Source: Chthonomonadales bacterium
GTDB lineage: Bacteria > Armatimonadota > Chthonomonadetes > Chthonomonadales > CAJBBX01
NCBI GenBank assembly: GCA_020849275.1
Contig: JADLGO010000058.1
Coordinates: 1 to 64,000, forward strand
DNA: 64,000 nucleotides
Reading direction: 5' to 3'
Positions 1-64,000 of the stretch are shown in pieces. The notes under the pieces were generated by a model. The model had not been told where the DNA came from and made no database searches. It saw only the letters and a program-made list of their open reading frames with translations. Numbering within the stretch: position 1 is the first letter of the stretch; each line of letters opens with the position of its first letter. The position numbers and the translations under genes were made by a program.

Positions 1-336
1 CCGGGCGCCCCGCGCCGGGTGGAGACGCCCGACTACACGGACCTGCGCATCGAGGGTGGCCGGGCGTGGTGCCGAATGGCGGCGTTCCACGTCTTCGGCG
101 CCGAGGTGCGCGTGGAGGCCGGGGAGGTGCGGGTGCGCGCGAGCGGCCGGGAGGCACGGGGCGCGCAGGTGGGAGCGCGCCGCCTGGCCGGCGGTTGGTG
201 GCTGCCGCTGCGGCGGACGGCGCGTGCGCTGGGCTGGCAGGTGGACTGGCTGCCGGCGACGAAGGAGGCGCTGCTGACGCCTGCGACGGAGCGGACGGCG
301 ACGACGACGCGCCGCTCCACGCCACTGGGGCGGTAG
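1..336 (+). CDS. C-terminal end of a stalk-domain (copper amine oxidase N1-like) protein, partial
   Basis: The reading frame is open from the left edge to a TAG at 334-336, so the gene starts outside the window; a GTG at 19 has no ribosome binding site. The visible ~110 residues resemble the copper amine oxidase N-terminal (stalk) domain: alternating strands followed by a segment reading LPLRRTARALGWQVDW, which matches the family pattern of PLR, a short helix ending in ALG, and V-W. Such domains are usually C-terminal cell-surface or secreted modules attached to variable catalytic parts, so the function of the whole protein cannot be read from this piece. The last ~15 residues are a Thr/Arg-rich tail. 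Confidence 0.6.
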   Translation, partial: PGAPRRVETPDYTDLRIEGGRAWCRMAAFHVFGAEVRVEAGEVRVRASGREARGAQVGARRLAGGWWLPLRRTARALGWQVDWLPATKEALLTPATERTATTTRRSTPLGR

Positions 337-535
337 CAATGATGAGCGAGCGGGGCGCTGGCGGTCGCAAGCCGTCGGCGCCCGGAATCCCTGCCTCCGC
401 GGCCACGCCCTGCCCGTGCATCGCGTCGGCTCGCGGGACCGCCTCGTAAGCCGCTGCGCGCCAGGCGCCGGGCGGCAGCGCTTCCCGTTCCGGCCGCCCC
501 GAGGGGCGGCGGGACGCGGGAGCCGCGATGACAGC

Positions 536-569
536 GGGGCACCGGCGGCTTCAGGCCGGCCGGTGCCCC
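536..569. terminator. 11-bp inverted repeat, possible terminator
   Basis: GGGGCACCGGC at 536-546 pairs perfectly with GCCGGTGCCCC at 559-569 across a 12-nt loop. It lies 200 bases after the partial first gene and just before a strong promoter, so it may isolate the two transcription units. There is no T-run, so the assignment as a terminator is uncertain. Confidence 0.4.
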
Positions 570-603
570 GTTCTCCGGCGGCCGCCGGTGCTCTCCGCGC
601 CGC

Positions 604-632
604 TTGACACCCGGCGCAACCGGTCGTACACT
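604..632 (+). promoter_or_regulatory. Near-consensus sigma-70 promoter with no gene behind it
   Basis: TTGACA at 604-609 and TACACT at 627-632 are separated by exactly 17 bases. Transcription would begin near 639. No convincing reading frame starts within the next 400 bases, so this promoter would make either an untranslated RNA or a very long leader for the ABC exporter gene at 1398. Confidence 0.6.
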
Positions 633-1043
633 ACAGGCAGAGGCCGCCTTCCCCCGATGTCGCGGCCGCGTTCCCTGGAGTGGCGCAACGGTGCGTTCAT
701 CCGGGACGTGCCGGCAGCGCCGGCTGCATGGCCGGTCCCTGGCCGCCATCGCCAGCTCCCCGGCTCGCCGACGGCGACGGCGACGGCGAGTGGCCCACAC
801 TCCTGACGGCCGCGACCAGCGAGCCGGGGTCGGCCTCGGGCGGCGGGACCGCCGCATCCGCGATCGTGCGGTCTGGACAGGTTGGGTGCGCTCGCTTCGT
901 GCGAACCCCCTCACGCGGACTGCGAGCCATCGGCGTGGGCCCGCCTGGACGGGTTCGAGTGGCACCTCGCGCGCCATGCGCCGCCAGGGCATCCGTCCGC
1001 CCGGCGAACGGCGGAGACCTGCGCGGCAAAAGGCGCCAGATCG
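633..1043 (+). other. Geneless stretch between two promoters; possible untranslated RNA
   Basis: No frame in this 410-base stretch has a ribosome binding site plus protein-like composition; the open frames are Arg/Gly-rich shadows. It holds short GC-rich inverted repeats (for example around 709-723) and a simple GACGGC repeat at about 770-790. I see no recognisable tRNA, tmRNA, RNase P, SRP or riboswitch core. An RNA gene driven from 604-632 is possible but unproven. Confidence 0.25.
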
Positions 1044-1073
1044 TCTTGACACGCCCGCCGGGGCCCGGATATA
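1044..1073 (+). promoter_or_regulatory. Near-consensus sigma-70 promoter for the ABC exporter leader
   Basis: TTGACA at 1044-1049 and TATACT at 1068-1073 are separated by 18 bases. The predicted start of transcription is near 1080, giving a leader of about 318 bases before the exporter start codon at 1398. The leader contains a small open frame and an intrinsic terminator, which suggests that expression is conditional. Confidence 0.7.
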
Positions 1074-1140
1074 CTGACACCCGGTTCCACATCTTCGAAG
1101 GAGGCGGCACGCGACGCAAGTCGCTGCGAGGACAACCGCG

Positions 1141-1269
1141 ATGACCCGAATCCGCCATGTCAACGCCGCGCGCGCCGGTCGCATGTCGCTGGGCCTCATT
1201 GCGTCTCACGGCCCGAACGGCGGCCGTGCGACTCGCAGCGCCCCGGCCTTCGGAGGTGAGCCCCGCTAG
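1141..1269 (+). CDS. Possible 42-residue leader peptide
   Basis: An ATG at 1141 lies 9 bases after a GAGGA sequence and opens a 42-codon frame ending at TAG 1267-1269. The frame sits between the promoter at 1044-1073 and the terminator at 1298-1346. The peptide is basic, starting MTRIRHVNAARAGR, and has no recognisable domain. Codon composition is GC-rich but does not distinguish it from background. It is reported because promoter, short frame, terminator and exporter gene in this order is the layout of ribosome-mediated attenuation. Confidence 0.25.
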   Translation: MTRIRHVNAARAGRMSLGLIASHGPNGGRATRSAPAFGGEPR

Positions 1270-1297
1270 ACACACCGCGAGCCGCTCCAGCCTTCGA

Positions 1298-1346
1298 AAC
1301 GCTACGGGCGCGACCCATTCGGGGCAGCGCCGCCCGTGGCGTTTTT
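1298..1346 (+). terminator. Intrinsic terminator inside the exporter leader (attenuator candidate)
   Basis: AACGCTACGGGCG at 1298-1310 pairs with CGCCCGTGGCGTT at 1331-1343 (13 bp with one G-T pair), and the right arm runs into TTTTT at 1342-1346. It is the only hairpin with a proper T-run that I see in this window. It lies downstream of the 1044-1073 promoter and 51 bases before the exporter start codon, so it would stop most transcripts unless antitermination occurs. Confidence 0.65.
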
Positions 1347-1397
1347 GCGTTCTGCCCCTGCCTGTGTCCCTTCGACGTGACCCCGATAGGAGCACGT

Positions 1398-3605
1398 ATG
1401 TCTGAAGCAGTCGACTCGCTCCGCGTAACGCCGGAGCCGCCGCGAGACGACGCTCCCGGCGAGCAAGAGGTGCTGATCCGCCTGGAGGCCGACGTGGCCG
1501 GGGACGGCACCTTCGGCCGCCGCGTGCTGGAGGTCACCCCCCGCGTGGTGCGGGTGGTGGAGCCCGGCGACGCCGTCTCGCTGCAGATACCCATCGCCGA
1601 CATCAAGTCCGCGCGCAACGAGCCCCTGGTGGGCGGCGGGCGCATGGAGGTCTCCACGAAGACCGGCGACCTGGTTCCGGTCATCTCCTACTCGCTCACG
1701 GTGGCCGCGCGCTTCTCGGAGGCCGCCCGGGGCGTGGAGCAGCTCGCCCGCGGCGAGCCGCTCTGCATCAACCTGAAGCAGGAGCGCACGCGCTGCGAGC
1801 GCTGCAACCGGCTGCTGCCCGAAAAGGACGGAATCTGCCCGGCCTGCATCAACCGCAACCGCACCATGCTGCGCGTGGCGCGCTACCTGAAGCCGTACCG
1901 CTGGCAGGCGACCGGCCTGGCGCTGCTATCGCTGGCCACGACGGCCATCAACCTGGCGCCGCCCTACATCCAGGGCACCCTGATCGACCGCGTGCTCACG
2001 GCGCACCGCGACATCCCGCTGCTGTGGGCGCTGATGGGCGTGTGGGTGAGCGTGCTGGCGCTCGGCATCGGCCTGCAGATCGTCTCGGGGCGGATCATCG
2101 CGCGCCTGGGCGGCTGCATCGCCGCCGACATCCGCAGCAGCCTCTACCGCGCCATCGAGTTCCTGCAGGTGGGCTACTTCGACAAGAAGCAGGTCGGCGC
2201 CATTGCCAGCCGCGTCACGCAGGACACGGACCGCGTGTGGGGCTTCCTGGTGGACGGCGTGCCCTATTTCCTGACGAACGCTCTCCTGATGGTGGGCATC
2301 GTCGGCTTCCTGTTCCACGTGAACGCGCGGCTGACGCTCTTCATTCTGGCGCCGCTGCCGGTGGTAGTGGCGATCAGCGTTCGCTTCTGGAAGCCCGTGT
2401 CGCAACTCTACCACCGCGTGGGGCAGAAGTGGGCGCGCTTCCACACGCACCTCAACGAGTCGCTGAGCGGCATTCGGGTGGTGAAGGCCTTCGCGCAGGA
2501 GGACCACGAGAACCGCAAGTTCGCGGCGCGCAACGCGGAGCTTCGCGACGCGGGCATCAGCGCGGATACGCGCTGGTACACCATCTTCGGCGCGATGTCG
2601 TTCTTTACCGGGCTGGGCGCGCTCATCAACTGGACCGTGGGCGGCTACATGGTATACGACGGCCAGATGTCGCTGGGCGATTTCTGGAAGGTGAACGCCT
2701 ACCTGGGTCTGGTCTACGGGCCGCTGCAGTGGTTCGCGCAGATCAACAACTGGTTCAGCCGGGCGATGGCCGGCGCGGAGCGCATCTTCGAGGTGATGGA
2801 TACCGAGCCGGAGACCTATCGCGCCGCCGACTCCAGCGACGCGATCGCCGGGGAGGTCCGCTTCGATGGGGTGCGCTTCGGCTACGACAAGTCGAACCCG
2901 GTGCTCAAGGGGCTCACCTTCACGGCGAAGCCCGGCGAGATGATCGGCCTGGTGGGCAAGTCCGGAGCCGGCAAGTCCACCACCATCAACCTGCTCTGCC
3001 GCTTCTACGAGCCGGACGCCGGCGCGATCCACATCGACGGCCGTGACTACCGCGAGGTCGGTCTGCAGGAGCTTCGGCGGCAGATCGGCATCGTGCTGCA
3101 GGAGCCGTTCCTGTTCAACGGGACCATCGCCGAGAACATCGCCTACGGCAAGCCGGACGCGACCTTCGAGGAGGTGGTGGAGGCGGCTCGCGCGGCCAAC
3201 GCCCACACTTTCATCCTGTCCAGGCCGGATGGCTACGACACCCTCGTGGGCGAGCGGGGCGCCAGGCTCTCCGGCGGTGAGCGCCAGCGCGTCTCCATCG
3301 CGCGGGCCATCCTTCACGATCCGCGCATCCTGATCCTGGACGAGGCGACCTCCTCGGTCGACGTGGAGACCGAGAAGCAGATCCAGGAGGCCATCGGGCG
3401 GCTGGTCTCCGGCCGCACCACCTTCGCGATCGCCCACCGGCTCAGCACGCTGCGCAACGCGGACCGCCTGATCGTTCTGGAGAAGGGCGAGATCGCCGAG
3501 ATGGGCACGCACGCCGAGCTGATGGAGTCGGGCGGCGTCTTCTGCAAGCTCGTGGAGACGCAGAGCCACATCAACGAGATCATCGGCATCGGGTCGGGCG
3601 CGTAG
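1398..3605 (+). CDS. ABC exporter, fused membrane and ATPase domains with N-terminal zinc-ribbon extension
   Basis: This 735-residue protein is a half-size ABC exporter that would act in the inner membrane as a dimer. Residues 1-155 are an unusual soluble extension: a beta-rich domain, then a zinc ribbon with Cys133, Cys136, Cys147 and Cys150. Residues about 160-450 form the six-helix exporter membrane domain. The ATPase domain has Walker A GLVGKSGAGKST (516-527), a Q-loop at LQEPF, signature LSGGERQR (about 624), Walker B ILILDEATSS (about 645) and the H-loop AHRLS. Start ATG 1398 is chosen over GTG 1377 because AGGAG lies 5 bases before it. A DUF1854 gene follows after 33 bases; that pairing is known in other bacteria, where it has been linked to cyanophycin loci, but no cyanophycin gene is present here. 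The substrate is unknown. The leader carries a promoter and a terminator. Confidence 0.9.
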   Translation: MSEAVDSLRVTPEPPRDDAPGEQEVLIRLEADVAGDGTFGRRVLEVTPRVVRVVEPGDAVSLQIPIADIKSARNEPLVGGGRMEVSTKTGDLVPVISYSLTVAARFSEAARGVEQLARGEPLCINLKQERTRCERCNRLLPEKDGICPACINRNRTMLRVARYLKPYRWQATGLALLSLATTAINLAPPYIQGTLIDRVLTAHRDIPLLWALMGVWVSVLALGIGLQIVSGRIIARLGGCIAADIRSSLYRAIEFLQVGYFDKKQVGAIASRVTQDTDRVWGFLVDGVPYFLTNALLMVGIVGFLFHVNARLTLFILAPLPVVVAISVRFWKPVSQLYHRVGQKWARFHTHLNESLSGIRVVKAFAQEDHENRKFAARNAELRDAGISADTRWYTIFGAMSFFTGLGALINWTVGGYMVYDGQMSLGDFWKVNAYLGLVYGPLQWFAQINNWFSRAMAGAERIFEVMDTEPETYRAADSSDAIAGEVRFDGVRFGYDKSNPVLKGLTFTAKPGEMIGLVGKSGAGKSTTINLLCRFYEPDAGAIHIDGRDYREVGLQELRRQIGIVLQEPFLFNGTIAENIAYGKPDATFEEVVEAARAANAHTFILSRPDGYDTLVGERGARLSGGERQRVSIARAILHDPRILILDEATSSVDVETEKQIQEAIGRLVSGRTTFAIAHRLSTLRNADRLIVLEKGEIAEMGTHAELMESGGVFCKLVETQSHINEIIGIGSGA

Positions 3606-3638
3606 GCCGGCGGGCGCGGCGGGAAAGGCAAGGCGAGT

Positions 3639-4112
3639 ATGCAAGCATCGGAGATACGTCTGTTCCACCAGCCGAACGACCGTCTGCGCCTGACGGTGGG
3701 CGAGGAGCGGTCCTGGATGTCCGTCAAGCCGGTGTGGTGCGCGCCGCTCTCCCGTCCCGGGCGCTACCTGGCGCTGCTCGACGGCAAGGGTGAGGAGATC
3801 GCCGTGATCGAGGACCCGGGGAGTCTGCCGGGGGAGTCGAGGTCGGCGGTGGAGCGCGAGCTGCGCGCCCGCTACCTGACCGGCACCGTCCAGTCCATCA
3901 ACAGCGCCCGGCAGGAGTTCGGCGCCACCTACTGGCACGTGGAGACCGACCGCGGACCGCGCGACTTCGTGACTCAGAACCTGCAGGAGAACGCGCAGTG
4001 GCTCTCGGACGACCACCTGCTGCTGGTCGACGTGGACGGCAACCGGTTCGAGGTGCCCTCCGTCTCCGCGCTGGACGCGCGCAGCAGGGCGTTCATCCAC
4101 GCCATCCTGTAG
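3639..4112 (+). CDS. DUF1854 family protein, partner of the ABC exporter
   Basis: This 157-residue soluble protein matches the DUF1854 family over its whole length, including the W-x-V-E-T-D-R-G-P-R-x-F segment in the middle and the C-terminal pattern L-L-x-V-D-x-D-G-N-R. No signal peptide or membrane helix is seen. It follows the exporter by 33 bases in the same direction and is surely co-transcribed. Genes of this family commonly neighbour an ABC exporter of the same type, so a role as a regulatory or accessory subunit is likely, but the biochemical function is not known. Start ATG 3639 is preceded by AAGGCGAG. Confidence 0.8.
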   Translation: MQASEIRLFHQPNDRLRLTVGEERSWMSVKPVWCAPLSRPGRYLALLDGKGEEIAVIEDPGSLPGESRSAVERELRARYLTGTVQSINSARQEFGATYWHVETDRGPRDFVTQNLQENAQWLSDDHLLLVDVDGNRFEVPSVSALDARSRAFIHAIL

Positions 4113-4124
4113 GCGGGCCGGGCA

Positions 4125-4151
4125 CGGCCGCGCCCCGCGGGAGCGCGGCCG
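4125..4151. terminator. GC-rich hairpin between convergent genes
   Basis: CGGCCGCGC at 4125-4133 pairs with GCGCGGCCG at 4143-4151 across a 9-nt loop. It lies in the 51-base gap between the DUF1854 gene and the oppositely oriented PEP-CTERM-like gene, the place where a shared terminator is expected. There is no T-run. Confidence 0.45.
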
Positions 4152-4163
4152 CCCCGCCCCTCG

Positions 4164-4958
4164 TCACCAAATGGTGGCAACGGTCACTGACCTTGCCCTA
4201 CCGATGCCTCGGAAGGGCGCGGAGGTCGCTGGCTCAGGGGGCTCCGCCCGCCGCTTGCGTCGGCGCAGCGAGAGGCCGGCCACGCCCATCCCCATCAGCG
4301 TGGCGCCGATGCCCGGCTCGGGCACCAGCACGCTGCGGAAGGCCAGACGGGGCTTGTTCCTCCCTTCCGCGGAGTCGAAGATCAGGTCGAAGTGCGAGTG
4401 GCTGGTCAGGTTGCCGACCGCCAGGCCGTTGTTCGAGCCGGGGCTGTCGATCCACGACTGCAGCACGGAGGCTGGAACCATCCACGAGACGTAGCGCGGT
4501 CCGGGGCCCGGGAACAGGACCGGCTCCGTGTCGAGGATCGGACCGACGTCGGCGCTCACCTGCATCCCGGGCGTCGGGCCGAAGTTGTTGAATGTCGCGG
4601 TGTCCGCATCCCACGGAGTGAGGACCGCGGCCACGGCGGTGTCGCGTGGCGTCGCCTGCGTGAACGAGCCTCCAACGAACAGGCTGAGGGTCGCCGTCGG
4701 TCCGACGACGGCATGGCCGGCGAACGGGGTAAGATCGGGCTTCACGAGAGGGTAGCTCTCGAACGTGGGGGTCGTGATGGCGAACAGGATGTCGCTTGCC
4801 CCATGCGTGGCATCCGGGCCGCCCAGTACCGGATGCTCGGAGATGTACCTGTCCTCCAGAGGAGTCAGCGTCGCCTGCGCGCCTGCGCCGGGCGGGCACA
4901 GCGCGAGAGCGGCGAGCGCGGTGACGATCAGGCTGCGCGAAGCCGATGCCGATCTCAT
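4164..4958 (-). CDS. Secreted protein with PEP-CTERM-like sorting signal
   Basis: This 264-residue protein starts with a signal peptide (basic n-region, hydrophobic core to about residue 27). The middle is a beta-rich module that resembles jelly-roll repeats of the DNRLRE kind. Near the C-terminus it has VPEP (212-215), a hydrophobic stretch and an Arg/Lys cluster RRRKRR (232-237), the layout of a PEP-CTERM signal for exosortase processing. Oddly, 27 further residues follow the basic cluster, where most family members end; a lost stop codon or frame slip could explain this. No exosortase gene is in the window. Start ATG at 4958 has AGGAGG 7 bases upstream. Confidence 0.7.
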   Translation of the reverse strand: MRSASASRSLIVTALAALALCPPGAGAQATLTPLEDRYISEHPVLGGPDATHGASDILFAITTPTFESYPLVKPDLTPFAGHAVVGPTATLSLFVGGSFTQATPRDTAVAAVLTPWDADTATFNNFGPTPGMQVSADVGPILDTEPVLFPGPGPRYVSWMVPASVLQSWIDSPGSNNGLAVGNLTSHSHFDLIFDSAEGRNKPRLAFRSVLVPEPGIGATLMGMGVAGLSLRRRKRRAEPPEPATSAPFRGIGRARSVTVATIW

Positions 4959-5201
4959 AGGTGCCTCCTATCGGAGAGTCTCGATTGGGGTTCATTGCTA
5001 GTTTCATGCCATCACGAGAGGGTAACGGGCGGCCTCCCCTCGGCGGCCCGGTCGCGTGCGATCGCCCTCTGGACGTCCGCGGTTCCCTCGTGGTAGGCCG
5101 CGTAGGCGTGGTCCAGGGGTACAACCTGATCGAAACAACGCCTGGCGAGCGCGGCGATGTGAGCGACCTGTCTGCGCGCCGCGGGCGGGGGGAGGGTGAC
5201 G

Positions 5202-6245
5202 ATGGAATACCGCACTCTGGGCCGGTCCGGCCTCAAAGTACCCGTGTTGAGCCTCGGCACGGGCACGTTCGGCGGCAACGACGGGATGTTCAACGCGTGG
5301 GGCAGCACCGACGTCGCCGGGGCCACCCGGCTCGTCTCCATCTGCCTTGACGCCGGCGCCAACCTCTTCGACTCGGCCGACGTCTACTCCGGCGGCGCCG
5401 CCGAGGAGATCCTGGGCAAGGCCATCAGGGGCCGGCGAGACCAGGTGCTGATCTCCACCAAAGGCACCTTCCGCTTCGGCCCCGGCCCCAACGATGTCGG
5501 CTCCTCACGCCACCACCTCGTTCGGGCCGTGGAGGGAAGCCTCCGCCGGCTCGGCACCGACTACATCGACCTCTACCAGCTTCACGGCTACGACGCCCTC
5601 CCGCCCGCCGAGGAGGTGCTCTCCACGCTCGACACGCTCGTGCGGGCCGGCAAGATCCGCTACGTAGGATGCTCCAATTTCTCCGGCTGGCACCTTATGA
5701 AGGCGCTCTCCGTCTCGGACCGCTACGGCTGGCCGCGCTACGTGGCCCACCAGGCCTACTACTCGCTCGTGGGCCGCGACTACGAGTGGGAGCTGATGCC
5801 CCTGGCCGCCGATCAGGGGGTCGGCGCCGTCGTGTGGAGCCCGCTCGGGTGGGGCCGTCTGACCGGCAAGATCCGCCGCGGCGCGCCCCTGCCGGAGACC
5901 AGCCGGCTGCGCTCACAGGCGACGGTGGATGCCGGGCCGCCGGTGCCCGAGGAGCGCCTATTCCGCGTGGTGGACGCCCTGGACGAGATGGCGCGGCAGA
6001 CCGGCATGAGCGTCCCACAGATCGCCATCGGCTGGCTGCTCCGCCGGCCGACGGTCTGCACGGTGATCCTGGGGGCGCGCGGCGAGGAGCAACTCCTCGA
6101 GAACCTGGGCGCCGCCGAGCGCCCGCTGACGGACGAGCAGGTGGCCCGGCTGGACGCGGCCAGCGACGCAACGCTGCCCTACCCGTACTGGCACCAGGTG
6201 GGCTTCGAGTACCGCAACCCGCACCCGGTGCGCGGGTCCGGCTGA
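5202..6245 (+). CDS. Aldo/keto reductase
   Basis: This 347-residue cytoplasmic enzyme belongs to the NADPH-dependent aldo/keto reductases. The four catalytic residues are visible: Asp57 and Tyr62 in SADVYSGG, Lys87 in ISTKG, and His128 in YQLHGYD. The N-terminal strand (EYRTLGRSGLKVPVLSLGTG) and the C-terminal cofactor part (VILGARGEEQL) are typical of the Tas/YghZ-like branch, which often acts on sugar aldehydes or xenobiotics. Start ATG 5202 is preferred over GTG 5196 because GGAGGG lies directly before it. The upstream 243 bases hold no further gene. The natural substrate cannot be told from sequence. Confidence 0.9.
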   Translation: MEYRTLGRSGLKVPVLSLGTGTFGGNDGMFNAWGSTDVAGATRLVSICLDAGANLFDSADVYSGGAAEEILGKAIRGRRDQVLISTKGTFRFGPGPNDVGSSRHHLVRAVEGSLRRLGTDYIDLYQLHGYDALPPAEEVLSTLDTLVRAGKIRYVGCSNFSGWHLMKALSVSDRYGWPRYVAHQAYYSLVGRDYEWELMPLAADQGVGAVVWSPLGWGRLTGKIRRGAPLPETSRLRSQATVDAGPPVPEERLFRVVDALDEMARQTGMSVPQIAIGWLLRRPTVCTVILGARGEEQLLENLGAAERPLTDEQVARLDAASDATLPYPYWHQVGFEYRNPHPVRGSG

Positions 6246-6380
6246 CGCCCCGGCGCGCCCTTGCCCGCGCGAGTCCCCGGACCCCTGCGAGCGGGCGCAG
6301 CGCGGCCTCGCCAACCGTATGGTCAGCGGGACGGGCTCGAGCGCCCGCGCGCCGGGACCGCGCACGGCGAGGAGGGCGAT

Positions 6381-6791
6381 GTGCGGGAGATCATCACGAA
6401 GCCGACCGGCAAGAGCGTGGAGGCGTTCATCGAGAGCGTGGAGGACGCGGCCCGGCGCGCCGACTGCCGGGAGATCGCGCGGATGATGGGCGAGGCCACG
6501 GGCGCCGAGCCGCGGATGTGGGGCAGGAACACCGTCGGCTTCGGGCGCTACCACTACAGCTACGCCAGCGGGCGCGGGGCCGACTGGTTCCAGGTTGGCT
6601 TCTCCCCGGGCAAGCGGAGGCTCACGCTCTACCTGACCTGCGGTCTCGAGCCGTTCGGCGACCTGCTAGCCCGGCTCGGGCCCCATCGGGTCGGCAAGGG
6701 CTGCCTCTACCTGCACCATCTGGCGGACGTGGACGCGGCGGCGCTGCGGGCCATCGTGGGCCGCGCGGTCTCACGCCTCCGCGCCTCCTGA
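6381..6791 (+). CDS. DUF1801 family protein
   Basis: The 136-residue product resembles the DUF1801 (YdhG-like) family: a helical N-terminal part with VEAFIESVEDAARRADC, then an aromatic beta region G-F-G-R-Y-H-Y-S-Y and a C-terminal segment V-G-K-G-C-L-Y. These are small soluble proteins related to the frataxin/CyaY-like fold; their role is not established. The start is GTG 6381, which has GGAGGG five to six bases upstream; an earlier ATG at 6261 would add 40 residues of Arg-rich sequence without similarity. It is followed by the FMN reductase gene on the opposite strand. Confidence 0.7.
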   Translation: MREIITKPTGKSVEAFIESVEDAARRADCREIARMMGEATGAEPRMWGRNTVGFGRYHYSYASGRGADWFQVGFSPGKRRLTLYLTCGLEPFGDLLARLGPHRVGKGCLYLHHLADVDAAALRAIVGRAVSRLRAS

Positions 6792-6807
6792 GCGCGGCGC
6801 CCGGGCG

Positions 6808-7365
6808 CTACGCGCGGATGCGCTTCGCCCAGGCCACGAGCGCGTCGAGAAGCTCGCGCACCAACTCGCGGGTGCGCTCGTTGGTCAGGCGCCCATCGGC
6901 GTCGAAGTGCTTGTCGGCGTAGGAGAGCATCACCTCGGGCCGATTGATGGGATGCATGTCGAGGAAGACGAACGACTGGCGCAGGTGGTACTGGGCCCGG
7001 CCCGTGCCAAGCTGGCCGATGGAGGCGCCCATCACCGCCACGGGCTTGCCGTCGAAGTTGTTGCGGGCGTACGGACGCGAGACCCAGTCGATCGCGTTCT
7101 TAAGCACTCCGGGCACCGAGTAGTTGTACTCCGGCGTCGCGATGAGGATGGCGTCCGCCTCTTGCACCTGTCGCTTCAGCGTCGCGACCGGCGCGGGCGG
7201 GTCGTCCTCTCGATCCTGATTGAACAGCGGCAGGCCGCCGATGTCGGCCACCGTCAGCGTTACGCCCTCGGGAAGCACCTCCTGCGCGGCGCGCATCAGG
7301 CCACGGTTGTAGGAGCCCGCGCGTAGGCTCCCCACGATACCCAGGATCCCGAACGTGTTTGCCAT
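6808..7365 (-). CDS. NADPH-dependent FMN reductase
   Basis: This 185-residue flavodoxin-fold enzyme belongs to the NADPH:FMN/quinone reductase family (ChrR/YieF/SsuE-like). The FMN phosphate-binding loop GSLRAGSYNRG (12-22) and the flavin-ring motif PEYNYSVPGVLKNAIDW (78-94) are both complete. It probably reduces quinones or other electrophiles in the cytoplasm using FMN. Start ATG 7365 is chosen because GGAAAGGCGG precedes it and similarity begins there; upstream sequence is Arg-rich and not conserved. The 280 bases between this start and the divergent protease gene hold no other gene that I can support. Confidence 0.88.
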   Translation of the reverse strand: MANTFGILGIVGSLRAGSYNRGLMRAAQEVLPEGVTLTVADIGGLPLFNQDREDDPPAPVATLKRQVQEADAILIATPEYNYSVPGVLKNAIDWVSRPYARNNFDGKPVAVMGASIGQLGTGRAQYHLRQSFVFLDMHPINRPEVMLSYADKHFDADGRLTNERTRELVRELLDALVAWAKRIRA

Positions 7366-7645
7366 GGCCCGCCTTTCCGGCCGCCGGCGCGTTGGCTCCG
7401 AGCCCCGGAGCGGCCGACGACGACACCGTACAGGACGCGCGAGGGTCGCCGCGGGTTCCGGCCTGAGCCGTCTCCGCCGCGGGGCGGGCGGGCCGGGCCG
7501 CGGTTCCCTCTCACTTCCACGGCAACTTGCTGGCAACCGCTACCCCGACCGCTGCGTATGGCAGATCATGGCGCCCCGCGGCGCTCGATCCGTCGACCTG
7601 GCAAGGTCTTACCGGGGCCGAAGCGGCCCGAGATGGGTATCACCG

Positions 7646-9646
7646 ATGGAACTCCTCCGATCGCGCCGCGCACGGCCAGCGATGGCCGCGCGCGCGGCTT
7701 GCCTTGGCCTCCTGCTGGCGCTCTCCACTGCGGCCTGGGCCCAGAGTGCCTCTCGCTCCGGCTTCCTCGCCGTGCAACGGCAGGTGGAAGCCCTCTATCC
7801 ACACCTCGTTGAGAGCACGGTCATCGTGCGGATGCGTGGCCGCAGCGGATCCGGAGTCATCGTCTCGCCCGATGGCTGGGTGCTCACCGCCGGGCACGTG
7901 GTGGGCGGGACGCGCGGCGCGCGCTGCTCCGTGGGCATGGCCGACGGCCGCCGCCTGGAGGGCGCCGTCGTCGATTCCAGCCGCGACCACGACATCGGCA
8001 TCATCAAGCTCGAGGGCGCGAAGGACCTGCCCTCGGTGCCGATCGGCGATTCGGGCACGCTGCGCCGTGGGGAATGGGTTCTCGCCACGGGCCACCCGCT
8101 GGGCGAGCACCGCGACCGTCCGCCCGTGCTGCGCGTGGGGCGCGTCCTCCGCCTGATGGAGGGGCGCGGTGAGGGCGAGTACCGCGGCATCATGACCGAC
8201 GCGCCCATCATCAGCGGCGACAGCGGCGGCCCCTTGATCGATCTGACCGGTCGCCTTGTCGCGATTCACAGCATGATCACGCAGGGCGGGCGTCGCATGG
8301 CCAGCATCCACGTGCCCGTGAACCCCGCCCGACTTCCGCTGCGGCGCGCCCGCATGGGGGAGGAGCCGGGCTCGTGGGACGCCCGGCCGGCCGGGCTGAC
8401 ACGAGCGCTGCGGGAGGCCGACGTCGCCCTGGACGGCGGCGACGCCGCCGCGGCGCTGCGCCTGGCCGGCGAGGCGACGCGGCTCGACCCCGACGGCGCC
8501 GCCGCGCGGGTCCTGCTCGCGCGCGCCGCGGCGCGCGCCGGCAACGCCAACCTGGCCATATCGGCCATCGAGGCGGCGTGTGAGCGCGGTTACAACGACG
8601 CGGAGGCACTGCGGACGGACCGCGACCTGGCCCCATTGTGCCGGCGCGCGCCGCTCGCGCCCGTGGTGGCGCGTCTGGAGTCCTACACCGCCCTGCCGGG
8701 CCAGCGCAAGAGCGACTCGGCGCTGCTGGCGGCCGCCTCCAGCGCGGCGAGCGAGCGCGATGGCGGAACGGTGCGCGTGACGGCGGGCGGGCGGCAGGTG
8801 GCGCTCGGCACCGTCATGTCGGCAGCCGGCGACGTGCTGACGAAGGCTAGCGAGCTGCCGGAGGGCGCCATCGAGTGCGTCCTGGCGAACGGCCGCTCCG
8901 TGCCGGCGGAGCGCGTGGCGGCCGACACCGGCTGGGACCTCGCGCTCTTGCGCATCAGGGCGCCGGGCCTGCGCCCGCTCCGGCTGACCGACCATGCCGG
9001 CGTGGGCGCCTGGACCCTCACACCCAACGCTCGGGGCGACGTGGAGGCCATCGGGGTCGTGGGAGTCGGTGAGATGCCGGTGCGCGGCCGCGGCATCGCG
9101 CCACGGCCCACGAGCAAGGCGTTCCTTGGCGTGCGCGTCGAGCCGCTGGATCCCGAGCTCGGGCTGAGCATGGGGCTGAAGCAGGGCGTACGGCTCACCG
9201 TGCAGCCGGACTTCCCCGCCGAGCGCGCCGGCATCCGAACCGGCGACGTGGCGCTGGAGGCCGACGGCAAGCCGATCGCCAATCCGGACGCCTTCATGGA
9301 CCTGCTCGTGGCGAAGCATCCGGGCGACAGCCTGCGCGTGCACCTCGCGCGCGGCTCCGAGCGGCTTGACGTCACCGTGAAGCTGACGACGCGGCCCGCC
9401 GACCTGCCCGGGCGCGGCGGGCTGCCCGTCCTGCTCTCCGGCGAGGTGAGCCAGATGCAGGGCCCCTTCCCGCGCGTGCTGCAGCACGACGCCATGCTTC
9501 CGCCCGAGGCGATGGGCGGACCGCTGCTCGACCTCGACGGCCGCTGCATCGGGCTGAACATCGCGCGCGCCGACCGCACCTCGACCTACGCCATCGAGGC
9601 CGCCGACCTGCGGGAGCTCTACGCGAAGCTCAAGAGCGGCTCCTGA
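7646..9646 (+). CDS. Secreted trypsin-like serine protease with TPR-like linker, second degenerate protease lobe and PDZ
   Basis: The 666-residue protein begins with a signal peptide ending near AWAQS. The first protease lobe has a complete triad: His84 (TAGHV), Asp116 (DHDIGI) and Ser193 (SGDSGGPL), so it should be active outside the cytoplasm. Residues about 250-350 are Ala-rich helical repeats resembling TPR. A second trypsin-like lobe begins near 373 but is dead: Ser replaces the His (LTKASEL) and Met623 replaces the catalytic Ser (AMGGPL). A PDZ domain (about 491-585) is inserted between the two halves of this lobe. The architecture suggests an HtrA/DegP-like quality-control protease with a built-in pseudo-protease for substrate or peptide sensing. 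The start could also be ATG 7682; neither has a strong ribosome binding site. Confidence 0.85.
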   Translation: MELLRSRRARPAMAARAACLGLLLALSTAAWAQSASRSGFLAVQRQVEALYPHLVESTVIVRMRGRSGSGVIVSPDGWVLTAGHVVGGTRGARCSVGMADGRRLEGAVVDSSRDHDIGIIKLEGAKDLPSVPIGDSGTLRRGEWVLATGHPLGEHRDRPPVLRVGRVLRLMEGRGEGEYRGIMTDAPIISGDSGGPLIDLTGRLVAIHSMITQGGRRMASIHVPVNPARLPLRRARMGEEPGSWDARPAGLTRALREADVALDGGDAAAALRLAGEATRLDPDGAAARVLLARAAARAGNANLAISAIEAACERGYNDAEALRTDRDLAPLCRRAPLAPVVARLESYTALPGQRKSDSALLAAASSAASERDGGTVRVTAGGRQVALGTVMSAAGDVLTKASELPEGAIECVLANGRSVPAERVAADTGWDLALLRIRAPGLRPLRLTDHAGVGAWTLTPNARGDVEAIGVVGVGEMPVRGRGIAPRPTSKAFLGVRVEPLDPELGLSMGLKQGVRLTVQPDFPAERAGIRTGDVALEADGKPIANPDAFMDLLVAKHPGDSLRVHLARGSERLDVTVKLTTRPADLPGRGGLPVLLSGEVSQMQGPFPRVLQHDAMLPPEAMGGPLLDLDGRCIGLNIARADRTSTYAIEAADLRELYAKLKSGS

Positions 9647-9842
9647 CGCCACGCCACCCCCGAGGCCGGTTCGCTCCCTCAGCGAATGCGCGCGGCCTGC
9701 AGTACAATGTGGGGGACGATTCGAAGCTCGGCGGCCAGACACCGGGCTCCACCCGGCGCACGGACCGCGGCTGCCCCGGCTGCCTGCCGACGAGGCCGGC
9801 GGGCGCGTGTGACGGGGCGGCCCGCAAAAGGAGAGGCGACAC

Positions 9843-11147
9843 ATGACTCGGATTCCCCGCCCGTACGCGCGGCTTTCGGCCGCCGCCGGGCTGGCGCTGG
9901 CGGCGGCCACGCTCGGCGTGGCCGCCGGCGCGCTCGGCGGCGGGCCGCCCGCCCTGTTCAAGGCCGATCCCGACGCCACGACTCAGGCCCGCATCGGCTA
10001 CTTCCCGATCCCCCTTGCGCTTGCGGCCAAGAAGCCCGCGGGCATCACGAAGGAGCCCGCTTACCGGGCGGCGCCGAAGTACGCCGTGATCCGGCTCGGC
10101 AACGGGCCGCGCTCCGCTGTCTTCATCGCGGTGGACGAGCCCGCCGACTCCGACTATCGCATCTACGTGGACGCCAACCAGAACGGCGACCTGACCGACG
10201 ACGGCGACGGGGCCTGGTCCAAGAAGGTCGATCGTAACGGCCGGGTGATGTATGGCGTTAACTCCTACAAGCTGCGCGCCTCCTACGGCGCCCGCGGCCG
10301 CGAGACCGCCTCGGCCCCCTACGGGCTGAGCTTCTATCGGTTCGTTGCCCCGGACCGGCTTCTCTACTACCGCACCGGCGCGCGCGTCGGGCAGGTGACG
10401 ATCGACGGCAAGGCGCACAAGGCGCTGCTCGTGGAGAACGACGCCGACGCGCTCTACAACAAGCCTGTGACCGACGCGGACAAGGCCGGCGACGCACGCC
10501 CGGTGTGGCTGCTGGTCGACCTCAACGACGACGGCAAGTACGCCTCCGGTCCCGTCGACATCCGGGCTCCGTTCAAGCTTGCCGACCGCGCCTACGAGGC
10601 CACGGTCACGCCCGACGGCTCGAAGGTGGCTCTCGCGCCGACCACGAAGCCCGTGGCGGACCTGCGGCCGAAGCCCAAGCCGGTGCTGGCGGACGGCACG
10701 GTGGCGCCCGACTTCACCGCGCAGAAGTGGGGCGGCGGCGACCTGAAGCTCTCCGACTACCGGGGCAAGGTGGTGGTGCTCGACTTCTGGGCGACCTGGT
10801 GCGGCCCCTGCCAGAGGTCGATGCCGCACGTGGAGAAGGTATGGAAGGCCGTCCAGGGCCAGGACGTGGCGGTTCTCGGCGTGTGCGTGTGGGACGAGAA
10901 GCCGGCCTACGAGAAGTGGGTTCCGGAGAACAAGGACAAGTACACCTTCCAGTTCGCCTATGACCCGGCCGGCCGCTCGGACAGCAGCATCGCCGGCAAA
11001 CTGTTCGGCGTGAGCGGGATCCCGACCACCTTCGTCATCGACCGCGATGGCAAGGTGGCCGCCGGCATCGTAGGCTATGACGACGGAGATACCCGCGTGG
11101 AGGACGCGCTTCGCAAGCTCGGCGTCAAGATCGAGGAGCCGAAGTAG
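9843..11147 (+). CDS. TlpA/ResA-like secreted thioredoxin with large N-terminal domain
   Basis: This 434-residue protein has a signal peptide (about 1-32), a 240-residue beta-rich domain, and a C-terminal thioredoxin domain of the TlpA/ResA/AhpC-TSA type with the redox motif WCGPC at 319-323 and the cis-proline segment GIPTTF. It would act in the periplasm or at the surface as a thiol-disulfide oxidoreductase. The N-terminal domain contains a calcium-loop-like stretch, D-A-N-Q-N-G-D-L-T-D-D (from Asp110), and a second D-L-N-D-D-G-K, resembling dockerin or EF-hand loops. Start ATG 9843 has AGGAGAGG upstream. A -10-like TACAAT at 9703-9708 may be part of its promoter, but no good -35 is present. 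Confidence 0.85.
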   Translation: MTRIPRPYARLSAAAGLALAAATLGVAAGALGGGPPALFKADPDATTQARIGYFPIPLALAAKKPAGITKEPAYRAAPKYAVIRLGNGPRSAVFIAVDEPADSDYRIYVDANQNGDLTDDGDGAWSKKVDRNGRVMYGVNSYKLRASYGARGRETASAPYGLSFYRFVAPDRLLYYRTGARVGQVTIDGKAHKALLVENDADALYNKPVTDADKAGDARPVWLLVDLNDDGKYASGPVDIRAPFKLADRAYEATVTPDGSKVALAPTTKPVADLRPKPKPVLADGTVAPDFTAQKWGGGDLKLSDYRGKVVVLDFWATWCGPCQRSMPHVEKVWKAVQGQDVAVLGVCVWDEKPAYEKWVPENKDKYTFQFAYDPAGRSDSSIAGKLFGVSGIPTTFVIDRDGKVAAGIVGYDDGDTRVEDALRKLGVKIEEPK

Positions 11148-11159
11148 CGCTCTCTGGCA

Positions 11160-11199
11160 GCGCGCGTGCCCCCCGCCTGGCGGCGGGGGGCACGCGCGC
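11160..11199. terminator. Perfect 18-bp hairpin between convergent genes
   Basis: GCGCGCGTGCCCCCCGCC at 11160-11177 pairs without mismatch with 11182-11199 across a 4-nt loop. It starts 12 bases after the TlpA-like stop and ends 11 bases before the GH16 stop, so it can serve both strands. No T-run follows on either side. Confidence 0.7.
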
Positions 11200-11210
11200 C
11201 TGTGGGGCGC

Positions 11211-11981
11211 CTACGGCGCGCCGTCGACCAGGTCGTAGACGCGCACGTAGTCCACGACGAAACGGTCCGGAAGGCGCGCCCTGCGGATGTCGCCCGCCCA
11301 GTCGCCGATCTCGTCGCTCAGCTTCACGTAGAGCGGCTCGCGGCAGACGCCGCCGTCGGCGGTGCGCCAGATCTCCTTGCCGTCCACGTAGAACACGTAC
11401 GTCTCCTCCGACCACCAGAGCGCGAAGGTGTGCCAGCCCTTCGAGACGCCGGGTACCTCGAATCGCTTGCCCGAGGAGCGGTGCTCCGGACCGTAGCCGT
11501 CCCAGTGGAGCGCGCAGTTGATGCGGTCCTCCAGCCAGGGCTTCTCGAAGATGTCGATCTCGGCGCCGTTAACTCCCCCCTCGCCCGGGTTGCCCTCGCA
11601 GGCGTTGTACAGCCAGAACGCGGGCCAGTGGCCGGGCTGCGTGGGCATGCGCGCGCGGACCACGTAGTAGCCGAAGGCGTGCTCGAACCGGCCGCGCGTG
11701 CGCACGCAGCCGTCCACCCATCGGTCGCCGTCCTTCCGCGTCTCGATGACGAGATGGCCGCGCCCGTCGAGCGTGACGGCCTTGCGCATCCACCAACCGT
11801 CGCGGCGCGCGGCGTCGGGCGGCGCCTCCCATCTGCTCTCGTCGAGCTTCCTGCCGGCGAACTCGTCGGAGAAGGCGAGCTTCCATACCTTGCCGGGCGG
11901 CGCAAGCGGCAGCGCCTCGTCCGGCGGAGGCTGGGCGGGCAACAGGGCCGTCAGCGCGACGGCGATCGGGACGAGCTGCAT
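11211..11981 (-). CDS. Secreted GH16 family glycoside hydrolase
   Basis: This 256-residue protein has a short signal peptide and a GH16 concanavalin-like fold. The family signature E-x-D-x-x-E is present as EIDIFE (Glu141 nucleophile, Asp143, Glu146 acid/base). Conserved aromatic positions of the substrate cleft are present (GHWPAFWLY, WHTFALWW). GH16 enzymes hydrolyse beta-1,3/1,4-glucans, agars, carrageenans or porphyrans; the exact substrate is not predictable from this sequence. It is the last gene of a minus-strand run GH4-GH172-GH16, with a 43-base gap to its upstream neighbour, so the three probably form one operon. GGGAG precedes the ATG at 11981. Confidence 0.9.
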   Translation of the reverse strand: MQLVPIAVALTALLPAQPPPDEALPLAPPGKVWKLAFSDEFAGRKLDESRWEAPPDAARRDGWWMRKAVTLDGRGHLVIETRKDGDRWVDGCVRTRGRFEHAFGYYVVRARMPTQPGHWPAFWLYNACEGNPGEGGVNGAEIDIFEKPWLEDRINCALHWDGYGPEHRSSGKRFEVPGVSKGWHTFALWWSEETYVFYVDGKEIWRTADGGVCREPLYVKLSDEIGDWAGDIRRARLPDRFVVDYVRVYDLVDGAP

Positions 11982-12024
11982 GGCGACGACTCCCTCGGCG
12001 GCGCGGGCGCGGCCGGTCGGCGTT

Positions 12025-13119
12025 CTACGGGTCCGGCCGCGGCCGGCGCGCCACGGCGGGCGGCAGCGCGGGGAACGGCCTGTGCGGCTCGGTCTGGTAC
12101 CAGTAGGCGGTGCTGCTGTAGTCGTTGTTCTGCAGGTTGGCGTGCCCGTGCTCGATCGTCACCTTCAGCGACTTCGAGAAGATGACGGGATCCTCGATGT
12201 GGAAGCGGTAGGCGGTCAGCTTGTGGCGCGAGGGACGATCCGGGTCGTGCTCGAACAGGCTCGTGCCCGCGTAGGGGTAGGCGTTGTTCTGCATGCCCCA
12301 GGCGTGGCAGAGGTAGTCCTCCGAGCCGGTGCCGATCATCGAGGGCGTCTCCTCGCCGTCGATGAAGATCATGTCGTCACCCTCACCCCACCAGGTCAGC
12401 CCGTCTGGCGTGGGGTCCACGTTGTCCACGGAGAGGTTGCAGCCCACGAAGTGTCCGGCTCCCTCCGCCTCCAGGATCACGTAGTTGCCCTCGCCCCTGG
12501 GGTTCGGCTCGTCCATCAGCGACCAGTAGTTGATCCCCTGCGCGGATAGATCGCCCCTGGAGCCTTCGGTGCGGTACTCGCGGCGCCACTGCGCGTGGAA
12601 GCGCAGGGCGTCCTCGGGAAGGCTGTCGTGCTCCTCGTAGTCCACGTAGAAGTAGAACGACAGGACGGGCGCGGTGCCTTCGTTGGTGACGGTGATGCGT
12701 GCGCCGCTGGCGAAGGGCATCTGGAAGTAGCAGTTCATCGCCATGTTGCCGCCGAGCTTGCGTTCCTGCTCGGGGTTGGCGGAGGTGGTGAGCGGGAGGG
12801 CGGCGCTGCTCCTGGCGATGCCGTGGCCCACGTTGAAGAAGTCGCCGACGGGGCACTCCACGCTGGGGCTGACCTCCCCATCCCAGTAGGCGCGCAGCAC
12901 CAGGTGGCGCAGGTGGTAGCGGTCATCGGGGCAGTTGATGGTGAACCAGAGGTGCGTGACGCATCCCGCCCCTTGCAGATCGGCCAGCGTGATGGTCTCA
13001 CCGACCGGGATGTTCCAGTGGTCGCGGTTGCCGCCGCCGGCGTCGTAGGAGGAGACGCGGCGAGTGCGCGCGTCGCGGCGGCGGACGAGAGACTTGAGCG
13101 TGGTGCATCCGATGGACAT
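12025..13119 (-). CDS. GH172 (DUF2961) family protein
   Basis: The 364-residue protein belongs to DUF2961, now glycoside hydrolase family GH172, whose characterised members act on alpha-D-fructofuranosides and D-arabinofuranosides. The hallmark segments are present: WWGEGDDMIFIDGE (243-256) and GTGSEDY (263-269), which hold the conserved acidic residues of the active site. It has no signal peptide, so it should act in the cytoplasm, probably on imported oligosaccharides. Length agrees with the family. AGGAGAGGA lies 6 bases before the ATG at 13119. It sits between a GH4 and a GH16 gene in one run. Confidence 0.88.
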   Translation of the reverse strand: MSIGCTTLKSLVRRRDARTRRVSSYDAGGGNRDHWNIPVGETITLADLQGAGCVTHLWFTINCPDDRYHLRHLVLRAYWDGEVSPSVECPVGDFFNVGHGIARSSAALPLTTSANPEQERKLGGNMAMNCYFQMPFASGARITVTNEGTAPVLSFYFYVDYEEHDSLPEDALRFHAQWRREYRTEGSRGDLSAQGINYWSLMDEPNPRGEGNYVILEAEGAGHFVGCNLSVDNVDPTPDGLTWWGEGDDMIFIDGEETPSMIGTGSEDYLCHAWGMQNNAYPYAGTSLFEHDPDRPSRHKLTAYRFHIEDPVIFSKSLKVTIEHGHANLQNNDYSSTAYWYQTEPHRPFPALPPAVARRPRPDP

Positions 13120-13232
13120 GGGCTATCCTCTCCTCGCGGCGTTGGTTCCCGCGCGCGGTCATTCGTGCGCCGGGCGTGCCCGTCCCGTGCCCGGCGGCGT
13201 CGCGCTCCCCCGGAGCTGAGCGCGCGGCGCGG

Positions 13233-14669
13233 TCAGCCCCGCGCCGACTCGCCCTGCGTGATCAGCGTGGTGAACCGCCTCCCGATGGCCAGCGCGGGGT
13301 CCAGCGGCACCTCCGCATGGCGCACGTCCGGCGGGATGCTCACCGCCGGCGCCGGGCGCAGCGACCTGCCGGCGAACTGCGGAAGCCACCGCGCCTCGGC
13401 CTCCAGCATCTCCGCGGTCATCTCGCGGATCTCCTTGAGCGTAAGGCAGGCGGAGGTGAGCGGGTCCATCGCGATCGCGTGCATCGCGTGCTCCGGATCG
13501 CCTTGCAGGCCCGCCTCCGCGGCGAGCGCCTGCACCGTCACGTTGCTCTGGTTGAGCGCGGCGCACTGCGGCGGGAGCGCGCCCACCCGCAGCGGGTGCA
13601 GCCCCTCGCGGTCCACGTAGACCGGCACCTCCACGCAGCAGCCCTGGGGCAAGTTGGTGATGTAGCCGTCGTTGCGCACGTTGCCCTGCAGGCGGAAGGG
13701 CCTGCCCGTCTCGTGCGCCTCCAGCACGTAGGAGCAGTACTCCACGCTGCGCGGCTCCAGTTTCGGCGACTCGAACTGCAGCGGATCGGTCCTCGCGTAC
13801 TTCTCCGCGACCACTGCCGACCACTTGTAGTAGGCGCCGGACTCGCCGCCGAAGGCCGGCTCGTCGCAGTAGGTCTCCAGGCCGCGCTTGCTGCCGCGAA
13901 ACCAGGGAACGTACTCCGACAGGTGGCCGGTGCTCTCCGTCATAAAGTAGCCGAAGTGGCGCATCACCTCGATGCGGACCTTCTCGTTGACGTAGTACTC
14001 CGGCTCCTCGCAGCGCGCCTTGAAGAGCGGGTACAGGTCGCGCCCCTGGTGCTCCAGTTTGAGGAACCAGGCCATGTGGTTGATGCCCGCGCAGACGAAA
14101 TCGATCTCGTCCTTGGGCACGCACACGTAGCCGGAGATCAGGTCCAGGGTGGTCTGGACGCCGTGGCAGAGCCCGATGAAGGGAACGTTGGAGACCTGAC
14201 CCAGGGCATGGCAGCAGGCGGCCATCGGGTTGGTGTAGTTGAGCAGGAGCGCGCCGGGCCGCGCGGCCTCCTCCATCTCCTTGATGATGTCCACCAGGAC
14301 GGGGATGCTGCGCAGGCCGCGCAGCACCCCGCCCGGCCCCAGCGAGTCGCCGATACACTGGTCCACGCCGTACTTCAGCGGGATCTCGTAGTCTGTGCGA
14401 AAGGCCTCGACGCCGCCCACCTGCACCATGCACACGACGGCATCGGCATCGCGGACCGCCTCCCGGCGGTCGGTCGTCGCCCACACGCTCGCGGGCAGTC
14501 CGTTCTCCGCCACCATGCGCCGGGCGAACGCCTCCATGCGCCGCAGCTTGGTCTCCGTGGGGCTCATCAGCGCGAACTCGGCGCCCCGCAGCGCCGGGGT
14601 GCCGAGCATGTCGTTGAGCAGCGTTCGGGTGAAAACGATGCTCCCCGCCCCGATCATGGCGATCTTCAT
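13233..14669 (-). CDS. GH4 family NAD- and metal-dependent glycosidase (alpha-galactosidase/glucosidase type)
   Basis: This 478-residue cytoplasmic enzyme belongs to GH4, which cleaves glycosides by a redox mechanism using NAD and a divalent metal. The Rossmann motif IGAGSIVFT (6-14), the NYTNP segment (144-148), the metal ligands Cys168-His169 in GLCHG, and His198 in GINHMAW are all present. The sequence is closest to the MelA/AglA-like branch (alpha-galactosidase, alpha-glucosidase or alpha-glucuronidase). Start ATG 14669 has AGGAGGG 8 bases upstream; an in-frame ATG nine codons earlier lacks one. It is the first gene of the GH4-GH172-GH16 run and is divergent from the methyltransferase gene, with 11-bp phased repeats in between. 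Confidence 0.92.
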   Translation of the reverse strand: MKIAMIGAGSIVFTRTLLNDMLGTPALRGAEFALMSPTETKLRRMEAFARRMVAENGLPASVWATTDRREAVRDADAVVCMVQVGGVEAFRTDYEIPLKYGVDQCIGDSLGPGGVLRGLRSIPVLVDIIKEMEEAARPGALLLNYTNPMAACCHALGQVSNVPFIGLCHGVQTTLDLISGYVCVPKDEIDFVCAGINHMAWFLKLEHQGRDLYPLFKARCEEPEYYVNEKVRIEVMRHFGYFMTESTGHLSEYVPWFRGSKRGLETYCDEPAFGGESGAYYKWSAVVAEKYARTDPLQFESPKLEPRSVEYCSYVLEAHETGRPFRLQGNVRNDGYITNLPQGCCVEVPVYVDREGLHPLRVGALPPQCAALNQSNVTVQALAAEAGLQGDPEHAMHAIAMDPLTSACLTLKEIREMTAEMLEAEARWLPQFAGRSLRPAPAVSIPPDVRHAEVPLDPALAIGRRFTTLITQGESARG

Positions 14670-14771
14670 GGTGACGGCCCTCCTGTAGAGGGTCATTTCG
14701 ACGCGGCGCCGGGCCCTCCTCCGCGCCCCGCGGCGCCGCCGCGTCCCGTACCGTGCGCGGCCGCCGCGCTT

Positions 14772-14802
14772 CTCACGGTGATCTCACGGTGACCTCACGG
14801 TG
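14772..14802. promoter_or_regulatory. Three 11-bp-phased direct repeats, activator-site candidate
   Basis: CTCACGGTG occurs three times, at 14772-14780, 14783-14791 and 14794-14802, each exactly 11 bases from the next, so all copies face the same side of the helix. They end just upstream of the -35 position for the TATAAT at 14832-14837. Eleven-base phased direct repeats are typical of OmpR/PhoB-family response regulator sites. They lie between the divergent GH4 and methyltransferase genes and could serve both. Confidence 0.65.
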
Positions 14803-14831
14803 TTCTTCGCGAGCATTACACGCTTCTCGGG

Positions 14832-14837
14832 TATAAT
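14832..14837 (+). promoter_or_regulatory. Consensus -10 element of the methyltransferase promoter
   Basis: TATAAT at 14832-14837 lies 85 bases before the methyltransferase start codon. No TTGACA-like -35 is found at 16-18 bases; the sequence there is GC-rich. A perfect -10 with a poor -35 next to phased repeats is the usual layout of an activator-dependent promoter. Confidence 0.6.
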
Positions 14838-14921
14838 CCCCCCGTGCGATGAACCAGGGAGCCCGCGGCCCGGAGCCGCGACGCCATCCGCAACGCGAGG
14901 ACCATCCAGGGAGAACGCACC

Positions 14922-15962
14922 GTGACCACCACGCCCATGCCGGCCGAAAGCAGCGCGGCCGCCCCCGTCTCGCCGGATCCGCTGATGCGGATCGGCTTCG
15001 GATTCGCCGCCTCCAAGACGCTCCTCAGCGCCGTTGAGCTGGGGGTCTTCACCGAACTGGCCGCCCGGCCGGGAACGCTCGACGACCTCACCAGTCGCCT
15101 GGGCCTGCACCCGCGCGGCGCCGCCGACTTCCTGGACGCGCTCGTCGCCCTGCGCCTGCTCGAGCGCGAGGACGGCGTCTACCGCAACGGCCCGGAGGCC
15201 GCCTTCTACCTGGACCGCGCCAGGCCATCGTATGCGGGCGGCGTATTCGAGATGATGAACGCGCGCCTGTTCACGGCGTGGAGCCGCCTCACCGACGCCC
15301 TGCGCACCGGCAAGCCCCAGTCCGAGGAGGCGGAGAGCGCCGACCTCTTCGCGGCCATGTACGCCGACCCCGACCGGCTTCGCACGTTTCTGCAAGGCAT
15401 GACGGGCGTCAGCATGGCCCCCTCCCGCGCCCTGGCCGACCGCTTCCCGTGGGAGCGCTACGAAAGCTTCGCCGACATCGGCTGCGCGCAGGGCGGCGCC
15501 ACCGCGCAGATCGCCCTGCGAAACGAACATCTGCGTGGCACCGGCTTCGACCTGCCCGCCGTGGCGCCGGTGTTCGAGGAGTACGTCGAGTGCGCCGGCC
15601 TCGCCGACCGCCTTCGCTTCCAGGCGGGCGACATGTTCGCCGAGGACCTGCCCGCAGCCGACGTGCTCGTCTTCGGCCACATCCTCCACGACTGGGACCT
15701 GTCGGCGCGCCGCACGCTGCTGCGCAAGGCCCACGCGGCGGTTCCGAACGGCGGAGCGGTCATCGTCTACGAGGCGCTGATCGACGACGAGCGCGGCGCG
15801 CCCACCGGCCTTCTGGCCAGCCTCAACATGCTCGTGGTGACGCACGGCGGGTCGGGCTTCACCGGCGCCGAGTGCCTCCGCTGGACGCGCGACGCTGGCT
15901 TTCGCGAGGCCTACGTCGAGCCGCTGGGCGGCGACCACGCGATGGTGGTCGGCATCAAGTAG
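14922..15962 (+). CDS. SAM-dependent O-methyltransferase, caffeate/acetylserotonin type
   Basis: The 346-residue protein has an N-terminal winged-helix dimerisation domain (about 22-100) and a C-terminal Rossmann methyltransferase domain. SAM motif I is FADIGCAQGG (183-192), the acidic residue that follows is in GFDLP, and the catalytic-type His is His256 in HILHDWD. This is the pattern of plant-like and polyketide O-methyltransferases (Methyltransf_2). The substrate is likely a hydroxylated aromatic or polyketide, but no biosynthetic cluster is adjacent. Start GTG 14922 has AGGGAGA 7 bases upstream. Expression probably depends on the phased repeats and TATAAT just upstream. Confidence 0.87.
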   Translation: MTTTPMPAESSAAAPVSPDPLMRIGFGFAASKTLLSAVELGVFTELAARPGTLDDLTSRLGLHPRGAADFLDALVALRLLEREDGVYRNGPEAAFYLDRARPSYAGGVFEMMNARLFTAWSRLTDALRTGKPQSEEAESADLFAAMYADPDRLRTFLQGMTGVSMAPSRALADRFPWERYESFADIGCAQGGATAQIALRNEHLRGTGFDLPAVAPVFEEYVECAGLADRLRFQAGDMFAEDLPAADVLVFGHILHDWDLSARRTLLRKAHAAVPNGGAVIVYEALIDDERGAPTGLLASLNMLVVTHGGSGFTGAECLRWTRDAGFREAYVEPLGGDHAMVVGIK

Positions 15963-16045
15963 AGGCGCGCGTCTCGGGAAGCCAGGGCAAAGAAGCCTCT
16001 CTCACGCATCCTCGTCCTGCTCGGGCGAATCGCCCTCGTCGCGCT

Positions 16046-16067
16046 GGCGCTGCGGGGCCTCAGCGCC
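16046..16067. terminator. Weak hairpin between convergent genes
   Basis: GGCGCTG at 16046-16052 pairs with CAGCGCC at 16061-16067 over an 8-nt loop. It lies in the gap between the methyltransferase and the beta-helix gene, which converge. It is short and has no T-run. Confidence 0.3.
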
Positions 16068-16073
16068 GCTCGC

Positions 16074-19000
16074 TCAGCGCGGCCAGGGCCCCACGTCGTA
16101 GATCTGCGCGCCAGCGCGTCCGCTCACGCGCCCGTCCGCGCCCTGCGCCGCGTAGCGCACCTCCCACAGGCCGGGACGCCCCAGCCGGATCGGGGAGAGG
16201 TAGCGCGGTGAGGAGAGCGTGGGCGTGGAGCCGTCCAGCGTGTAGCGGACCGCGGCGGCCCCCGGCGCGCTCAGGTGGACCGTCACGCCGCGCGCGTAGC
16301 GCCCGCCCGGCGGCGACGCCTCGACGCTCCAGGGTGTGCCCGCCTCGGGCGACGTGATCGCCAGGTCATCGACATAGGCCTCAAAGCGTCCCTCACCTGG
16401 CCGTCCGTCGTAGGCCAGCATCAACCACCGGATGGCGCGTCCCCGACAGGCGCGCCCGATCGGCGCCACGATGCGCGTCCACTCCCCGACCCGGCCGCGC
16501 TCCGTGCCGGGATGCACCGCCGTGCCGGAGGCGTCCGCCGCGCCGGCGTCCCGCAGCGTGCTGCCGTCGGCGAACAGGGCGTCGATCCCGACGTGGCGGC
16601 TCAGCGCGTTCACCGGCCGGAACCAGTAGGTGAGCGTGGTGTCGGTGTTCACCGCCACAGGCCCGCTCCCGATGCGAAAGTAGACGCAGGAGTGCTCTGC
16701 ATTGCGGGCCTCCCCGGAGATTCGGAGCGCCGTTCCCCCGTCGCGGCCCTCGCCGGGGGCCGGGCGGCAGGCGGCGTCGGCCACCCCGCGAAGGCCGCCG
16801 CCATCGTCCTGCACGGTGTCGGGCGGCGAGGCGGGGTCACCGGGCTCCCAGCCGGTGCGGTAGGTCGCCGGGCCTTCCACGGGGGGCGGGGAGAGCGAGC
16901 CTGCCCGCGCGGTGAGGCGCGCGCCGACGTGGTTCTCGATGCGAAGCTGGTCGGGCGCCAGGCAGGCGAGGATGCGCGCGGCGCGGCAGCCCTCCTCCAC
17001 GCGCACCTGTGGCTGCCAGTCGGCTGCGAAGATGCCACTCTCCAGCCCGAACTGCCCGGCCCGCACGGTCATCGGGCCGGTCAGGTCGTTCACCTGCTGG
17101 AGCAGCACCTCGCCTGGTCCCTCCAGCAGCGCCGCGCGGTGGCCGGCCCAGATCTGCGTGCAGAAGATGCGCGCCCGGCCGCGGAAGCTCGGCGTGGTGA
17201 CGATTCCGGCCACCTCCTGCTCGCTGAGCGGGGTGATCTGAAGGTTCACGATCTCCACGCCGCGCGACCCCGTGGCCTCGAACACCGCGGGGCGGCTGGC
17301 CGTGTCGGTGCCGTGGAGGATGACGCGCGCGTTGCCACCTCCGCCGTCGCCGCGGAAGGCGAGGCCGTCGTAGGCGGCATACAGGAAGGTCCCGCGCACG
17401 TGCTCGCGCTCGCAGCGGCCGAAGACGATCCCGTCCAGGTGCGCGCGCTGGTAGGCGATCACGTCGCCCTCATAGTCAGGCGGTTTCGGCAGGGGCGCGT
17501 TGAGCCGCACGGAGTAGTGCGGGTTCATCATCACGTCCTCGACCCAGCCGTCGCCTCGACACTTGCTCACCCAGAGGCCACGGCGCAGCATGGCCCCGGC
17601 CATGTAGCGGATCACGTGACCGTCGCTCGGGTAGGTGCCGAAGTCCGCGCCCTGGTAGGCGTTGCCGAAGGTGACGTCGACCAGCCAGCAGCGCGGGCCC
17701 AGGCTGCGCACGGCCCAGGGGTAGGCGACAACGGTGCGCAGACTCTGCTCCGGGTACCAGAACGTGAGCCCGCGCAGGCCGGAGCCCGAGGCAAGCTGCA
17801 CGAAGGGCGTGCCCTTCTCCTGCCCTCGCCCGGCGGTAGGCATCAGCACGGAGCCGCCGGACTGCGTGTGGTGTGGCACGTCGAACACGCCGCGCAACTC
17901 CACGCCCTCCGGCACGTGTAGGGAGCCCGCGAACCGATAGTTGCCCGCGGGAACGTAGACGGTGCCGCCTCCGGCCTGGCCGGCGCGCGAGAGCGCCCGC
18001 TGGAATGCGGCCGTGTTATCCGCCGCCCGCGGGCTGGCGCCGTGGTCGGTCACAAGGAAGAGGAGGCCACGCGCGGGGCGCCGGTCGGGCGACTCCACGT
18101 GCGGCGTCACGTCGGGCCGCGCGAGCTGCATCGGCCGATGGCTCACCATGACGTCGCCGCGGCTCTCGTTGCGGATGCCGGGCGCGCCGGCGAATCGGTT
18201 GCCCAGCAAGCGGGCGCGCGCTACCGCCGGCGCGAGGACCACGTGCGTGCCGCGCTGCTCGAAGTCGCAGCCCATGGCCACGGCGGAGCCGCGCTCCGCC
18301 TCAACGGCGGCGCCGCGCCAGCGCCGGAACGAGCAGTTCTGCATGGTGACGGTGGCCGGCCCCTGCAGCGCGAGCGCGGAGCCGGCGCTGGCAGAGAGGC
18401 GGCACGCGTTGAGCTGCACGACGGAGCGGAGCGCCGGCGCGCCCAGCACGGCGTGGCCGACTCCGTCCAGCGTGCAGCCGACGGCGGACAGGCCGACCGG
18501 ATTGAGCTGGTCGATCTCGAGGGCCGTGCGGCATGCGCGCAGGCTGCAGCCGAACATGACGGCGTTCGAGGTGCCCTGAGCGCCCGCGCGGAAGCGCACG
18601 CCCACCGCGTAGGCGCCCACGGAGACGTCGTAGACATACTCCCAGTCGCTGCGAAGCAGGTCGACCCCCACGGCCTCGCGCACCAGGTGCGCGCGCAGCG
18701 CGCGGCGGGCTGCCCGGGTGGAAGGCGCGCCGGGCAGGCCGCTGCCCTCCCACCAGGCAGGGGAGAAGCGCAGGCGGTTGAGCCGGCCGATGTCGGTGCA
18801 GGAGTCGACCCAGACTCCCGTCTTGAGCGGCGTACCGTAGACGTGGCGCACGGTGTGCAGCTCATTGGCCGCCGGCCCGAACCGCATGGCCTGGTAGGCG
18901 TTGACGAAGGTGGCGTTCTGCACCGTGAAGTTGTCCGGCACCACGCGCTCGGAACTGGCGATAGTCCACGGGTAGGGGACGATGCCCTCGGGCCGCTGTT

Positions 19001-19433
19001 CCGGGTACCAGAAGGTGATCCCGCTGATGCCGGTCCCGCGCTCCATGGTGATGGCCGGCGGCCCCTCGGTCTCGCCCCGACCGACGGTCGGCATCAGGAT
19101 GGTGCACCGCGGGTCGACGCGCGGTCTCGGCGGCGTCCAGTCTCCGCGAAGCGTGACGCCCTCGCGCAGCACGAGGGCCGTCTCCAGGCGATAGCGGCCG
19201 CCCGGCACGAACACGACCCCGCCGCCCGCGACGGCGGCGTCGTCGATGGCCCGCTGGATGGCCTCGCCGGCGTCGGTGCGCCCATCGCGAGGAGCGTGGG
19301 CGGTCACGCTGGCGATCACCACGTCGGGGGTGCGAAAGACGGTTCGCACCACGCCGGGGCGCGGCGCGCCGTGCGAGCGGGATCCCAGCACGCAGATGGC
19401 GGCGCACACGGCGGCGTACGTCCGGGTTCTCAT
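16074..19433 (-). CDS. Large secreted protein with two pectate-lyase-type beta-helix units and a chitobiase-like C-terminal domain
   Basis: The 1119-residue product begins with a signal peptide (about 1-22). Two related halves follow, each opening with a pectate-lyase-3 type entry: D-A-G-E-A-I-Q-R-A-I followed by GGGVVFVPGGRY (about 43-98), and N-T-A-A-F-Q-R-A-L followed by GGGTVYVPAGNY (about 457-515). Each half then has the pattern T-F-W-Y-P-E-Q plus long ladders of short strands, as in right-handed parallel beta-helices. A carbohydrate-binding-like region (about 880-1020) and a C-terminal module with YTLDGSTPT, typical of the chitobiase C-terminal Ig-like domain, complete the protein. It probably binds or cleaves a polysaccharide outside the cell; catalytic residues are not certain. 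It follows the UroD-like gene by 52 bases on the same strand. Confidence 0.8.
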   Translation of the reverse strand: MRTRTYAAVCAAICVLGSRSHGAPRPGVVRTVFRTPDVVIASVTAHAPRDGRTDAGEAIQRAIDDAAVAGGGVVFVPGGRYRLETALVLREGVTLRGDWTPPRPRVDPRCTILMPTVGRGETEGPPAITMERGTGISGITFWYPEQRPEGIVPYPWTIASSERVVPDNFTVQNATFVNAYQAMRFGPAANELHTVRHVYGTPLKTGVWVDSCTDIGRLNRLRFSPAWWEGSGLPGAPSTRAARRALRAHLVREAVGVDLLRSDWEYVYDVSVGAYAVGVRFRAGAQGTSNAVMFGCSLRACRTALEIDQLNPVGLSAVGCTLDGVGHAVLGAPALRSVVQLNACRLSASAGSALALQGPATVTMQNCSFRRWRGAAVEAERGSAVAMGCDFEQRGTHVVLAPAVARARLLGNRFAGAPGIRNESRGDVMVSHRPMQLARPDVTPHVESPDRRPARGLLFLVTDHGASPRAADNTAAFQRALSRAGQAGGGTVYVPAGNYRFAGSLHVPEGVELRGVFDVPHHTQSGGSVLMPTAGRGQEKGTPFVQLASGSGLRGLTFWYPEQSLRTVVAYPWAVRSLGPRCWLVDVTFGNAYQGADFGTYPSDGHVIRYMAGAMLRRGLWVSKCRGDGWVEDVMMNPHYSVRLNAPLPKPPDYEGDVIAYQRAHLDGIVFGRCEREHVRGTFLYAAYDGLAFRGDGGGGNARVILHGTDTASRPAVFEATGSRGVEIVNLQITPLSEQEVAGIVTTPSFRGRARIFCTQIWAGHRAALLEGPGEVLLQQVNDLTGPMTVRAGQFGLESGIFAADWQPQVRVEEGCRAARILACLAPDQLRIENHVGARLTARAGSLSPPPVEGPATYRTGWEPGDPASPPDTVQDDGGGLRGVADAACRPAPGEGRDGGTALRISGEARNAEHSCVYFRIGSGPVAVNTDTTLTYWFRPVNALSRHVGIDALFADGSTLRDAGAADASGTAVHPGTERGRVGEWTRIVAPIGRACRGRAIRWLMLAYDGRPGEGRFEAYVDDLAITSPEAGTPWSVEASPPGGRYARGVTVHLSAPGAAAVRYTLDGSTPTLSSPRYLSPIRLGRPGLWEVRYAAQGADGRVSGRAGAQIYDVGPWPR

Positions 19434-19485
19434 GGCCTGGGTTCCTCCGATGGCGGCCCGCCGATGGCGCCGCGCTCCGGGAGCG

Positions 19486-20553
19486 TCAGACGTCCGGGCG
19501 CAGCGGATAGGCGCCCCAGGTGCGGCACGCCTCGTAGAAGGCCAGGATGTTGGCGACGGGCGTGCAGGGCACGACCTCGCTGCTGGAGCCGATCAGCAGG
19601 CCGCCGCCACGGCCGGCCTCGCGCAGGCACGTTCGTGTGGCGGCCACCACGTCCTCTGGCGAGCCCAGCGGCAGTATCTGCGAACAGTCCACGTTGCCGA
19701 CGAGGGCGAGCCGTCGGCCGTAGCGGCGCTTCAGCAGGCCGATGTCCATTCCGGCGAGCGGCTCGATCGGGTTGAGCCCGTCAATACCGCAGTCGAGCAG
19801 GTCGTCCATCACGTCCATCACGTAGCCGTCGCTGTGGAAGACCACATACATCCCAGCGTTCTTGATGGGCTCGACGCAGCGGCGCAGGGCGGGAACGAAT
19901 GCGCGACGCAGATAGGCCGGTGAGAAGAGCAGCGCGCCCTTGTAGGCGATGTCGTCACCGATGAAGTAGATCGGGCTGAGCCGGGCCTCCGCGGCCGCGC
20001 GGGCCATGCGCACCGCGCTCTCCACCTGCGCCTCCATCACGCGCTCCAGGGCCGCCGGCGCGTCGTAGATGGCGTAGGAGAACAACTCCTGGCCCATCAG
20101 GCCGTAGGTCGCGTGGAAGCCGCTCCCGACGCAGGGCACGTACATCGTCCACGGCTCGAACCGCTCCCTTTCGCGCCGCAGCCAGGGGATCCACTCGTCG
20201 CGCGCCCACGCCTCCGAGACGGGCTCGGCCGAGAACGCGCGAAGGTCCTCAATGGACCGGATCGGATAGCGCGTCATCCAGTTGCTGCGCCCGGAGACGC
20301 GGGTCTCGGCGTGCTCGTCCGAGCGCGTGACCGAGCCATCGTCGCTCTCGGCGTACGAGGCGCCATAGCCACGACACACGTCGATGCCGAGGGTGTGGTA
20401 GACCCGCACCATGGCGGAGTCGTAGTCGGTCCATCCCGGGCAGATGTGGTCCACGATGGCGCGGTTGTCGATGAAGTCCCAGATGGGCACGCGATCGGCC
20501 TCCTCGTGCGCGAGGGCGGCCATGATCCGTCGTTCCACGGTGGTGTCGAGCAA
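19486..20553 (-). CDS. Uroporphyrinogen decarboxylase (URO-D)-like protein, probably not a heme enzyme
   Basis: The ~355-residue protein has the URO-D barrel fold, with the family opening T-V-E-R-R-I-M-A-A-L-x-H-E-E-x-D-R-V-P, a central HSDGYVMDVMDDLLDCGID segment and the C-terminal LVGNVDCSQILPLGSPE. It belongs to the broad MtaA/CmuA-like group that includes corrinoid-dependent methyltransferase partners, not the heme pathway enzyme. The start is placed at TTG 20553, because GGGAGG lies 5 bases before it and similarity starts there; ATG 20523 and ATG 20589 are alternatives. It precedes the beta-helix gene by 52 bases and is probably co-transcribed with it. Its link to glycan use is a recurring but unexplained association. 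Confidence 0.78.
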   Translation of the reverse strand: MLDTTVERRIMAALAHEEADRVPIWDFIDNRAIVDHICPGWTDYDSAMVRVYHTLGIDVCRGYGASYAESDDGSVTRSDEHAETRVSGRSNWMTRYPIRSIEDLRAFSAEPVSEAWARDEWIPWLRRERERFEPWTMYVPCVGSGFHATYGLMGQELFSYAIYDAPAALERVMEAQVESAVRMARAAAEARLSPIYFIGDDIAYKGALLFSPAYLRRAFVPALRRCVEPIKNAGMYVVFHSDGYVMDVMDDLLDCGIDGLNPIEPLAGMDIGLLKRRYGRRLALVGNVDCSQILPLGSPEDVVAATRTCLREAGRGGGLLIGSSSEVVPCTPVANILAFYEACRTWGAYPLRPDV

Positions 20554-20704
20554 CGATGCCTCCCGATGGCGGGTGTCGCCACGGGCCATTTCGCGGCCGG
20601 GGCCGCCGAGCCCTGCCAGCGAGGGGAGGAACCGGGGCGCTCGGCGCCAAACGGAGGGCCACGGGCTCGCCTGGCGCGCGCCCGAAGCCGTGGAGGTGAC
20701 ACCC

Positions 20705-21772
20705 ATGACCCGGCGCGAGATGCTCGCCGCCTCGGCATCGGCCCTGGCCGTATTTGGCGCGGCGGCCGAGGGCGGCATGGCGGAGCCACCGCCGCCCACG
20801 CCCGAGCGACTGCCCCGCTGGCGCGGCTTCAACCTGCTCGCCAAGTTCATGCGCGACTCCAACCGCCGCTTCGACGAGCTCGACTTCGCCTGGATCCACG
20901 AATGGGGCATGGACTTCGCCCGCCTGCCCATGGACTATCGCGCGTGGACGGACCCCGCCGACTGGACCGTTCTGCGCGAGGATGTGCTCAAGGAGATCGA
21001 CGAGGCGGTGGGCTTCGGCGAGAAGCACGGCGTGCACGTAAACCTCAGCTTCCACCGCGCCCCGGGCTACACCGTGGCCAGCCCGCCCGAGGCGCGCTCC
21101 CTCTGGACGGACGAGGAGGCGCAGCGTGTCTGCGGTCTGCACTGGGCGCACTTCGCGCGGCGCTACCGCGGCATCTCGAACGCGCGTCTCAGCTTCAACC
21201 TGTTCAACGAGCCCAGCGTGGTTGGCGCGGAGCCGCACCGCAAGGTGGTGGAGCGAGTGTGCGAGGCCATCCGCGAAGAGGATCCGGATCGCCTGATCAT
21301 CTGTGATGGCCGGGCCTGGGGCAACACGCCCCCCGCGGAGCTCATGGGCCTCGGCGTGGCAGCCGCAACGCGCGGCTACCAGCCAATGCGCGTCACCCAC
21401 TACCGCGCCTCCTGGGTACAGGGCTCCGACCGGTGGGAGACCCCCACCTACCCGCTGCGCGAGGGCGACGAGCGCTGGGACCGCGACCTGCTGCGCCGCA
21501 AGCAGATCGAGCCCTGGGAGCGGCTTCAGGCGAGGGGCATGGGCGTGATGGTGGGCGAGTTCGGGGCGCACAACCGCACGCCGCACGCAGTGGTGCTGGC
21601 CTGGATGCGCGACATGCTCGAGTTGTGGCGCGAGGCCGGATGGGGTTGGGCGCTCTGGAATCTGCGAGGCTCCTTCGGGGTGATCGACAGCGGGCGCGAC
21701 GACGTGGCCTACGAGGACTGGCGCGGGCACAAACTGGACCGCGCCATGCTCGAGCTTCTTCGCGCGGGCTGA
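20705..21772 (+). CDS. Secreted GH5 family glycoside hydrolase (cellulase type)
   Basis: This 355-residue protein has a GH5-like barrel. The acid/base is Glu169 in FNEPS and the nucleophile is Glu285 in VGEFG, both in the expected strands; His and Arg residues of the GH5 cleft (ARLPMDYR, FHRAPGY) are also present. The N-terminus MTRREMLAASASAL resembles a twin-arginine signal. It would hydrolyse a beta-1,4-glycan such as cellulose, mannan or xyloglucan. Start ATG 20705 has GGAGGTGA upstream. It is divergent from the UroD-like gene and converges on the metal transporter gene. Confidence 0.88.
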   Translation: MTRREMLAASASALAVFGAAAEGGMAEPPPPTPERLPRWRGFNLLAKFMRDSNRRFDELDFAWIHEWGMDFARLPMDYRAWTDPADWTVLREDVLKEIDEAVGFGEKHGVHVNLSFHRAPGYTVASPPEARSLWTDEEAQRVCGLHWAHFARRYRGISNARLSFNLFNEPSVVGAEPHRKVVERVCEAIREEDPDRLIICDGRAWGNTPPAELMGLGVAAATRGYQPMRVTHYRASWVQGSDRWETPTYPLREGDERWDRDLLRRKQIEPWERLQARGMGVMVGEFGAHNRTPHAVVLAWMRDMLELWREAGWGWALWNLRGSFGVIDSGRDDVAYEDWRGHKLDRAMLELLRAG

Positions 21773-21780
21773 CGCGGGCC

Positions 21781-22767
21781 TCAGACCCGCCCTTCCGGCG
21801 CGTCTGGCCGGGGTGCGGAGCGCGGCTTGCGCGGCGACCCGGCGGGGATCGGGCAGCAGGTCACCGTCGGCTCCTGCCCCACCGCCTCCACCTGCACCGT
21901 GGAGTGAGCGATGCCGTAGCCGCTCTGCAGCGCATCCACCACGGCGCGCAGCACCTGCTGCCCGCGCTGCACCGTTTCGCCGGCGACGAGGATGTGGCAA
22001 CTGCACGCCAGCAGGCCCGGGCCCACCGTCCACACGTGGAGGTCGTGCACGTCGAGCACGCCCGCCACCGCGCGGATGGTCTCCTCCACGCGGTTGGTGT
22101 CGACGCCGCGCGGCGCCGCCTCCAGAAGCACGTCGACCGACTCGGAGAGGATGCCCCAGGAACTCCAGAGGATGAGCGCGGCGATCAGGATGGAGGCGAT
22201 CGGGTCGGCCAGGGGCGAGCCGCCCAGTGCGATCACGATGCCGGCAGCCGCCACGCCCAGCGCCGAGAGCGCGTCGCCCAGCATGTGCAGGTAGGCGCTG
22301 CGCACGTTGAGGTCTTGCCGGGCGTCGCCGTGCAGCCAGGCGCCGATCCGCGCGTTGACGGCCACCGCCGCCAGCGCCATGACGATCATCGCGCCGCCGT
22401 GGGCCGCCTCCGGCGCGCGCAGGCGGCCGATCGCCTCGCCGAGGATGAGCAGCGCGATCACCACGAGCGAGAGCGCGTTCACCAACGCCGCCAGGATGGC
22501 CACGCGGTGGAAGCCGTACGTGCGTCGGGCCGTGGCGGGGCGGCGGGCCATGCGCAGGCCGTACCACGAAAGGCCGAGCGCCAGCGCATCCGCGAGATTG
22601 TGAGCGGCGTCCGAGAGCAGCGCCAGGCTGTGCGCCGCATAGCCGCCGAGCGCCTCCGCCGCCACGAAGGCAAGCGTGAGCGCGATCGACATCACGATGC
22701 GTCGCTCCGTCGCGAGGCCGGGCGGATGCTGATGCTCCTCGTCGCGCCGGTGCTGGTGCTCGGCCAT
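21781..22767 (-). CDS. Cation diffusion facilitator (zinc/cadmium/cobalt efflux)
   Basis: The 328-residue inner-membrane protein has six predicted helices and a C-terminal cytoplasmic ferredoxin-like domain. The transport-site residues are Asp53 and His56-x3-Asp60 in LSDAAHNLAD, in helix 2, and His161-x3-Asp165 in LHMLGD, in helix 5, the CzcD/ZitB arrangement (HxxxD). The N-terminus (HQHRRDEEHQH) is rich in histidines and may bind metal. It exports divalent metal ions in exchange for protons. A 38-codon frame ends two bases before its start. An ArsR- or MerR-type regulator is not seen nearby. Confidence 0.92.
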   Translation of the reverse strand: MAEHQHRRDEEHQHPPGLATERRIVMSIALTLAFVAAEALGGYAAHSLALLSDAAHNLADALALGLSWYGLRMARRPATARRTYGFHRVAILAALVNALSLVVIALLILGEAIGRLRAPEAAHGGAMIVMALAAVAVNARIGAWLHGDARQDLNVRSAYLHMLGDALSALGVAAAGIVIALGGSPLADPIASILIAALILWSSWGILSESVDVLLEAAPRGVDTNRVEETIRAVAGVLDVHDLHVWTVGPGLLACSCHILVAGETVQRGQQVLRAVVDALQSGYGIAHSTVQVEAVGQEPTVTCCPIPAGSPRKPRSAPRPDAPEGRV

Positions 22768-22769
22768 GC

Positions 22770-22886
22770 CTACGCCCGCGCCTCCACGGTGAGCGGCCAG
22801 CCATCGACGCAGGGCCGCGCGAGCCAGCGCCGGCCCGTGGGGCCGTGCTCGGAGGCGAGCAGGGCGATGGCGGCCAGGTTACGCAT
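22770..22886 (-). CDS. Possible 38-residue protein upstream of the metal transporter
   Basis: An ATG at 22886, 6 bases after GGAG, opens a 38-codon frame whose TAG ends two bases before the transporter's ATG. The product, starting MRNLAAIALLASEHGP, has no known domain. Close spacing suggests translational coupling or a leader peptide. A -10-like TATAAT on this strand at 22970-22965 lies about 80 bases upstream. This could also be chance in GC-rich DNA. Confidence 0.3.
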   Translation of the reverse strand: MRNLAAIALLASEHGPTGRRWLARPCVDGWPLTVEARA

Positions 22887-23120
22887 CTCGAGCTCCGCGC
22901 CGCGTCGCGGCGGGTGTGATGGGCGCGCGCCCACGGGCGCGCGCCCACGGGCGCGCGGTGAATCATTATAGCGGCTAACCGTCTGGCGGCGCGGAGACGC
23001 CCGAGCCGGCAGGCGCGAACTCCGCCAGTCCGACCTCTGTGGTAGAATGGAACGCACGGCACAGCCCGGCCTTCCTCGGGCGCGGGGCGCGCCCGGACGG
23101 CCTTCCTCGGAGACCGCGCA
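22887..23120. other. Intergenic region with GC repeats and -10-like elements
   Basis: This gap separates the metal transporter (minus) from the polysaccharide operon (plus). It contains two tandem copies of GGGCGCGCGCCCAC (22921-22934, 22935-22948) and a partial third. TATAAT on the minus strand occupies 22965-22970, and a weaker TAGAAT on the plus strand occupies 23043-23048; neither has a clear -35. A 13-bp direct repeat CGGCCTTCCTCGG occurs at 23067-23079 and 23098-23110, just before the epimerase start. No gene is visible. Confidence 0.35.
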
Positions 23121-24131
23121 ATGGGCAGCATCCTCGTGACCGGATCCGCCGGGTTCATCGGCTACCACCTCTGCGAGCGCTTGCTCGCGCGCGGTGAGCC
23201 CGTCGTCGGCCTCGACAACCTCAACGACTACTACGAGGTCTCGCTGAAGGAGGCCCGGCTGGCCCGCCTGGAGGGTCGACCCGGGTTCCGGTTCGCGCGC
23301 CTCTCTCTCGAGGACGCCGCGGGGATGGCGCGTCTGTTCGAGGAGGAGCAGCCCGACCGGGTGGTGAACCTGGCCGCCCAGGTGGGTGTGCGCTACTCGC
23401 TCGTGAACCCCGCCGCCTACGTCTCCTCCAACCTGACTGGCTTCGCCAACGTGCTCGAGGGCTGCCGGCGTGTCGGCGTGCGCCACCTGGTCTACGCCTC
23501 CTCAAGCTCCGTCTACGGCGCCAGCACCCGCATCCCCTACTCGGCGCACGACAGCGTCGACCATCCCATCAGCCTCTACGCGGCGACGAAGAGGGCCAAC
23601 GAGTTGATGGCGCACACCTACAGCCATCTCTACGGCCTGCCGACCACGGGGCTGCGCTTCTTCACCGTCTATGGGCCGTGGGGACGGCCCGACATGGCCA
23701 TCTTTGAGTTCACTCGCCGCATCCTGCGCGAGGAGCCGATCGACCTCTACAACCACGGCAACATGCGGCGCGACTTCACCTACGTCGACGACGTGGTGGA
23801 GGGCCTGGTGCGCGTGCTGGACCGCCCAGCGCTCGGCGAGCCGGCATGGTCGGGTGAGCGCCCCGACCCCGCAACGAGCGCCGCCCCCTATCGCATCTAC
23901 AACATCGGCAACCACGACGCCGTGGAGCTTCTCCGCTTCGTGCGGGCGCTCGAGGCGGCCCTCGGCGTGCCCGCGCGCGTCAACATGGCTCCGATGCAGC
24001 CGGGCGATGTCCTGGAGACCTGCGCCGACGTGGCGGACCTGATGCGCGACACCGGGTTTCGGCCGGCCACGCCGGTGGAGCAGGGTGTGCGCCAGTTCGT
24101 GGGCTGGTTTCGCGACTACTATGGCATCTGA
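23121..24131 (+). CDS. NAD-dependent sugar-nucleotide epimerase (UDP-glucuronate 4-epimerase type)
   Basis: This 336-residue short-chain dehydrogenase/reductase has the NAD-binding TGSAGFIG (7-14) and the catalytic set Ser in SSSVYG (about 129) with Tyr153-x3-Lys157 (YAATK). The segments LNDYY and NHGNMRRDFTYVDD are typical of UDP-glucuronate 4-epimerases (LspL/CapI-like), so it probably converts UDP-glucuronate to UDP-galacturonate. It is the first gene of a seven-gene surface-polysaccharide operon running to 30671. Start ATG 23121 has CGGAGA upstream. Confidence 0.9.
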   Translation: MGSILVTGSAGFIGYHLCERLLARGEPVVGLDNLNDYYEVSLKEARLARLEGRPGFRFARLSLEDAAGMARLFEEEQPDRVVNLAAQVGVRYSLVNPAAYVSSNLTGFANVLEGCRRVGVRHLVYASSSSVYGASTRIPYSAHDSVDHPISLYAATKRANELMAHTYSHLYGLPTTGLRFFTVYGPWGRPDMAIFEFTRRILREEPIDLYNHGNMRRDFTYVDDVVEGLVRVLDRPALGEPAWSGERPDPATSAAPYRIYNIGNHDAVELLRFVRALEAALGVPARVNMAPMQPGDVLETCADVADLMRDTGFRPATPVEQGVRQFVGWFRDYYGI

Positions 24132-24168
24132 TCCGCCCGCGCGGCGGGCACTCACCCGAGGAGAGAAC

Positions 24169-25263
24169 ATGGCCCCGAATGGTCTGCCGGCCGAGGAAGC
24201 GCCGCCTGGCCCGCCGCTGCGCATCCTCAACAGCGTGGCGCCGATCCGCATCTGCGACAACGGCGGCTGGACCGACACGTGGTTCGCCGAGCGCGGGCGC
24301 ATCTTCAACATCGGCGTCTATCCCTACGCCGAGGTGCAGATCGAGGTCCGTCGCAGCGACGACCGGGAGAGCCGCATCGTGCTCTTCGCCGAGAACTACG
24401 GCGAGCGCTACGCGGTGAAGCCGGAGGTGCTGGGGTGGGACCGCCATCCGCTGCTGGAGGCCGCCATTCAGCGCATGGGCGTCCCTCCCGGCCTCTCGCT
24501 CGGCATCACGGTGCACAGCGAGGCGCCGGCGGGCGCCTCTACCGGCACCTCCGCGGCCGTGACGGTGGCGCTGATCGGCGCGCTCGACTGCCTGACGCCC
24601 GGACGGCTGAGCCCCCACGAGGTCGCCGCCACGGCCCAGGCCGTCGAGACCGAGAACCTCGGGCAGCAGTGCGGCATTCAGGATCAGCTCTGCTCGGCCT
24701 ACGGAGGCGTCAACTACATCGAGATGTTCGCCTATCCCCACGCGGCCGTCTCGTCGATCCAGGTGCCCAACAGCATCTGGTGGGAGCTCGAGCGGCGCCT
24801 GGTGCTCGTCTACCTCGGCAAGTCGCATAGCTCCTCGGACGTGCACGGTCGCGTGATCCGCGAGCTGGAGAACGCCGGGCCCGGTTGCCCACAGCTCGAT
24901 GACCTGCGCGCCACCGCGCCGCGCTCGCGCGACGCCGTCTACGCCGGAGACTTCGCCGCGCTCGGCCGGGCGATGATCGACAACACGGACGCGCAGGGCC
25001 GCCTGCACGCCGACCTGGTGGGCGCGGACGCGCGCAGGGTCATCGCCATCGCGCGCGAGCACGGCGCCATCGGCTGGAAGGTAAACGGAGCCGGTGGCGA
25101 CGGCGGCTCCGTGACGATCCTGTGCGGAGACAACTCGCACGAGAAGCGCAGCATGGTCCGCGCCGTCGAGGCCGACAACCCGCTCTACAGGAGCATCCCG
25201 GTCTACCTTAGCCGCCACGGCTTGCGCGTCTGGGAGGCTCAGGGCCCCTACCGCCGCGAGTAG
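24169..25263 (+). CDS. GHMP family sugar kinase (heptose/fucose kinase-like)
   Basis: This 364-residue enzyme belongs to the GHMP kinases. The ATP-binding motif is APAGASTGTSAAV (119-131), variant of the usual P-x3-GLGSS, and motif 3 is seen in KVNGAGGDGG near the C-terminus. The opening APIRICDNGGWTD matches the D-glycero-D-manno-heptose 7-phosphate kinase and fucokinase branch. It would phosphorylate a monosaccharide for nucleotide-sugar synthesis. GAGGAGAG lies 5 bases before ATG 24169; the gap to the epimerase is 37 bases. Confidence 0.85.
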   Translation: MAPNGLPAEEAPPGPPLRILNSVAPIRICDNGGWTDTWFAERGRIFNIGVYPYAEVQIEVRRSDDRESRIVLFAENYGERYAVKPEVLGWDRHPLLEAAIQRMGVPPGLSLGITVHSEAPAGASTGTSAAVTVALIGALDCLTPGRLSPHEVAATAQAVETENLGQQCGIQDQLCSAYGGVNYIEMFAYPHAAVSSIQVPNSIWWELERRLVLVYLGKSHSSSDVHGRVIRELENAGPGCPQLDDLRATAPRSRDAVYAGDFAALGRAMIDNTDAQGRLHADLVGADARRVIAIAREHGAIGWKVNGAGGDGGSVTILCGDNSHEKRSMVRAVEADNPLYRSIPVYLSRHGLRVWEAQGPYRRE

Positions 25264-25352
25264 CGCCGTGCGTCGGCCCGCGCGGATGGCACGGATTGTG
25301 CATGCACCCCTCGTGGCGCAGCCCAGCGGTTGCCGCGTCGCGGAAGGCAAGC

Positions 25353-26450
25353 ATGGCAATACCGGTTCTGCACGGGGTCGTCGGCACGCGCCCGAACATG
25401 ATGAAGATGGCGTCGCTCGCGCGGGCACTGGCCGAGGATGGAACGTTCGAGCTGCGCCTCGTGCACACCGGGCAGCACTACGACGAGCGGATGTCGGGCG
25501 TCTTCTTCGATGAGCTCGGCCTTCCGGAGCCCGCCCATCGCCTGGGATCTGGCTCCGGCAGCCAGGGCGCCCAGACCGCCCGCATCCTGACGGCTTACGA
25601 GGAGGTGCTGCTGGCCGAGCGCCCGCGCGGCGTGGTGGTCGTCGGCGACGTCACCTCCACGATGGCCTGCGCGCTGGCCGCCGCCAAGCTGGGCGTTTCG
25701 GTCGCGCACGTCGAGGCCGGCCTGCGCAGCGGCGACCGCGCGATGCCCGAGGAGATCAACCGCGTCGTCACGGACGCCCTCGCCGACCTCCTGCTCGTCT
25801 CCGACCCCGACGGCCTGGGGCACCTCGCCCGCGAGGGACGCCCCCGCGAGGCCGTGCGCTACGTGGGCAACGTGATGGTCGACACGCTGCTGCGCGAGTT
25901 GCCGGCCGCCAGGGACTCGAACCTCCTTGCGCGCCTGGGCCTGGCGCCGGGCCACTACGCCTACCTCACCCTGCACCGTCCCTCCAACGTGGACGACCCG
26001 GCCGTTCTGCGCGGCCTCCTGGGCGCCGCGGCCGAGATCGCGCGCGAGACACCCGTCCTCTTCGCCGTGCACCCGCGCACGCGCGCGCGCATGGCGCAGG
26101 TCGGCCTGCCGGACCCGCCGGCCGCGGGCATCCTCGCCGTCGAGCCACTCGGGTACCGCGATAGCCTGCGCGCCATCCAGTGCGCTCGTGCCGTGCTGAC
26201 CGACTCCGGCGGCATCCAGGAGGAGTCCTCGGTGCTGCGTGTTCCGTGCCTCACGCTGCGGTGGAACACGGAGCGGCCGGTAACGGTCGAATTGGGGAGC
26301 AGTGAGCTCGTGGGCAACGACCCGGAGCGCATCCGCGTGGCCTGGCGGCGCCTGCGCGACGGCCGCTGGAAGCAGGCGGCCGACATCCCCCTGTGGGACG
26401 GGCACGCCGCGGAGCGCGTCGTGCGGTGCCTGCGCGAGGTCTGGCAGTGA
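25353..26450 (+). CDS. wecB: UDP-N-acetylglucosamine 2-epimerase, non-hydrolysing
   Basis: The 365-residue protein is a two-domain GT-B-fold epimerase that interconverts UDP-GlcNAc and UDP-ManNAc. Family landmarks are GTRPN near the N-terminus (usual form GTRPE), HVEAGLRSGDRAMPEEINR, TLHRPSNVD and DSGGIQEES. Catalytic acidic residues in the EINR and the DSGGIQEE parts are conserved. The product ManNAc is a common building block of exopolysaccharides and O-antigens, which fits the operon. Start ATG 25353 lies 90 bases after the kinase gene and has a modest GGAAGG ribosome binding site. Confidence 0.9.
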   Translation: MAIPVLHGVVGTRPNMMKMASLARALAEDGTFELRLVHTGQHYDERMSGVFFDELGLPEPAHRLGSGSGSQGAQTARILTAYEEVLLAERPRGVVVVGDVTSTMACALAAAKLGVSVAHVEAGLRSGDRAMPEEINRVVTDALADLLLVSDPDGLGHLAREGRPREAVRYVGNVMVDTLLRELPAARDSNLLARLGLAPGHYAYLTLHRPSNVDDPAVLRGLLGAAAEIARETPVLFAVHPRTRARMAQVGLPDPPAAGILAVEPLGYRDSLRAIQCARAVLTDSGGIQEESSVLRVPCLTLRWNTERPVTVELGSSELVGNDPERIRVAWRRLRDGRWKQAADIPLWDGHAAERVVRCLREVWQ

Positions 26451-26558
26451 CGGCGCGCGTGGCCGCGCCGCGACGGCCGCCGCCGGGGTACCATTATTTC
26501 AACGTCTGTCGCACGGCTGCCCCCGTCGGCGCGCCTTTCCAGAGGAAGGCAGAGAGCC

Positions 26559-26714
26559 ATGCCGCGCATTGTTCAGATCATTCCCGACTTCGAGCTCGGC
26601 GGCATCCAGAAGGCCGGCTGCGTGCTGGCCGACGCGATGGCGGCCAGAGGACGCGCTGCTTACGTGGTGGGCGCGGGCAGGGCCTCCCGGCTCCGAGCCG
26701 AGGCCAGGCCATGA
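26559..26714 (+). pseudogene. Truncated N-terminus of a GT4 glycosyltransferase
   Basis: An ATG at 26559, with AGAGGAAGG and AGAGAG upstream, opens a frame of only 51 codons. Its product begins MPRIVQIIPDFELGGIQKAG, an unmistakable GT4 family N-terminus (the strand-loop with the GG-donor-site pair and following helix), then runs out at TGA 26712-26714. The next glycosyltransferase begins at ATG 26711, overlapping by four bases (ATGA). The rest of the stub's gene is missing. It may be a deletion remnant that now serves to couple translation to the next gene. Confidence 0.6.
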
Positions 26715-27931
26715 CGCTGTCGGCGCCACGCGCGGCTAGCGGCGACGCCCCCACGGTGGCCGTCGTCTACCACTTCTTCGCCCACTACCGGGCCGCGGTG
26801 ATGCGGGCACTCCTCGACAGCCCGCATTACCGGTTCGTTCTGTGTGGCGACGTGCGCAACCCCGAGGGACCGGGCATCCGGGAGTGGGTTCCGGCCGACC
26901 GGAGCCGCTTCGTGCGCGCCCCGTGCCGGCCACTGGGTGGCGGGCTCCTGCTGCAGCGCGGGCTCCTGTCGCTCGCCGCCCGCCGCGATCTCGACACCGT
27001 CATCTTTCTGGGCAACGCAAAGCACCTGGTGACCTGGCCCGCGGCGGCGCGGGCGCGCGCGCTGGGCAAGCGCGTGCTCTTCTGGACGCACGGGTGGACC
27101 GAAGAGGAGACCGGACCGAAGGATCGCCTGCGCCGCGCCTTCTACCGCCTGGCGGACGGCCTACTGCTCTACGGCCACCGCGCGAAGTGCCTCGGGGTCG
27201 CGCGCGGCTTCGCCCCCGAGCGCCTGCACGTCATCTACAACAGCCTGGACTACGAGGCGCAGCGCCGTGCTCGCGACGTCGTCGGCCCCGCCGACCTGGA
27301 GCGGACGCGCGCGGAGTTGTTCGGGCAGCCCGAGCGCCCCATCGCCATATGCACCGGCCGCCTTACGGGGCGCCGGAGGCTCGATCTCCTCCTTGACGCC
27401 ATGCACCTCCTTCGCGCCGAGGGGCGGCCCCTCAACCTGCTGCTCGTGGGCGAGGGCCCCGCGCGCCGGTCGCTGGAGGAGCAGGCGGCACGGATGGGCC
27501 TGCCGGTGCGCTTTGGCGGCGCCTGCTACGACGAGGGCGTGCTGGCGCGACTCATCATGGCCGCATGCGTCAGCGTGGTTCCGGCTGGGGCGGGGCTATC
27601 CGTGGTGCACAGTCTGGGGTACGGCACGCCCGTGGTGGCGCAGGACGACCCCAACGGCCAGGGGCCCGAATGGGAGGCGATCCGACCGGGCGTGAACGGC
27701 GGGCTCTTTCGCCGCGGCGATGCCGCCGACCTGGCACGCGCCATCGCGGAATGGACCGGCCCAGACCGTCGATCGGCCGCGGACCGGCGCCGCTGCCGCG
27801 AGGTGGTCGAGCGCTTCTACAACCCGGCGTTTCAGCGCCGCGCGATCGAGCGGGCGATCGCGGGACTCCCGGCCGACGACCTGTTCTGGCAGCGCGAGGA
27901 GCGCCCGGCGCCCATCGCGGCGACGGGATAG
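26711..27931 (+). CDS. GT4 family glycosyltransferase
   Basis: This 406-residue GT-B enzyme has the GT4 donor-binding pattern: I-C-T-G-R-L-T followed by NLLLVGEGP, an acidic E in PEWEAI, and a variant of the usual E-x7-E motif near PAGAGLSVVHSLGYGTPVV. It presumably transfers a sugar to a lipid-linked or growing chain at the inner face of the membrane. It overlaps the preceding glycosyltransferase stub by four bases and belongs to the surface-polysaccharide operon. Confidence 0.88.
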   Translation: MTLSAPRAASGDAPTVAVVYHFFAHYRAAVMRALLDSPHYRFVLCGDVRNPEGPGIREWVPADRSRFVRAPCRPLGGGLLLQRGLLSLAARRDLDTVIFLGNAKHLVTWPAAARARALGKRVLFWTHGWTEEETGPKDRLRRAFYRLADGLLLYGHRAKCLGVARGFAPERLHVIYNSLDYEAQRRARDVVGPADLERTRAELFGQPERPIAICTGRLTGRRRLDLLLDAMHLLRAEGRPLNLLLVGEGPARRSLEEQAARMGLPVRFGGACYDEGVLARLIMAACVSVVPAGAGLSVVHSLGYGTPVVAQDDPNGQGPEWEAIRPGVNGGLFRRGDAADLARAIAEWTGPDRRSAADRRRCREVVERFYNPAFQRRAIERAIAGLPADDLFWQREERPAPIAATG

Positions 27932-27984
27932 CCCCGTGCACCGCGCGCGCTCCGCCTCCCGACGCGGGCGGATGAGCACCTGAC

Positions 27985-29346
27985 GTGCGCAAGACCATTG
28001 AGCGGATGAGGCGGCGGCCGCTGCTGGCGGGGGTCGTGCTGCTGGCGGGCGGCGCCGCGGGCGGGCAGGCGGCGACCCTGCTGGCGCAGCCAGCACTCAC
28101 ACGCCTCTACAGCCAGGCCGACTACGGCGTGCTTGCCGTCTACATGGCCATCCTGTCGCTGGCGACCGTCGCGTGCGGCCGCTATGAGATGGCCGTTCCG
28201 CTGCCGGAGGAGGACGAGGTCGCGGCGAACCTGCTCGCGGTCTCGCTGATCGTGCTGGTAGGCTTCGCGCTCGGGTCCGGGTTGGTGCTGCTGGCGGTAG
28301 GGCCCTGGCTTGCGCGCCGCCTCAACGTACCCGCGCTGGCGCCGCTGCTGTGGATGGTGCCCGTCGGCCTGCTCGCCGCGGGCATCTACAAGGCGATCAG
28401 CACCTGGGCGGTCCGCCGGCGTCAGTACACGCTGATCGCGCGCACCAAGCTCAGCCAGGGCATCGGGCAGGCCGTGGCGCAGGTGGCGCTCGGCCTGGTC
28501 GGGCTGCGGCCTGCCGGCCTGCTGTTCGGCGACATCGTGGGGCGCTCGGCCGGCAGCGGCACGCTGGCCTCGCTCGCCTGGCGGCGCGACCTGGCGGTTT
28601 TCCGGCGCGTGACGCTCTCCGGCATGCGGGCCGCGGCGTACCGCTACCGCGACTTCCCGCGCGTCTCGAGCCTCTCGGCTCTGCTCAACACGGCCGGCGT
28701 GCAGGCCGCGCCGGTGCTGCTGGCGCTCTTCTACCAGGCCGAGGTTGTGGGAACGTTCGCGCTGAGCCAGCGCGTGGTGATCGCGCCGATCGTGCTGGTC
28801 GGGCAGGCGGTCAGCCAGGTCTACTTCGGGGAAATGGCCCGCTCTCTCGCGCGGAATCCGGCCGGCGCCGAGCGCATGCTGCGGAGCACGGTGCGGCGGC
28901 TCGCGGTGCTGGCGCTGGCCCCGACCGCGCTGCTCGGCGCCTTCGGCCCCGCGCTGCTGGCGACGCTGTTCGGAGCGAAGTGGCGGGAGGCGGGCATCTA
29001 CGCGCAGATGATGGCGCCGCTGGCGGCGGTGCAGTTCGTCGTCTGGCCGCTGTCGCAGACGCTCTACGTGCTGGAGGAACAGCGCCTTCAGCTTTGCTGG
29101 GACATCGGGCGCCTCACGGCCGTCGCGGCGGGCATCGCGCTCGTGGGCGCCACGCGCGGGTCCGCGCGCGAGGCCGTCGCGGCGTACGCCGCCACCATGA
29201 CCGCCGCCTACGGCGTGTTCCTGTGGCTGGCCTGGCGCGGCGTGCGGCGGGCTGCTCGCCGGGCGCCGGCTGGCCCGGAGGGCGAGGGCGCGACGGCCGC
29301 CGAGGCGCTGGAGGCGGCGGGGCCCGTCGAGGCGCCAGGAGGGTAA
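27985..29346 (+). CDS. Polysaccharide flippase (Wzx-like, MOP superfamily)
   Basis: The 453-residue protein has about twelve predicted membrane helices and the Wzx-type opening with ATLLAQPALTRLYSQADYGV, in which the LTRLYSxxDYG pattern is family-typical. It would move lipid-linked oligosaccharide units across the inner membrane for assembly outside. The last 30 residues are an Ala/Gly/Glu-rich cytoplasmic tail. The start is GTG 27985, 53 bases after the glycosyltransferase gene; no strong ribosome binding site is seen. The next gene, an O-antigen ligase, follows after 5 bases. Confidence 0.85.
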   Translation: MRKTIERMRRRPLLAGVVLLAGGAAGGQAATLLAQPALTRLYSQADYGVLAVYMAILSLATVACGRYEMAVPLPEEDEVAANLLAVSLIVLVGFALGSGLVLLAVGPWLARRLNVPALAPLLWMVPVGLLAAGIYKAISTWAVRRRQYTLIARTKLSQGIGQAVAQVALGLVGLRPAGLLFGDIVGRSAGSGTLASLAWRRDLAVFRRVTLSGMRAAAYRYRDFPRVSSLSALLNTAGVQAAPVLLALFYQAEVVGTFALSQRVVIAPIVLVGQAVSQVYFGEMARSLARNPAGAERMLRSTVRRLAVLALAPTALLGAFGPALLATLFGAKWREAGIYAQMMAPLAAVQFVVWPLSQTLYVLEEQRLQLCWDIGRLTAVAAGIALVGATRGSAREAVAAYAATMTAAYGVFLWLAWRGVRRAARRAPAGPEGEGATAAEALEAAGPVEAPGG

Positions 29347-29351
29347 CGCAC

Positions 29352-30671
29352 GTGCCGGCGATCACGCGCAACATGGGCGCGGCCCGCGCCTACGCGGGTC
29401 CGCGGGGAGTCTCCCGGAGGCGAGGGCGGCCGAGGGTCGCTCTCAGCTTCCGCGGGCTGGCCTTCGCCGGATTCCTGTGCGCCGGCGCTTTCAAGGCATC
29501 GCCCCGACTGGCGTGGCTCCCGGTCGACCTCACCCTCAGCCTGGTGGTCGTCAGCATGCTGATCGCGGGCGGTCTGGTCGTGCAGGCCCTGCTCGCGCGC
29601 GACAAGGCCCGGCCGCGCGGGAGCGACCTGCGCACGATGGAGCCGATGGCGGCGGCGGCCGTCCTGTTCCTGTTCCTCGCGCTGCCGATGCTCGGCGGCG
29701 AGCACGACGCGTACTCCATCGAGAAGACGACGCGCCTGTTCACGCTGACGCTTGTGGCGGCGGTGCTCCCACTGGCGCTCTTCCGCACGCGCGGCGACCT
29801 GGAACGGTTCTACAACGCGCTGACCGTCCTCGGGCTCATCATGGCGGTCGATGCCTCCGCCACCCTGCTGACCGGGCACAAGCTCACGGAGCAGACACAT
29901 GGGCGCGCATCGGCCTGGGGCGCGAGTCCCCTTCAGCTCGGCCGGGTGGCCGGCCTGGCGGCAGTATGGATCGTCGTGCGCTGGCTCGACCGGCGCGCCC
30001 CGCTTCTTCTCGTGGCGCCCGCCGTGGGCGCACTCCTGGTGGCGGTGGTGGGCTCGGGCTCGCGCGGGCCGTTGCTCGCCGTCAGCGTCGCGATCCCGTT
30101 GTCGTGCCTCCTCTTCTACCTGACGCGGGTGCGGACGGCCGCGCGCGTGCTCCTGGGGCTGGCGATCTGCGGCGGTTTTCTCGTGGTGGGGATGCGGCTC
30201 GCCCCGGACGCCGCCACGGAGCGCATCGCGCGCACCGTCTCGGGGGACTTCTCCGGTTCCTCCGAAGAGGGACGCGCGCGCGCCTACGAGCGTTCCCTCA
30301 AGCTGATCCCCGCACATCCCCTGGGCATCGGTTGGGGCGGCTTCGCCGACCTGAACGTGAAGACGCCGAGCGGCGCACCCATCGACTACCCGCACAACTT
30401 CGTGCTGGAGGCCTTCCTGGAGGGGGGATGGCTGGTTGGCGTGCTGCTCTCGGCTCTCGTTCTGGGCGCGCTGGTGCGCGCCGCGTCGCTCGGGATGCAC
30501 GGCGGCGACGTGGCGGCGCGCGGGCTGTTCGCGGTCCTGCTATACCTGGTGGTGAACGCGCTCGTGAGCGGCGACATCAACGGCAACCGCTACATGCTCA
30601 GCTTCGTGGTCCTCGCCCTTGCCTACCGGGGCGTTCCGCGCGCGGCGGGGCCGGCGCCGGACGCGGGCTGA
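29352..30671 (+). CDS. O-antigen ligase/polymerase family membrane protein
   Basis: This 439-residue protein has about ten membrane helices and a large outer loop with the Wzy_C-like pattern: GSGSRGPLLAV in a helix, then ERSLKLIPAHPLGIGWG and PHNFVLEAFLEGG. Those HPxxGxGxG and PHN-x2-L-E features mark the O-antigen ligase (WaaL)/polymerase (Wzy) superfamily. It would polymerise or ligate the repeating units made by this operon. The start is GTG 29352, with AGGAGGG 8 bases upstream. It is the last gene of the operon and converges on the heparinase-like gene, with only 5 bases between. Confidence 0.85.
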   Translation: MPAITRNMGAARAYAGPRGVSRRRGRPRVALSFRGLAFAGFLCAGAFKASPRLAWLPVDLTLSLVVVSMLIAGGLVVQALLARDKARPRGSDLRTMEPMAAAAVLFLFLALPMLGGEHDAYSIEKTTRLFTLTLVAAVLPLALFRTRGDLERFYNALTVLGLIMAVDASATLLTGHKLTEQTHGRASAWGASPLQLGRVAGLAAVWIVVRWLDRRAPLLLVAPAVGALLVAVVGSGSRGPLLAVSVAIPLSCLLFYLTRVRTAARVLLGLAICGGFLVVGMRLAPDAATERIARTVSGDFSGSSEEGRARAYERSLKLIPAHPLGIGWGGFADLNVKTPSGAPIDYPHNFVLEAFLEGGWLVGVLLSALVLGALVRAASLGMHGGDVAARGLFAVLLYLVVNALVSGDINGNRYMLSFVVLALAYRGVPRAAGPAPDAG

Positions 30672-30676
30672 CGGGG

Positions 30677-32803
30677 CTAGGCCGGCCCGAACCGGCGCCC
30701 GGCGGCCTCGTGGAGCGCGCCGCCGGTCTCCAGAAGCGCGAAGGCGTGCTCCCCGCTGCCTGTCACGATCGTAGCCCGCAGCGCCTCGCCCGGTCTGGGC
30801 GCGGCCGGGCGCACGGCCCGCACCGCTGGCCCGCCGCCCCGCGGCGCCGGGGAGAAGACCGTGGCAAAGCGCGTCGTGCCCGCCGCCCGGCGAGAGTAGA
30901 CCAGGCACGGCCGGGGCGAGGCGCCACGCTCGTTGTGGCGCAGGGGGAGCCATCCCTGCAGCGTGGGCTCGCGGCGCCCCACGATCACCTCGGCCCGCAA
31001 GCCCTCCCGCGCGAGCGGGACCACGGCCATCTCGGCCGCCGCGCCCCGCAGGCGCGCCGCGAGGCTGGCCGCCTCCACCGGCGCCTCCTCGGCATCCAGG
31101 TGGAACGTGCACTCGTAGAGGTGCTCCTCGCCGTCCGAGGCCGCCAGCGTGTCGGCCACCACCCAGTAGTCCGGCTTCACGAAGAGCACGCAGCGGGTGT
31201 GCACCACGTTGGCGAGCCGCTCCGCTCCCCACCGCTCCTCGGGCAGCGCGCCGAACGACGCCTGCAGGTAGTCGTAATCGTCCGTGGTGCTCCACGTGAG
31301 CGGGAAGGGCTCGCGAGCCACGAAGCGCTCGCGCGGACCCGGCCTGCGGTTCTGTTCCCGCGAGTCGACGTGCACCACGTTGTGGCCGCGCGCCGAGAGC
31401 GCGTATCGGCGCATGTCGGAGGCGTCGTAGGCGTAGGACCCGGCGTCGAACACGAGACGGGCGCCGAAGGCGTGAAGCACGAACGAGAGCTTGTCCTCGT
31501 GCTGGTGGCCGTAGCCGAACGGCCCGGCGTCCACGACCATGTAGCGTGCGTCGCGGCCCCAGCCGGAGCGCATCACGGCCCATCCGGCCCACGGCAGCAG
31601 GCAAGAGGTCTCGGCGGGGCGCTCCCCCTCGCGCCCGTCGCTGGCGACCCAGGCCCAGTCGCGGTGGGCGGGGAACAGGCCCACTCCCTGCCGGAGGATG
31701 GGGCGCACATCCACGCTCCAGGAGTCGTTGAGCTGCGGCAGGTCGCGGTCCGGGCTCATCACGCGCAGGTTCACCGCAAACATGCGCTCGAGGCCGGCCT
31801 GATAGCCGTCGGGCAGCGAGATGTCGTTTCGCCGGGCCAGCGCGAGCGTGCCGACGAAGTTGCTCAGCGAGACGTTGTGGTAGCCCGGTGTCAGCTCGAT
31901 CTGCGCTCCGTCCGGATAGACCTGCGCGTCGACCTCGCGGCGCAGACGCGTCAGCGCGCTCTCGCGCCAGTGCGCCGCTTCGCGCAGCTCCGGGAAGAGC
32001 GCGGCGACGTGGAACTGGCCGTTGGCCTCCATGCAGAGCCAGTTGCCGCCCGTGGGGTGCGCGTCCAGGTATGCCGCGTGCCGGCGCATGCAGTCGACCA
32101 TCGTCAGCAGCGCGTCATCCGGGAAGACGTCAGGATGCCGCAGGAGCCGGTGGTAGGCCTCGGGCCAGGCGCTGAACATGCGGATGCCGGCCTCGATGGT
32201 GCGCCAGCGGGAGAAGGGGCCCTGCTGCGCGGCGCCCTCGGGCGCCGGGTTGGCGTGGACCCAGTCGAGCATCTCGGCGACCAGCTCGTGCGCGTAGCGC
32301 GGGTCGCGGGTGGCGGTGTAGGCGCGGGCGAGCGCTTCCCAGGCGCCGTGGCGGTTGAACTGCCAGGTCCACTCGTGGTCAGGTGGGTTGGGGGAGCCGG
32401 GCCGGGTCGTCGGGTTAAAGGCCCAGTCGATGGGTCCGGCGAAGGCGTGGCGGATGCCGCCGACCTCGAAGACGTGCTTCAGGGCACGATCGGCCTCGGC
32501 TCGCTCGTCCGGGCCGCAGTCGGCAGGCGGGCTGCCCGGATCGAAGTGCCACCGGGGCGCGGGCCGCTCGCGCAGGTGGCGGGCGAGCGCGGAGCGGGCG
32601 CCGTCGGGGTCCGCACGGTCGATGGCCTGGCGGACGGCGGCCAAGTCGGGCCGTTCCAGGTCGAGGGAGGCGAGGAGGGGATCGTCCACGTGGTACCCGC
32701 CTTTCAAGCCGCCGGCGGCCAGCGCGGCGCCGGCGAGCGCGGCGATGGCCTCGCGGCGGGTCGGCTGCCCGGGCGCCGCGCCCGCGTTGCGTGATTCGTG
32801 CAT
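30677..32803 (-). CDS. Secreted heparinase II/III-like polysaccharide lyase
   Basis: This 708-residue protein starts with a twin-arginine-like signal (PTRREAIAALAGAALAAGG). It has an N-terminal alpha/alpha toroid with GNWLCMEANGQFH (the catalytic Asn/His region) and ELTPGYHNVSL (catalytic Tyr), then a C-terminal beta-sheet domain with GPFGYGHQHEDKLSF (catalytic His). This is the layout of heparinase II/III and the related alginate/oligo-alginate lyases. It would cleave a uronic-acid polysaccharide by beta-elimination. It lies at the end of a minus-strand ABC uptake operon, 40 bases after the second permease gene, which suggests that the transporter imports its products. Confidence 0.88.
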   Translation of the reverse strand: MHESRNAGAAPGQPTRREAIAALAGAALAAGGLKGGYHVDDPLLASLDLERPDLAAVRQAIDRADPDGARSALARHLRERPAPRWHFDPGSPPADCGPDERAEADRALKHVFEVGGIRHAFAGPIDWAFNPTTRPGSPNPPDHEWTWQFNRHGAWEALARAYTATRDPRYAHELVAEMLDWVHANPAPEGAAQQGPFSRWRTIEAGIRMFSAWPEAYHRLLRHPDVFPDDALLTMVDCMRRHAAYLDAHPTGGNWLCMEANGQFHVAALFPELREAAHWRESALTRLRREVDAQVYPDGAQIELTPGYHNVSLSNFVGTLALARRNDISLPDGYQAGLERMFAVNLRVMSPDRDLPQLNDSWSVDVRPILRQGVGLFPAHRDWAWVASDGREGERPAETSCLLPWAGWAVMRSGWGRDARYMVVDAGPFGYGHQHEDKLSFVLHAFGARLVFDAGSYAYDASDMRRYALSARGHNVVHVDSREQNRRPGPRERFVAREPFPLTWSTTDDYDYLQASFGALPEERWGAERLANVVHTRCVLFVKPDYWVVADTLAASDGEEHLYECTFHLDAEEAPVEAASLAARLRGAAAEMAVVPLAREGLRAEVIVGRREPTLQGWLPLRHNERGASPRPCLVYSRRAAGTTRFATVFSPAPRGGGPAVRAVRPAAPRPGEALRATIVTGSGEHAFALLETGGALHEAAGRRFGPA

Positions 32804-32843
32804 GTCTCTCTCCTCTTGGCGGCCGTGGCGGGTTCGCGCGCGG

Positions 32844-33659
32844 CTATCCCTTCACCGCGCCGAGTTGGATGCCGCGCACCAGGAACTTCTGCGACACCAG
32901 GAACAGCACCACGAGCGGGATGATGTTCATCACGCTCGCCGCCATGATCAGGTTCGTCTGTCGGCCGTAGTTGGTGTCGAAGAAGAGCATCCCGATCGGC
33001 AGCGTGCGCAGGTGCTCCGACTTGATCAGCACCAGGGGCCAGAAGAACGAGCCGTAGTTGCCCATGAAGGTAAAGATGGCCAGCGTGATCAGCCCGGGGC
33101 GCGCCAGAGGGAGCACGACGTCCCAGAACACCTGCCAGGGCGTCGCGCCGTCCATGGAGGCGGCCTCGTCGAGCGCGGGCGGGATGGTGAGCATGAACTG
33201 CCGCAGCAGGAAGGTGCCGAACGCGCTGAAGGCGGCCGGCACGATCAGCCCGCTGTAGGAGTCGAGCATGTGCAGCTTAACCATGAGCGTGTAGTTGGGG
33301 ATCATGGTCACCACGCCAGGGATCATCAGCGTCGCCAGATAGAGCCGGAACACGCCGTCGCGGAGTGGCCACCGCAGGCGGGCGAAGGCGAAGGCCGCCA
33401 TGGCGCTCGTGAGACACTGAAGAAACGTGACCCACGCGGCCACAAACAGGCTGTTGAAGTAGTAGCGGGCGAAGGGGATGCGATCGAACACCCTGACGTA
33501 GTTGGCGGGCTGCCACACGCTCGGGAGCGGGCTGAGCTGCTCCACCTCGGCCAGGGGCTTGAAGCTCGCGAGCACCATCCAGAGGAAGGGCACGAGCGTG
33601 GTTGCGGCCACGAGCGAGAGCAGCAGATGGCTGGCCAGGCGGCGCGCGGGGGTGGCCAT
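32844..33659 (-). CDS. Sugar ABC transporter permease, MalG/UgpE type
   Basis: The 271-residue inner-membrane protein has six predicted helices and the ATPase-docking EAA motif as EAASMDGATPWQVFWDVVLPLARPG, interrupted here only for notation. It is the second permease of a carbohydrate uptake-1 transporter. Its ATG overlaps the stop of the upstream permease by one base (TGATG), a sign of translational coupling. The operon order is binding protein, permease, permease, lyase. Confidence 0.93.
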   Translation of the reverse strand: MATPARRLASHLLLSLVAATTLVPFLWMVLASFKPLAEVEQLSPLPSVWQPANYVRVFDRIPFARYYFNSLFVAAWVTFLQCLTSAMAAFAFARLRWPLRDGVFRLYLATLMIPGVVTMIPNYTLMVKLHMLDSYSGLIVPAAFSAFGTFLLRQFMLTIPPALDEAASMDGATPWQVFWDVVLPLARPGLITLAIFTFMGNYGSFFWPLVLIKSEHLRTLPIGMLFFDTNYGRQTNLIMAASVMNIIPLVVLFLVSQKFLVRGIQLGAVKG

Positions 33660-34621
33660 CAGTAGCTGAGCTCCTTGCTGCCGAACCGCCAGTTCACCAG
33701 CGTCACAGCGAAGATGATGGCGAAGAGTACCCAGGAGATTGCCGACGCGTAGCCGATCTGGAACTCCTCGAACGCCTTCGTGTAGATGTAGTAGGCCAGG
33801 GTGGTGGTGGTGCCCGCCGGGCCGCCGGAGGTCATCACGCGGGCCTGCTCGAAGCCCCCCTGCAGGCCGCCGATGAAGCTCATCACCACGATGAAGAAGG
33901 TCGTGGGCGCCAGTTGCGGCCAGGTGACGTAGCGGAAGACCTCCCAGCGCCCGGCGCCGTCCAGCGAGGCGGCCTCCGTGAGCTCCTGCGGCACGTTCGT
34001 GAGCGCGGCCAGGTAGAGCAGCATGTTGTTGCCGCCGATGGCCGTCCAGATCCCCATGATGACGATCGCGTCGCGCGCGCCGAGCCCCCACTGGCGCAGG
34101 GCGACCCCCACCTGCTCCACCTGCAGCCCCAGCAGGTTGCGCGTCGAGAGCAGCCACTCCGGCTGTGGTAGCGCCACGCGCAGCGTGTGGCCGAGCCAGT
34201 CCAGGAAGGCGTTGATGGGGCCGAAGTCCGGGTTGTAGAGCGCCTTCCAGAGGATCATCAGGGCGACGCCGCTGGTGAAGCTGGGAAGGTAGAAGAGCGT
34301 GCGATAGACCACGATGCCGCGCAGCCGCTGGCTGAGCAGCAGCGCCAGCGCGAGGGAGCCGGCGATCGACAGGGGGATGCCGATCAGGAAGTAGACCGTG
34401 TTGACAGCGTAGAGCCAGAAGTCCCGGTCCTGCGTCAACTTCACGAAGTTGCCGACACCCGTCCAGCGGAAGGGCACCGTCTGCTGCAGGTTCCAGTTGG
34501 TGAAGCTGACGCCAAGCGAGAAGAGCACGGGCCCGCTGGTGAAGATGACAAACCCCAGGAAGTTGGGGAGCAGGAAGGCCATGGCGGCCCGCAGGTCGTT
34601 TCGCCGCGCGCGCCTGGTCAT
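33659..34621 (-). CDS. Sugar ABC transporter permease, MalF/UgpA type
   Basis: This 320-residue inner-membrane protein has six predicted helices with a periplasmic loop of about 60 residues (around 130-190), and an EAA motif EAASLDGAGRWEVFRYV followed by TWPQL. It is the first permease of the carbohydrate uptake-1 transporter. It follows the binding-protein gene by 52 bases. No ATPase gene is in the operon, so the transporter probably shares a MsiK/MalK-like ATPase encoded elsewhere. Confidence 0.93.
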   Translation of the reverse strand: MTRRARRNDLRAAMAFLLPNFLGFVIFTSGPVLFSLGVSFTNWNLQQTVPFRWTGVGNFVKLTQDRDFWLYAVNTVYFLIGIPLSIAGSLALALLLSQRLRGIVVYRTLFYLPSFTSGVALMILWKALYNPDFGPINAFLDWLGHTLRVALPQPEWLLSTRNLLGLQVEQVGVALRQWGLGARDAIVIMGIWTAIGGNNMLLYLAALTNVPQELTEAASLDGAGRWEVFRYVTWPQLAPTTFFIVVMSFIGGLQGGFEQARVMTSGGPAGTTTTLAYYIYTKAFEEFQIGYASAISWVLFAIIFAVTLVNWRFGSKELSY

Positions 34622-34673
34622 CGTCGATCGTCCATCGGTGGCGCATCTCCTCGGATGGGCCGCGGCCCGGTGC

Positions 34674-36023
34674 CTACGGAGCGGTGCCGCGCGTCAACTC
34701 GTCGTAGCGGCGGCGCAGCGACGGGTCCTCGTTCAGTGTCTTCTGGATCTCCTCGTTCACCAAGCGCGCCGCGGTTCGCATGGCCGCCGCGGCCGACTTC
34801 TGATCGTTCTTGACCAGATCGAGCTGCTTGTTGAGGATGCGCGACGCGGCCTGGCCGTTGACGAAAGGGCTCACCTGGTCCGGCACGCCCTCGCGCATCA
34901 TATCGCGCCAGACCGCGTTGTAGTCCTCCTCGGGGTGGGCCGGGTTGTGCAGGTAGGCCGGTGTGTAGGCGAACCGGATGACCGGCGCGATGCCGTCGGC
35001 CTGCGCGTTGACGAGCTCGTTGTAGGGCTGGCCGGCCTCATAGAGCAGGAAGCGGATGGCCGCCGCGCGCCGCGGGCTGGTGCGGTTGACGAGCGTGGCG
35101 CGGCCGTACCCGCGAAACACGCGCCGCCCGAGGTGCGGCGACTCGACCGCCCCGAGGCGCAACCCCTTGTAGTCGCGCAGCGTGCAGAGCCACCAGCGCC
35201 CGCCCAGCGCCATGGCGGCGCGCCCGGCGCCAAACTGCGTGATGGTGCCGGAGCCCCAGCCGCCCTGCGTCGCCATCGCTGCCTCCTCCACGGGGCTGGG
35301 CATCACGCGGTAACGGTAGATCAGGTCGTGCATGAACTGGATGGCCGCGATCGTCCGCGGGCCGTCCACCACGCACCGCGTGCCGTCCGGCGAGTAGACG
35401 CGCCCTCCCCACTGCAGCACGAAGTGCGGCCAGTTGTACCAGTCGCATACCAGGCCAAACTGCCGTATGCGGCCCCGGGTGTCGCGCTGGGTGAGCCTCT
35501 GCCCGAGGCGCACCAGGGCGTCCCACTTCCAGGGGCCGCGCGGATAGGGAATGCCTGCGCGGTCGAACAGGTCCTTGTTAAACCAGATCCCGTTGACCGC
35601 CACGTTGGTGGGGAAGCCGTAGGCGCGGCCGTCCAGCACGAAGTTAGGCGTGGTCGCCGACCAGAGGTCGCGGCGAACGTCGATGCCCGCCCGGGCCAGG
35701 TCGCGGCTCACGTCCACGGCGATGCCGGCGCGCACGTAGGCGGAGAGCTGGAAGCCGTCATAGCAGTCGAACACGTCGGGGCCGACGCCGGCGAGCGACT
35801 GCACGATGACCTTCTCCATGCCGGCGTTGTTGGGGTCGAGGCGCAGCGAGATGTCCGGGTTGAGCCGGTTGAACAGGGAGATCTGCTCGCGGCGGGTTGG
35901 GTTGTCGTCGCTCGTCCATACGAGCGGCGTCTTCCCCGGCTCCACGAGCCGCGGCTGCAGGCGCCAGGCCGCAACGGAGAGGAGGAACAGCGCCGCCAGG
36001 GTCACGGCGAAGAAGGTGCGCAC
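34674..36023 (-). CDS. Extracellular sugar-binding protein of the ABC transporter
   Basis: The 449-residue protein belongs to the bacterial extracellular solute-binding family 1. It has an N-terminal hydrophobic segment (3-19) but no lipobox cysteine, so it may be anchored by an uncleaved helix or released. Typical features are LVWTSDDNPTRREQISLFNRLNP at the first strand-helix (shown here in part: TRREQISLFNRLNP), GVGPDVFDCYDG, FPTNVAVNGIWFNKDLFD, and a G-R-A-A-M-A-L-G-G-R-W segment. The start is GTG 36023 with GGAGG upstream. It is the first gene of the uptake operon that ends with a heparinase-like lyase, so uronic-acid oligosaccharides are the likely ligands. Confidence 0.9.
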   Translation of the reverse strand: MRTFFAVTLAALFLLSVAAWRLQPRLVEPGKTPLVWTSDDNPTRREQISLFNRLNPDISLRLDPNNAGMEKVIVQSLAGVGPDVFDCYDGFQLSAYVRAGIAVDVSRDLARAGIDVRRDLWSATTPNFVLDGRAYGFPTNVAVNGIWFNKDLFDRAGIPYPRGPWKWDALVRLGQRLTQRDTRGRIRQFGLVCDWYNWPHFVLQWGGRVYSPDGTRCVVDGPRTIAAIQFMHDLIYRYRVMPSPVEEAAMATQGGWGSGTITQFGAGRAAMALGGRWWLCTLRDYKGLRLGAVESPHLGRRVFRGYGRATLVNRTSPRRAAAIRFLLYEAGQPYNELVNAQADGIAPVIRFAYTPAYLHNPAHPEEDYNAVWRDMMREGVPDQVSPFVNGQAASRILNKQLDLVKNDQKSAAAAMRTAARLVNEEIQKTLNEDPSLRRRYDELTRGTAP

Positions 36024-36163
36024 CTAGGCCTCCGATGGAAGAGCGGCGGACGGCCGCCGCGCGGGCCGCAGGCCGCCCCCGCCCGGGGGCCGCCGGGCTC
36101 GCGGACCGCGCGCAGCTCCATTATCCCACACTCGCGGAGGCGGGCGCGGGAGCGAGGCCCTCG

Positions 36164-37564
36164 TCAGCCGCGCACCACGCTCAGCACCTCGTCGCGCTTG
36201 CGCTCCATCATCTCTTGGGTCCTGGCCTCCAGGTTCAGGCGCACCACCGGGTCGTTGGCCGAGGGGCGCACGTTGAAGTGCCAGTCCGGGTAGTGAACGG
36301 TGATCCCGTCGCGGTAGTCGGTCTCGCCGTCGGCGTAGAGCTCGCCGAGCCTGGCGATCACGGCTTTGGGGTCGGCCACCCTGGAGTTGATCTCTCCGGA
36401 AAGATGGTAGTCGCCCAGGCCGGCCACGAGCGCGCTCAGCGTGGTGGCGCCGGGCGCGGAGAGCATCTCCATCATCGCCAGGAACGGGATGAAGCCGTTG
36501 TCCGCGTAGAAGTGCTCGCGGAAGTAGTAGTGCCCGCTCACCTCGCCGCCAAACACCGCGTTCTCGGCGCGCATGGTGCGCTTGATGTAGGAGTGACCGA
36601 CGCGCTCGGAGATGGGGCGCCCGCCGAGACGCAGCACCCAGTCGCGCACGGCCCACGAGGAGCGCAGGTCGTAGACGATGGCGGCGCCGGGTGTCTTCGC
36701 CAGGAAGTAGCGGGCCACGAGCGCCGTCACGAAGTCGCCAGGGATGGAGTGCCCACGCTCGTCCAGGAAGTAGACGCGGTCCGCGTCGCCGTCCCAGGCC
36801 ACGCCGAAGTCGGCCTTCACCGCCGGCACGCGGGCGACCAGGTCGCGGATGTTCTCGAGCACGGAGGGGTTGGCCTCGTGGTTGGGGAAGCGCCCATCGG
36901 GGTCGAAGAACATGGGGTCGAGGCGCACGTGCGGGATGCGCTCGAGGAGCGCCGCGCAGACCAGCCCGCCCACGCCGTTGCCGGCGTCGCCGACCACGTG
37001 GAAGGCTCGCAGCTTCGCCGGATCCACGAACTGCATCAGGTGGTCGATGTACTCCGGCAGGGGATCGCGCTTCGTGCGGGTCCCCGTCTGGGCTGCGGGG
37101 CGGAAGCCGCCGGCCATCACGATGTCGCGCAACTCCTCCATGCCGGAGCCCTGGCCCACCACCTGAGCGCCGGCGCGTACGATCTTCATTCCGTTGAGCT
37201 CGCGCGTGCAGTGGGACGCCGTGATCTGCACTGCGGGCAGGTTCGAATGGCCCGAGACGAAGTAGACCGTATCGGTGGTGGTCAGGCCCAGATCCACGAC
37301 GTCGACGCCCTGCGAGGTGAGGCCGTCGATCAGCGCGTCGGCCCACGCGGGGCCGGAGAGGCGCGCGTCGCGCCCCACCGCCACGGTCTTCTCGCCGAAC
37401 AGCTTCGCCAGCCCGCGCCCGATCTGCGCGACTCCGTCGGGCTCCAGGGGCGCCTGGAACGTGTCGGCCGCGCCCACCTTGCCGTAGTAGATGCTCTCCT
37501 CGTCGACGAGGTCGGGGACGATCGCGCGGATGTCATAGGCGCGGAACACCTTCGGGTCGACCAT
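36164..37564 (-). CDS. Phosphomannomutase/phosphoglucomutase
   Basis: This 466-residue cytoplasmic enzyme belongs to the alpha-D-phosphohexomutases, which move phosphate between C6 and C1 of hexoses. Conserved parts are the opening F-R-A-Y-D-I-R, the phosphoserine loop with Ser117 in TASHCTRELNG, the metal-binding DGDADR (258-263), and the sugar-recognition GGEVSGHYYF. The phosphoserine loop normally reads TASHNP; here C-T replaces N-P, which is unusual but leaves the serine. Start ATG 37564 has AGAGGA upstream. A promoter (37746-37717) with a tandem repeat at the transcription start lies 150 bases upstream. It likely feeds nucleotide-sugar synthesis. Confidence 0.9.
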   Translation of the reverse strand: MVDPKVFRAYDIRAIVPDLVDEESIYYGKVGAADTFQAPLEPDGVAQIGRGLAKLFGEKTVAVGRDARLSGPAWADALIDGLTSQGVDVVDLGLTTTDTVYFVSGHSNLPAVQITASHCTRELNGMKIVRAGAQVVGQGSGMEELRDIVMAGGFRPAAQTGTRTKRDPLPEYIDHLMQFVDPAKLRAFHVVGDAGNGVGGLVCAALLERIPHVRLDPMFFDPDGRFPNHEANPSVLENIRDLVARVPAVKADFGVAWDGDADRVYFLDERGHSIPGDFVTALVARYFLAKTPGAAIVYDLRSSWAVRDWVLRLGGRPISERVGHSYIKRTMRAENAVFGGEVSGHYYFREHFYADNGFIPFLAMMEMLSAPGATTLSALVAGLGDYHLSGEINSRVADPKAVIARLGELYADGETDYRDGITVHYPDWHFNVRPSANDPVVRLNLEARTQEMMERKRDEVLSVVRG

Positions 37565-37682
37565 ACTGGCATCCTCTCGTGTCGAGGGCTGAAGGCCGGC
37601 GGGCGCGGGCGGACCCGCCGCCACCTCGCGCCGGTCTGTCCTTATGTCCCGGGTCGCCATCGCCGGGGAGCGCGGCGCCGGG

Positions 37683-37712
37683 CAGGCCCCTGAGTGTCAG
37701 GCCCCTGAGTGT
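37683..37712. repeat. Two tandem 15-bp repeats over a transcription start
   Basis: CAGGCCCCTGAGTGT is present twice without mismatch, at 37683-37697 and 37698-37712. The repeats begin directly after the -10 of the minus-strand promoter at 37746-37717, so they cover the predicted start point. They could be an operator for the mutase gene or a slippage duplication. Confidence 0.55.
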
Positions 37713-37716
37713 GAGG

Positions 37717-37746
37717 AGTATAGCACGGCTTCGCAGACCGTTACAA
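37717..37746 (-). promoter_or_regulatory. Promoter for the phosphohexomutase gene
   Basis: On the minus strand TTGTAA (37746-37741) and TATACT (37722-37717) are separated by 18 bases. Transcription would begin near 37710, giving a leader of about 145 bases. The hexamers match consensus at four and five positions. Confidence 0.55.
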
Positions 37747-37846
37747 GCGCGCCCGAGGGGAGGAAGGCGAGGCGGCGCGGGCGAATGGGCCGGCGTCAGC
37801 CGCCGGGGCCGGTCCCGGCCGCGCCCAGTTCCCCGGGGAGGTTCCC

Positions 37847-40800
37847 ATGCCCTTCACGGCTCCGTCGTCGCCCTTCGGAGTGTGCGTGTGGCCCGTGCCT
37901 TCGCAGAATCTGGCCCGCGCCGTCGAGTATCCCCAGTACGCCAGGGAGGTGCTCGCGCATGCCGGCGTGTGCCATGCCGACATCGCACCCGAGGACCTCG
38001 GCGAGGCGCTCCCGGCCCTGCGCGTCCTGCTCACCGTGGGCGAGGGGCGGCCCGACCCGACGCTGGCGTCGGGCCTCGACGAGTGGGTGCGCGGCGGCGG
38101 AGCGTGGATCAGCGTGGGCAGCGCCTGTGGCCTGGACGCGGCCTTCGGCGTGGCGCCCGAGGATCCTGCCTTTGCCTCATGGGCCGGCGGCGCCGTCACG
38201 CTGGGCGAGGGCTATCTGGAGCCCGCCAGCGGCCACCCCGCCGTGGCCGACCTCCCTCTCCCGCTCCACTACTTCAATGGGGCCGCGGTGCGCGCTGTCG
38301 GCGCCGAGGTGCTCGCGCGCTGCCTGGACCCGCGCGGCGGCCGCACCGGGCGGGCCGCCGTCACGCTCATGCGTGACGGCGCCGGCTGGCGCATGCTGAT
38401 CGCGCCCGACCTCACCGGCGCCATCGTGCGCATCCAGCAAGGCATCGCCGTGACGCGCGACGGCCCCCCCGCTCCCGACGGAACCGCGCCCACGTCCGAC
38501 GGCGTCCTCAAGAGCGACGACGGCATCGTGCTCGACTGGGACCTGGATCGCCGGCCCGTGCCCGGCATACCGGGGATGCGCGCCTTCCTGGAGCCGGTGG
38601 CCGACCTGTGGCGGGAGGTGCTGCTGCGCGCAGTTCTGCACGCGGCGCGTGACCGCGGCCTCTGCCTCCCGCTTCTCTGGTTCTACCCGCGCGGACTCCC
38701 CGCACTGGCCCACCTCTCGCACGACACCGACCTGAACCACCCGGCGCGGGCCCTCGAGCTGCTGGAGGTGCTCGCCGAGGCGGGCGTGCGCGCCACCTGG
38801 TGCGTGATCCTGCCCGGCTACCCCGCCGAGGTGATCGCCGCCATCGGCGCGCGCGGCCACGAGCTCGCCATGCACTTCGACGCGATGTCCGACGGCACGC
38901 TCTGGTCGGAGGATGCCTTCCACGAGCAGCACCGCCTTCTGACGGAGGCGTTCAGCGGCGCTCGGCCCGTGAGCAACAAGAACCACTACCTGCGCTGGGA
39001 GGGCGACGCGGACGTCTGGGAGTGGTGCGTCCGGCGCGGCATCCTGCTCGACCAGTCCAAGGGGGCCTCGAAGACGGGCGCAGCCGGCTATGGCTTCGGC
39101 GCCTGCCACCCCTATCGCCCGGTCACGCCGGACGGCCGCGTGCTGGACGTGCTGGAGATGGTGACGTGCACCCAGGACATGGAGGTGTTCGTGCCGCGCG
39201 CCTTCTCCGCCGCGCTCACCGAGACGGCACTGCGCCACCATGGCGTGCTGCACATGCTCTACCATCCCGCCCACATCGACAAGCCGGGCGTCGCCGACTC
39301 GCTGCGCGAGTGCGCGGCGGACGCGCGGGCGCGCGGCATGGAGTGGTGGACCGCGCGCGAGATCGCCGAGTGGGAGCGCGCGCGGCGGGCGGCGGCCTGG
39401 GACAGCCATGCCGCCGCGCCGGGCGAGGCGAGCGCCGTGCTGCGCGCCGGTGAGGCGATGCCGGGCGCCACGGTGCTCTGGCTGGCGCCGGAGGGCGCGC
39501 GGATGGAGGTGGACGGCGCCCCGTGCGCCGTGGAGGAGGTGGAGCGCTGGGGCTTGCGGTTTGCATCGGTGAGCCTGGACGCGCCGGCCGGCTCGGCCAC
39601 GCGGCTCTCCGCCCGCTGGGTCGCCCCGCCGGAGGCCGCCGCGCCGCCGCCGGACGACGCCACCCCGGCGATCGCTGGCGGCGCGCCGGCCATGGCCGGG
39701 CCCTACGGCCGCGAGACGCGCTACGGCGAGCCGGAGTTGCGGCAACTGCGCGAGGCGCTGGAGCAGGGAACGCTCTTCTACGCGCAGGGCCGCAAGGTGC
39801 GGGCGCTGGAGGAGGCCTTCGCGAATCGGCTGGGCCTGGGCCACGCCGTCGCCTGCTCCAGCGGCACGGCGGCCATCCACGCCGCGCTCATCGCGCTGGG
39901 CGTGTCGCCCGGCGACGAGGTGATCACCTCGCCGATCACCGATATGGGCTCCGTGATCCCCATCCTCTTCCAGGGAGCTGTGCCCGTGTTCGCCGACGTG
40001 GACCCGCGCACCGCCAACCTGGATCCCGCCGCCGTCGAGCGCGCGATCACGCCGCGCACGCGGGCCGTCGTGGCCGTGCACCTGGCCGGCAACGCGTGCG
40101 ACCTGGACGCGCTCTCCGCGCTCTGCTCGGCGCGGGGAGTGCCGCTCGTGGAGGACTGCGCGCAGGCACTCGGCTGCACCTACCGCGGCCGGCCGGCGGG
40201 CACGCGAGGCGCCGTCGGGTGCTTCAGCCTCAACGAGTTCAAGCACATCTCCTGCGGTGACGGCGGCCTGGTCGTGACGGAGGACCCCGACCTGGCCGTG
40301 CGGCTCCAGTTGGCCGTTGACAAGTGCTACGACCGGCGGCCGGGAGTCGCCGTGCGCAACCCCACCTTCCTGGCCGCCAACTATCGCATGACCGAGCTGC
40401 AGGGCGCGGTCGCGCTGGCGCAACTGGGTCGGCTGGACGACATCGTGGCGCGGCGACGGGCCTGGTGCTCGGCGCTCACGACGGCCCTCGCCGGCACGCC
40501 CGGTCTCCTGTTGCCGGAGCCGACCACCGGGTGCGACCCGTCGTGGTGGTTCTACCTGATGCGCGTCGACCGGGAGCGGCTCGGCGCCGACGCCGACGGC
40601 CTGGCGGCCGCGCTGCGGGCAGAGGGCCTCCCGACTGGCGCGCACTACATCGGCCAGTGCGTCTACGAGTACCCGCTCTTCGTCGACCACGCCGCGTTCG
40701 CGCGCGGGGCGCATCCCTTCGCGGCGCGCCCCTATGGCGCGGGCCTCTGCCCGAGCGCCGAGGAGGTGCTGCGCACCTGCGTGCTGCTCAGCGTGAACGA

Positions 40801-40897
40801 GGGCTACACGCGCGAGGACCTGGAGGGCACGGCGCGCGGCATCCGGCGATCGGCGGCCTGGCTGGCCGCGCGCGGAGCACCCGCCGCGGGCGGGTAG
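37847..40897 (+). CDS. Fusion of a glutaminase-like domain, a polysaccharide deacetylase-like domain and a DegT/StrS sugar aminotransferase
   Basis: This 1016-residue protein has at least three parts. Residues about 1-270 resemble a class I glutamine-amidotransferase-like fold (VLLTVGEGRPDP, then GGGAWISVGSACG), probably without the full triad. Residues about 285-540 look like a NodB-type polysaccharide deacetylase: LAHLSHDTDLN holds the metal-binding acidic pair, ATWCVIL follows, and later HPAHIDKPG. Residues about 615-1016 are a complete DegT/DnrJ/EryC1/StrS aminotransferase with SSGTAAIHAAL, D-C-A-Q-A-L-G and the PLP lysine Lys799 in NEFKHIS. The aminotransferase half would make an amino sugar nucleotide; the deacetylase half would act on an N-acetyl sugar. 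I know of no common fusion of this kind. GGGAGG precedes ATG 37847. There is no signal peptide, so all parts act in the cytoplasm. Confidence 0.8.
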   Translation: MPFTAPSSPFGVCVWPVPSQNLARAVEYPQYAREVLAHAGVCHADIAPEDLGEALPALRVLLTVGEGRPDPTLASGLDEWVRGGGAWISVGSACGLDAAFGVAPEDPAFASWAGGAVTLGEGYLEPASGHPAVADLPLPLHYFNGAAVRAVGAEVLARCLDPRGGRTGRAAVTLMRDGAGWRMLIAPDLTGAIVRIQQGIAVTRDGPPAPDGTAPTSDGVLKSDDGIVLDWDLDRRPVPGIPGMRAFLEPVADLWREVLLRAVLHAARDRGLCLPLLWFYPRGLPALAHLSHDTDLNHPARALELLEVLAEAGVRATWCVILPGYPAEVIAAIGARGHELAMHFDAMSDGTLWSEDAFHEQHRLLTEAFSGARPVSNKNHYLRWEGDADVWEWCVRRGILLDQSKGASKTGAAGYGFGACHPYRPVTPDGRVLDVLEMVTCTQDMEVFVPRAFSAALTETALRHHGVLHMLYHPAHIDKPGVADSLRECAADARARGMEWWTAREIAEWERARRAAAWDSHAAAPGEASAVLRAGEAMPGATVLWLAPEGARMEVDGAPCAVEEVERWGLRFASVSLDAPAGSATRLSARWVAPPEAAAPPPDDATPAIAGGAPAMAGPYGRETRYGEPELRQLREALEQGTLFYAQGRKVRALEEAFANRLGLGHAVACSSGTAAIHAALIALGVSPGDEVITSPITDMGSVIPILFQGAVPVFADVDPRTANLDPAAVERAITPRTRAVVAVHLAGNACDLDALSALCSARGVPLVEDCAQALGCTYRGRPAGTRGAVGCFSLNEFKHISCGDGGLVVTEDPDLAVRLQLAVDKCYDRRPGVAVRNPTFLAANYRMTELQGAVALAQLGRLDDIVARRRAWCSALTTALAGTPGLLLPEPTTGCDPSWWFYLMRVDRERLGADADGLAAALRAEGLPTGAHYIGQCVYEYPLFVDHAAFARGAHPFAARPYGAGLCPSAEEVLRTCVLLSVNEGYTREDLEGTARGIRRSAAWLAARGAPAAGG

Positions 40898-40907
40898 GCC
40901 CGGGCAC

Positions 40908-40952
40908 GCGTCCGCCGGCCTGGTAGGCCCCGCCTGCCAGGCCGGCGGACGC
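40908..40952. terminator. Perfect 16-bp hairpin between convergent genes
   Basis: GCGTCCGCCGGCCTGG at 40908-40923 pairs without mismatch with 40937-40952 across a 13-nt loop. It starts 11 bases after the fusion gene's stop and lies before the stop of the convergent secreted-protein gene. No T-run follows. Confidence 0.65.
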
Positions 40953-40987
40953 CGCGTAGCTCAGAGTTGCCGCCGGCGGAGCGGGCG

Positions 40988-42322
40988 TCAGTTCTCGATG
41001 CGGTCCGGCGACGTGTCGACTTGCGTGATCGTCCAGTCGCCACGCACGCGCTCCATCACGACGCACAGATAGACATCGCGGGTCTCGTCGTCGCGATTGC
41101 GGTAGCTGTGCTTCGCGAAGACCTGGTAGACCCCGCTGGTCTTCGGGCGCACGCGGTAGACCTCGAAGCCGGTGGTCCGCGCCGCGCCGAAGAAGTCGCG
41201 CGTCATGTCCAGGTAGTCGCTCGCCTCCACGGAGTACTCGTAGCGCCCCCGCCCGAAGACGGCGATCTTGATCGTCGGGTCGGTCAACGAGGCGAGCTGG
41301 TCGATATCGCCGCTCGTGAAGGCGCCGCGCAGGTCCTCCACCGCCCGCCATAGGCCGGGCTCGTCCTTCCAGCGGTCGTCGTAGCGGCGCTCGAGGTAGT
41401 AGCCGTCGTCGTCATCGCGGTAGCCGCGGTAGGCCCCACCGACGTAGATCGGGACGTCGATGTAGACCACAGAAGGCCGCGCGTACAGGCCGTAACTCCG
41501 GTAGATGTATGGCGGGCAGACGCCATAGTAGAAGTAGAACGGCGAGAAGTAGACCTCGACCGAGGCTCGCGGCGGCGCATAGTGCGGGTAGTACGCGTAG
41601 CGATGCGGGAAGTAGCGGTCCAGTCGCCGATCGGTGAACTGGTGCGGCGGGCGCAGGTGCGAGCGCATCTCGCGCCGGCGCGCCTCAAAGCGCGGCCCCT
41701 CGTGCCGGTCGCCATCGCGCCGCCACGAGGATGAGTCGCGCGGGCCGCCGCGGCGCAGTCCGGATGTGCCCCCTCGGTCATAGCGGTCGCCGCCGGCGCG
41801 CCGATCCTCTGGGGTCCTCTCGTGGCCACCGCGCCGGTCGCCGGCGGTCGCGCGGTCCTGGCCGCCCCGGTCGCCGCGATCCGCCTGGTTGCCGCGATCG
41901 AGGTAGTAGCGCGGGCGCTCGCGCGAGCCGGCGTCGTTCGGCCGCGAGCCGCGGTCCCAGGCTCGCTCGCGCGAGCCGGTGTCGTTCGGCCGCGAGCCGC
42001 GGTCCCAGGTTCGCTCGCGCGAGCCAGTGTCGTTCGGCCGCGAGCCGCGGTCGCCGCCGCCAAGCCGGGCGCGGTCTACCCCCCCGCCGTCGGATCGGGC
42101 ACGCCCTCCGTACGAGCGGCCCTCGCCGCGCTCCTGCCCGCCCCGGCCGATGCTCCCGCGGTCGCCGCCACCAGTCCGCGAGGGCGACGGGCTTCCGCCG
42201 CCGCGCCGCGAGCGTGACTGGGCCTGCGCGGCGGAAGGCACGACCAGCACCAGCCCGAGAAGGCAGGCGAGCGCCGGTATCGTCCATGCGGCGCCCCGCC
42301 CGCCTATCAGTCTGCTCTCCAT
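40988..42322 (-). CDS. Secreted low-complexity protein with NTF2-like C-terminal domain
   Basis: The 444-residue protein starts with a signal peptide ending near PSAAQAQS. Residues about 36-190 are Gly/Arg/Asp-rich and include three near-identical 16-residue repeats opening with D-R-G-S-R-P-N-D (91-138). A Tyr/Pro-rich segment follows (about 205-300), with RYFPHRYAYYPHYAPP. The last ~125 residues (starting LRGAFTSGDIDQLASL) resemble an NTF2/SnoaL-type fold, as in small secreted sensor or stress proteins. The function is unknown. Start ATG 42322 has AGGAGG 8 bases upstream. The repeats are conserved at DNA level, which suggests recent expansion. Confidence 0.65.
   Translation of the reverse strand: MESRLIGGRGAAWTIPALACLLGLVLVVPSAAQAQSRSRRGGGSPSPSRTGGGDRGSIGRGGQERGEGRSYGGRARSDGGGVDRARLGGGDRGSRPNDTGSRERTWDRGSRPNDTGSRERAWDRGSRPNDAGSRERPRYYLDRGNQADRGDRGGQDRATAGDRRGGHERTPEDRRAGGDRYDRGGTSGLRRGGPRDSSSWRRDGDRHEGPRFEARRREMRSHLRPPHQFTDRRLDRYFPHRYAYYPHYAPPRASVEVYFSPFYFYYGVCPPYIYRSYGLYARPSVVYIDVPIYVGGAYRGYRDDDDGYYLERRYDDRWKDEPGLWRAVEDLRGAFTSGDIDQLASLTDPTIKIAVFGRGRYEYSVEASDYLDMTRDFFGAARTTGFEVYRVRPKTSGVYQVFAKHSYRNRDDETRDVYLCVVMERVRGDWTITQVDTSPDRIEN
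41909..42052. repeat. Three 48-bp tandem repeats inside the secreted protein gene
   Basis: Three consecutive 48-base units encode 16-residue repeats of the form DRGSRPNDTGSRERxW. The first two units differ at one codon, the third at two or three. They are a coding minisatellite and could vary in copy number between strains. Confidence 0.85.
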
Positions 42323-42530
42323 TCGTTGTTCCTCCTGCGGCACTCCACCGGCGCCTTCCGCGATCGTGCCTCTCCGTTACATACGCGCGCCGGGTCGGGT
42401 CGTGACATGTCGGGCGCCGTGGGCCGGTGCACGGGACGGCGGGACGGGGCGGGAACCCAACCGTGCCGGGCGGTCGGCGCAGGAGGCCGCGCGCCGCCCG
42501 CCGAAAACGCCGGCGAGAGGAGATCGCGAC

Positions 42531-44174
42531 ATGCATCTCGCAACCCTCCTGACCGCGCTCGGCACCGCCCTCGCGCTCGCGCCTCCGGCCCGCGCGGCGG
42601 CCCCGAGTCCCGCGTCGGCCACCGTCTGGCAGCCCTGGCAAACGGCGCTGGAGGCCGCCCGACCGCGCGAGGATCCGCTCTCCGTGACGGTCCGGGCCGA
42701 GATCGCCGGGCCGCGCGGCGAGCGGATCCGCGCGGTGGGCTTCTGGGACGGTGGCCGGACCTACCGCGTCCGTTGCGCCTTCCCGGCCCCCGGCACGTGG
42801 CGCTGGCGCACGGAGTGCTCCGACGCCACCGACACCGGCCTTCACGGGCGCTCCGGCACCGTGCGCGTGGCAGCCTATCGCGGCTCGAACCCGCTCTTTC
42901 GGCACGGCTTCTTACGCGTCAGCGACAACCGGCGCTACCTCTGCCACACGGACGGCACCCCCTTCTTCTGGCTCGGCGACACCGCGTGGGCGGCGCCGCT
43001 GAAGGCCCGCGATGCCGACTGGGACGTCTACCTGCGCCGCCGGCGGGCGCAGGGCTTCACGGTGATCCAGGTGGGCATCGCGCCCGAGTGGGCGGGAGAG
43101 GTCGACGCCGCCGGGGAGAGACCATTCGTGGGCGAGGGGATCCGCGCGCCAAACCCGCGCTTCTGGCGCTCGTTCGAGGACAAGATCCGCCGCGCCAATG
43201 CCGCGGGCTTCCCCGTGCTGGTGGTCGGCGTGATGGAGCCGACGACCCGCTATCCCGCCGAGCCGGACGCGGTGCGATTCGCGCGTTACCTGGCCGCGCG
43301 CCTGTGCGGCAGCGCCGTAATGCTCTCGCCGAGCTTCGACAGCTCCCATATGCCCCTCGCCGACGCGGTGGGCCGCGCGCTGCGCGAGACGGTGACCGCG
43401 CAGCTCATCACGCAGCACCCGGGCACTCCGGGCGGCCAACCGACGGCGATCTGGTCGGAGGAGTACTTCGACCGGCCCTACCTGGACTTCGTGGGCGTGC
43501 AGAGCGGGCACAACAGCGGCAACCGCGAGCGGTGCGCCTCGCAGGCCGTCAACTGGGTCCTGCACCTCTACCGCCGCGAGCCGCACCGACCGGTGGTGAA
43601 CCTGGAGGCGATGTACGATGGCCAGGGCGTCAACGCCTGGACCGCGGACGATGCCCGCCGGCTGGCATGGCTCTCGCTGCTCTCCGGCGCCGCCGGCTAC
43701 ACCTACGGCGCCGGCGAGATGCGGCGTGGCATGGCGGGCGACGGCGGCGTGTGGGGCTGGGTGACCGACCCGGCCGCTCCGGACTACTGGCGCAAGGCGC
43801 TCGAATGGCCCAGCGCCGCCCAGATGAGCGTGGTGCGCCGCGTTCTCACGGGGGTCGACTGGTGGGACCTGGAGCCGGCGCCCGAGCGCGTGCTCTCGGA
43901 CGAGCGATCCGCGCAGCGACGGCCGGTGATCGCGGTGGCGCGCGGCGGCCGCCTGGCCGTGGCCTACCTGCCCGCCGGAGGGCGCGCCAGGCTCGACCTG
44001 GACGGCATGACGGGGCCGCTGGAGGCGCGCTGGATCGATCCGAGCACGGGCGCGGAGCGGGCCGGCGGCCGCGTTGAGGCGGAGCGCGGGGCCACGCTGA
44101 CAGCGCCCGGGAGCCGGGACCGCGTGCTGGTGCTGCGGGCCACGAAGCCCGCGGGCAGGGCGAACGACCGATGA
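42531..44174 (+). CDS. Secreted DUF5060-DUF4038 protein (GH140 apiosidase-like)
   Basis: This 547-residue protein has a signal peptide (about 1-23), an N-terminal DUF5060 Ig-like domain (AVGFWDGGRTYRVRCAFP, then GTWRWRTECSD), and a DUF4038 catalytic barrel opening with PFFWLGDTAWAA. DUF4038 proteins belong to GH140 or related families; the characterised member removes apiose from rhamnogalacturonan II. The likely acidic residues lie in SPSFDSSH and WSEEYFD. It is probably exported and may act on pectin side chains. GAGAGGAG precedes ATG 42531. Its last four bases overlap the next gene (ATGA), so the two are coupled. Confidence 0.82.
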   Translation: MHLATLLTALGTALALAPPARAAAPSPASATVWQPWQTALEAARPREDPLSVTVRAEIAGPRGERIRAVGFWDGGRTYRVRCAFPAPGTWRWRTECSDATDTGLHGRSGTVRVAAYRGSNPLFRHGFLRVSDNRRYLCHTDGTPFFWLGDTAWAAPLKARDADWDVYLRRRRAQGFTVIQVGIAPEWAGEVDAAGERPFVGEGIRAPNPRFWRSFEDKIRRANAAGFPVLVVGVMEPTTRYPAEPDAVRFARYLAARLCGSAVMLSPSFDSSHMPLADAVGRALRETVTAQLITQHPGTPGGQPTAIWSEEYFDRPYLDFVGVQSGHNSGNRERCASQAVNWVLHLYRREPHRPVVNLEAMYDGQGVNAWTADDARRLAWLSLLSGAAGYTYGAGEMRRGMAGDGGVWGWVTDPAAPDYWRKALEWPSAAQMSVVRRVLTGVDWWDLEPAPERVLSDERSAQRRPVIAVARGGRLAVAYLPAGGRARLDLDGMTGPLEARWIDPSTGAERAGGRVEAERGATLTAPGSRDRVLVLRATKPAGRANDR

Positions 44175-46375
44175 GCCCCGGGGCACGGGCGGAGCTGGCG
44201 GCGCTGGTGGTGGCGGCGATGGCCGCCTCCGCGCACGCCGCGCCGACGGCGCCCGCGACGGTGCGCGTGTCGGCGGGAGCGGAGCGAGTCGGCATGGGCC
44301 GCACCGTAGCGCTGCGCGCTCGCGCGCTCCTGCCGGGGGGCCGGCCGGCGGCGGGGGCGCTCCTGCTGCCCTACGTCAATGGCAAGCGCTGGGGCGCGCA
44401 CGAGTGGGCCGATGCCCGCGGCGGGGCCGTCTTTCACATGCCTCTCCCGAACCCCGGAATCGCGGAGATCCGGGTGGAGGCCCGGCTCGCCGTGCCCGCC
44501 GCGACGGAGCGCTGGATCTGGGGCCCGCGCACGGCCGACGGGCAGACCGTCTACCTCCAGGGCACGTTCCAACTCCCCCCCGGCGTTCGCACCGCCGAGC
44601 TCTGGATGGGGGTCGACGACGGGGCGGACGCGTGGCTGAATGGCAGGCCGCTCGGCGCCTTCGGCGGCTGGAGCCGCGTGGCGCCGCGAACGGGGCTCGC
44701 GAGCCTGCTGCGCGCCGGCGAGAACGTGCTCTCCGTGAGGGCGCACAACGGCAAGGGGCCCGCGGGCCTCCTCGCCCGGCTCGCCTGGCGCGCGCGCTCC
44801 GCGAGCGGGGCCTTCGGCAGCGGCCCGCGGTGGCGGGCGTTCGAGACGGAGCCGGTGGGCTGGCCGGCGCGCGCCATCGGCGGGGCGCCCGCCGCGGTTC
44901 TGGGCCGAGTGGACGAGGGAACCTGGGCGGGCACGATCGGCCGCTGGCCCACGCTCGTGGGCCGCGAGGGACTGATCGTCGGCAGCGTTCTGCCGCCGGG
45001 AGCGTGCGTCTCGAAGCCCGTGCACGTCCGCGTCGACCGTCGGAAGCTCGCCACGATACCGCGAGACCCCGGCTACCTGGTGGGCATCCAGTGGGAGCCC
45101 TGGTTCACGCCGCTCAACGCCAACTGGTCGACCGCGCAGGCCGTGCCCCTCGTGGGGCGCTACTGGTCGTGGAACCCCGACGTGACGCGCCAGCACATGC
45201 TCTGGCTGGCCGAGTCCGGCATCGACTTCCTGGTGGTGGACTGGACGAACCACCTCTGGGACAAGGCGCACTGGACGGAGCGGCCAGCCGCCACCAACGA
45301 GATCATCCTCTCAACGACGCTGGCGCTCGAGACGCTCGCGGAGATGCGCGACGAGGGGATCCGCGTTCCGAGGATGGTCATCATGATCGGGCTGAACAAC
45401 GGCCCGTCCACCACAGTGCAAGCCATCAACGAGGAGATCGGATGGATCTACGACAACTACGCGCGCAACCCTCGATTTGAGGGATTGCTGCAGGAGCACC
45501 AGGGCAAGCCGCTTCTGCTCGTGTTCAACGGAGGCGGCCCCGCCTGGCTCGCCGCGCACGCCGGCCCGCCCGTGGACGACAGCCGCTTTGCCGTGCGCTG
45601 GATCTCTTCGCAGCACCAGTCATCGCACGACAACGAGCACGGCTACTGGAGCTGGATGGACGGCAGTTTGCGCCAGCCGGTCACGCGCGTGGACGGCAAG
45701 CCGGAGGCGATGACCGTCTCCAGCGCCTTCTTCGCCGGGGGCGGCTGGCTCGCGCCAACCGCCTACGGACGCCGCAACGGCTGGACCTATGTCGAGTCGT
45801 TCCGCGACGCGCTGCGAGTGCGCCCTCGCTTCATCCAACTTCACCAGTTCCAGGAGTATGCGGGCCAGCCGGAGGGACAGGGCTACGGGCCGAACCACGA
45901 CGTCTACGTGGACAGCTACAGCGTCGAGTTGAGCGACGACATCGAGCCGGTCTCGCTCACCTCGCCGGCCTATCGCGGCAGCGGCGGCTGGGGATACCTG
46001 TTCCTCAACCTGACGCGCGCCCTGGTGGACCTGTACCGGCAGAAGACGCCGGTCACCACGGTCGTCGCCATCGGCAAGCCGCTTGGCCGCTCGCGGGTGA
46101 GTGGCGCGGCGGTTGATGTGGAGTGGACGGCCGTGGGTGCTCCGGCGCGCGGCTTCACGGTGAGCGTGGACGGCCGCGCGGTAGCTCGCGGCGTGCGCGG
46201 CACGCGGGCGCGGGTGTCGCTGGCCGGCCTTCGGCCCGGGCGGCACGCGTTGCGAGTGACGGCCGAGGGCACGAAGGCGCGCTACCTGCTCAGCTACACG
46301 CAAGATAGCCTGCCGGAGCCGCGCCCGGCGCCGGCCTGGGCGGAGGTGGCGTTCGACCTTGTGCGCGGGCGCTAG
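44171..46375 (+). CDS. Secreted GH71/GH99-like glycoside hydrolase
   Basis: This 734-residue protein has a signal peptide (about 1-23), a beta-rich N-terminal region with a galactose-binding-like domain (TVYLQGTFQLP, AWLNGRPLGAFGGW), then a barrel domain with YLVGIQWEPWFTP, HMLWLAESGIDFLVVDWTNH and FRDALRVRPRFIQLHQFQE, which resembles the GH71/GH99 group (alpha-1,3-glucanase, endo-alpha-mannosidase). A short C-terminal Ig-like domain follows. It starts inside the last codons of the DUF4038 gene (ATGA overlap). Its catalytic residues and substrate are not certain. The order DUF4038 then this gene suggests joint action on one glycan. Confidence 0.7.
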   Translation: MSPGARAELAALVVAAMAASAHAAPTAPATVRVSAGAERVGMGRTVALRARALLPGGRPAAGALLLPYVNGKRWGAHEWADARGGAVFHMPLPNPGIAEIRVEARLAVPAATERWIWGPRTADGQTVYLQGTFQLPPGVRTAELWMGVDDGADAWLNGRPLGAFGGWSRVAPRTGLASLLRAGENVLSVRAHNGKGPAGLLARLAWRARSASGAFGSGPRWRAFETEPVGWPARAIGGAPAAVLGRVDEGTWAGTIGRWPTLVGREGLIVGSVLPPGACVSKPVHVRVDRRKLATIPRDPGYLVGIQWEPWFTPLNANWSTAQAVPLVGRYWSWNPDVTRQHMLWLAESGIDFLVVDWTNHLWDKAHWTERPAATNEIILSTTLALETLAEMRDEGIRVPRMVIMIGLNNGPSTTVQAINEEIGWIYDNYARNPRFEGLLQEHQGKPLLLVFNGGGPAWLAAHAGPPVDDSRFAVRWISSQHQSSHDNEHGYWSWMDGSLRQPVTRVDGKPEAMTVSSAFFAGGGWLAPTAYGRRNGWTYVESFRDALRVRPRFIQLHQFQEYAGQPEGQGYGPNHDVYVDSYSVELSDDIEPVSLTSPAYRGSGGWGYLFLNLTRALVDLYRQKTPVTTVVAIGKPLGRSRVSGAAVDVEWTAVGAPARGFTVSVDGRAVARGVRGTRARVSLAGLRPGRHALRVTAEGTKARYLLSYTQDSLPEPRPAPAWAEVAFDLVRGR

Positions 46376-46506
46376 GCGCCTGCCTTGCGCGGCCGCGAGG
46401 GCAGGTCTCGATGCTTGCGATGGTGTGATAGCCACCGTTCGCGCCACAGGTCCGCGCGCCTCGCGAGGGGCGCCGCGCGGACGTGCTCACCGCGTCGGAG
46501 GCCACC

Positions 46507-48708
46507 ATGAGGACCATCATCCTGACCATCGGCCAGAGGGCGGCCGCCGGGTATCCGGCCCGCCTCTACCTGGTCGACGGAAACGGAGACGTTCCGGAGC
46601 AGCCGGCCGGGGAGACCGTGATCCCGCTCGACCTCGGCGGGCCCGACGCGCCCGGGCCCGACGGCGAGCCGGCTGTGGCCCACCGCTTGCGCTCCGTCCT
46701 GCTTGAAGCCGCCGGCTATTCGACGGACCTTCGCCGCGTTGGCCGGCATCTCCACTCCCTCCTCCACACCGGCACGCTCGCCGACGCGTGGGACGACCTG
46801 CGCGAGCGCTACCCCCGCGAGGCCGCGCCCGAGCAGGGCCTGCGCACCCTCCTGGACATGCGCGACCCGGACCTGCGGCGACTCCCCTGGGAGCTGCTGT
46901 GGGACGGCGGTCGGCGCCGGTTCTTCGCCGACCCCGCCAATCCCTTCGTGCGCGGGCGCACGCGTCCAGGAGGCCAGTCGCCAGCCTGCACGTGGCCGGT
47001 CCGCGTCCTCGTCGTCGTCGGCTGGGCGGACGACGACCCGGCCGTTCGCGTGGCGGACGAGGTGGAGGGCATCGAGGACGCCTTCCGACGCATGGGGAAG
47101 ACCGTCTACTTCGAGGTGGAGCGACGCCCCGCGAAGGACCGCCTCCTGGGGACCCCGGGCCGGCCGGGGGTGATCGAGCGTCTGCGGCCTCACATCTTCC
47201 ACTTCATCGGCCACGGACGGGGACCCGGCGGCCAGGGAGACACCGGCGCCCTGCTCATCGAGGCCGAGATGGGCGGCTGGGAGCTTACCGCCTACGACGC
47301 CGCCGTCTGCTTCCCGCGCTGGCCGCCGCGTTTCGTCTGCCTCAACGCCTGCCGCTCCAGCGACCTGGCCGTGCAGGAGGGCGCGTGGGCCATGGCCGAT
47401 GCCTTCGAACAGCTCGGCGTGCCGGCAGTGCTCGGGATGCAGGCCGACGTACGCGGCGATGCGGCCGCCCGATGCGCCGCCACGCTCTATGCGGCCCTGG
47501 CGGATGGCGAGCCACTGGACGTCGCCCTCGCCAGGGGCCGGGCGGCGGTGACGACCCTGCCCGACATGACCTGGGACCACCGCGACTGGGCCCTGCCCGC
47601 CCTCGCTCTCCGGGTGTCGCCAGAGCAGGTGCTGCCCGTGGCCGCGGGAGCCGAGCAGGCGAAGCGGCGCGCGATGCTGGAGAGGACCGACGAGTTCGCG
47701 CGGCTGCGCAACTTCGTTGCCCGCACACCCGAACGCTGGGAGCTGTGGGCCGGAGTGGATCCCTTCCATGACGACCAGCGCTACAGCGACATGCTCGTGG
47801 TCGTGGGAGAGGAGCAGGCCGGCAAGACAGCTCTCGTCCACTGGTGTCTGGAGGGTGTGGTGCTGCGCGGCCGGCCCGTGCGCTACGTCAACATGCGGAC
47901 GCTGGACTCCGCCGACTTCCTCGGCTTCCTGCGGCTGATCGCTAGAGGTGGTGGGAGCCCCCCGCTCGACGCCGACCTCCCCGCCGAGGCGTTCCACGCG
48001 TTCAATCGTTCGCTCAACCGCTACCAGGCGGGCGGACCCTTCACGGAGGGCCCGGGCCTGCCAGCCGTGCCCGACGAGGACCAGGGCCTGCCGCTGCGGC
48101 GCGGCTCCGAGCGCGAGAACGTGGCGATCGTGCAGGCCTTCCGCGAGGCGCTGCGCCACGCCGCCGGAGATCGGCCACTCATCCTGGTTCTGGATCACCT
48201 GCGCGTGGAGCCGGAGGACTGGCGCAACTACCTCTACCCGCACCTCGTCCGGCATATCGCCGAGCACAGCCTGCACCCGATGCGGCTCGTCCTGGTCGTG
48301 ACGGCCCGCCAGTACGCCGACTTCGGCCTGGCAGACCACGCGGGGGTCGCGCCGGTCATCCGGCTCGAATACTTCGAGAGCAAGGCGTTCATGGGCCTCG
48401 CCTGGGAGTTCGGGCGCTACTATCGCTGCCTCAATAGCCACATCGACGGCGACGACATCCACACGCTGATCCAGGTCCTCGACAATACGAGCATCTCGCG
48501 CGCGCGCTGGGCTCCGACGGAGCTCGAGGTCATCACGAAGGTGTTCTCGCGGCAGGAGCCGGCCGTGCAGGCTTCGCTCAGCGACATCGTCGAGCGCCTG
48601 CGGCAGGGCGAGGACCCGGCCGCCCTCGCTCTCTCGCTGCTGCCGAGGGGCGGGCGGGAATTGCTGCGCGCCTGCGCGCTCGCGCGCCTTCGACCCGCCG
48701 CTCGTTGA
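46507..48708 (+). CDS. CHAT-domain (caspase-like) protease fused to a P-loop NTPase; C-terminus apparently cut by a frameshift
   Basis: The 733-residue product has a CHAT protease domain (about 90-385) with the catalytic dyad His236 in FIGHGRG and Cys282 in LNACRSSD, both intact. A STAND/AAA-like NTPase follows, with Walker A GEEQAGKT (434-441) and a Walker B-like LILVLDHL (about 562). CHAT proteases joined to STAND modules act in programmed cell death and anti-phage immunity. Start ATG 46507 has GGAGG 6 bases before it. The frame ends at TGA 48706, but similar sequence continues at once in the next frame from about 48690 (F-D-P-P-L-V-E-Q-A-L), so the natural protein was probably longer. No transposon is seen nearby. 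Confidence 0.8.
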   Translation: MRTIILTIGQRAAAGYPARLYLVDGNGDVPEQPAGETVIPLDLGGPDAPGPDGEPAVAHRLRSVLLEAAGYSTDLRRVGRHLHSLLHTGTLADAWDDLRERYPREAAPEQGLRTLLDMRDPDLRRLPWELLWDGGRRRFFADPANPFVRGRTRPGGQSPACTWPVRVLVVVGWADDDPAVRVADEVEGIEDAFRRMGKTVYFEVERRPAKDRLLGTPGRPGVIERLRPHIFHFIGHGRGPGGQGDTGALLIEAEMGGWELTAYDAAVCFPRWPPRFVCLNACRSSDLAVQEGAWAMADAFEQLGVPAVLGMQADVRGDAAARCAATLYAALADGEPLDVALARGRAAVTTLPDMTWDHRDWALPALALRVSPEQVLPVAAGAEQAKRRAMLERTDEFARLRNFVARTPERWELWAGVDPFHDDQRYSDMLVVVGEEQAGKTALVHWCLEGVVLRGRPVRYVNMRTLDSADFLGFLRLIARGGGSPPLDADLPAEAFHAFNRSLNRYQAGGPFTEGPGLPAVPDEDQGLPLRRGSERENVAIVQAFREALRHAAGDRPLILVLDHLRVEPEDWRNYLYPHLVRHIAEHSLHPMRLVLVVTARQYADFGLADHAGVAPVIRLEYFESKAFMGLAWEFGRYYRCLNSHIDGDDIHTLIQVLDNTSISRARWAPTELEVITKVFSRQEPAVQASLSDIVERLRQGEDPAALALSLLPRGGRELLRACALARLRPAAR

Positions 48709-50353
48709 GCAGGCCCTCGCCCCCGCTCTCGGCGGTGACCTCCCCGCCTTCGACGCGATCGCCAGGCACCGTGACGTGGAGCCCGTGGCCGCGATGCCAG
48801 GCGCCTTTCGCGTCCAGGACCGCGCCCGCCGCGACCTGTGGCTCTCCTGGTGGGACGAGGCAGGGTCGACCGGGCGCCCACCCGTGCCGGAGCCGCTGGT
48901 CGTGCTGTCGGGTCGCCTGGCGGACCACTTCGGCGCCGCCGGACCGGAGGGGCGCGACGACCTGCCGAACCAGCTCCTGGTGGCCGACGGCGACGGGGCG
49001 CTCAGGCTCTTCGACACGCTCTACGAGGAGGCCGACGCCCGCTTCGACCTGCCGCGCTGCCAGACCCTTCTCGACATCGTGGCCGGGCGGCAGGCACTCC
49101 TCAGTCCCGCCCTCGAGCGCCGCTACCAGGACCGCGTCAGCTACCGCCGGGCACGCGGCCCCTGGTAGCTCCACTACGACCAGACATTCCACTACCTGGA
49201 GCGCTACGTTCCGCGCCGCCGGTTCGACGCGCTGGTGCAGGACCCCCAGCGCTGGGTCCTGGTGACGCACGCGCGGGGGTGGTCTGGGCAAGACGATGCT
49301 CGTGCGCTGGGCGCTCTCGCGCTACTGCGTGCCCGAGCCCAGGCGCATCCCATGCGCCTGTGTCGGCTTCGACTCCTTCTCGCCCGTCGTTGCCTCCACG
49401 GATCCGTGGTACCTCGTCTACCGCCTGGCGGTCCAGCTCAACGAGCAGGTGCCGGGCAACCCGCCCTACGAGCTCACCTACCGGACTCGCTCTTCCTCTG
49501 TCACAAGTGCGGCCAAGCGCTCGAGGACGACTTTGGCCTGACGAACGCGTTGCGCGTGGCGCTGGAGAGGGCCTTCGAGCCGCACTGCGTGCCGGCGGAG
49601 CGCCGGCGCGCCTGGGGGGCCCGGGATTGCCGTCGGGCATGCCGCCGTGGGTGTCGAGGAGCGCCGGCGCGCCTGAGGGGCCTGGTCTGGAGAGGTGTTC
49701 GCCGACGTCTGTGGCGTGCTCGCCTCGGGGCCGGCCTACGTGGGCGCGCTGTGCGACTTCCTGGCCGGCCCGCCGTCCGCCATCGCCGCCGAGGTGGCCA
49801 CGGGCGACGACGGTACCCTCTACCCGCCGACCCACTTGCGCGTGCAGGCGGCGCCGCACGGCGCTGGCCACGGCGAGGAGGTCGCGCGTCGGCGCGCCGA
49901 ATGGCTCACGCTCTATCCAGTGCACGCGATGGAGGCGCACGAGCTCGGCGCGCCGGGGGTTGCGTCGGCGCTGGCCGCCGGGCCGTACCCGTCGCTCGGA
50001 GGCTGCGCCGTTGGCGAGGTGCTCGCGTTCACGACAGACGACCACGCGCACGCGGCGACGTGCGCGGCGGACGCGCTCGCGGGCATGCGCCCGCGCTACC
50101 AGGGCCCCGCATACTCTGCGCGGCCGCGCGGCTGGCGTTCGAGAAGGACCCGTCCGCCTACGCCGCGAGCGCCAGAAAGCCGGAGCGTCGGCCATCGGCG
50201 CTCATCGTCGCGCGCATCCTGGACACTCGCGCCGCGGGTGTCCGCGCGCGCAAGCTGCCCGAGCGCGAGAAGGAGCTGGCAGCGCTGGACGCCCGCGACG
50301 TGACCGCGGGCGCCCTCTTGCTAGAGCTCGCCGGCGCGACGCCGGGGAAGTGA
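48690..50353 (+). pseudogene. Frame-broken continuation with a second P-loop NTPase segment
   Basis: Protein-like sequence continues from the CHAT gene but changes frame several times: frame 2 from about 48690 (FDPPLVEQAL to YRRARGPW), an in-frame TAG at 49166-49168, then LHYDQTFHYLERYVPRRRF; a shift near 49277 beside a run of five G's to give HARGGLGKTMLVRW, a second Walker A; a shift near 49485 to DSLFLCHKCGQALEDDFGL; a gap with a direct repeat at 49597-49682; frame 3 from about 49690 (VFADVCGVLAS); and a shift near 50115 to ARLAFEKDPSAYAAS, ending at TGA 50351-50353. Repairing the breaks would give a second STAND-type ATPase in the same protein as the CHAT domain, or in the next gene. Confidence 0.65.
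49597..49682. repeat. Imperfect 25-bp direct repeat inside the broken NTPase
   Basis: A 25-base unit beginning GGAGCGCCGGCGCGCCTG occurs at 49597-49621 and again at 49658-49682 with one mismatch, 61 bases apart. It lies exactly where the protein-like frame is lost, and may be the scar of a small duplication or an assembly artefact. Confidence 0.5.
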
Positions 50354-50360
50354 GGGGACG

Positions 50361-51762
50361 ATGCCGGAGTGGGAGGAGCGCGAGAGCGGCGTGGCCCTGC
50401 GGCTGCCGGGCACATACCGCGAGGCCGGCGTGGAGGGCGCGCCGGGTCGCCGTGGGCTGGGGCGGGGCGCGGGAGGCGGTCGCCTGGCCGCTCGGGCGGC
50501 CCCCGCGCCGCCGGACGATGAGCGCTGGCTGGCCGACGCGCTGGCCGGCCAGGGGTTCGACGCCCTCGACACGGTGCCGCTCGAGCCCACCGACGAGGGA
50601 GTGCCGCGCGGCGCGCGCGCGGACGCCGCGGCTTCTTCTCCGACCTGATCTTCGCCCCGATCCGGGCGCTCGTGCTGCGCTACGCGATCGAGTGGGCCGG
50701 CGGCATGGCGGTCGACGCGCTCGTGCGCCACCTGGAGCGCCGTTTGCACCGCGGGCTGCGCTGGATGCGCGGCGCTGACCTGGCCTCGTGGGAGTTGCAC
50801 GAGGATGGCCGCGCGCTCGGCCTGCCCTCGGATGGGCCCGCGCGCCTACTGCTGTTCGTGCACGGCACCTTCAGCAGTACCGTGGGGAGCTTCGGCGCGC
50901 TGGCGGCCACCGGGGCCGGATCCGACCTGCTCGCGCGCGCCCGCCGCGCCTACGACGCGGTCGTTGGCTTCGACCACGCCACGCTGAGCGAGACGCCGCT
51001 GGCGAACGCGCGTGACCTGATGGAGCGGCTGCGCACGGTGGGCGCGACGCCCCGGAGATCGACGCGGTGAGCTACAGCCGGGGCGGCATCGTCTATCGCT
51101 CGCTGCTGGAGCTGGTCCTCCCGGGCGCCGACTGGCGGCCGCGCACCGGCCGTGCCGTGTTCGTGGCGGCCACGAACGGCGACACGCAGCTCGCCGCGCC
51201 GGGCAACTGGTACCGACTGGCCGACCTCTACGTGAACCTGGCCGTCGGCGCGGCGCGCGGCCTGCCGCTGCTGGCGCCCGCCAGCCCGGTCTCGCCGATC
51301 GTCTCCGAGCCGATGCAAGGGCTCGGCGCGCTCGTGAAGCTCCTGGCGCGGCACGTCGTGGAGCGGGCGGCGGTGCTGGGGCTCGCGGCCATGGAACCCG
51401 GCGGGCCGTTCCTGAAGGAGTTGAACGCCGCGCAGGCGCCGGCTCAGGGGGAGGAAGGGCTTCGGCGGTTTGCGATCATCTCGGAGTTCCAGGCGCAGAT
51501 CGAGGGCGGAGAGCACGCGCCGCGCGAGCTGCCGCAGCGGCTGCTGACCAGGCTGGGCGACGCACTGGTGGACCAGTTGATGGGTGAGGCGAACGACCTG
51601 GTGGTGAACACCGCCTCGATGACGCACATCGACGACGCGCCCGCGCCGCTAGACGACTGCTACCGCTTCGGCGCGACGCCCCGCGTCTACCACCTGAACT
51701 ACTTCGCGCAGCCGGAGGTGGCACGCTGTCTGGCCGACTGGCTGGCGCTGTCGGCGGACTGA
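50361..51762 (+). pseudogene. Frame-broken alpha/beta hydrolase (PGAP1/lipase-like)
   Basis: Three pieces read as one hydrolase. The first (50361 to about 50628) starts MPEWEERESGVALRLPG at an ATG that lies 7 bases after the previous stop. A shift near 50628 brings in FFSDLIFAPIRALVLRYAIEW (20 residues of it: FFSDLIFAPIRALVLRYAIE) and the oxyanion part LLLFVHGTFSST. A shift near 51050, beside CCCC, brings in the nucleophile elbow SYSRGGIVYRS (Ser in G/S-x-S-x-G form). The last piece ends at 51762 with an intact-looking C-terminus containing a His-rich end (THIDDAP, YHLNYFA). Lipase-like hydrolases of this kind are found beside CHAT/STAND modules. If the breaks are real, the gene is dead. Confidence 0.65.
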
Positions 51763-51798
51763 CGCGCCCCAGGCCGTGACGGCGCGCGCCGGCTGCTC

Positions 51799-53217
51799 TC
51801 ACCGAACGGTGCCCGGCGAGCCGCCCTCGTCTCGGTGCATCCAGGGCGTCCGCGCGTCCCAGGCGCGCACCAGGGCGTCGAGGGCGCGCGCCGTTTCATC
51901 CTGCTCGCCGCCGCGGGCGAGGTTCCGCAACTGGTAGGGGTCGGCGCGCAGGTCGTGGAAGCGATGTGGGCGCTCGGCGAGGTCGCGTCTGTTCGTCCGG
52001 GGCAGCCCGTATAGATGCGTCGGGGTACGCACCCCCACGCCATCGCCGCCAGTCTCCACGAAGGCGTGCGGCCGCTCGAGCGCCTCGCGCTCGCCGCGCA
52101 GGATGGGCGCGAGACTGCTGCCGTGAACGTGGGCGGGCGGCTCGAGGCCGGCGAGCTCCAGCAGCGTCGGCATCACGTCGATCGTGGAGGCCACGTGCCC
52201 GCTCGCCACGCGCGGCGCGCGCGCCGGCCGCCCCGCGCACCGGACCACGAGCGGCACGCGGATGCTCTCCTCGTCGAGCGTGTCCTTCTGCACTCGCCCG
52301 TGGCTTCCCAGGTTGTCGCCGTGGTCGGAGGTGAGGAGGACCACGGTCTGCTCCTCCAGGCCGGCGGAGTGCAGGGCATCGAGCATGCGGCCCACGCACT
52401 CGTCGGCCCACGTCGTCATCCCGGCGTACTCCGCGTACAGCTCGCGGAGCCCGTAGCCGGCGGGCAGCGTCTCGGTGTGTGGCAGGTGGTGGTTGTAGAA
52501 GCGGAAGTCCCACCGGTAGACGCGCAGGTGGTACTCGCCGTTGGGCAGCGGCCCGTCCGGGTCGGCGTTGGGGCGCAGCACCATCGCGGCGGGATCGTAC
52601 ATGGCGCGCACGCGCTCGGGGGCGTCGGCCAGCGGGCAGTGGGGCGGCGAGATGTTGTAGTAGAGGAAGAACGGCTCCGCCGCGCCGCGCCGGTCGGCAA
52701 GGAACCGCTCCACCTCGGCGGCCTCGAAGTCGACGCTGTAGCCCGGCGGCACGAACTCCGGTCCCCCGTTGCGTGTGTAGCTCTGGCCGGTGTGGCAGTG
52801 GTGGACGCGCGGGATCAGGTACTCGTGAAAGCCCACGTCGTGCGGCCAGGTGTGGATGTGCCACTTGCCGATCGCGGCGTTGTGGTAGCCGTGTTCCGCC
52901 AGGATCTCCGGCAGCGTCGGGTCCGGCAGGTGTGGCCGGCCATGCGCCGGGTACTCGGGCATGTCGACGTGCCCTTCGGACACGTGGGCGAAGTTGGCGA
53001 CGCCGTTCGTGCACCGGCGCGCGTACTGTCCCGAGAGGAGCGCCGAGCGCGCCGCCATGCAGACGGGGAAGCTCGTGATCGCCGTCTCGAAGCGGGTCCC
53101 CCCGGCCGCCAGGCGGTCGATGTTCGGGGTGCGCACGACGGGGTGCCCGTAGCACCCCACCTCAAAGGCGCGAAGCTGGTCGGCCTGGCAGATCACGATG
53201 TTGGGCGGGCGTGGCAT
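51799..53217 (-). CDS. Sulfatase of the arylsulfatase/choline-sulfatase type
   Basis: This 472-residue protein has the sulfatase signature PVCMAARSALLSGQ: the cysteine in C-x-A-x-R is the residue converted to formylglycine. The metal-binding N-terminus (P-N-I-V-I-C-Q-A-D-Q), the central G-K-W-H segment and the later TSDHGDNLG, with the second metal-ligand pair, are all present. It has no signal peptide, so it may act in the cytoplasm on imported sulfated sugars. It follows the GH67/GH20-like gene by 80 bases on the same strand, which suggests joint use of a sulfated glycan. GGGAGGAG precedes the ATG at 53217. Confidence 0.9.
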   Translation of the reverse strand: MPRPPNIVICQADQLRAFEVGCYGHPVVRTPNIDRLAAGGTRFETAITSFPVCMAARSALLSGQYARRCTNGVANFAHVSEGHVDMPEYPAHGRPHLPDPTLPEILAEHGYHNAAIGKWHIHTWPHDVGFHEYLIPRVHHCHTGQSYTRNGGPEFVPPGYSVDFEAAEVERFLADRRGAAEPFFLYYNISPPHCPLADAPERVRAMYDPAAMVLRPNADPDGPLPNGEYHLRVYRWDFRFYNHHLPHTETLPAGYGLRELYAEYAGMTTWADECVGRMLDALHSAGLEEQTVVLLTSDHGDNLGSHGRVQKDTLDEESIRVPLVVRCAGRPARAPRVASGHVASTIDVMPTLLELAGLEPPAHVHGSSLAPILRGEREALERPHAFVETGGDGVGVRTPTHLYGLPRTNRRDLAERPHRFHDLRADPYQLRNLARGGEQDETARALDALVRAWDARTPWMHRDEGGSPGTVR

Positions 53218-53297
53218 CGTCTCTCCTCCCGGTGCGCGCCGTGGGCGCTCGCAGCCGCTTCAGTCACGGTGGTGTCCTCGAGCCCTGGAGCCGCGTC

Positions 53298-55625
53298 CTA
53301 CGCCGGCTCCTCGCGCAGCAGCCAGACCTCCGAGACCTGGCAGGCGCGCCCGTTGCCGCCCGCTCCCGGCTCCGCGCTCCACGTCAGGGTCAGCGAGCCG
53401 TCGGCGGTGGCCCCGGCCGGCACGCCGAACTCGAGCGGGCGCGGCGGCGCCGGCCGCTCGATGGGGCCATGCACGGCGAGCCCTCGGCCCGCGGTCAGAC
53501 CGACCCGTCGGCGCGGGCTGTCGCAGCCATAGACGACGCGCACGCGGTAGCTCGCCCCGGCATCCAGCCCGTCCCAGCGCATGGAGAGCGGCGTGTCGTA
53601 GAGCGTCTCGATGTAGCGCGACCAGGCGAGGCGGCCGGCCCGCTCAGCGAAGCCGACCCGCGGCGTTCGCGATGCGCCCGGGTCGCCGTCCGGGTCCGCC
53701 GCCGGGAGCAGGTGCGGGCGGCGCGCGGGGTTGCCGGGCTCTTCGTGGAAGCCTCCGGGGCCCGGGTCCGTCCAGCGCCGCAGCCCCTCGATGGCGCGCA
53801 GTCGGGCGGCCTCGTCCGGCAGGACAGCGATCTCCTCGAATCGCGCCTCCAGCCAATCCCGCTCGTTCAGCGGGGCATCGGCGCTGTCCAGGTTGGCGCC
53901 GCGCTCGCGCGCGATGGCCGCGTAGCGCGGAACGCTGAGCTGCATGCGCACGCTCTGGTAGAGCGCCTCGCCCAGCTCGAACAAGCGGGCTCGGAGCGCG
54001 AGGCCCACGGGCTCGGTCACGGCGCGGTCCAGCTCCTCGCGCGCCCGGCGCAACGCGAGCGCCGCGCCGGTGCGAGGGGCCTCCGCCAACCGCTCCATCG
54101 CGCGCTCCTCAAGCTCCGTCTCGTGGAGCAGGCGACGCCGCACGTAGGCATCGTAGTGTGCGCGGTAGAGCGCTTGCTGGAACCGCCAGTTGAGGCGGTC
54201 GCCAGGCGTGGCGCGCCGCTCCATCTCCTTGAACTGCGCCAGCGTCGTCGCGACCCCGGCGTTGGCGGCCAGCGGACCGCGCCAGTTGCGCTCCAGGGCC
54301 AGAAGCCCCTGGGCCAGGGCATCCGCCATGTGCTCACCCACGAAGTAGCGAGCGTAGTCGCGCAGCACCTCCAAGAGGATGGCGTCCGGGTCCCAGCCGA
54401 GGGCGCTCCACACCGCCTTGTTGACGTCGTCGTTGCAGCCTTCCGAGTAGGTGAGGAAGCCGACGGTGTGCGGCGCGGTGGCGCGGAAGATGGCGGCCTG
54501 GCGCAGCGGCTCGGGGTTGATCGGCTCGCGCCCCTCCGTTCGGGCGAAGGCCAGGTCCCAGTCCGGCGGCGGATACTGGCAGCGCGTGCAGTGGGTGATG
54601 TCCGGGTAGTGGCGGATCGGGTACTCCGCCGGCACCGCGGCGCGCAGTTCTGGCAGGCTCAGGCGCACCTGCGGGCCAAAGACCACGCCCGTGAGCCAAC
54701 TGGGGCGCCCGTCGCGCAGGATCGTCAGGAACGTGTCCATCCACTCCGCCGAGAAGCCCTGCGGCGCGACCCAGACCTGGGCGCGTGGATGGCGACGGCG
54801 TAACGACTCCGCCTGTCGCTCCAGGAGCGCCATTTGCACGCGCGGCTCGGTGTGGCCGGGGTCGCCGCCCGGTACGAAGAGCGCGTCGATGCGCGGCAGC
54901 TGCTCGAACACGGCACCCCACTCCTGGAGCGCGGACCGCACCGTGGCCGGGTCGGCGTAGTCGGGGTCGAGGGCCGGGTACCAGATCCACACGTCCAGTC
55001 CATAGGAGTCGAGAAGTGCCGACATGGCCTTCATCATCGCCATCGGCGGAGCCGGGAAGTGCGGGCTGTCGGCGTCGTCGTCGGAGCGCGGCGGGATGAG
55101 CTCCACGGCGTTGGCGCCGAAGACGGCCAGGTCGCGCACGTATTGCTCCCACATCGTCAGGTCCCAGCCGTCGTACGAGTTGGTCTTGGGGCGGTAGCCG
55201 AGCTGATGACCTCGGAGCGCGTAGCGCGGGGTCGTGGTCAGGTCGAAGCCCGCGGGCACGCCGGCCGAGTCGCGGCCACCCCGCAGCGCCCGCAGGAGCC
55301 GTCCCACTCCGAAGAGCACGCCGCGCGCGTCGTCCGCGCTGACACGCACGGCCGCCGCGCCCGCCGCCGGGGCCGTGGCCAGCCGGTAGCCCTCCGGCCC
55401 GACGGCCCGCGCCTCGACCGAAGGCGGCGAGAGGGGCGCCAGATCCGCCTCGCGGCCGACCATCACCACCGGCGCATCGCCCACGGGCCAGGCGTGCGCC
55501 ACCGGCCAGCGCAGGCGCGTGCGCCGCTCCACCTCCTCCACGAGCATCTGGATCGCGCGGCGTTCCGGCTCCGGCCGGTCGGGCGGGGTTACGACCACCG
55601 CGTGAGCGAGATCCACCATGTCCAC
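53298..55625 (-). CDS. GH67/GH20-type N-terminal domain plus glycosidase-like barrel
   Basis: This 775-residue protein opens with a region like the accessory N-terminal domain of GH67/GH20/GH84 enzymes (A-I-Q-M-L-V-E-E-V, then V-L-F-G-V-G-R-L-L-R-A-L), followed by a barrel starting RYALRGHQLGYRPKTNSYDG, with GLDVWIWYPALDPDY and FVPGGDPGHTEP. Alpha-glucuronidase-like proteins (GH67) have this arrangement, but I cannot assign the catalytic acids. A C-terminal beta domain follows. No signal peptide is seen. The start is uncertain: GTG 55625 is 10 bases after AGGAGG, and ATG 55619 is the alternative. It is probably in an operon with the sulfatase. Confidence 0.6.
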   Translation of the reverse strand: MDMVDLAHAVVVTPPDRPEPERRAIQMLVEEVERRTRLRWPVAHAWPVGDAPVVMVGREADLAPLSPPSVEARAVGPEGYRLATAPAAGAAAVRVSADDARGVLFGVGRLLRALRGGRDSAGVPAGFDLTTTPRYALRGHQLGYRPKTNSYDGWDLTMWEQYVRDLAVFGANAVELIPPRSDDDADSPHFPAPPMAMMKAMSALLDSYGLDVWIWYPALDPDYADPATVRSALQEWGAVFEQLPRIDALFVPGGDPGHTEPRVQMALLERQAESLRRRHPRAQVWVAPQGFSAEWMDTFLTILRDGRPSWLTGVVFGPQVRLSLPELRAAVPAEYPIRHYPDITHCTRCQYPPPDWDLAFARTEGREPINPEPLRQAAIFRATAPHTVGFLTYSEGCNDDVNKAVWSALGWDPDAILLEVLRDYARYFVGEHMADALAQGLLALERNWRGPLAANAGVATTLAQFKEMERRATPGDRLNWRFQQALYRAHYDAYVRRRLLHETELEERAMERLAEAPRTGAALALRRAREELDRAVTEPVGLALRARLFELGEALYQSVRMQLSVPRYAAIARERGANLDSADAPLNERDWLEARFEEIAVLPDEAARLRAIEGLRRWTDPGPGGFHEEPGNPARRPHLLPAADPDGDPGASRTPRVGFAERAGRLAWSRYIETLYDTPLSMRWDGLDAGASYRVRVVYGCDSPRRRVGLTAGRGLAVHGPIERPAPPRPLEFGVPAGATADGSLTLTWSAEPGAGGNGRACQVSEVWLLREEPA

Positions 55626-55778
55626 GGCTGCCGGGCCTCCTCCCTTCCCGGGCAATCAGGTTCCTTCCGCGCCGCGGGTATCCCTGCCGTTGCCTGGGCG
55701 AAGGCGGCCCGTTGACGGTCTACTCGGGGACCGGGTCCGGACAGGTACGCCGAGCGAGAACGGCCGCAAACGCCGTTG

Positions 55779-55807
55779 TTGACAACTCGCGCACCCTCTG
55801 TTACACT
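55779..55807 (+). promoter_or_regulatory. Consensus sigma-70 promoter of the LacI-family operon
   Basis: TTGACA at 55779-55784 and TACACT at 55802-55807 are separated by 17 bases. This is among the strongest promoters in the window. Transcription would start near 55814, inside the inverted repeat that follows. Confidence 0.75.
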
Positions 55808-55826
55808 GGCTAAAGCAGGTTTAGCC
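55808..55826. promoter_or_regulatory. Inverted repeat, LacI-type operator candidate
   Basis: GGCTAAAGCAGGTTTAGCC is a 7+5+7 inverted repeat directly after the -10 and over the transcription start. Its size and A/T-rich half-sites with a GC centre resemble LacI-family operators. The regulator encoded just downstream is the natural candidate, giving negative autoregulation. Confidence 0.65.
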
Positions 55827-55902
55827 CGGCGCGCTCCCCTCTTCGGCGCGAGCGCGCCCGGGGTGGCGCGCCCGCGTCCGTCGAACCAGACGGGAACGAC
55901 CC

Positions 55903-56949
55903 ATGCCAGGATCCATGCCGGCCCGCGACCCGCGAACGACGCTGACGCAGGTCGCCGAGCGCGCCGGCGTCTCGCTGACGACCGCATCGCTCGTGCTCGG
56001 AGGCAAGGCGGACCAGCACCGCATCTCCTCCGACACGCTGCAGCGCGTCCTGCGCGCGGCCGAAGAGCTCGACTACGCGCCGAACCTGCTCGTGAAGTCG
56101 CTGCGGCACGGCCACACGAACATCCTGGCTTTTCTCAGCGCGTTTCGGCACCGCCACGCGAGCGATCTCTACATGGATCGCCTCTCGACGTCGATCGAGA
56201 TGGCGGTGGGACGCCACGGCTACAACGTCCTCGTCTACTGCAACCACGCCCTTGGGGCCGAGGAGACCTACCGCTTCCTCAACGGAGGCCACACGGATGG
56301 CCTGTTGTTTTTCGCCCCGCTCCCCGACGACCCCCTGCTGCCGTATGTGCGCCAGTCGCGTCAGACAACCGTGCTCATCAACGCGCGCGACGATGCCGGA
56401 GTGCTCCCGTGCGCACGCGACGACGTCGAGAGCGGCATGTGCCAGGTCGCGCATGCGCTGCTCTCGCTCGGGCACCGGCGGATCGTCGCGCTCGGCGAGG
56501 AAGGCCGCGCCTTCCGCGACTCCGCGGAGCGAATCGCGCTCCTGGAGCGCCATCTGTGCGAGGCGGCGCCAGTCGGCCTCGAGTTCGCGACCGCATCGCT
56601 GCGGGGCAGCGCCGAGTCGCTGCTCCGCGATCTCATGGGCGGCGCGCGGCCGCCGACCGCGCTCTTCTGCTGGCGCGACCGGATGGCCTACTGGTTCCTG
56701 GAGGCGTGCGAGTCGCTCGGCATCGACGTGCCGGGGCGGCTCTCGATCGTGGGCTACGACGGCCTGCACTGGCCGGCGGCCACGCGTCACGTCGCCGCGT
56801 CCGTCCGTGTGGACCTGGACGCGCTCGCGGAGGCCGCCGTGGGCCTGCTGGACGGCCTCATTCATCGCCGCCACGGCGCGCCCGACGAGGCGCGGGTGCC
56901 CGTGGTTCTCTCGCCCGGAACGACACTGGGGCCCGCAAGCGGCCCATGA
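55903..56949 (+). CDS. LacI-family transcriptional regulator
   Basis: This 348-residue protein has the N-terminal LacI helix-turn-helix ([20 protein letters not shown], about 14-33) and hinge, followed by a periplasmic-binding-protein-like sugar-sensing domain (D-G-L-L-F-F-A-P, later [11 protein letters not shown]). It should repress a carbohydrate operon until its sugar ligand is bound. The start may be ATG 55903 or ATG 55915; neither has a strong ribosome binding site. It heads a plus-strand run with a prepilin-like gene, a small membrane protein gene and a GH30 gene. Its promoter carries a matching operator. Confidence 0.9.
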
Positions 56950-56971
56950 CCCATGCCGAAGGGAGACGACG

Positions 56972-57724
56972 ATGCCGGGTTCCGCTTGGGCGCGACCCCG
57001 CGCGCGCGGGTTCACGCTGATCGAGCTGCTTGTTGTGATCGCGATTATCGCCATTCTGGCTGCCATCCTGTTCCCCGTCTTCGCTCAGGCCCGCGAGAAG
57101 GCGCGGGGCATCACCTGCCTCTCCAACATGAAGCAGATCATGCTTGGAGAACTCATGTACGCGCAGGACTTCGACGAGACTCATAGCTGGACGTGGGGTT
57201 GGGACCCCACCTGGGTGCCCTGGCACCAGCAGGTCGACCCCTACATTAAGAACCGCCAGATCTGGGAGTGCCCCGACGACGCGTGGGGGCACGGGCAGGA
57301 CGCCCTCGACAGCGCGCGCCCCGCCACGCCGGTGAGCTACAGCCAGAACTTCCGATGGCCGGAGAACAGCTGGGGCTGGGGCGCCGACTCGCCGAGCTAC
57401 CTGATGTCGCCGGCCTCCGCTGCCGACGCCTCCATCACGAGCCCGGCCAGCACCATCTTCATCGCGGAGCGGCCGAACTGGTACCACCAGTGGAGCGTGG
57501 GCTGGGCCACGGAGGTGTTCTGGGACTACTCCGAGTTCACGATGCAGGGCGGCGGCGCCTCGCTCCACTCGGGTGGGGGCGACTACGCCTTCTGCGATGG
57601 CCACGCCAAGTGGATGCGCCGGGAGGCCGCTACCCGGCCGGTGGGTCGCCAGGCCACCGATCCGGCTCAGCGCGACCCGGCCGACGGCCCCTGGCCGAAC
57701 GGCATGTGGGACAAGCGCCAGTGA
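56972..57724 (+). CDS. Prepilin-like secreted protein with Armatimonadota-type N-terminus
   Basis: This 250-residue protein has a type IV prepilin signal: [19 protein letters not shown], with the GF/TLIE cleavage and methylation site, then [12 protein letters not shown] and CLSNMKQI, the pattern found in very many Armatimonadota proteins. The rest is a DUF1559/G-type pseudopilin-like domain with aromatic patches and a C-terminal FCDGHAKWM segment. It could be a pseudopilin or a surface-bound glycan-binding protein. GGGAG lies 6 bases before ATG 56972; the gap to the LacI gene is 22 bases. Confidence 0.85.
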
Positions 57725-57787
57725 CGGCGCGCGCCCCTCGCGGTGGTAGCGCTGCGGGAGGCGCGCTCGCCCGGAGCCTGCACTGAA

Positions 57788-58024
57788 ATGGGCAGAGAGA
57801 TCAACCCGATCTACGCCATCGCGGCCATCGTGGCGCTCGTCGCCGTCGTCGTCGCGGGCTTCCTCTACTTCGCAGCGCCGCGCGCTCCCGGCGGGGTCAA
57901 GTACACGCCCGGCGTCCCACCCTGGATGGAGAAGAACGGCGCGGGCCGCAAGCAGACACCGGACTACCCGCCGGCGGCGCGGAGCGGCCCGCCGATGGCC
58001 CCGCCGGCCGTGAGCGGGCACTGA
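57788..58024 (+). CDS. Small single-helix membrane protein
   Basis: The 78-residue product has one predicted membrane helix (about 8-28) and then a Pro/Gly-rich tail of 50 residues with KYTPGVPPWME. No domain is recognised. It lies 63 bases after the prepilin-like gene and its stop overlaps the next gene's start (TGATG), so it is translated as part of the operon. The ribosome binding site is weak. Confidence 0.6.
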   Translation: MGREINPIYAIAAIVALVAVVVAGFLYFAAPRAPGGVKYTPGVPPWMEKNGAGRKQTPDYPPAARSGPPMAPPAVSGH

Positions 58025-59547
58025 TGCCCCCGGGGCGGTGCGTACCGCGCGCCGCCCCCTTCTGCGCCGATATGGCCGAAATCGCCGTCGTCGACCCCGG
58101 CGCGCGCATCGTGGACCGCTGGGAGGGCTGGGGCTGCAGCCTATCCTGGTGGGCCGTCTGCTCCGCCCACTGGCCCGAGTCGGCTCGCGCCGAAGCCTGC
58201 CGTCGGCTCTTCAGCCGGACGTCGGACGCGCTGGGCCTGAGCATCTGCCGGTACAACGCCGGCGGCACCGCGCCAACCGCCGACCCGGCTCCCTACCGGC
58301 CGGGCGGGCGCGTGCTCGCCATGCTCGACCGCGACGGCTCCTGGCGCCCCGAGCGCGACGCCGCGCAGATCTCCTGCCTGCGGCTCGCCCGGCGCTCTGG
58401 GGCCAACCGGTTCGAGCTGTTCGTGAACTCCCCGCCCTGGTGGATGCTGCGAAGCGGCAGCACGCGCGGCGGCGATGGAGGAGGCGAGAACCTGGAGCCG
58501 GGGCACGAGCGAGACTACGCGGAGTGGCTGGCGGAGACCGCGGCGCGGCTCGAGTGCGAGGCCGACGTGCGCTTTGGCTCCGTCGCGCCCTTCAACGAGC
58601 CCTCGGCGTGGTGGTGGAACGGGGCGACGAGCGGCCAGGAGGGCTGCCGCGTCTCCTGGCCAGCGCAGGCGCGCGTGGTGCGCCATCTGAACGAGGCCCT
58701 GCGCCGCCGCGGGGTTCGCGCCGTCGCGGCCTGCTCCGACGAGAACGGCGCGCACGAGGCCTACAACACCCTGGACTGGCTCACCCGGCCCGAGGGGGGT
58801 GCCCTGCGCGCGCACGCCATCGGCCGCCTGAACGTGCACGCCTACCACGGATGGGAGTGGCAGGAGCGCCTGCGCGACCTGTCCGCCGCGCGAGGAGTGC
58901 CCGCGGTGTGGATGTCCGAGGTCACCTACCGCGAGTGGGGCGAGCCGGCCTACGTCCCGAACGACATGCGGTGCGCCTTGCCCGTCTCTCGCTCGATCGT
59001 CGGCGACGTGCGACGCCTGGGGTGCCGCGGCTGGGTCTACTGGCAGCCGGTGGAGCCGCTCTCGTTCTCACTTACCTACCGCTACACGTACGGCTTCCTG
59101 CAGGCGGCGGTTGACGTCGGGGTGCCGTGGGGAGGACGCATCTACGGTCCGGGCGACTGCGTGGTGGCCAGGTCTTTCCACGTCATGATGCAGTTCTCGC
59201 GCTTCGTGCTGCCCGGGTTCCGCGTCGTGCGCTCCGGCGACGATTGGACCCTCGCGGCACACTCGCCCTCGGGCGATCGCCTGGTGCTCGTGGCGCACCA
59301 CGATGGAGAGGGCCCCCGGGAGCTGCGCTACGACCTCCGGCGGTTCGCACGGGCCGGCGAGACCGCCGCCGCGTGGCGCACCCAGAACGACGACGCATCG
59401 GGGGCCTGGGCGTGCCGAGCGATCCCGGCGCTTCCCGTGCGCGGCGGCACGCTAGAGGTCACGCTGCCCCCGCGCTCCGTCACCACCTACCGCATCGACG
59501 ACATGCGCCTGACCCCGGAGATGTCGGTCGATGCCGGTCAGAAATAG
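58024..59547 (+). CDS. GH30-like glycoside hydrolase
   Basis: This 507-residue protein resembles GH30 (endo-beta-1,6-galactanase and related): N-terminal D-R-W-E-G-W-G-C-S-L-S-W-W, the acid/base Glu in PFNEPSAWWW, and the nucleophile Glu in VWMSEVTYREW. A C-terminal beta domain (about 400-490) follows. No signal peptide is seen, so it acts in the cytoplasm or is exported by another route. It starts inside the small membrane protein gene's stop codon. Its last ten bases overlap the convergent membrane-protein gene. It likely is the enzyme whose sugar products control the LacI regulator. Confidence 0.8.
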   Translation: MPPGRCVPRAAPFCADMAEIAVVDPGARIVDRWEGWGCSLSWWAVCSAHWPESARAEACRRLFSRTSDALGLSICRYNAGGTAPTADPAPYRPGGRVLAMLDRDGSWRPERDAAQISCLRLARRSGANRFELFVNSPPWWMLRSGSTRGGDGGGENLEPGHERDYAEWLAETAARLECEADVRFGSVAPFNEPSAWWWNGATSGQEGCRVSWPAQARVVRHLNEALRRRGVRAVAACSDENGAHEAYNTLDWLTRPEGGALRAHAIGRLNVHAYHGWEWQERLRDLSAARGVPAVWMSEVTYREWGEPAYVPNDMRCALPVSRSIVGDVRRLGCRGWVYWQPVEPLSFSLTYRYTYGFLQAAVDVGVPWGGRIYGPGDCVVARSFHVMMQFSRFVLPGFRVVRSGDDWTLAAHSPSGDRLVLVAHHDGEGPRELRYDLRRFARAGETAAAWRTQNDDASGAWACRAIPALPVRGGTLEVTLPPRSVTTYRIDDMRLTPEMSVDAGQK

Positions 59548-61460
59548 TAGCTGTAGGTGTTGACGCCGAGCGCCCAGCCCACGAGCGGCCACGCGCAACC
59601 GATCAGGTAGTCGCCGAGTGTGAGGCCGAGGAAGAACGGCACGAAGCGTCGGTAGCCCGCCAGGCCGCTGTAGCGCAGCACGGCCGCCTTGCAGACCCAC
59701 GCGATGAGCAGCGGCATCCACAGCGTGCTCATCGAGAAGCTCCCCGACACGGCGAAGCCGAGCGGGTGGAAGGGCCACCACGCCAGCCTCATGCGTCCCA
59801 CCTGCAGCAGCATCGTCGTCGCGAGCCCGACCCCCACCGCGATGACCGCCGGCGGGTCCGTGTCGCGCGGACTGGCGATCCAGCCCGAGAGGCGGTTAAA
59901 GGCCTCCCAGCCGAAGCCGGTGAAGTGGCTGGCCATGCGCACCTCCGCGCCGCTGCGGTAGCCCAGGTGATAGAGCGCCCAGCAGCCGGAAACGAGGCCG
60001 ACCACGGAGGCCAGCACGAGCGCCGCCGCGATGCCTCTCGGCGCGATGCCTCGGCGCTCGCCAATCTTGAACGCCTCGAGCTGGTAGGGCATCGCGATGC
60101 TGCGGTAGGCGCGGTTGAACCAGTAGAAGTAGGTTAGGGCGCCGAGCGCCTGCGGCGAGAAGCCGCGTGTGCCGAGCACCGCCGTCAGTATGTAGTCCGG
60201 CCCGCCGTTGTGCAGGTCGTGCGCGGGCGGGCCGAGCTCGGCGCGCATGCGCGTGCAGGCCAGCGCGATGGCGAAGTAGATGGCGAACGCCGCGATGGAC
60301 ATCCAGAGCGGCAGCCCGGCAGCCGACATGAAGGCCGCCAGCGCGGCGAAGCCGGCCAGCGCGCCAAGCAGCGCGGCGCGGTAGCTCATCGGCTCGTCCG
60401 GCTCGCGGCGCCAGCCCGAGCGCGCGGCCTCCCTGGCCACGTGGGCCAGGTGCCGGCGCGCCCCCCACACCGCTAGCAGCGCAACGCCCATGTAGGCCCC
60501 GAACGACTGCTCGTTGACGTAGGGGAACTGCGGGCTGTGCTCCTGCCAGCCGTAGAGGCTGCTCACGATTCGCTCCCCGCGCCACATCAAGCAGAAGAAC
60601 CAGCTCGAGAACAACAGGTCGACGGGCAGCAGAAACCCCAGTCCGATGGCGAACGGGTAGAAGGCGATCACCGTCCCTCCCATCGCGTTCCACGGCGGGT
60701 TCGGGAAGTAGGGAGCGATGTCCTGGGCCTTCACCGGGACCGAGGGCAGGCTCGGAAAGAGCACCGCCAGGCCGTTGAGCAGGCTGATGCCACCGGCGAG
60801 CGCGAACCCCGCCCACATGGAGCGCTGGCGGTAGAACGCGCCGGAGGGGTCCGTCATCTCCAGGGGCAGCTGAAGGATGGGGTAGCTGAGCTTCTCGTGG
60901 CGGATCCACTGGCGCCGCACGAGCACGTTCATGCAGAGCATCACCCACAGGAGCACGAGCGCGAAACCGCCCCAGGCCGCCACCGGTACGAGCCAGGCGC
61001 GCACGTGCACCCACTTGTAGGGGTCGGCGCCGCCGGCGTACCATCCCTTCAGGGCGTTGGCGTCGGTCACGTACAGCCAGGTCGGCAGGGACTTGACGAA
61101 GAGCTCCTGCCATCCGTTGGAGGCCGTGGCGTAGCGGGTCGGATGCCCGAGCATCGGGAAAAGCACGTCCAGGAAGTCGATGCTTGCCAGGCAGGTGCCG
61201 ATCGTCAGCATCACGTAGACGACGAGAAGGTCGGCCTGCGAGAGCGCCCAGGAGGGCCGGGCGCGGCGCAGGAGGGCGTTGCCGGCGCCCAGCGCCACCA
61301 CGAAGCAGATCACGTTGGCGAAGAGCGAGAGCGACGAGGGGTAGGGCCCGAGATACTGGGTGCCGCGCAGCGTGCCGCTCGTGGCCATCTCCATCCGCAC
61401 AAGCCACAGGGCGTTGATGGGCAGCAACAGCGTGCCGGCCACGAGGGCACGCGCGCGCAC
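59538..61460 (-). CDS. DUF6785-like polytopic membrane protein
   Basis: The 640-residue protein has about 14-15 predicted membrane helices, resembling the DUF6785/DUF6784 family of large membrane proteins found in Armatimonadota and Planctomycetes, distantly similar to oligopeptide transporters. Characteristic segments are the N-terminal G-T-C-L-A-S-I-D-F-L-D, the central W-I-R-H-E-K-L-S-Y-P-I-L-Q-L-P-L-E-M and LHNGGPDYI. The function is not known. The start is GTG 61460 and lacks a clear ribosome binding site, so it may be a little further in. It follows the Gfo/Idh gene by about 95 bases. Confidence 0.65.
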   Translation of the reverse strand: MRARALVAGTLLLPINALWLVRMEMATSGTLRGTQYLGPYPSSLSLFANVICFVVALGAGNALLRRARPSWALSQADLLVVYVMLTIGTCLASIDFLDVLFPMLGHPTRYATASNGWQELFVKSLPTWLYVTDANALKGWYAGGADPYKWVHVRAWLVPVAAWGGFALVLLWVMLCMNVLVRRQWIRHEKLSYPILQLPLEMTDPSGAFYRQRSMWAGFALAGGISLLNGLAVLFPSLPSVPVKAQDIAPYFPNPPWNAMGGTVIAFYPFAIGLGFLLPVDLLFSSWFFCLMWRGERIVSSLYGWQEHSPQFPYVNEQSFGAYMGVALLAVWGARRHLAHVAREAARSGWRREPDEPMSYRAALLGALAGFAALAAFMSAAGLPLWMSIAAFAIYFAIALACTRMRAELGPPAHDLHNGGPDYILTAVLGTRGFSPQALGALTYFYWFNRAYRSIAMPYQLEAFKIGERRGIAPRGIAAALVLASVVGLVSGCWALYHLGYRSGAEVRMASHFTGFGWEAFNRLSGWIASPRDTDPPAVIAVGVGLATTMLLQVGRMRLAWWPFHPLGFAVSGSFSMSTLWMPLLIAWVCKAAVLRYSGLAGYRRFVPFFLGLTLGDYLIGCAWPLVGWALGVNTYSYYF

Positions 61461-61502
61461 TCGGCCGCCGGCTGCGCGCGGTGCGCTGCCGGCAGCGTGT
61501 CG

Positions 61503-61571
61503 CGGGGGCGCCGGCTCTCCGGCGCCCCCGTCGCACGGTATGGCCCCGGGGCGGCTCAGCGCCGCCCCGGG
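61503..61571. terminator. Two consecutive GC-rich hairpins after the oxidoreductase gene
   Basis: CGGGGGCGCCGG at 61503-61514 pairs with 61519-61530 (12 bp, 4-nt loop), and CCCGGGGCGGC at 61545-61555 pairs with 61561-61571 (11 bp, 5-nt loop). The second contains the oxidoreductase stop codon in its loop. They could terminate the oxidoreductase transcript before the membrane-protein gene. Confidence 0.5.
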
Positions 61572-62860
61572 ACGGCGATGGGCGGGATTGGGAGCGACTG
61601 GCCCCAGTCGAGTGGGTCGGGGAACAGGCTCTCCTGCGTCTGGAGCATCTGCTCCCAGGTGATCTCCTCGCCGGTGTAGGCGGCCGTGCGGCCCATGATG
61701 CCCGCCAGCGTGCTCACGCCCATGCGCTCGGCATCGTTGATCGGCCTGCCGTTTCGGATCGAGGCGAACAGCTCATCGTGCTCCACCTGGTACATGTCCT
61801 TGCGCGGCCCTGCGTAGGCCCAAGTCGTTTCGCCGGTGATCTTCGGGTTGCCGTGGATGGTGCCCATGCCCCTGGCGCCAGCGATGTAGTCGGAGTTGTC
61901 GTTGTACGGACAGGGGATCTGTCGTTGGGCCATCGTGGCGCGAGTGCCGTCCGGCCACTCGTAGAACACGTGGATGTGGTCGTAGATGTTGCCCTCGTTG
62001 TTGGGATGGACGCGCCCGCCGGTGGCGACGCACCTGGCGGGCGGCACGTCCTTCATCGCCCAGAGGATCTTGTCGACGCTGTGGCATGCCTGCTCGACGA
62101 GTCCGTCGCCGGAGAGCCAGACAAAGTTATACCAGTTACGGATCTGCCACTCGACGTCGCTCATCCCGGACGGCCGCTCGGAGGCCGGCGGCATCGGTTT
62201 GACGGGCCCGGTGAGGTAGGTCGCGTGGACGTGGCGCACGGGGCCGATGGCGCCATCGTGGATGCGCGCGTAGAAAGCGCGCCGTGCGGGCTCGTAGCGC
62301 CAGCAGAAGCCGGCGACGAACGAGGTGCCCTTCTGCTTCGCGGCGCGTCCGGCCTCCATGGCCGCGCGCACGTTCGGCGCGTCGGTGCCCATCGGCTTCT
62401 CGGCGAAGACGTGCTTGCCGGCGGCCACGGCGGCGCGGATCTCACGCGGCCGGAAGCCCGGCGGCGAGGCCAGCAGCACGACGTCCACACCGCTATCGAT
62501 GACCGCCCTGTAGCAGTCGAGCCCGACGAACCGGCGTTCCTCGGGAACCTGCACGCGGGGCGCCACAGTCGCGTCGCCGTCGGCGCGCAGGGCGGCGATG
62601 CTGTTGTCGATCTGGGGCATGAGCACGTCGCCCATCGCCACGATCGTCACGTTCGGGTCGGCGTGCAGCGCCTGCGAGGCCGCGCCGGTTCCGCGTCCGC
62701 CGCAGCCGATCAGGCCGACCTTGATCGGGTCGCCGGCGGTGAAGGCCCGCGCGGAGCGCGGCGCCAGCGCGGGAGCCCCGATGGTGCCGGCGACGGCGAC
62801 CGCGCCCGCGGCCTTGAGGAATCCGCGGCGCGTGGTGGTGAGGTCCTCTTCGTTGTTCAT
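61556..62860 (-). CDS. Tat-exported Gfo/Idh/MocA-family oxidoreductase
   Basis: This 434-residue NAD(P)-dependent enzyme starts with a classic twin-arginine signal (TTRRGFLKAAGAVAVAG), so it should be exported folded with its cofactor. The Rossmann motif is IGCGGRGTGA and the family's EKPMG motif is present, as is the C-terminal beta-sheet domain with GNIYDHIHVFYEW. Gfo/Idh enzymes oxidise or isomerise sugars and inositols. An extracytoplasmic enzyme of this kind is typical of Planctomycetes-like and Armatimonadota genomes. AGGACAGGA precedes ATG 62860. Confidence 0.88.
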   Translation of the reverse strand: MNNEEDLTTTRRGFLKAAGAVAVAGTIGAPALAPRSARAFTAGDPIKVGLIGCGGRGTGAASQALHADPNVTIVAMGDVLMPQIDNSIAALRADGDATVAPRVQVPEERRFVGLDCYRAVIDSGVDVVLLASPPGFRPREIRAAVAAGKHVFAEKPMGTDAPNVRAAMEAGRAAKQKGTSFVAGFCWRYEPARRAFYARIHDGAIGPVRHVHATYLTGPVKPMPPASERPSGMSDVEWQIRNWYNFVWLSGDGLVEQACHSVDKILWAMKDVPPARCVATGGRVHPNNEGNIYDHIHVFYEWPDGTRATMAQRQIPCPYNDNSDYIAGARGMGTIHGNPKITGETTWAYAGPRKDMYQVEHDELFASIRNGRPINDAERMGVSTLAGIMGRTAAYTGEEITWEQMLQTQESLFPDPLDWGQSLPIPPIAVPGRR

Positions 62861-62985
62861 GGGTCCTGTCCTCGCGCGTGGTGGAGTGCTGCCGCCACAT
62901 TCCATGCAGATATGGCCGGCACCTCCCCGCTCGCGGATCGTGATGGCGCTCCTCTCCGCGCGGCCGGCCGGGCCGCCCCGCCACC

Positions 62986-64000
62986 CTACGAGCGGCTTGG
63001 CGACCCCGGGCGCCTGGAGCGGACGACCGCCACGATCAGCGCGCCGAGGCCCACGACCACCGCCACGACCGCCCCCGCGCCGCGCGCACGAGCGGGCCGC
63101 GGGGCCGACACCGTGTGCTCGAGCGCCTGACGCTCCGGGTCGAGCGATCCGCGCGGGAGCTCCACGGCCGCGCCCACCACCCGCGACCCGAACATGAGTG
63201 CGTACGCTTTCGTGAGCTCGGCGCCGAAGAAGAGGATCTGCGTGGAGTAGTAGACCCACAGCAGAATGATAACCAGCGATCCGGCCGCGCCGTAGGCGCT
63301 CGCAACGGTGGCGCGCGACAGGTAGAGCCCGATCAGGTACTTGCCGGCGATGAAGAGCGCCGCCGTCACGATCGCGCCGGTCGCCGTGTCGCGCCAGCCG
63401 ATGTCGACGTCCGGGAGCACGGCGTAGATGACGGCGAACAGGATGCACAGCACGGCGAAGGAGACGGCGTTCGTGAGCGCGACACCGACCACGGAGCTGA
63501 GCCCGGGCAAGACCCTGGCCGCCCACTCGCCGAAGGACGAGACCACGGTGTTGATGATGAGCAGGATGATGAGCAGCAGCCCCATCGCCAGCACCATCAG
63601 GAACGTGGTGAGGCGGCGGCGCGCACGCCTCCAGATCCCCTCGCGCGGGCTGGGCATCGCGTCCCACACCGTGTTCATCGCGGACTGAAGCTCGGCGAAC
63701 ACGGCGCCGGCGCCGATGAGCAGCGCGCCTGCGCCCAGGATGGTGGCGAGCGTGCCGCTTCCGCGCTGACTCGCGCCACGGATCATCGACTGGAGCGAGC
63801 GCGCCGTCTCCGGCCCAACGAAGGGCGCGGCCTGGCTCACGATGGCGCCTTCGGCGGCCGCCCGACCGAACACCAGGCCGGCGACCGCCACAGCGATCAC
63901 GAGCAGCGGGGCCAGCGAGATCGTGGTGTAGTAGGCCAGGGCGGCGCCCAGGCGCGGGGCGCCGTCCTTGCCGTATTCCGCCATCGCGCGGCGGAGCAAG
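62986..64000 (-). CDS. YihY/BrkB-family membrane protein, partial
   Basis: The frame is open to the right edge, so the start may lie outside the window. At least 337 residues are visible. The protein has about six membrane helices with the YihY pattern D-G-A-P-R-L-G-A-A-L-A-Y-Y, FGAELTKAYA near the C-terminus, and G-A-I-V-T-A-A-L-F-I-A-G-K-Y. YihY proteins are inner-membrane proteins of uncertain function, once misannotated as RNase BN. The C-terminal 60 residues are a basic tail ending in a hydrophobic segment. It is divergent in neighbourhood terms from nothing visible here. Confidence 0.82.
   Translation of the reverse strand, partial: LLRRAMAEYGKDGAPRLGAALAYYTTISLAPLLVIAVAVAGLVFGRAAAEGAIVSQAAPFVGPETARSLQSMIRGASQRGSGTLATILGAGALLIGAGAVFAELQSAMNTVWDAMPSPREGIWRRARRRLTTFLMVLAMGLLLIILLIINTVVSSFGEWAARVLPGLSSVVGVALTNAVSFAVLCILFAVIYAVLPDVDIGWRDTATGAIVTAALFIAGKYLIGLYLSRATVASAYGAAGSLVIILLWVYYSTQILFFGAELTKAYALMFGSRVVGAAVELPRGSLDPERQALEHTVSAPRPARARGAGAVVAVVVGLGALIVAVVRSRRPGSPSRS

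Follow-up and report, generated by a model that had tools for sequence, protein, structure and literature searches.

The gene at 37847-40897 (forward strand) of the window, meaning the whole stretch of 64,000 nucleotides that was analysed, is a lineage-specific, derived fusion of a gene pair which is conserved and usually adjacent in relatives. Its 1016-residue product is judged, with somewhat better than even confidence, to be a tethered N-deacylase/transaminase catalyzing consecutive steps in an amino-sugar pathway that is as yet undescribed and probably catabolic, whereby we infer the chemical activity, the order of the steps and the catabolic direction from the observed frame, predicted fold, conservation, gene neighbourhood and co-occurrence. 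When the genes of two uncharacterised proteins are fused, this strongly indicates that the proteins cooperate. In the present case, a deacetylase-like family for which neither Pfam nor NCBIfam has a model becomes connected to one particular DegT aminotransferase clade, and gene co-occurrence adds two further enzymes, yielding a four-gene pathway hypothesis. In addition, the family offers a NodB enzyme whose metal site is altered, along with related clades devoid of the active site.

One reading frame for a conserved gene pair

The open reading frame starts with ATG, comprises 1016 codons and is preceded by a ribosome-binding site (GGGGAGG, 37835-37841, forward strand), with the ATG following 5 nt further on. 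GC3 amounts to 0.85-1.00 throughout the frame and to 0.96 at the junction, and neither a start nor a stop codon was found at the join of the two halves. Given the ribosome-binding site and the codon bias, which is steady across the junction, the frame is considered sound, as had been proposed in the initial annotation. Both halves are connected by a Pro/Ala-rich linker (residues 591-604, 39617-39658, forward strand) which was modelled with low confidence (pLDDT <50 for residues 593-602 in the full-length model) and resides where the relatives possess a stop and a start codon. As the full-length model of the fusion reached a pTM of only 0.52, it is not used to position the two halves relative to each other.

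A search for the same fusion, covering 291 Armatimonadota species genomes and a scan of genome contigs by which alone the other phyla were sampled, revealed no second case beyond the source genome, as all homologues with both parts encode these in separate open frames. The two genes lie within ~1 kb of each other in 17 other Armatimonadota genomes, while in five they are distributed over different contigs, and at the 13 junctions that were read the start of the aminotransferase gene mostly overlaps the stop codon or falls within ~30 bases. In a tree of the N-terminal half (N-half), the fused protein branches off by itself, without a closely related sister sequence. Stop-codon read-through in the relatives was considered as well, but 5 of the 13 pairs share one frame (with TGA or TAA in between), which about equals the one in three expected by chance and hence gives no read-through signal. 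The initial annotation knew of no described example, and none was found within the open-access literature.

That the fusion is an artefact, i.e., that two genes were joined by assembly or by a sequencing error, was taken into account, since it occurs in one genome only among the 291 species genomes and the contig scan. This explanation is very improbable. The conserved adjacency of the pair in the 17 other genomes argues against it, and by the same synteny an assembly join, which the initial annotation had named as a possible refutation, is ruled out for unrelated genes. Moreover, none of the frames contains a stop between residues 576 and 640 that a single indel might introduce, and no start codon of a second gene precedes the conserved TPAIAGG motif, which continues in frame; hence two genes would not be recovered by a single indel. 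Codon bias, too, is unbroken over the junction.

Two further observations were made on the homologues. Both genes are present in a Caldilineaceae MAG (L023) and a Phycisphaerae MAG (L035), labelled as Chloroflexota and Planctomycetota respectively, where the sequences are nested among those of Armatimonadota, pointing to either horizontal transfer or mis-binned contigs. In genome G058 (L037/L093) the N-half gene is split across two overlapping frames, which suggests a frameshift in that assembly.

Predicted fold and active site of the deacetylase-like half

For residues 1-590, neither Pfam nor NCBIfam yielded a match at curated cut-offs. For the Pfam family Polysacc_deac_1 (CE4), the window protein scored 11.6 bits as compared to a gathering score of 23.1 and is hence not assigned to CE4, while weak matches to this family were found in 13 of 20 N-half homologues (best homologue E 0.0036), next to matches to DUF4350 in four and to GH42M and ThuA in single ones. 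An AlphaFold2 model of the N-half, based on the 20 homologues, reached a pLDDT of 87.5 and a pTM of 0.90, and its best PDB folds identified with Foldseek were Agd3 (CE18, E 1.3e-10) and PelA (CE21, 5.8e-10), followed by GH42 beta-galactosidases and NodB proteins, including ArnD, PuuE and the PuuE relative 1z7a. The GH42 matches presumably arise through the trimerisation domain of these enzymes. On the sequence level, the N-half profile gave no PDB match even at E 1, and no CE18 homology to Agd3 was identified.

The predicted plan consists of a glutaminase-like/CBM87-like auxiliary domain (domain 1, 37871-38581; AlphaFold2, Foldseek and alignment), a NodB-fold barrel as the deacetylase-like catalytic domain (38666-39391; weak profile matches, predicted fold and conserved residues) and a C-terminal beta-sandwich (39392-39616; AlphaFold2), all encoded on the forward strand. 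The motif residues locate to the ends of the predicted strands 287-292, 339-345, 401-405 and 467-471, as the NodB homology fold demands. The NodB-like deacetylase of the initial annotation thus stands with regard to its predicted fold, to which the weak Polysacc_deac_1 matches of the homologues add, while the activity is likely rather than certain. Likewise, the fold of the proposed glutaminase-like domain is present, as documented by the Agd3 and GH42 trimerisation-domain matches, but domain 1 possesses no invariant Cys that could serve as class I glutamine amidotransferase nucleophile, the elbow position being occupied by Cys, Ala or Gly. As the Cys of the catalytic elbow is not conserved, domain 1 is not a glutaminase and is regarded as auxiliary. 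In Agd3 from Aspergillus fumigatus, a glutamine-amidotransferase-like alpha/beta/alpha domain serves as CBM87 (PMC7229062). By eye, no signal-peptide-like N-terminus was found.

Within the NodB barrel, motif 1 (Asp293-Thr-Asp295, codons 38723-38731, forward strand) is spaced like D528/D530 of PelA and likely provides the base and the metal-binding Asp. Motif 2 (His343-Phe-Asp345, 38873-38881, forward strand) is followed by Met347, which replaces the second His of the canonical HxxxH, and the motif 5 region extends from His469 to His476 (39251-39274, forward strand), with His473 as the likely general acid. An invariant set of 15 residues was identified (D293, D295, E339, H343, D345, N377, N379, H380, R383, D402, K405, E437, H469, H473 and H476). 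In the main clade, 31 of the 32 distinct proteins possess all of them, the remaining one having Arg at 405. This clade includes Chloroflexota homologues of ~40% identity, and three neighbouring rows deviate at one or two of the 15 positions. The metal triad of CE4, CE18 and CE21 (Asp and two His, HxxxH) is incomplete, as Asp295 and His343 are there while the second His is exchanged for Met, Val or Leu. Considering this and the invariance of Asp345 within the main clade, the metal site is unlike that of the three families. Since the second metal histidine is missing, the term deacetylase is used here as a putative label, with de-N-acylation being the most likely reaction of the NodB half as judged from sequence and model.

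In the diverged N-half homologues of families f22-f25, the 15-residue set is broken up, and their genomes are devoid of a close aminotransferase homologue. These proteins (L075, L096-L104, L109, L110) have most catalytic residues replaced while the fold core is retained, and they are possibly pseudoenzymes with another role.

The aminotransferase half, its partners and the proposed pathway

Residues 605-1016 (39659-40894, forward strand) form an intact DegT/DnrJ/EryC1/StrS PLP aminotransferase, as documented by PDB matches and by the PF01041 profile, which covers residues 628-964 (E 5e-89; 299 bits vs a gathering score of 19.8). Lys799 (codon 40241-40243, forward strand) is the PLP-binding lysine and resides within the sequence NEFKH; it is invariant in an alignment whose rows were read through TGA, as are Asp770, Gln773 and the SGTA motif, the latter being reduced to SGT in the wider homologue set. 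The earlier proposal of a NodB-fold part joined to a full PLP aminotransferase with Lys799 was thereby corroborated. ArnB was the best match in the PDB sequence search, and on the structural level Fic25 came out on top, the other best matches being a sugar transaminase of metagenomic origin, perosamine synthase and, again, ArnB. The scores for the named NCBIfam sugar-aminotransferase equivalogs all stayed below cut-off (ArnB, PRK11658, 228 of 631 bits; PseC, 209 vs 423 bits; the remaining ones lower), hence no substrate name is derived from homology.

PuuE exemplifies a NodB fold with a different type of substrate and with no need for a metal (PMC10967932), and the NodB half might cleave another, non-sugar amide (a cyclic imide, a ureide or an N-acyl amino acid) in a PuuE-like manner, the released amine being taken by the aminotransferase. 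The presence of PuuE and 1z7a among the fold matches and the non-canonical metal site are consistent with this idea, as is the ligand in the Fic25 structure, which is an N2-acetyl-DADH adduct and not a nucleotide sugar. However, the three-domain plan fits carbohydrate deacetylases (PMC7229062) and the gene neighbours are carbohydrate-degradation genes, which renders a non-sugar substrate rather improbable.

Among the 291 genomes, close homologues of the N-half were found in 28, close homologues of the aminotransferase in 30 and both in 24, whereby the aminotransferase is present in 24 of the 28 N-half genomes vs 6 of the 263 others (Fisher p 1e-25, a value that is too small, as Fisher p-values ignore the kinship among genomes and so overstate their independence, even though several families are involved). 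In six genomes only the aminotransferase is present, and in four only the N-half. Co-occurrence and adjacency support functional coupling of the halves, as anticipated in the initial annotation, and from their being separate, usually neighbouring genes in the relatives a shared, still undescribed sugar pathway is suggested. All of the N-half genomes (28/28) also encode a PF01370-type SDR and a member of the DHDPS superfamily; the two genes are a near-constant pair, the SDR being present in 52 of the 53 genomes with the DHDPS-like gene, and are probably an undescribed sugar pathway pair. A beta-propeller-like protein (weak match) co-occurs in 19 of the 28 genomes, its gene adjoining that of the N-half at many loci. 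The genes of these three partners (SDR, DHDPS-like and propeller protein) reside together on contig C9 (116838-123142) of the source genome; hence the module is present but split. No NCBIfam name was obtained for any of the three partners. The SDR and the distant DHDPS-superfamily protein are encoded at L114:8779-9894 and L114:11926-13146 (G000 contig C9) and also at L088:13231-15356, while the propeller protein of 630 residues (L022:6325-8220 and relatives; G000 C9:116838-118724) matches no Pfam family above cut-off.

The gene neighbourhood bears on the direction of the pathway. In the relatives, Gfo/Idh/MocA oxidoreductases, Amidohydro_2 and M20 amidohydrolases, a class III aminotransferase, a sulfatase, heparinase-like, GH95, 3-keto-disaccharide hydrolase and xylose-isomerase-like proteins as well as LacI and AraC regulators are encoded nearby; in the window, neighbours are a sugar ABC importer, heparinase II/III-like, apiosidase-like, sulfatase and GH30 proteins, a LacI regulator and a DUF6785 protein. 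The fused gene itself stands alone, divergent from its neighbour and with no Gfo/Idh genes alongside, and for the Amidohydro_2 protein encoded next to the gene in one relative, the source genome gave no match. As glycan and amino-sugar degradation genes accompany both the fused gene and the genes of its relatives, breakdown is favoured, and the route to an unusual sugar via UDP-sugars suggested earlier thereby gives way to amino-sugar breakdown. The phosphohexomutase gene next door, formerly linked to the fusion, was dismissed as a partner, for it points away from the fused gene and its proximity is not conserved in relatives, a distant homologue being found at one other locus only, ~5 kb off.

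The opposite, biosynthetic direction would have the aminotransferase form a perhaps nucleotide-linked amino sugar from which an acyl or formyl residue would be removed by the NodB half, for a surface polysaccharide and comparable to ArnB/ArnD in the 4-amino-4-deoxy-L-arabinose (Ara4N) pathway. In its favour, the window contains a cluster for envelope polysaccharide (23-30 kb; SDR, GHMP kinase, UDP-GlcNAc 2-epimerase and flippase); ABC-2 exporter genes near the pair in some relatives, ArnB as best PDB sequence match of the aminotransferase and ArnD among the fold matches of the NodB half point the same way. Nonetheless, this direction is considered unlikely, as the equivalog scores are far under the NCBIfam cut-offs, no formyltransferase, glycosyltransferase or nucleotidyltransferase was found among the conserved neighbours, and those that are conserved look catabolic.

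For the favoured catabolic reading, the following course may be envisaged. The first half, a cytosolic NodB-fold amide hydrolase with an Agd3-like three-domain plan, would most likely act on a small amino sugar or an acid derived from one, stripping off its N-acyl group (acetyl or formyl). The DegT-family PLP enzyme that makes up the second half would swap the freed amine for a ketone or operate in the opposite sense, using glutamate/2-oxoglutarate or a comparable couple, so that deacylation and transamination would be consecutive steps of one pathway. An SDR dehydrogenase/epimerase and an enzyme of the DHDPS superfamily probably belong to it as well, their genes being found elsewhere in the source genome. 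By tethering the enzymes, the flexible linker would fix their ratio and perhaps allow the intermediate to be handed on. Only tentatively do we extend this to a single-chain N-deacylase/transaminase with substrate channelling, a non-canonical DxD and HxD metal site and a NodB/DegT/SDR/DHDPS core for an undescribed degradation of amino sugars or amino-sugar acids in Armatimonadota and some other phyla.

Further features of the window were recorded. A DUF6785/DUF6784 protein (59538-61460, reverse strand) is of the kind found beside the N-half in relatives L078, L088, L089 and L093. The gene at 46483-48708 joins a CHAT protease-like domain to an AAA ATPase domain and possibly encodes a signalling or defence protein, and a 451-residue open reading frame at 40988-42343 (reverse strand) contains a repeated DRGSRPNDTGSRER segment.

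Comparison with known systems

The N-half resembles Agd3 (CE18/CBM87), its best fold match, in combining a glutamine-amidotransferase-like carbohydrate-binding module, a NodB barrel and a beta-rich C-terminus (PMC7229062). The two share ~10% identity, however, and Agd3 is a secreted enzyme with a polymer substrate, adjacent D377-D378 and HxxxH, whereas the N-half possesses DxD and HxD, no signal peptide and an attached PLP enzyme. PelA (CE21), the second-best fold match, shares the Asp-x-Asp motif 1, the NodB fold and a beta-rich C-terminal domain (PMC12022489), but is periplasmic, carries a glycoside hydrolase domain of its own and has H600/H604 as HxxxH (PMC12022489). In the Ara4N pathway, a DegT aminotransferase (ArnB) and a NodB deformylase (ArnD) likewise act within one amino-sugar pathway, though as two separate proteins with ArnD being membrane-associated; the ArnB model score of the fusion is far under cut-off, and no ArnA-like gene was found near the fused gene. 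Closer in direction is the oxidative chitin route, a degradation in which OngB and OngC directly deacetylate and then deaminate an amino-sugar acid (PMC12017989); OngB, however, is D-aminoacylase-like, not homologous to known carbohydrate de-N-acetylases and unfused (PMC12017989). As a fusion of two amino-sugar enzymes from the same pathway which are separate in most species, the ArnA dehydrogenase-formyltransferase offers a parallel (PMC12650200); it joins other enzymes and is near-fixed in Enterobacterales, as compared to the one genome in which the proposed N-deacylase/transaminase fusion was identified.
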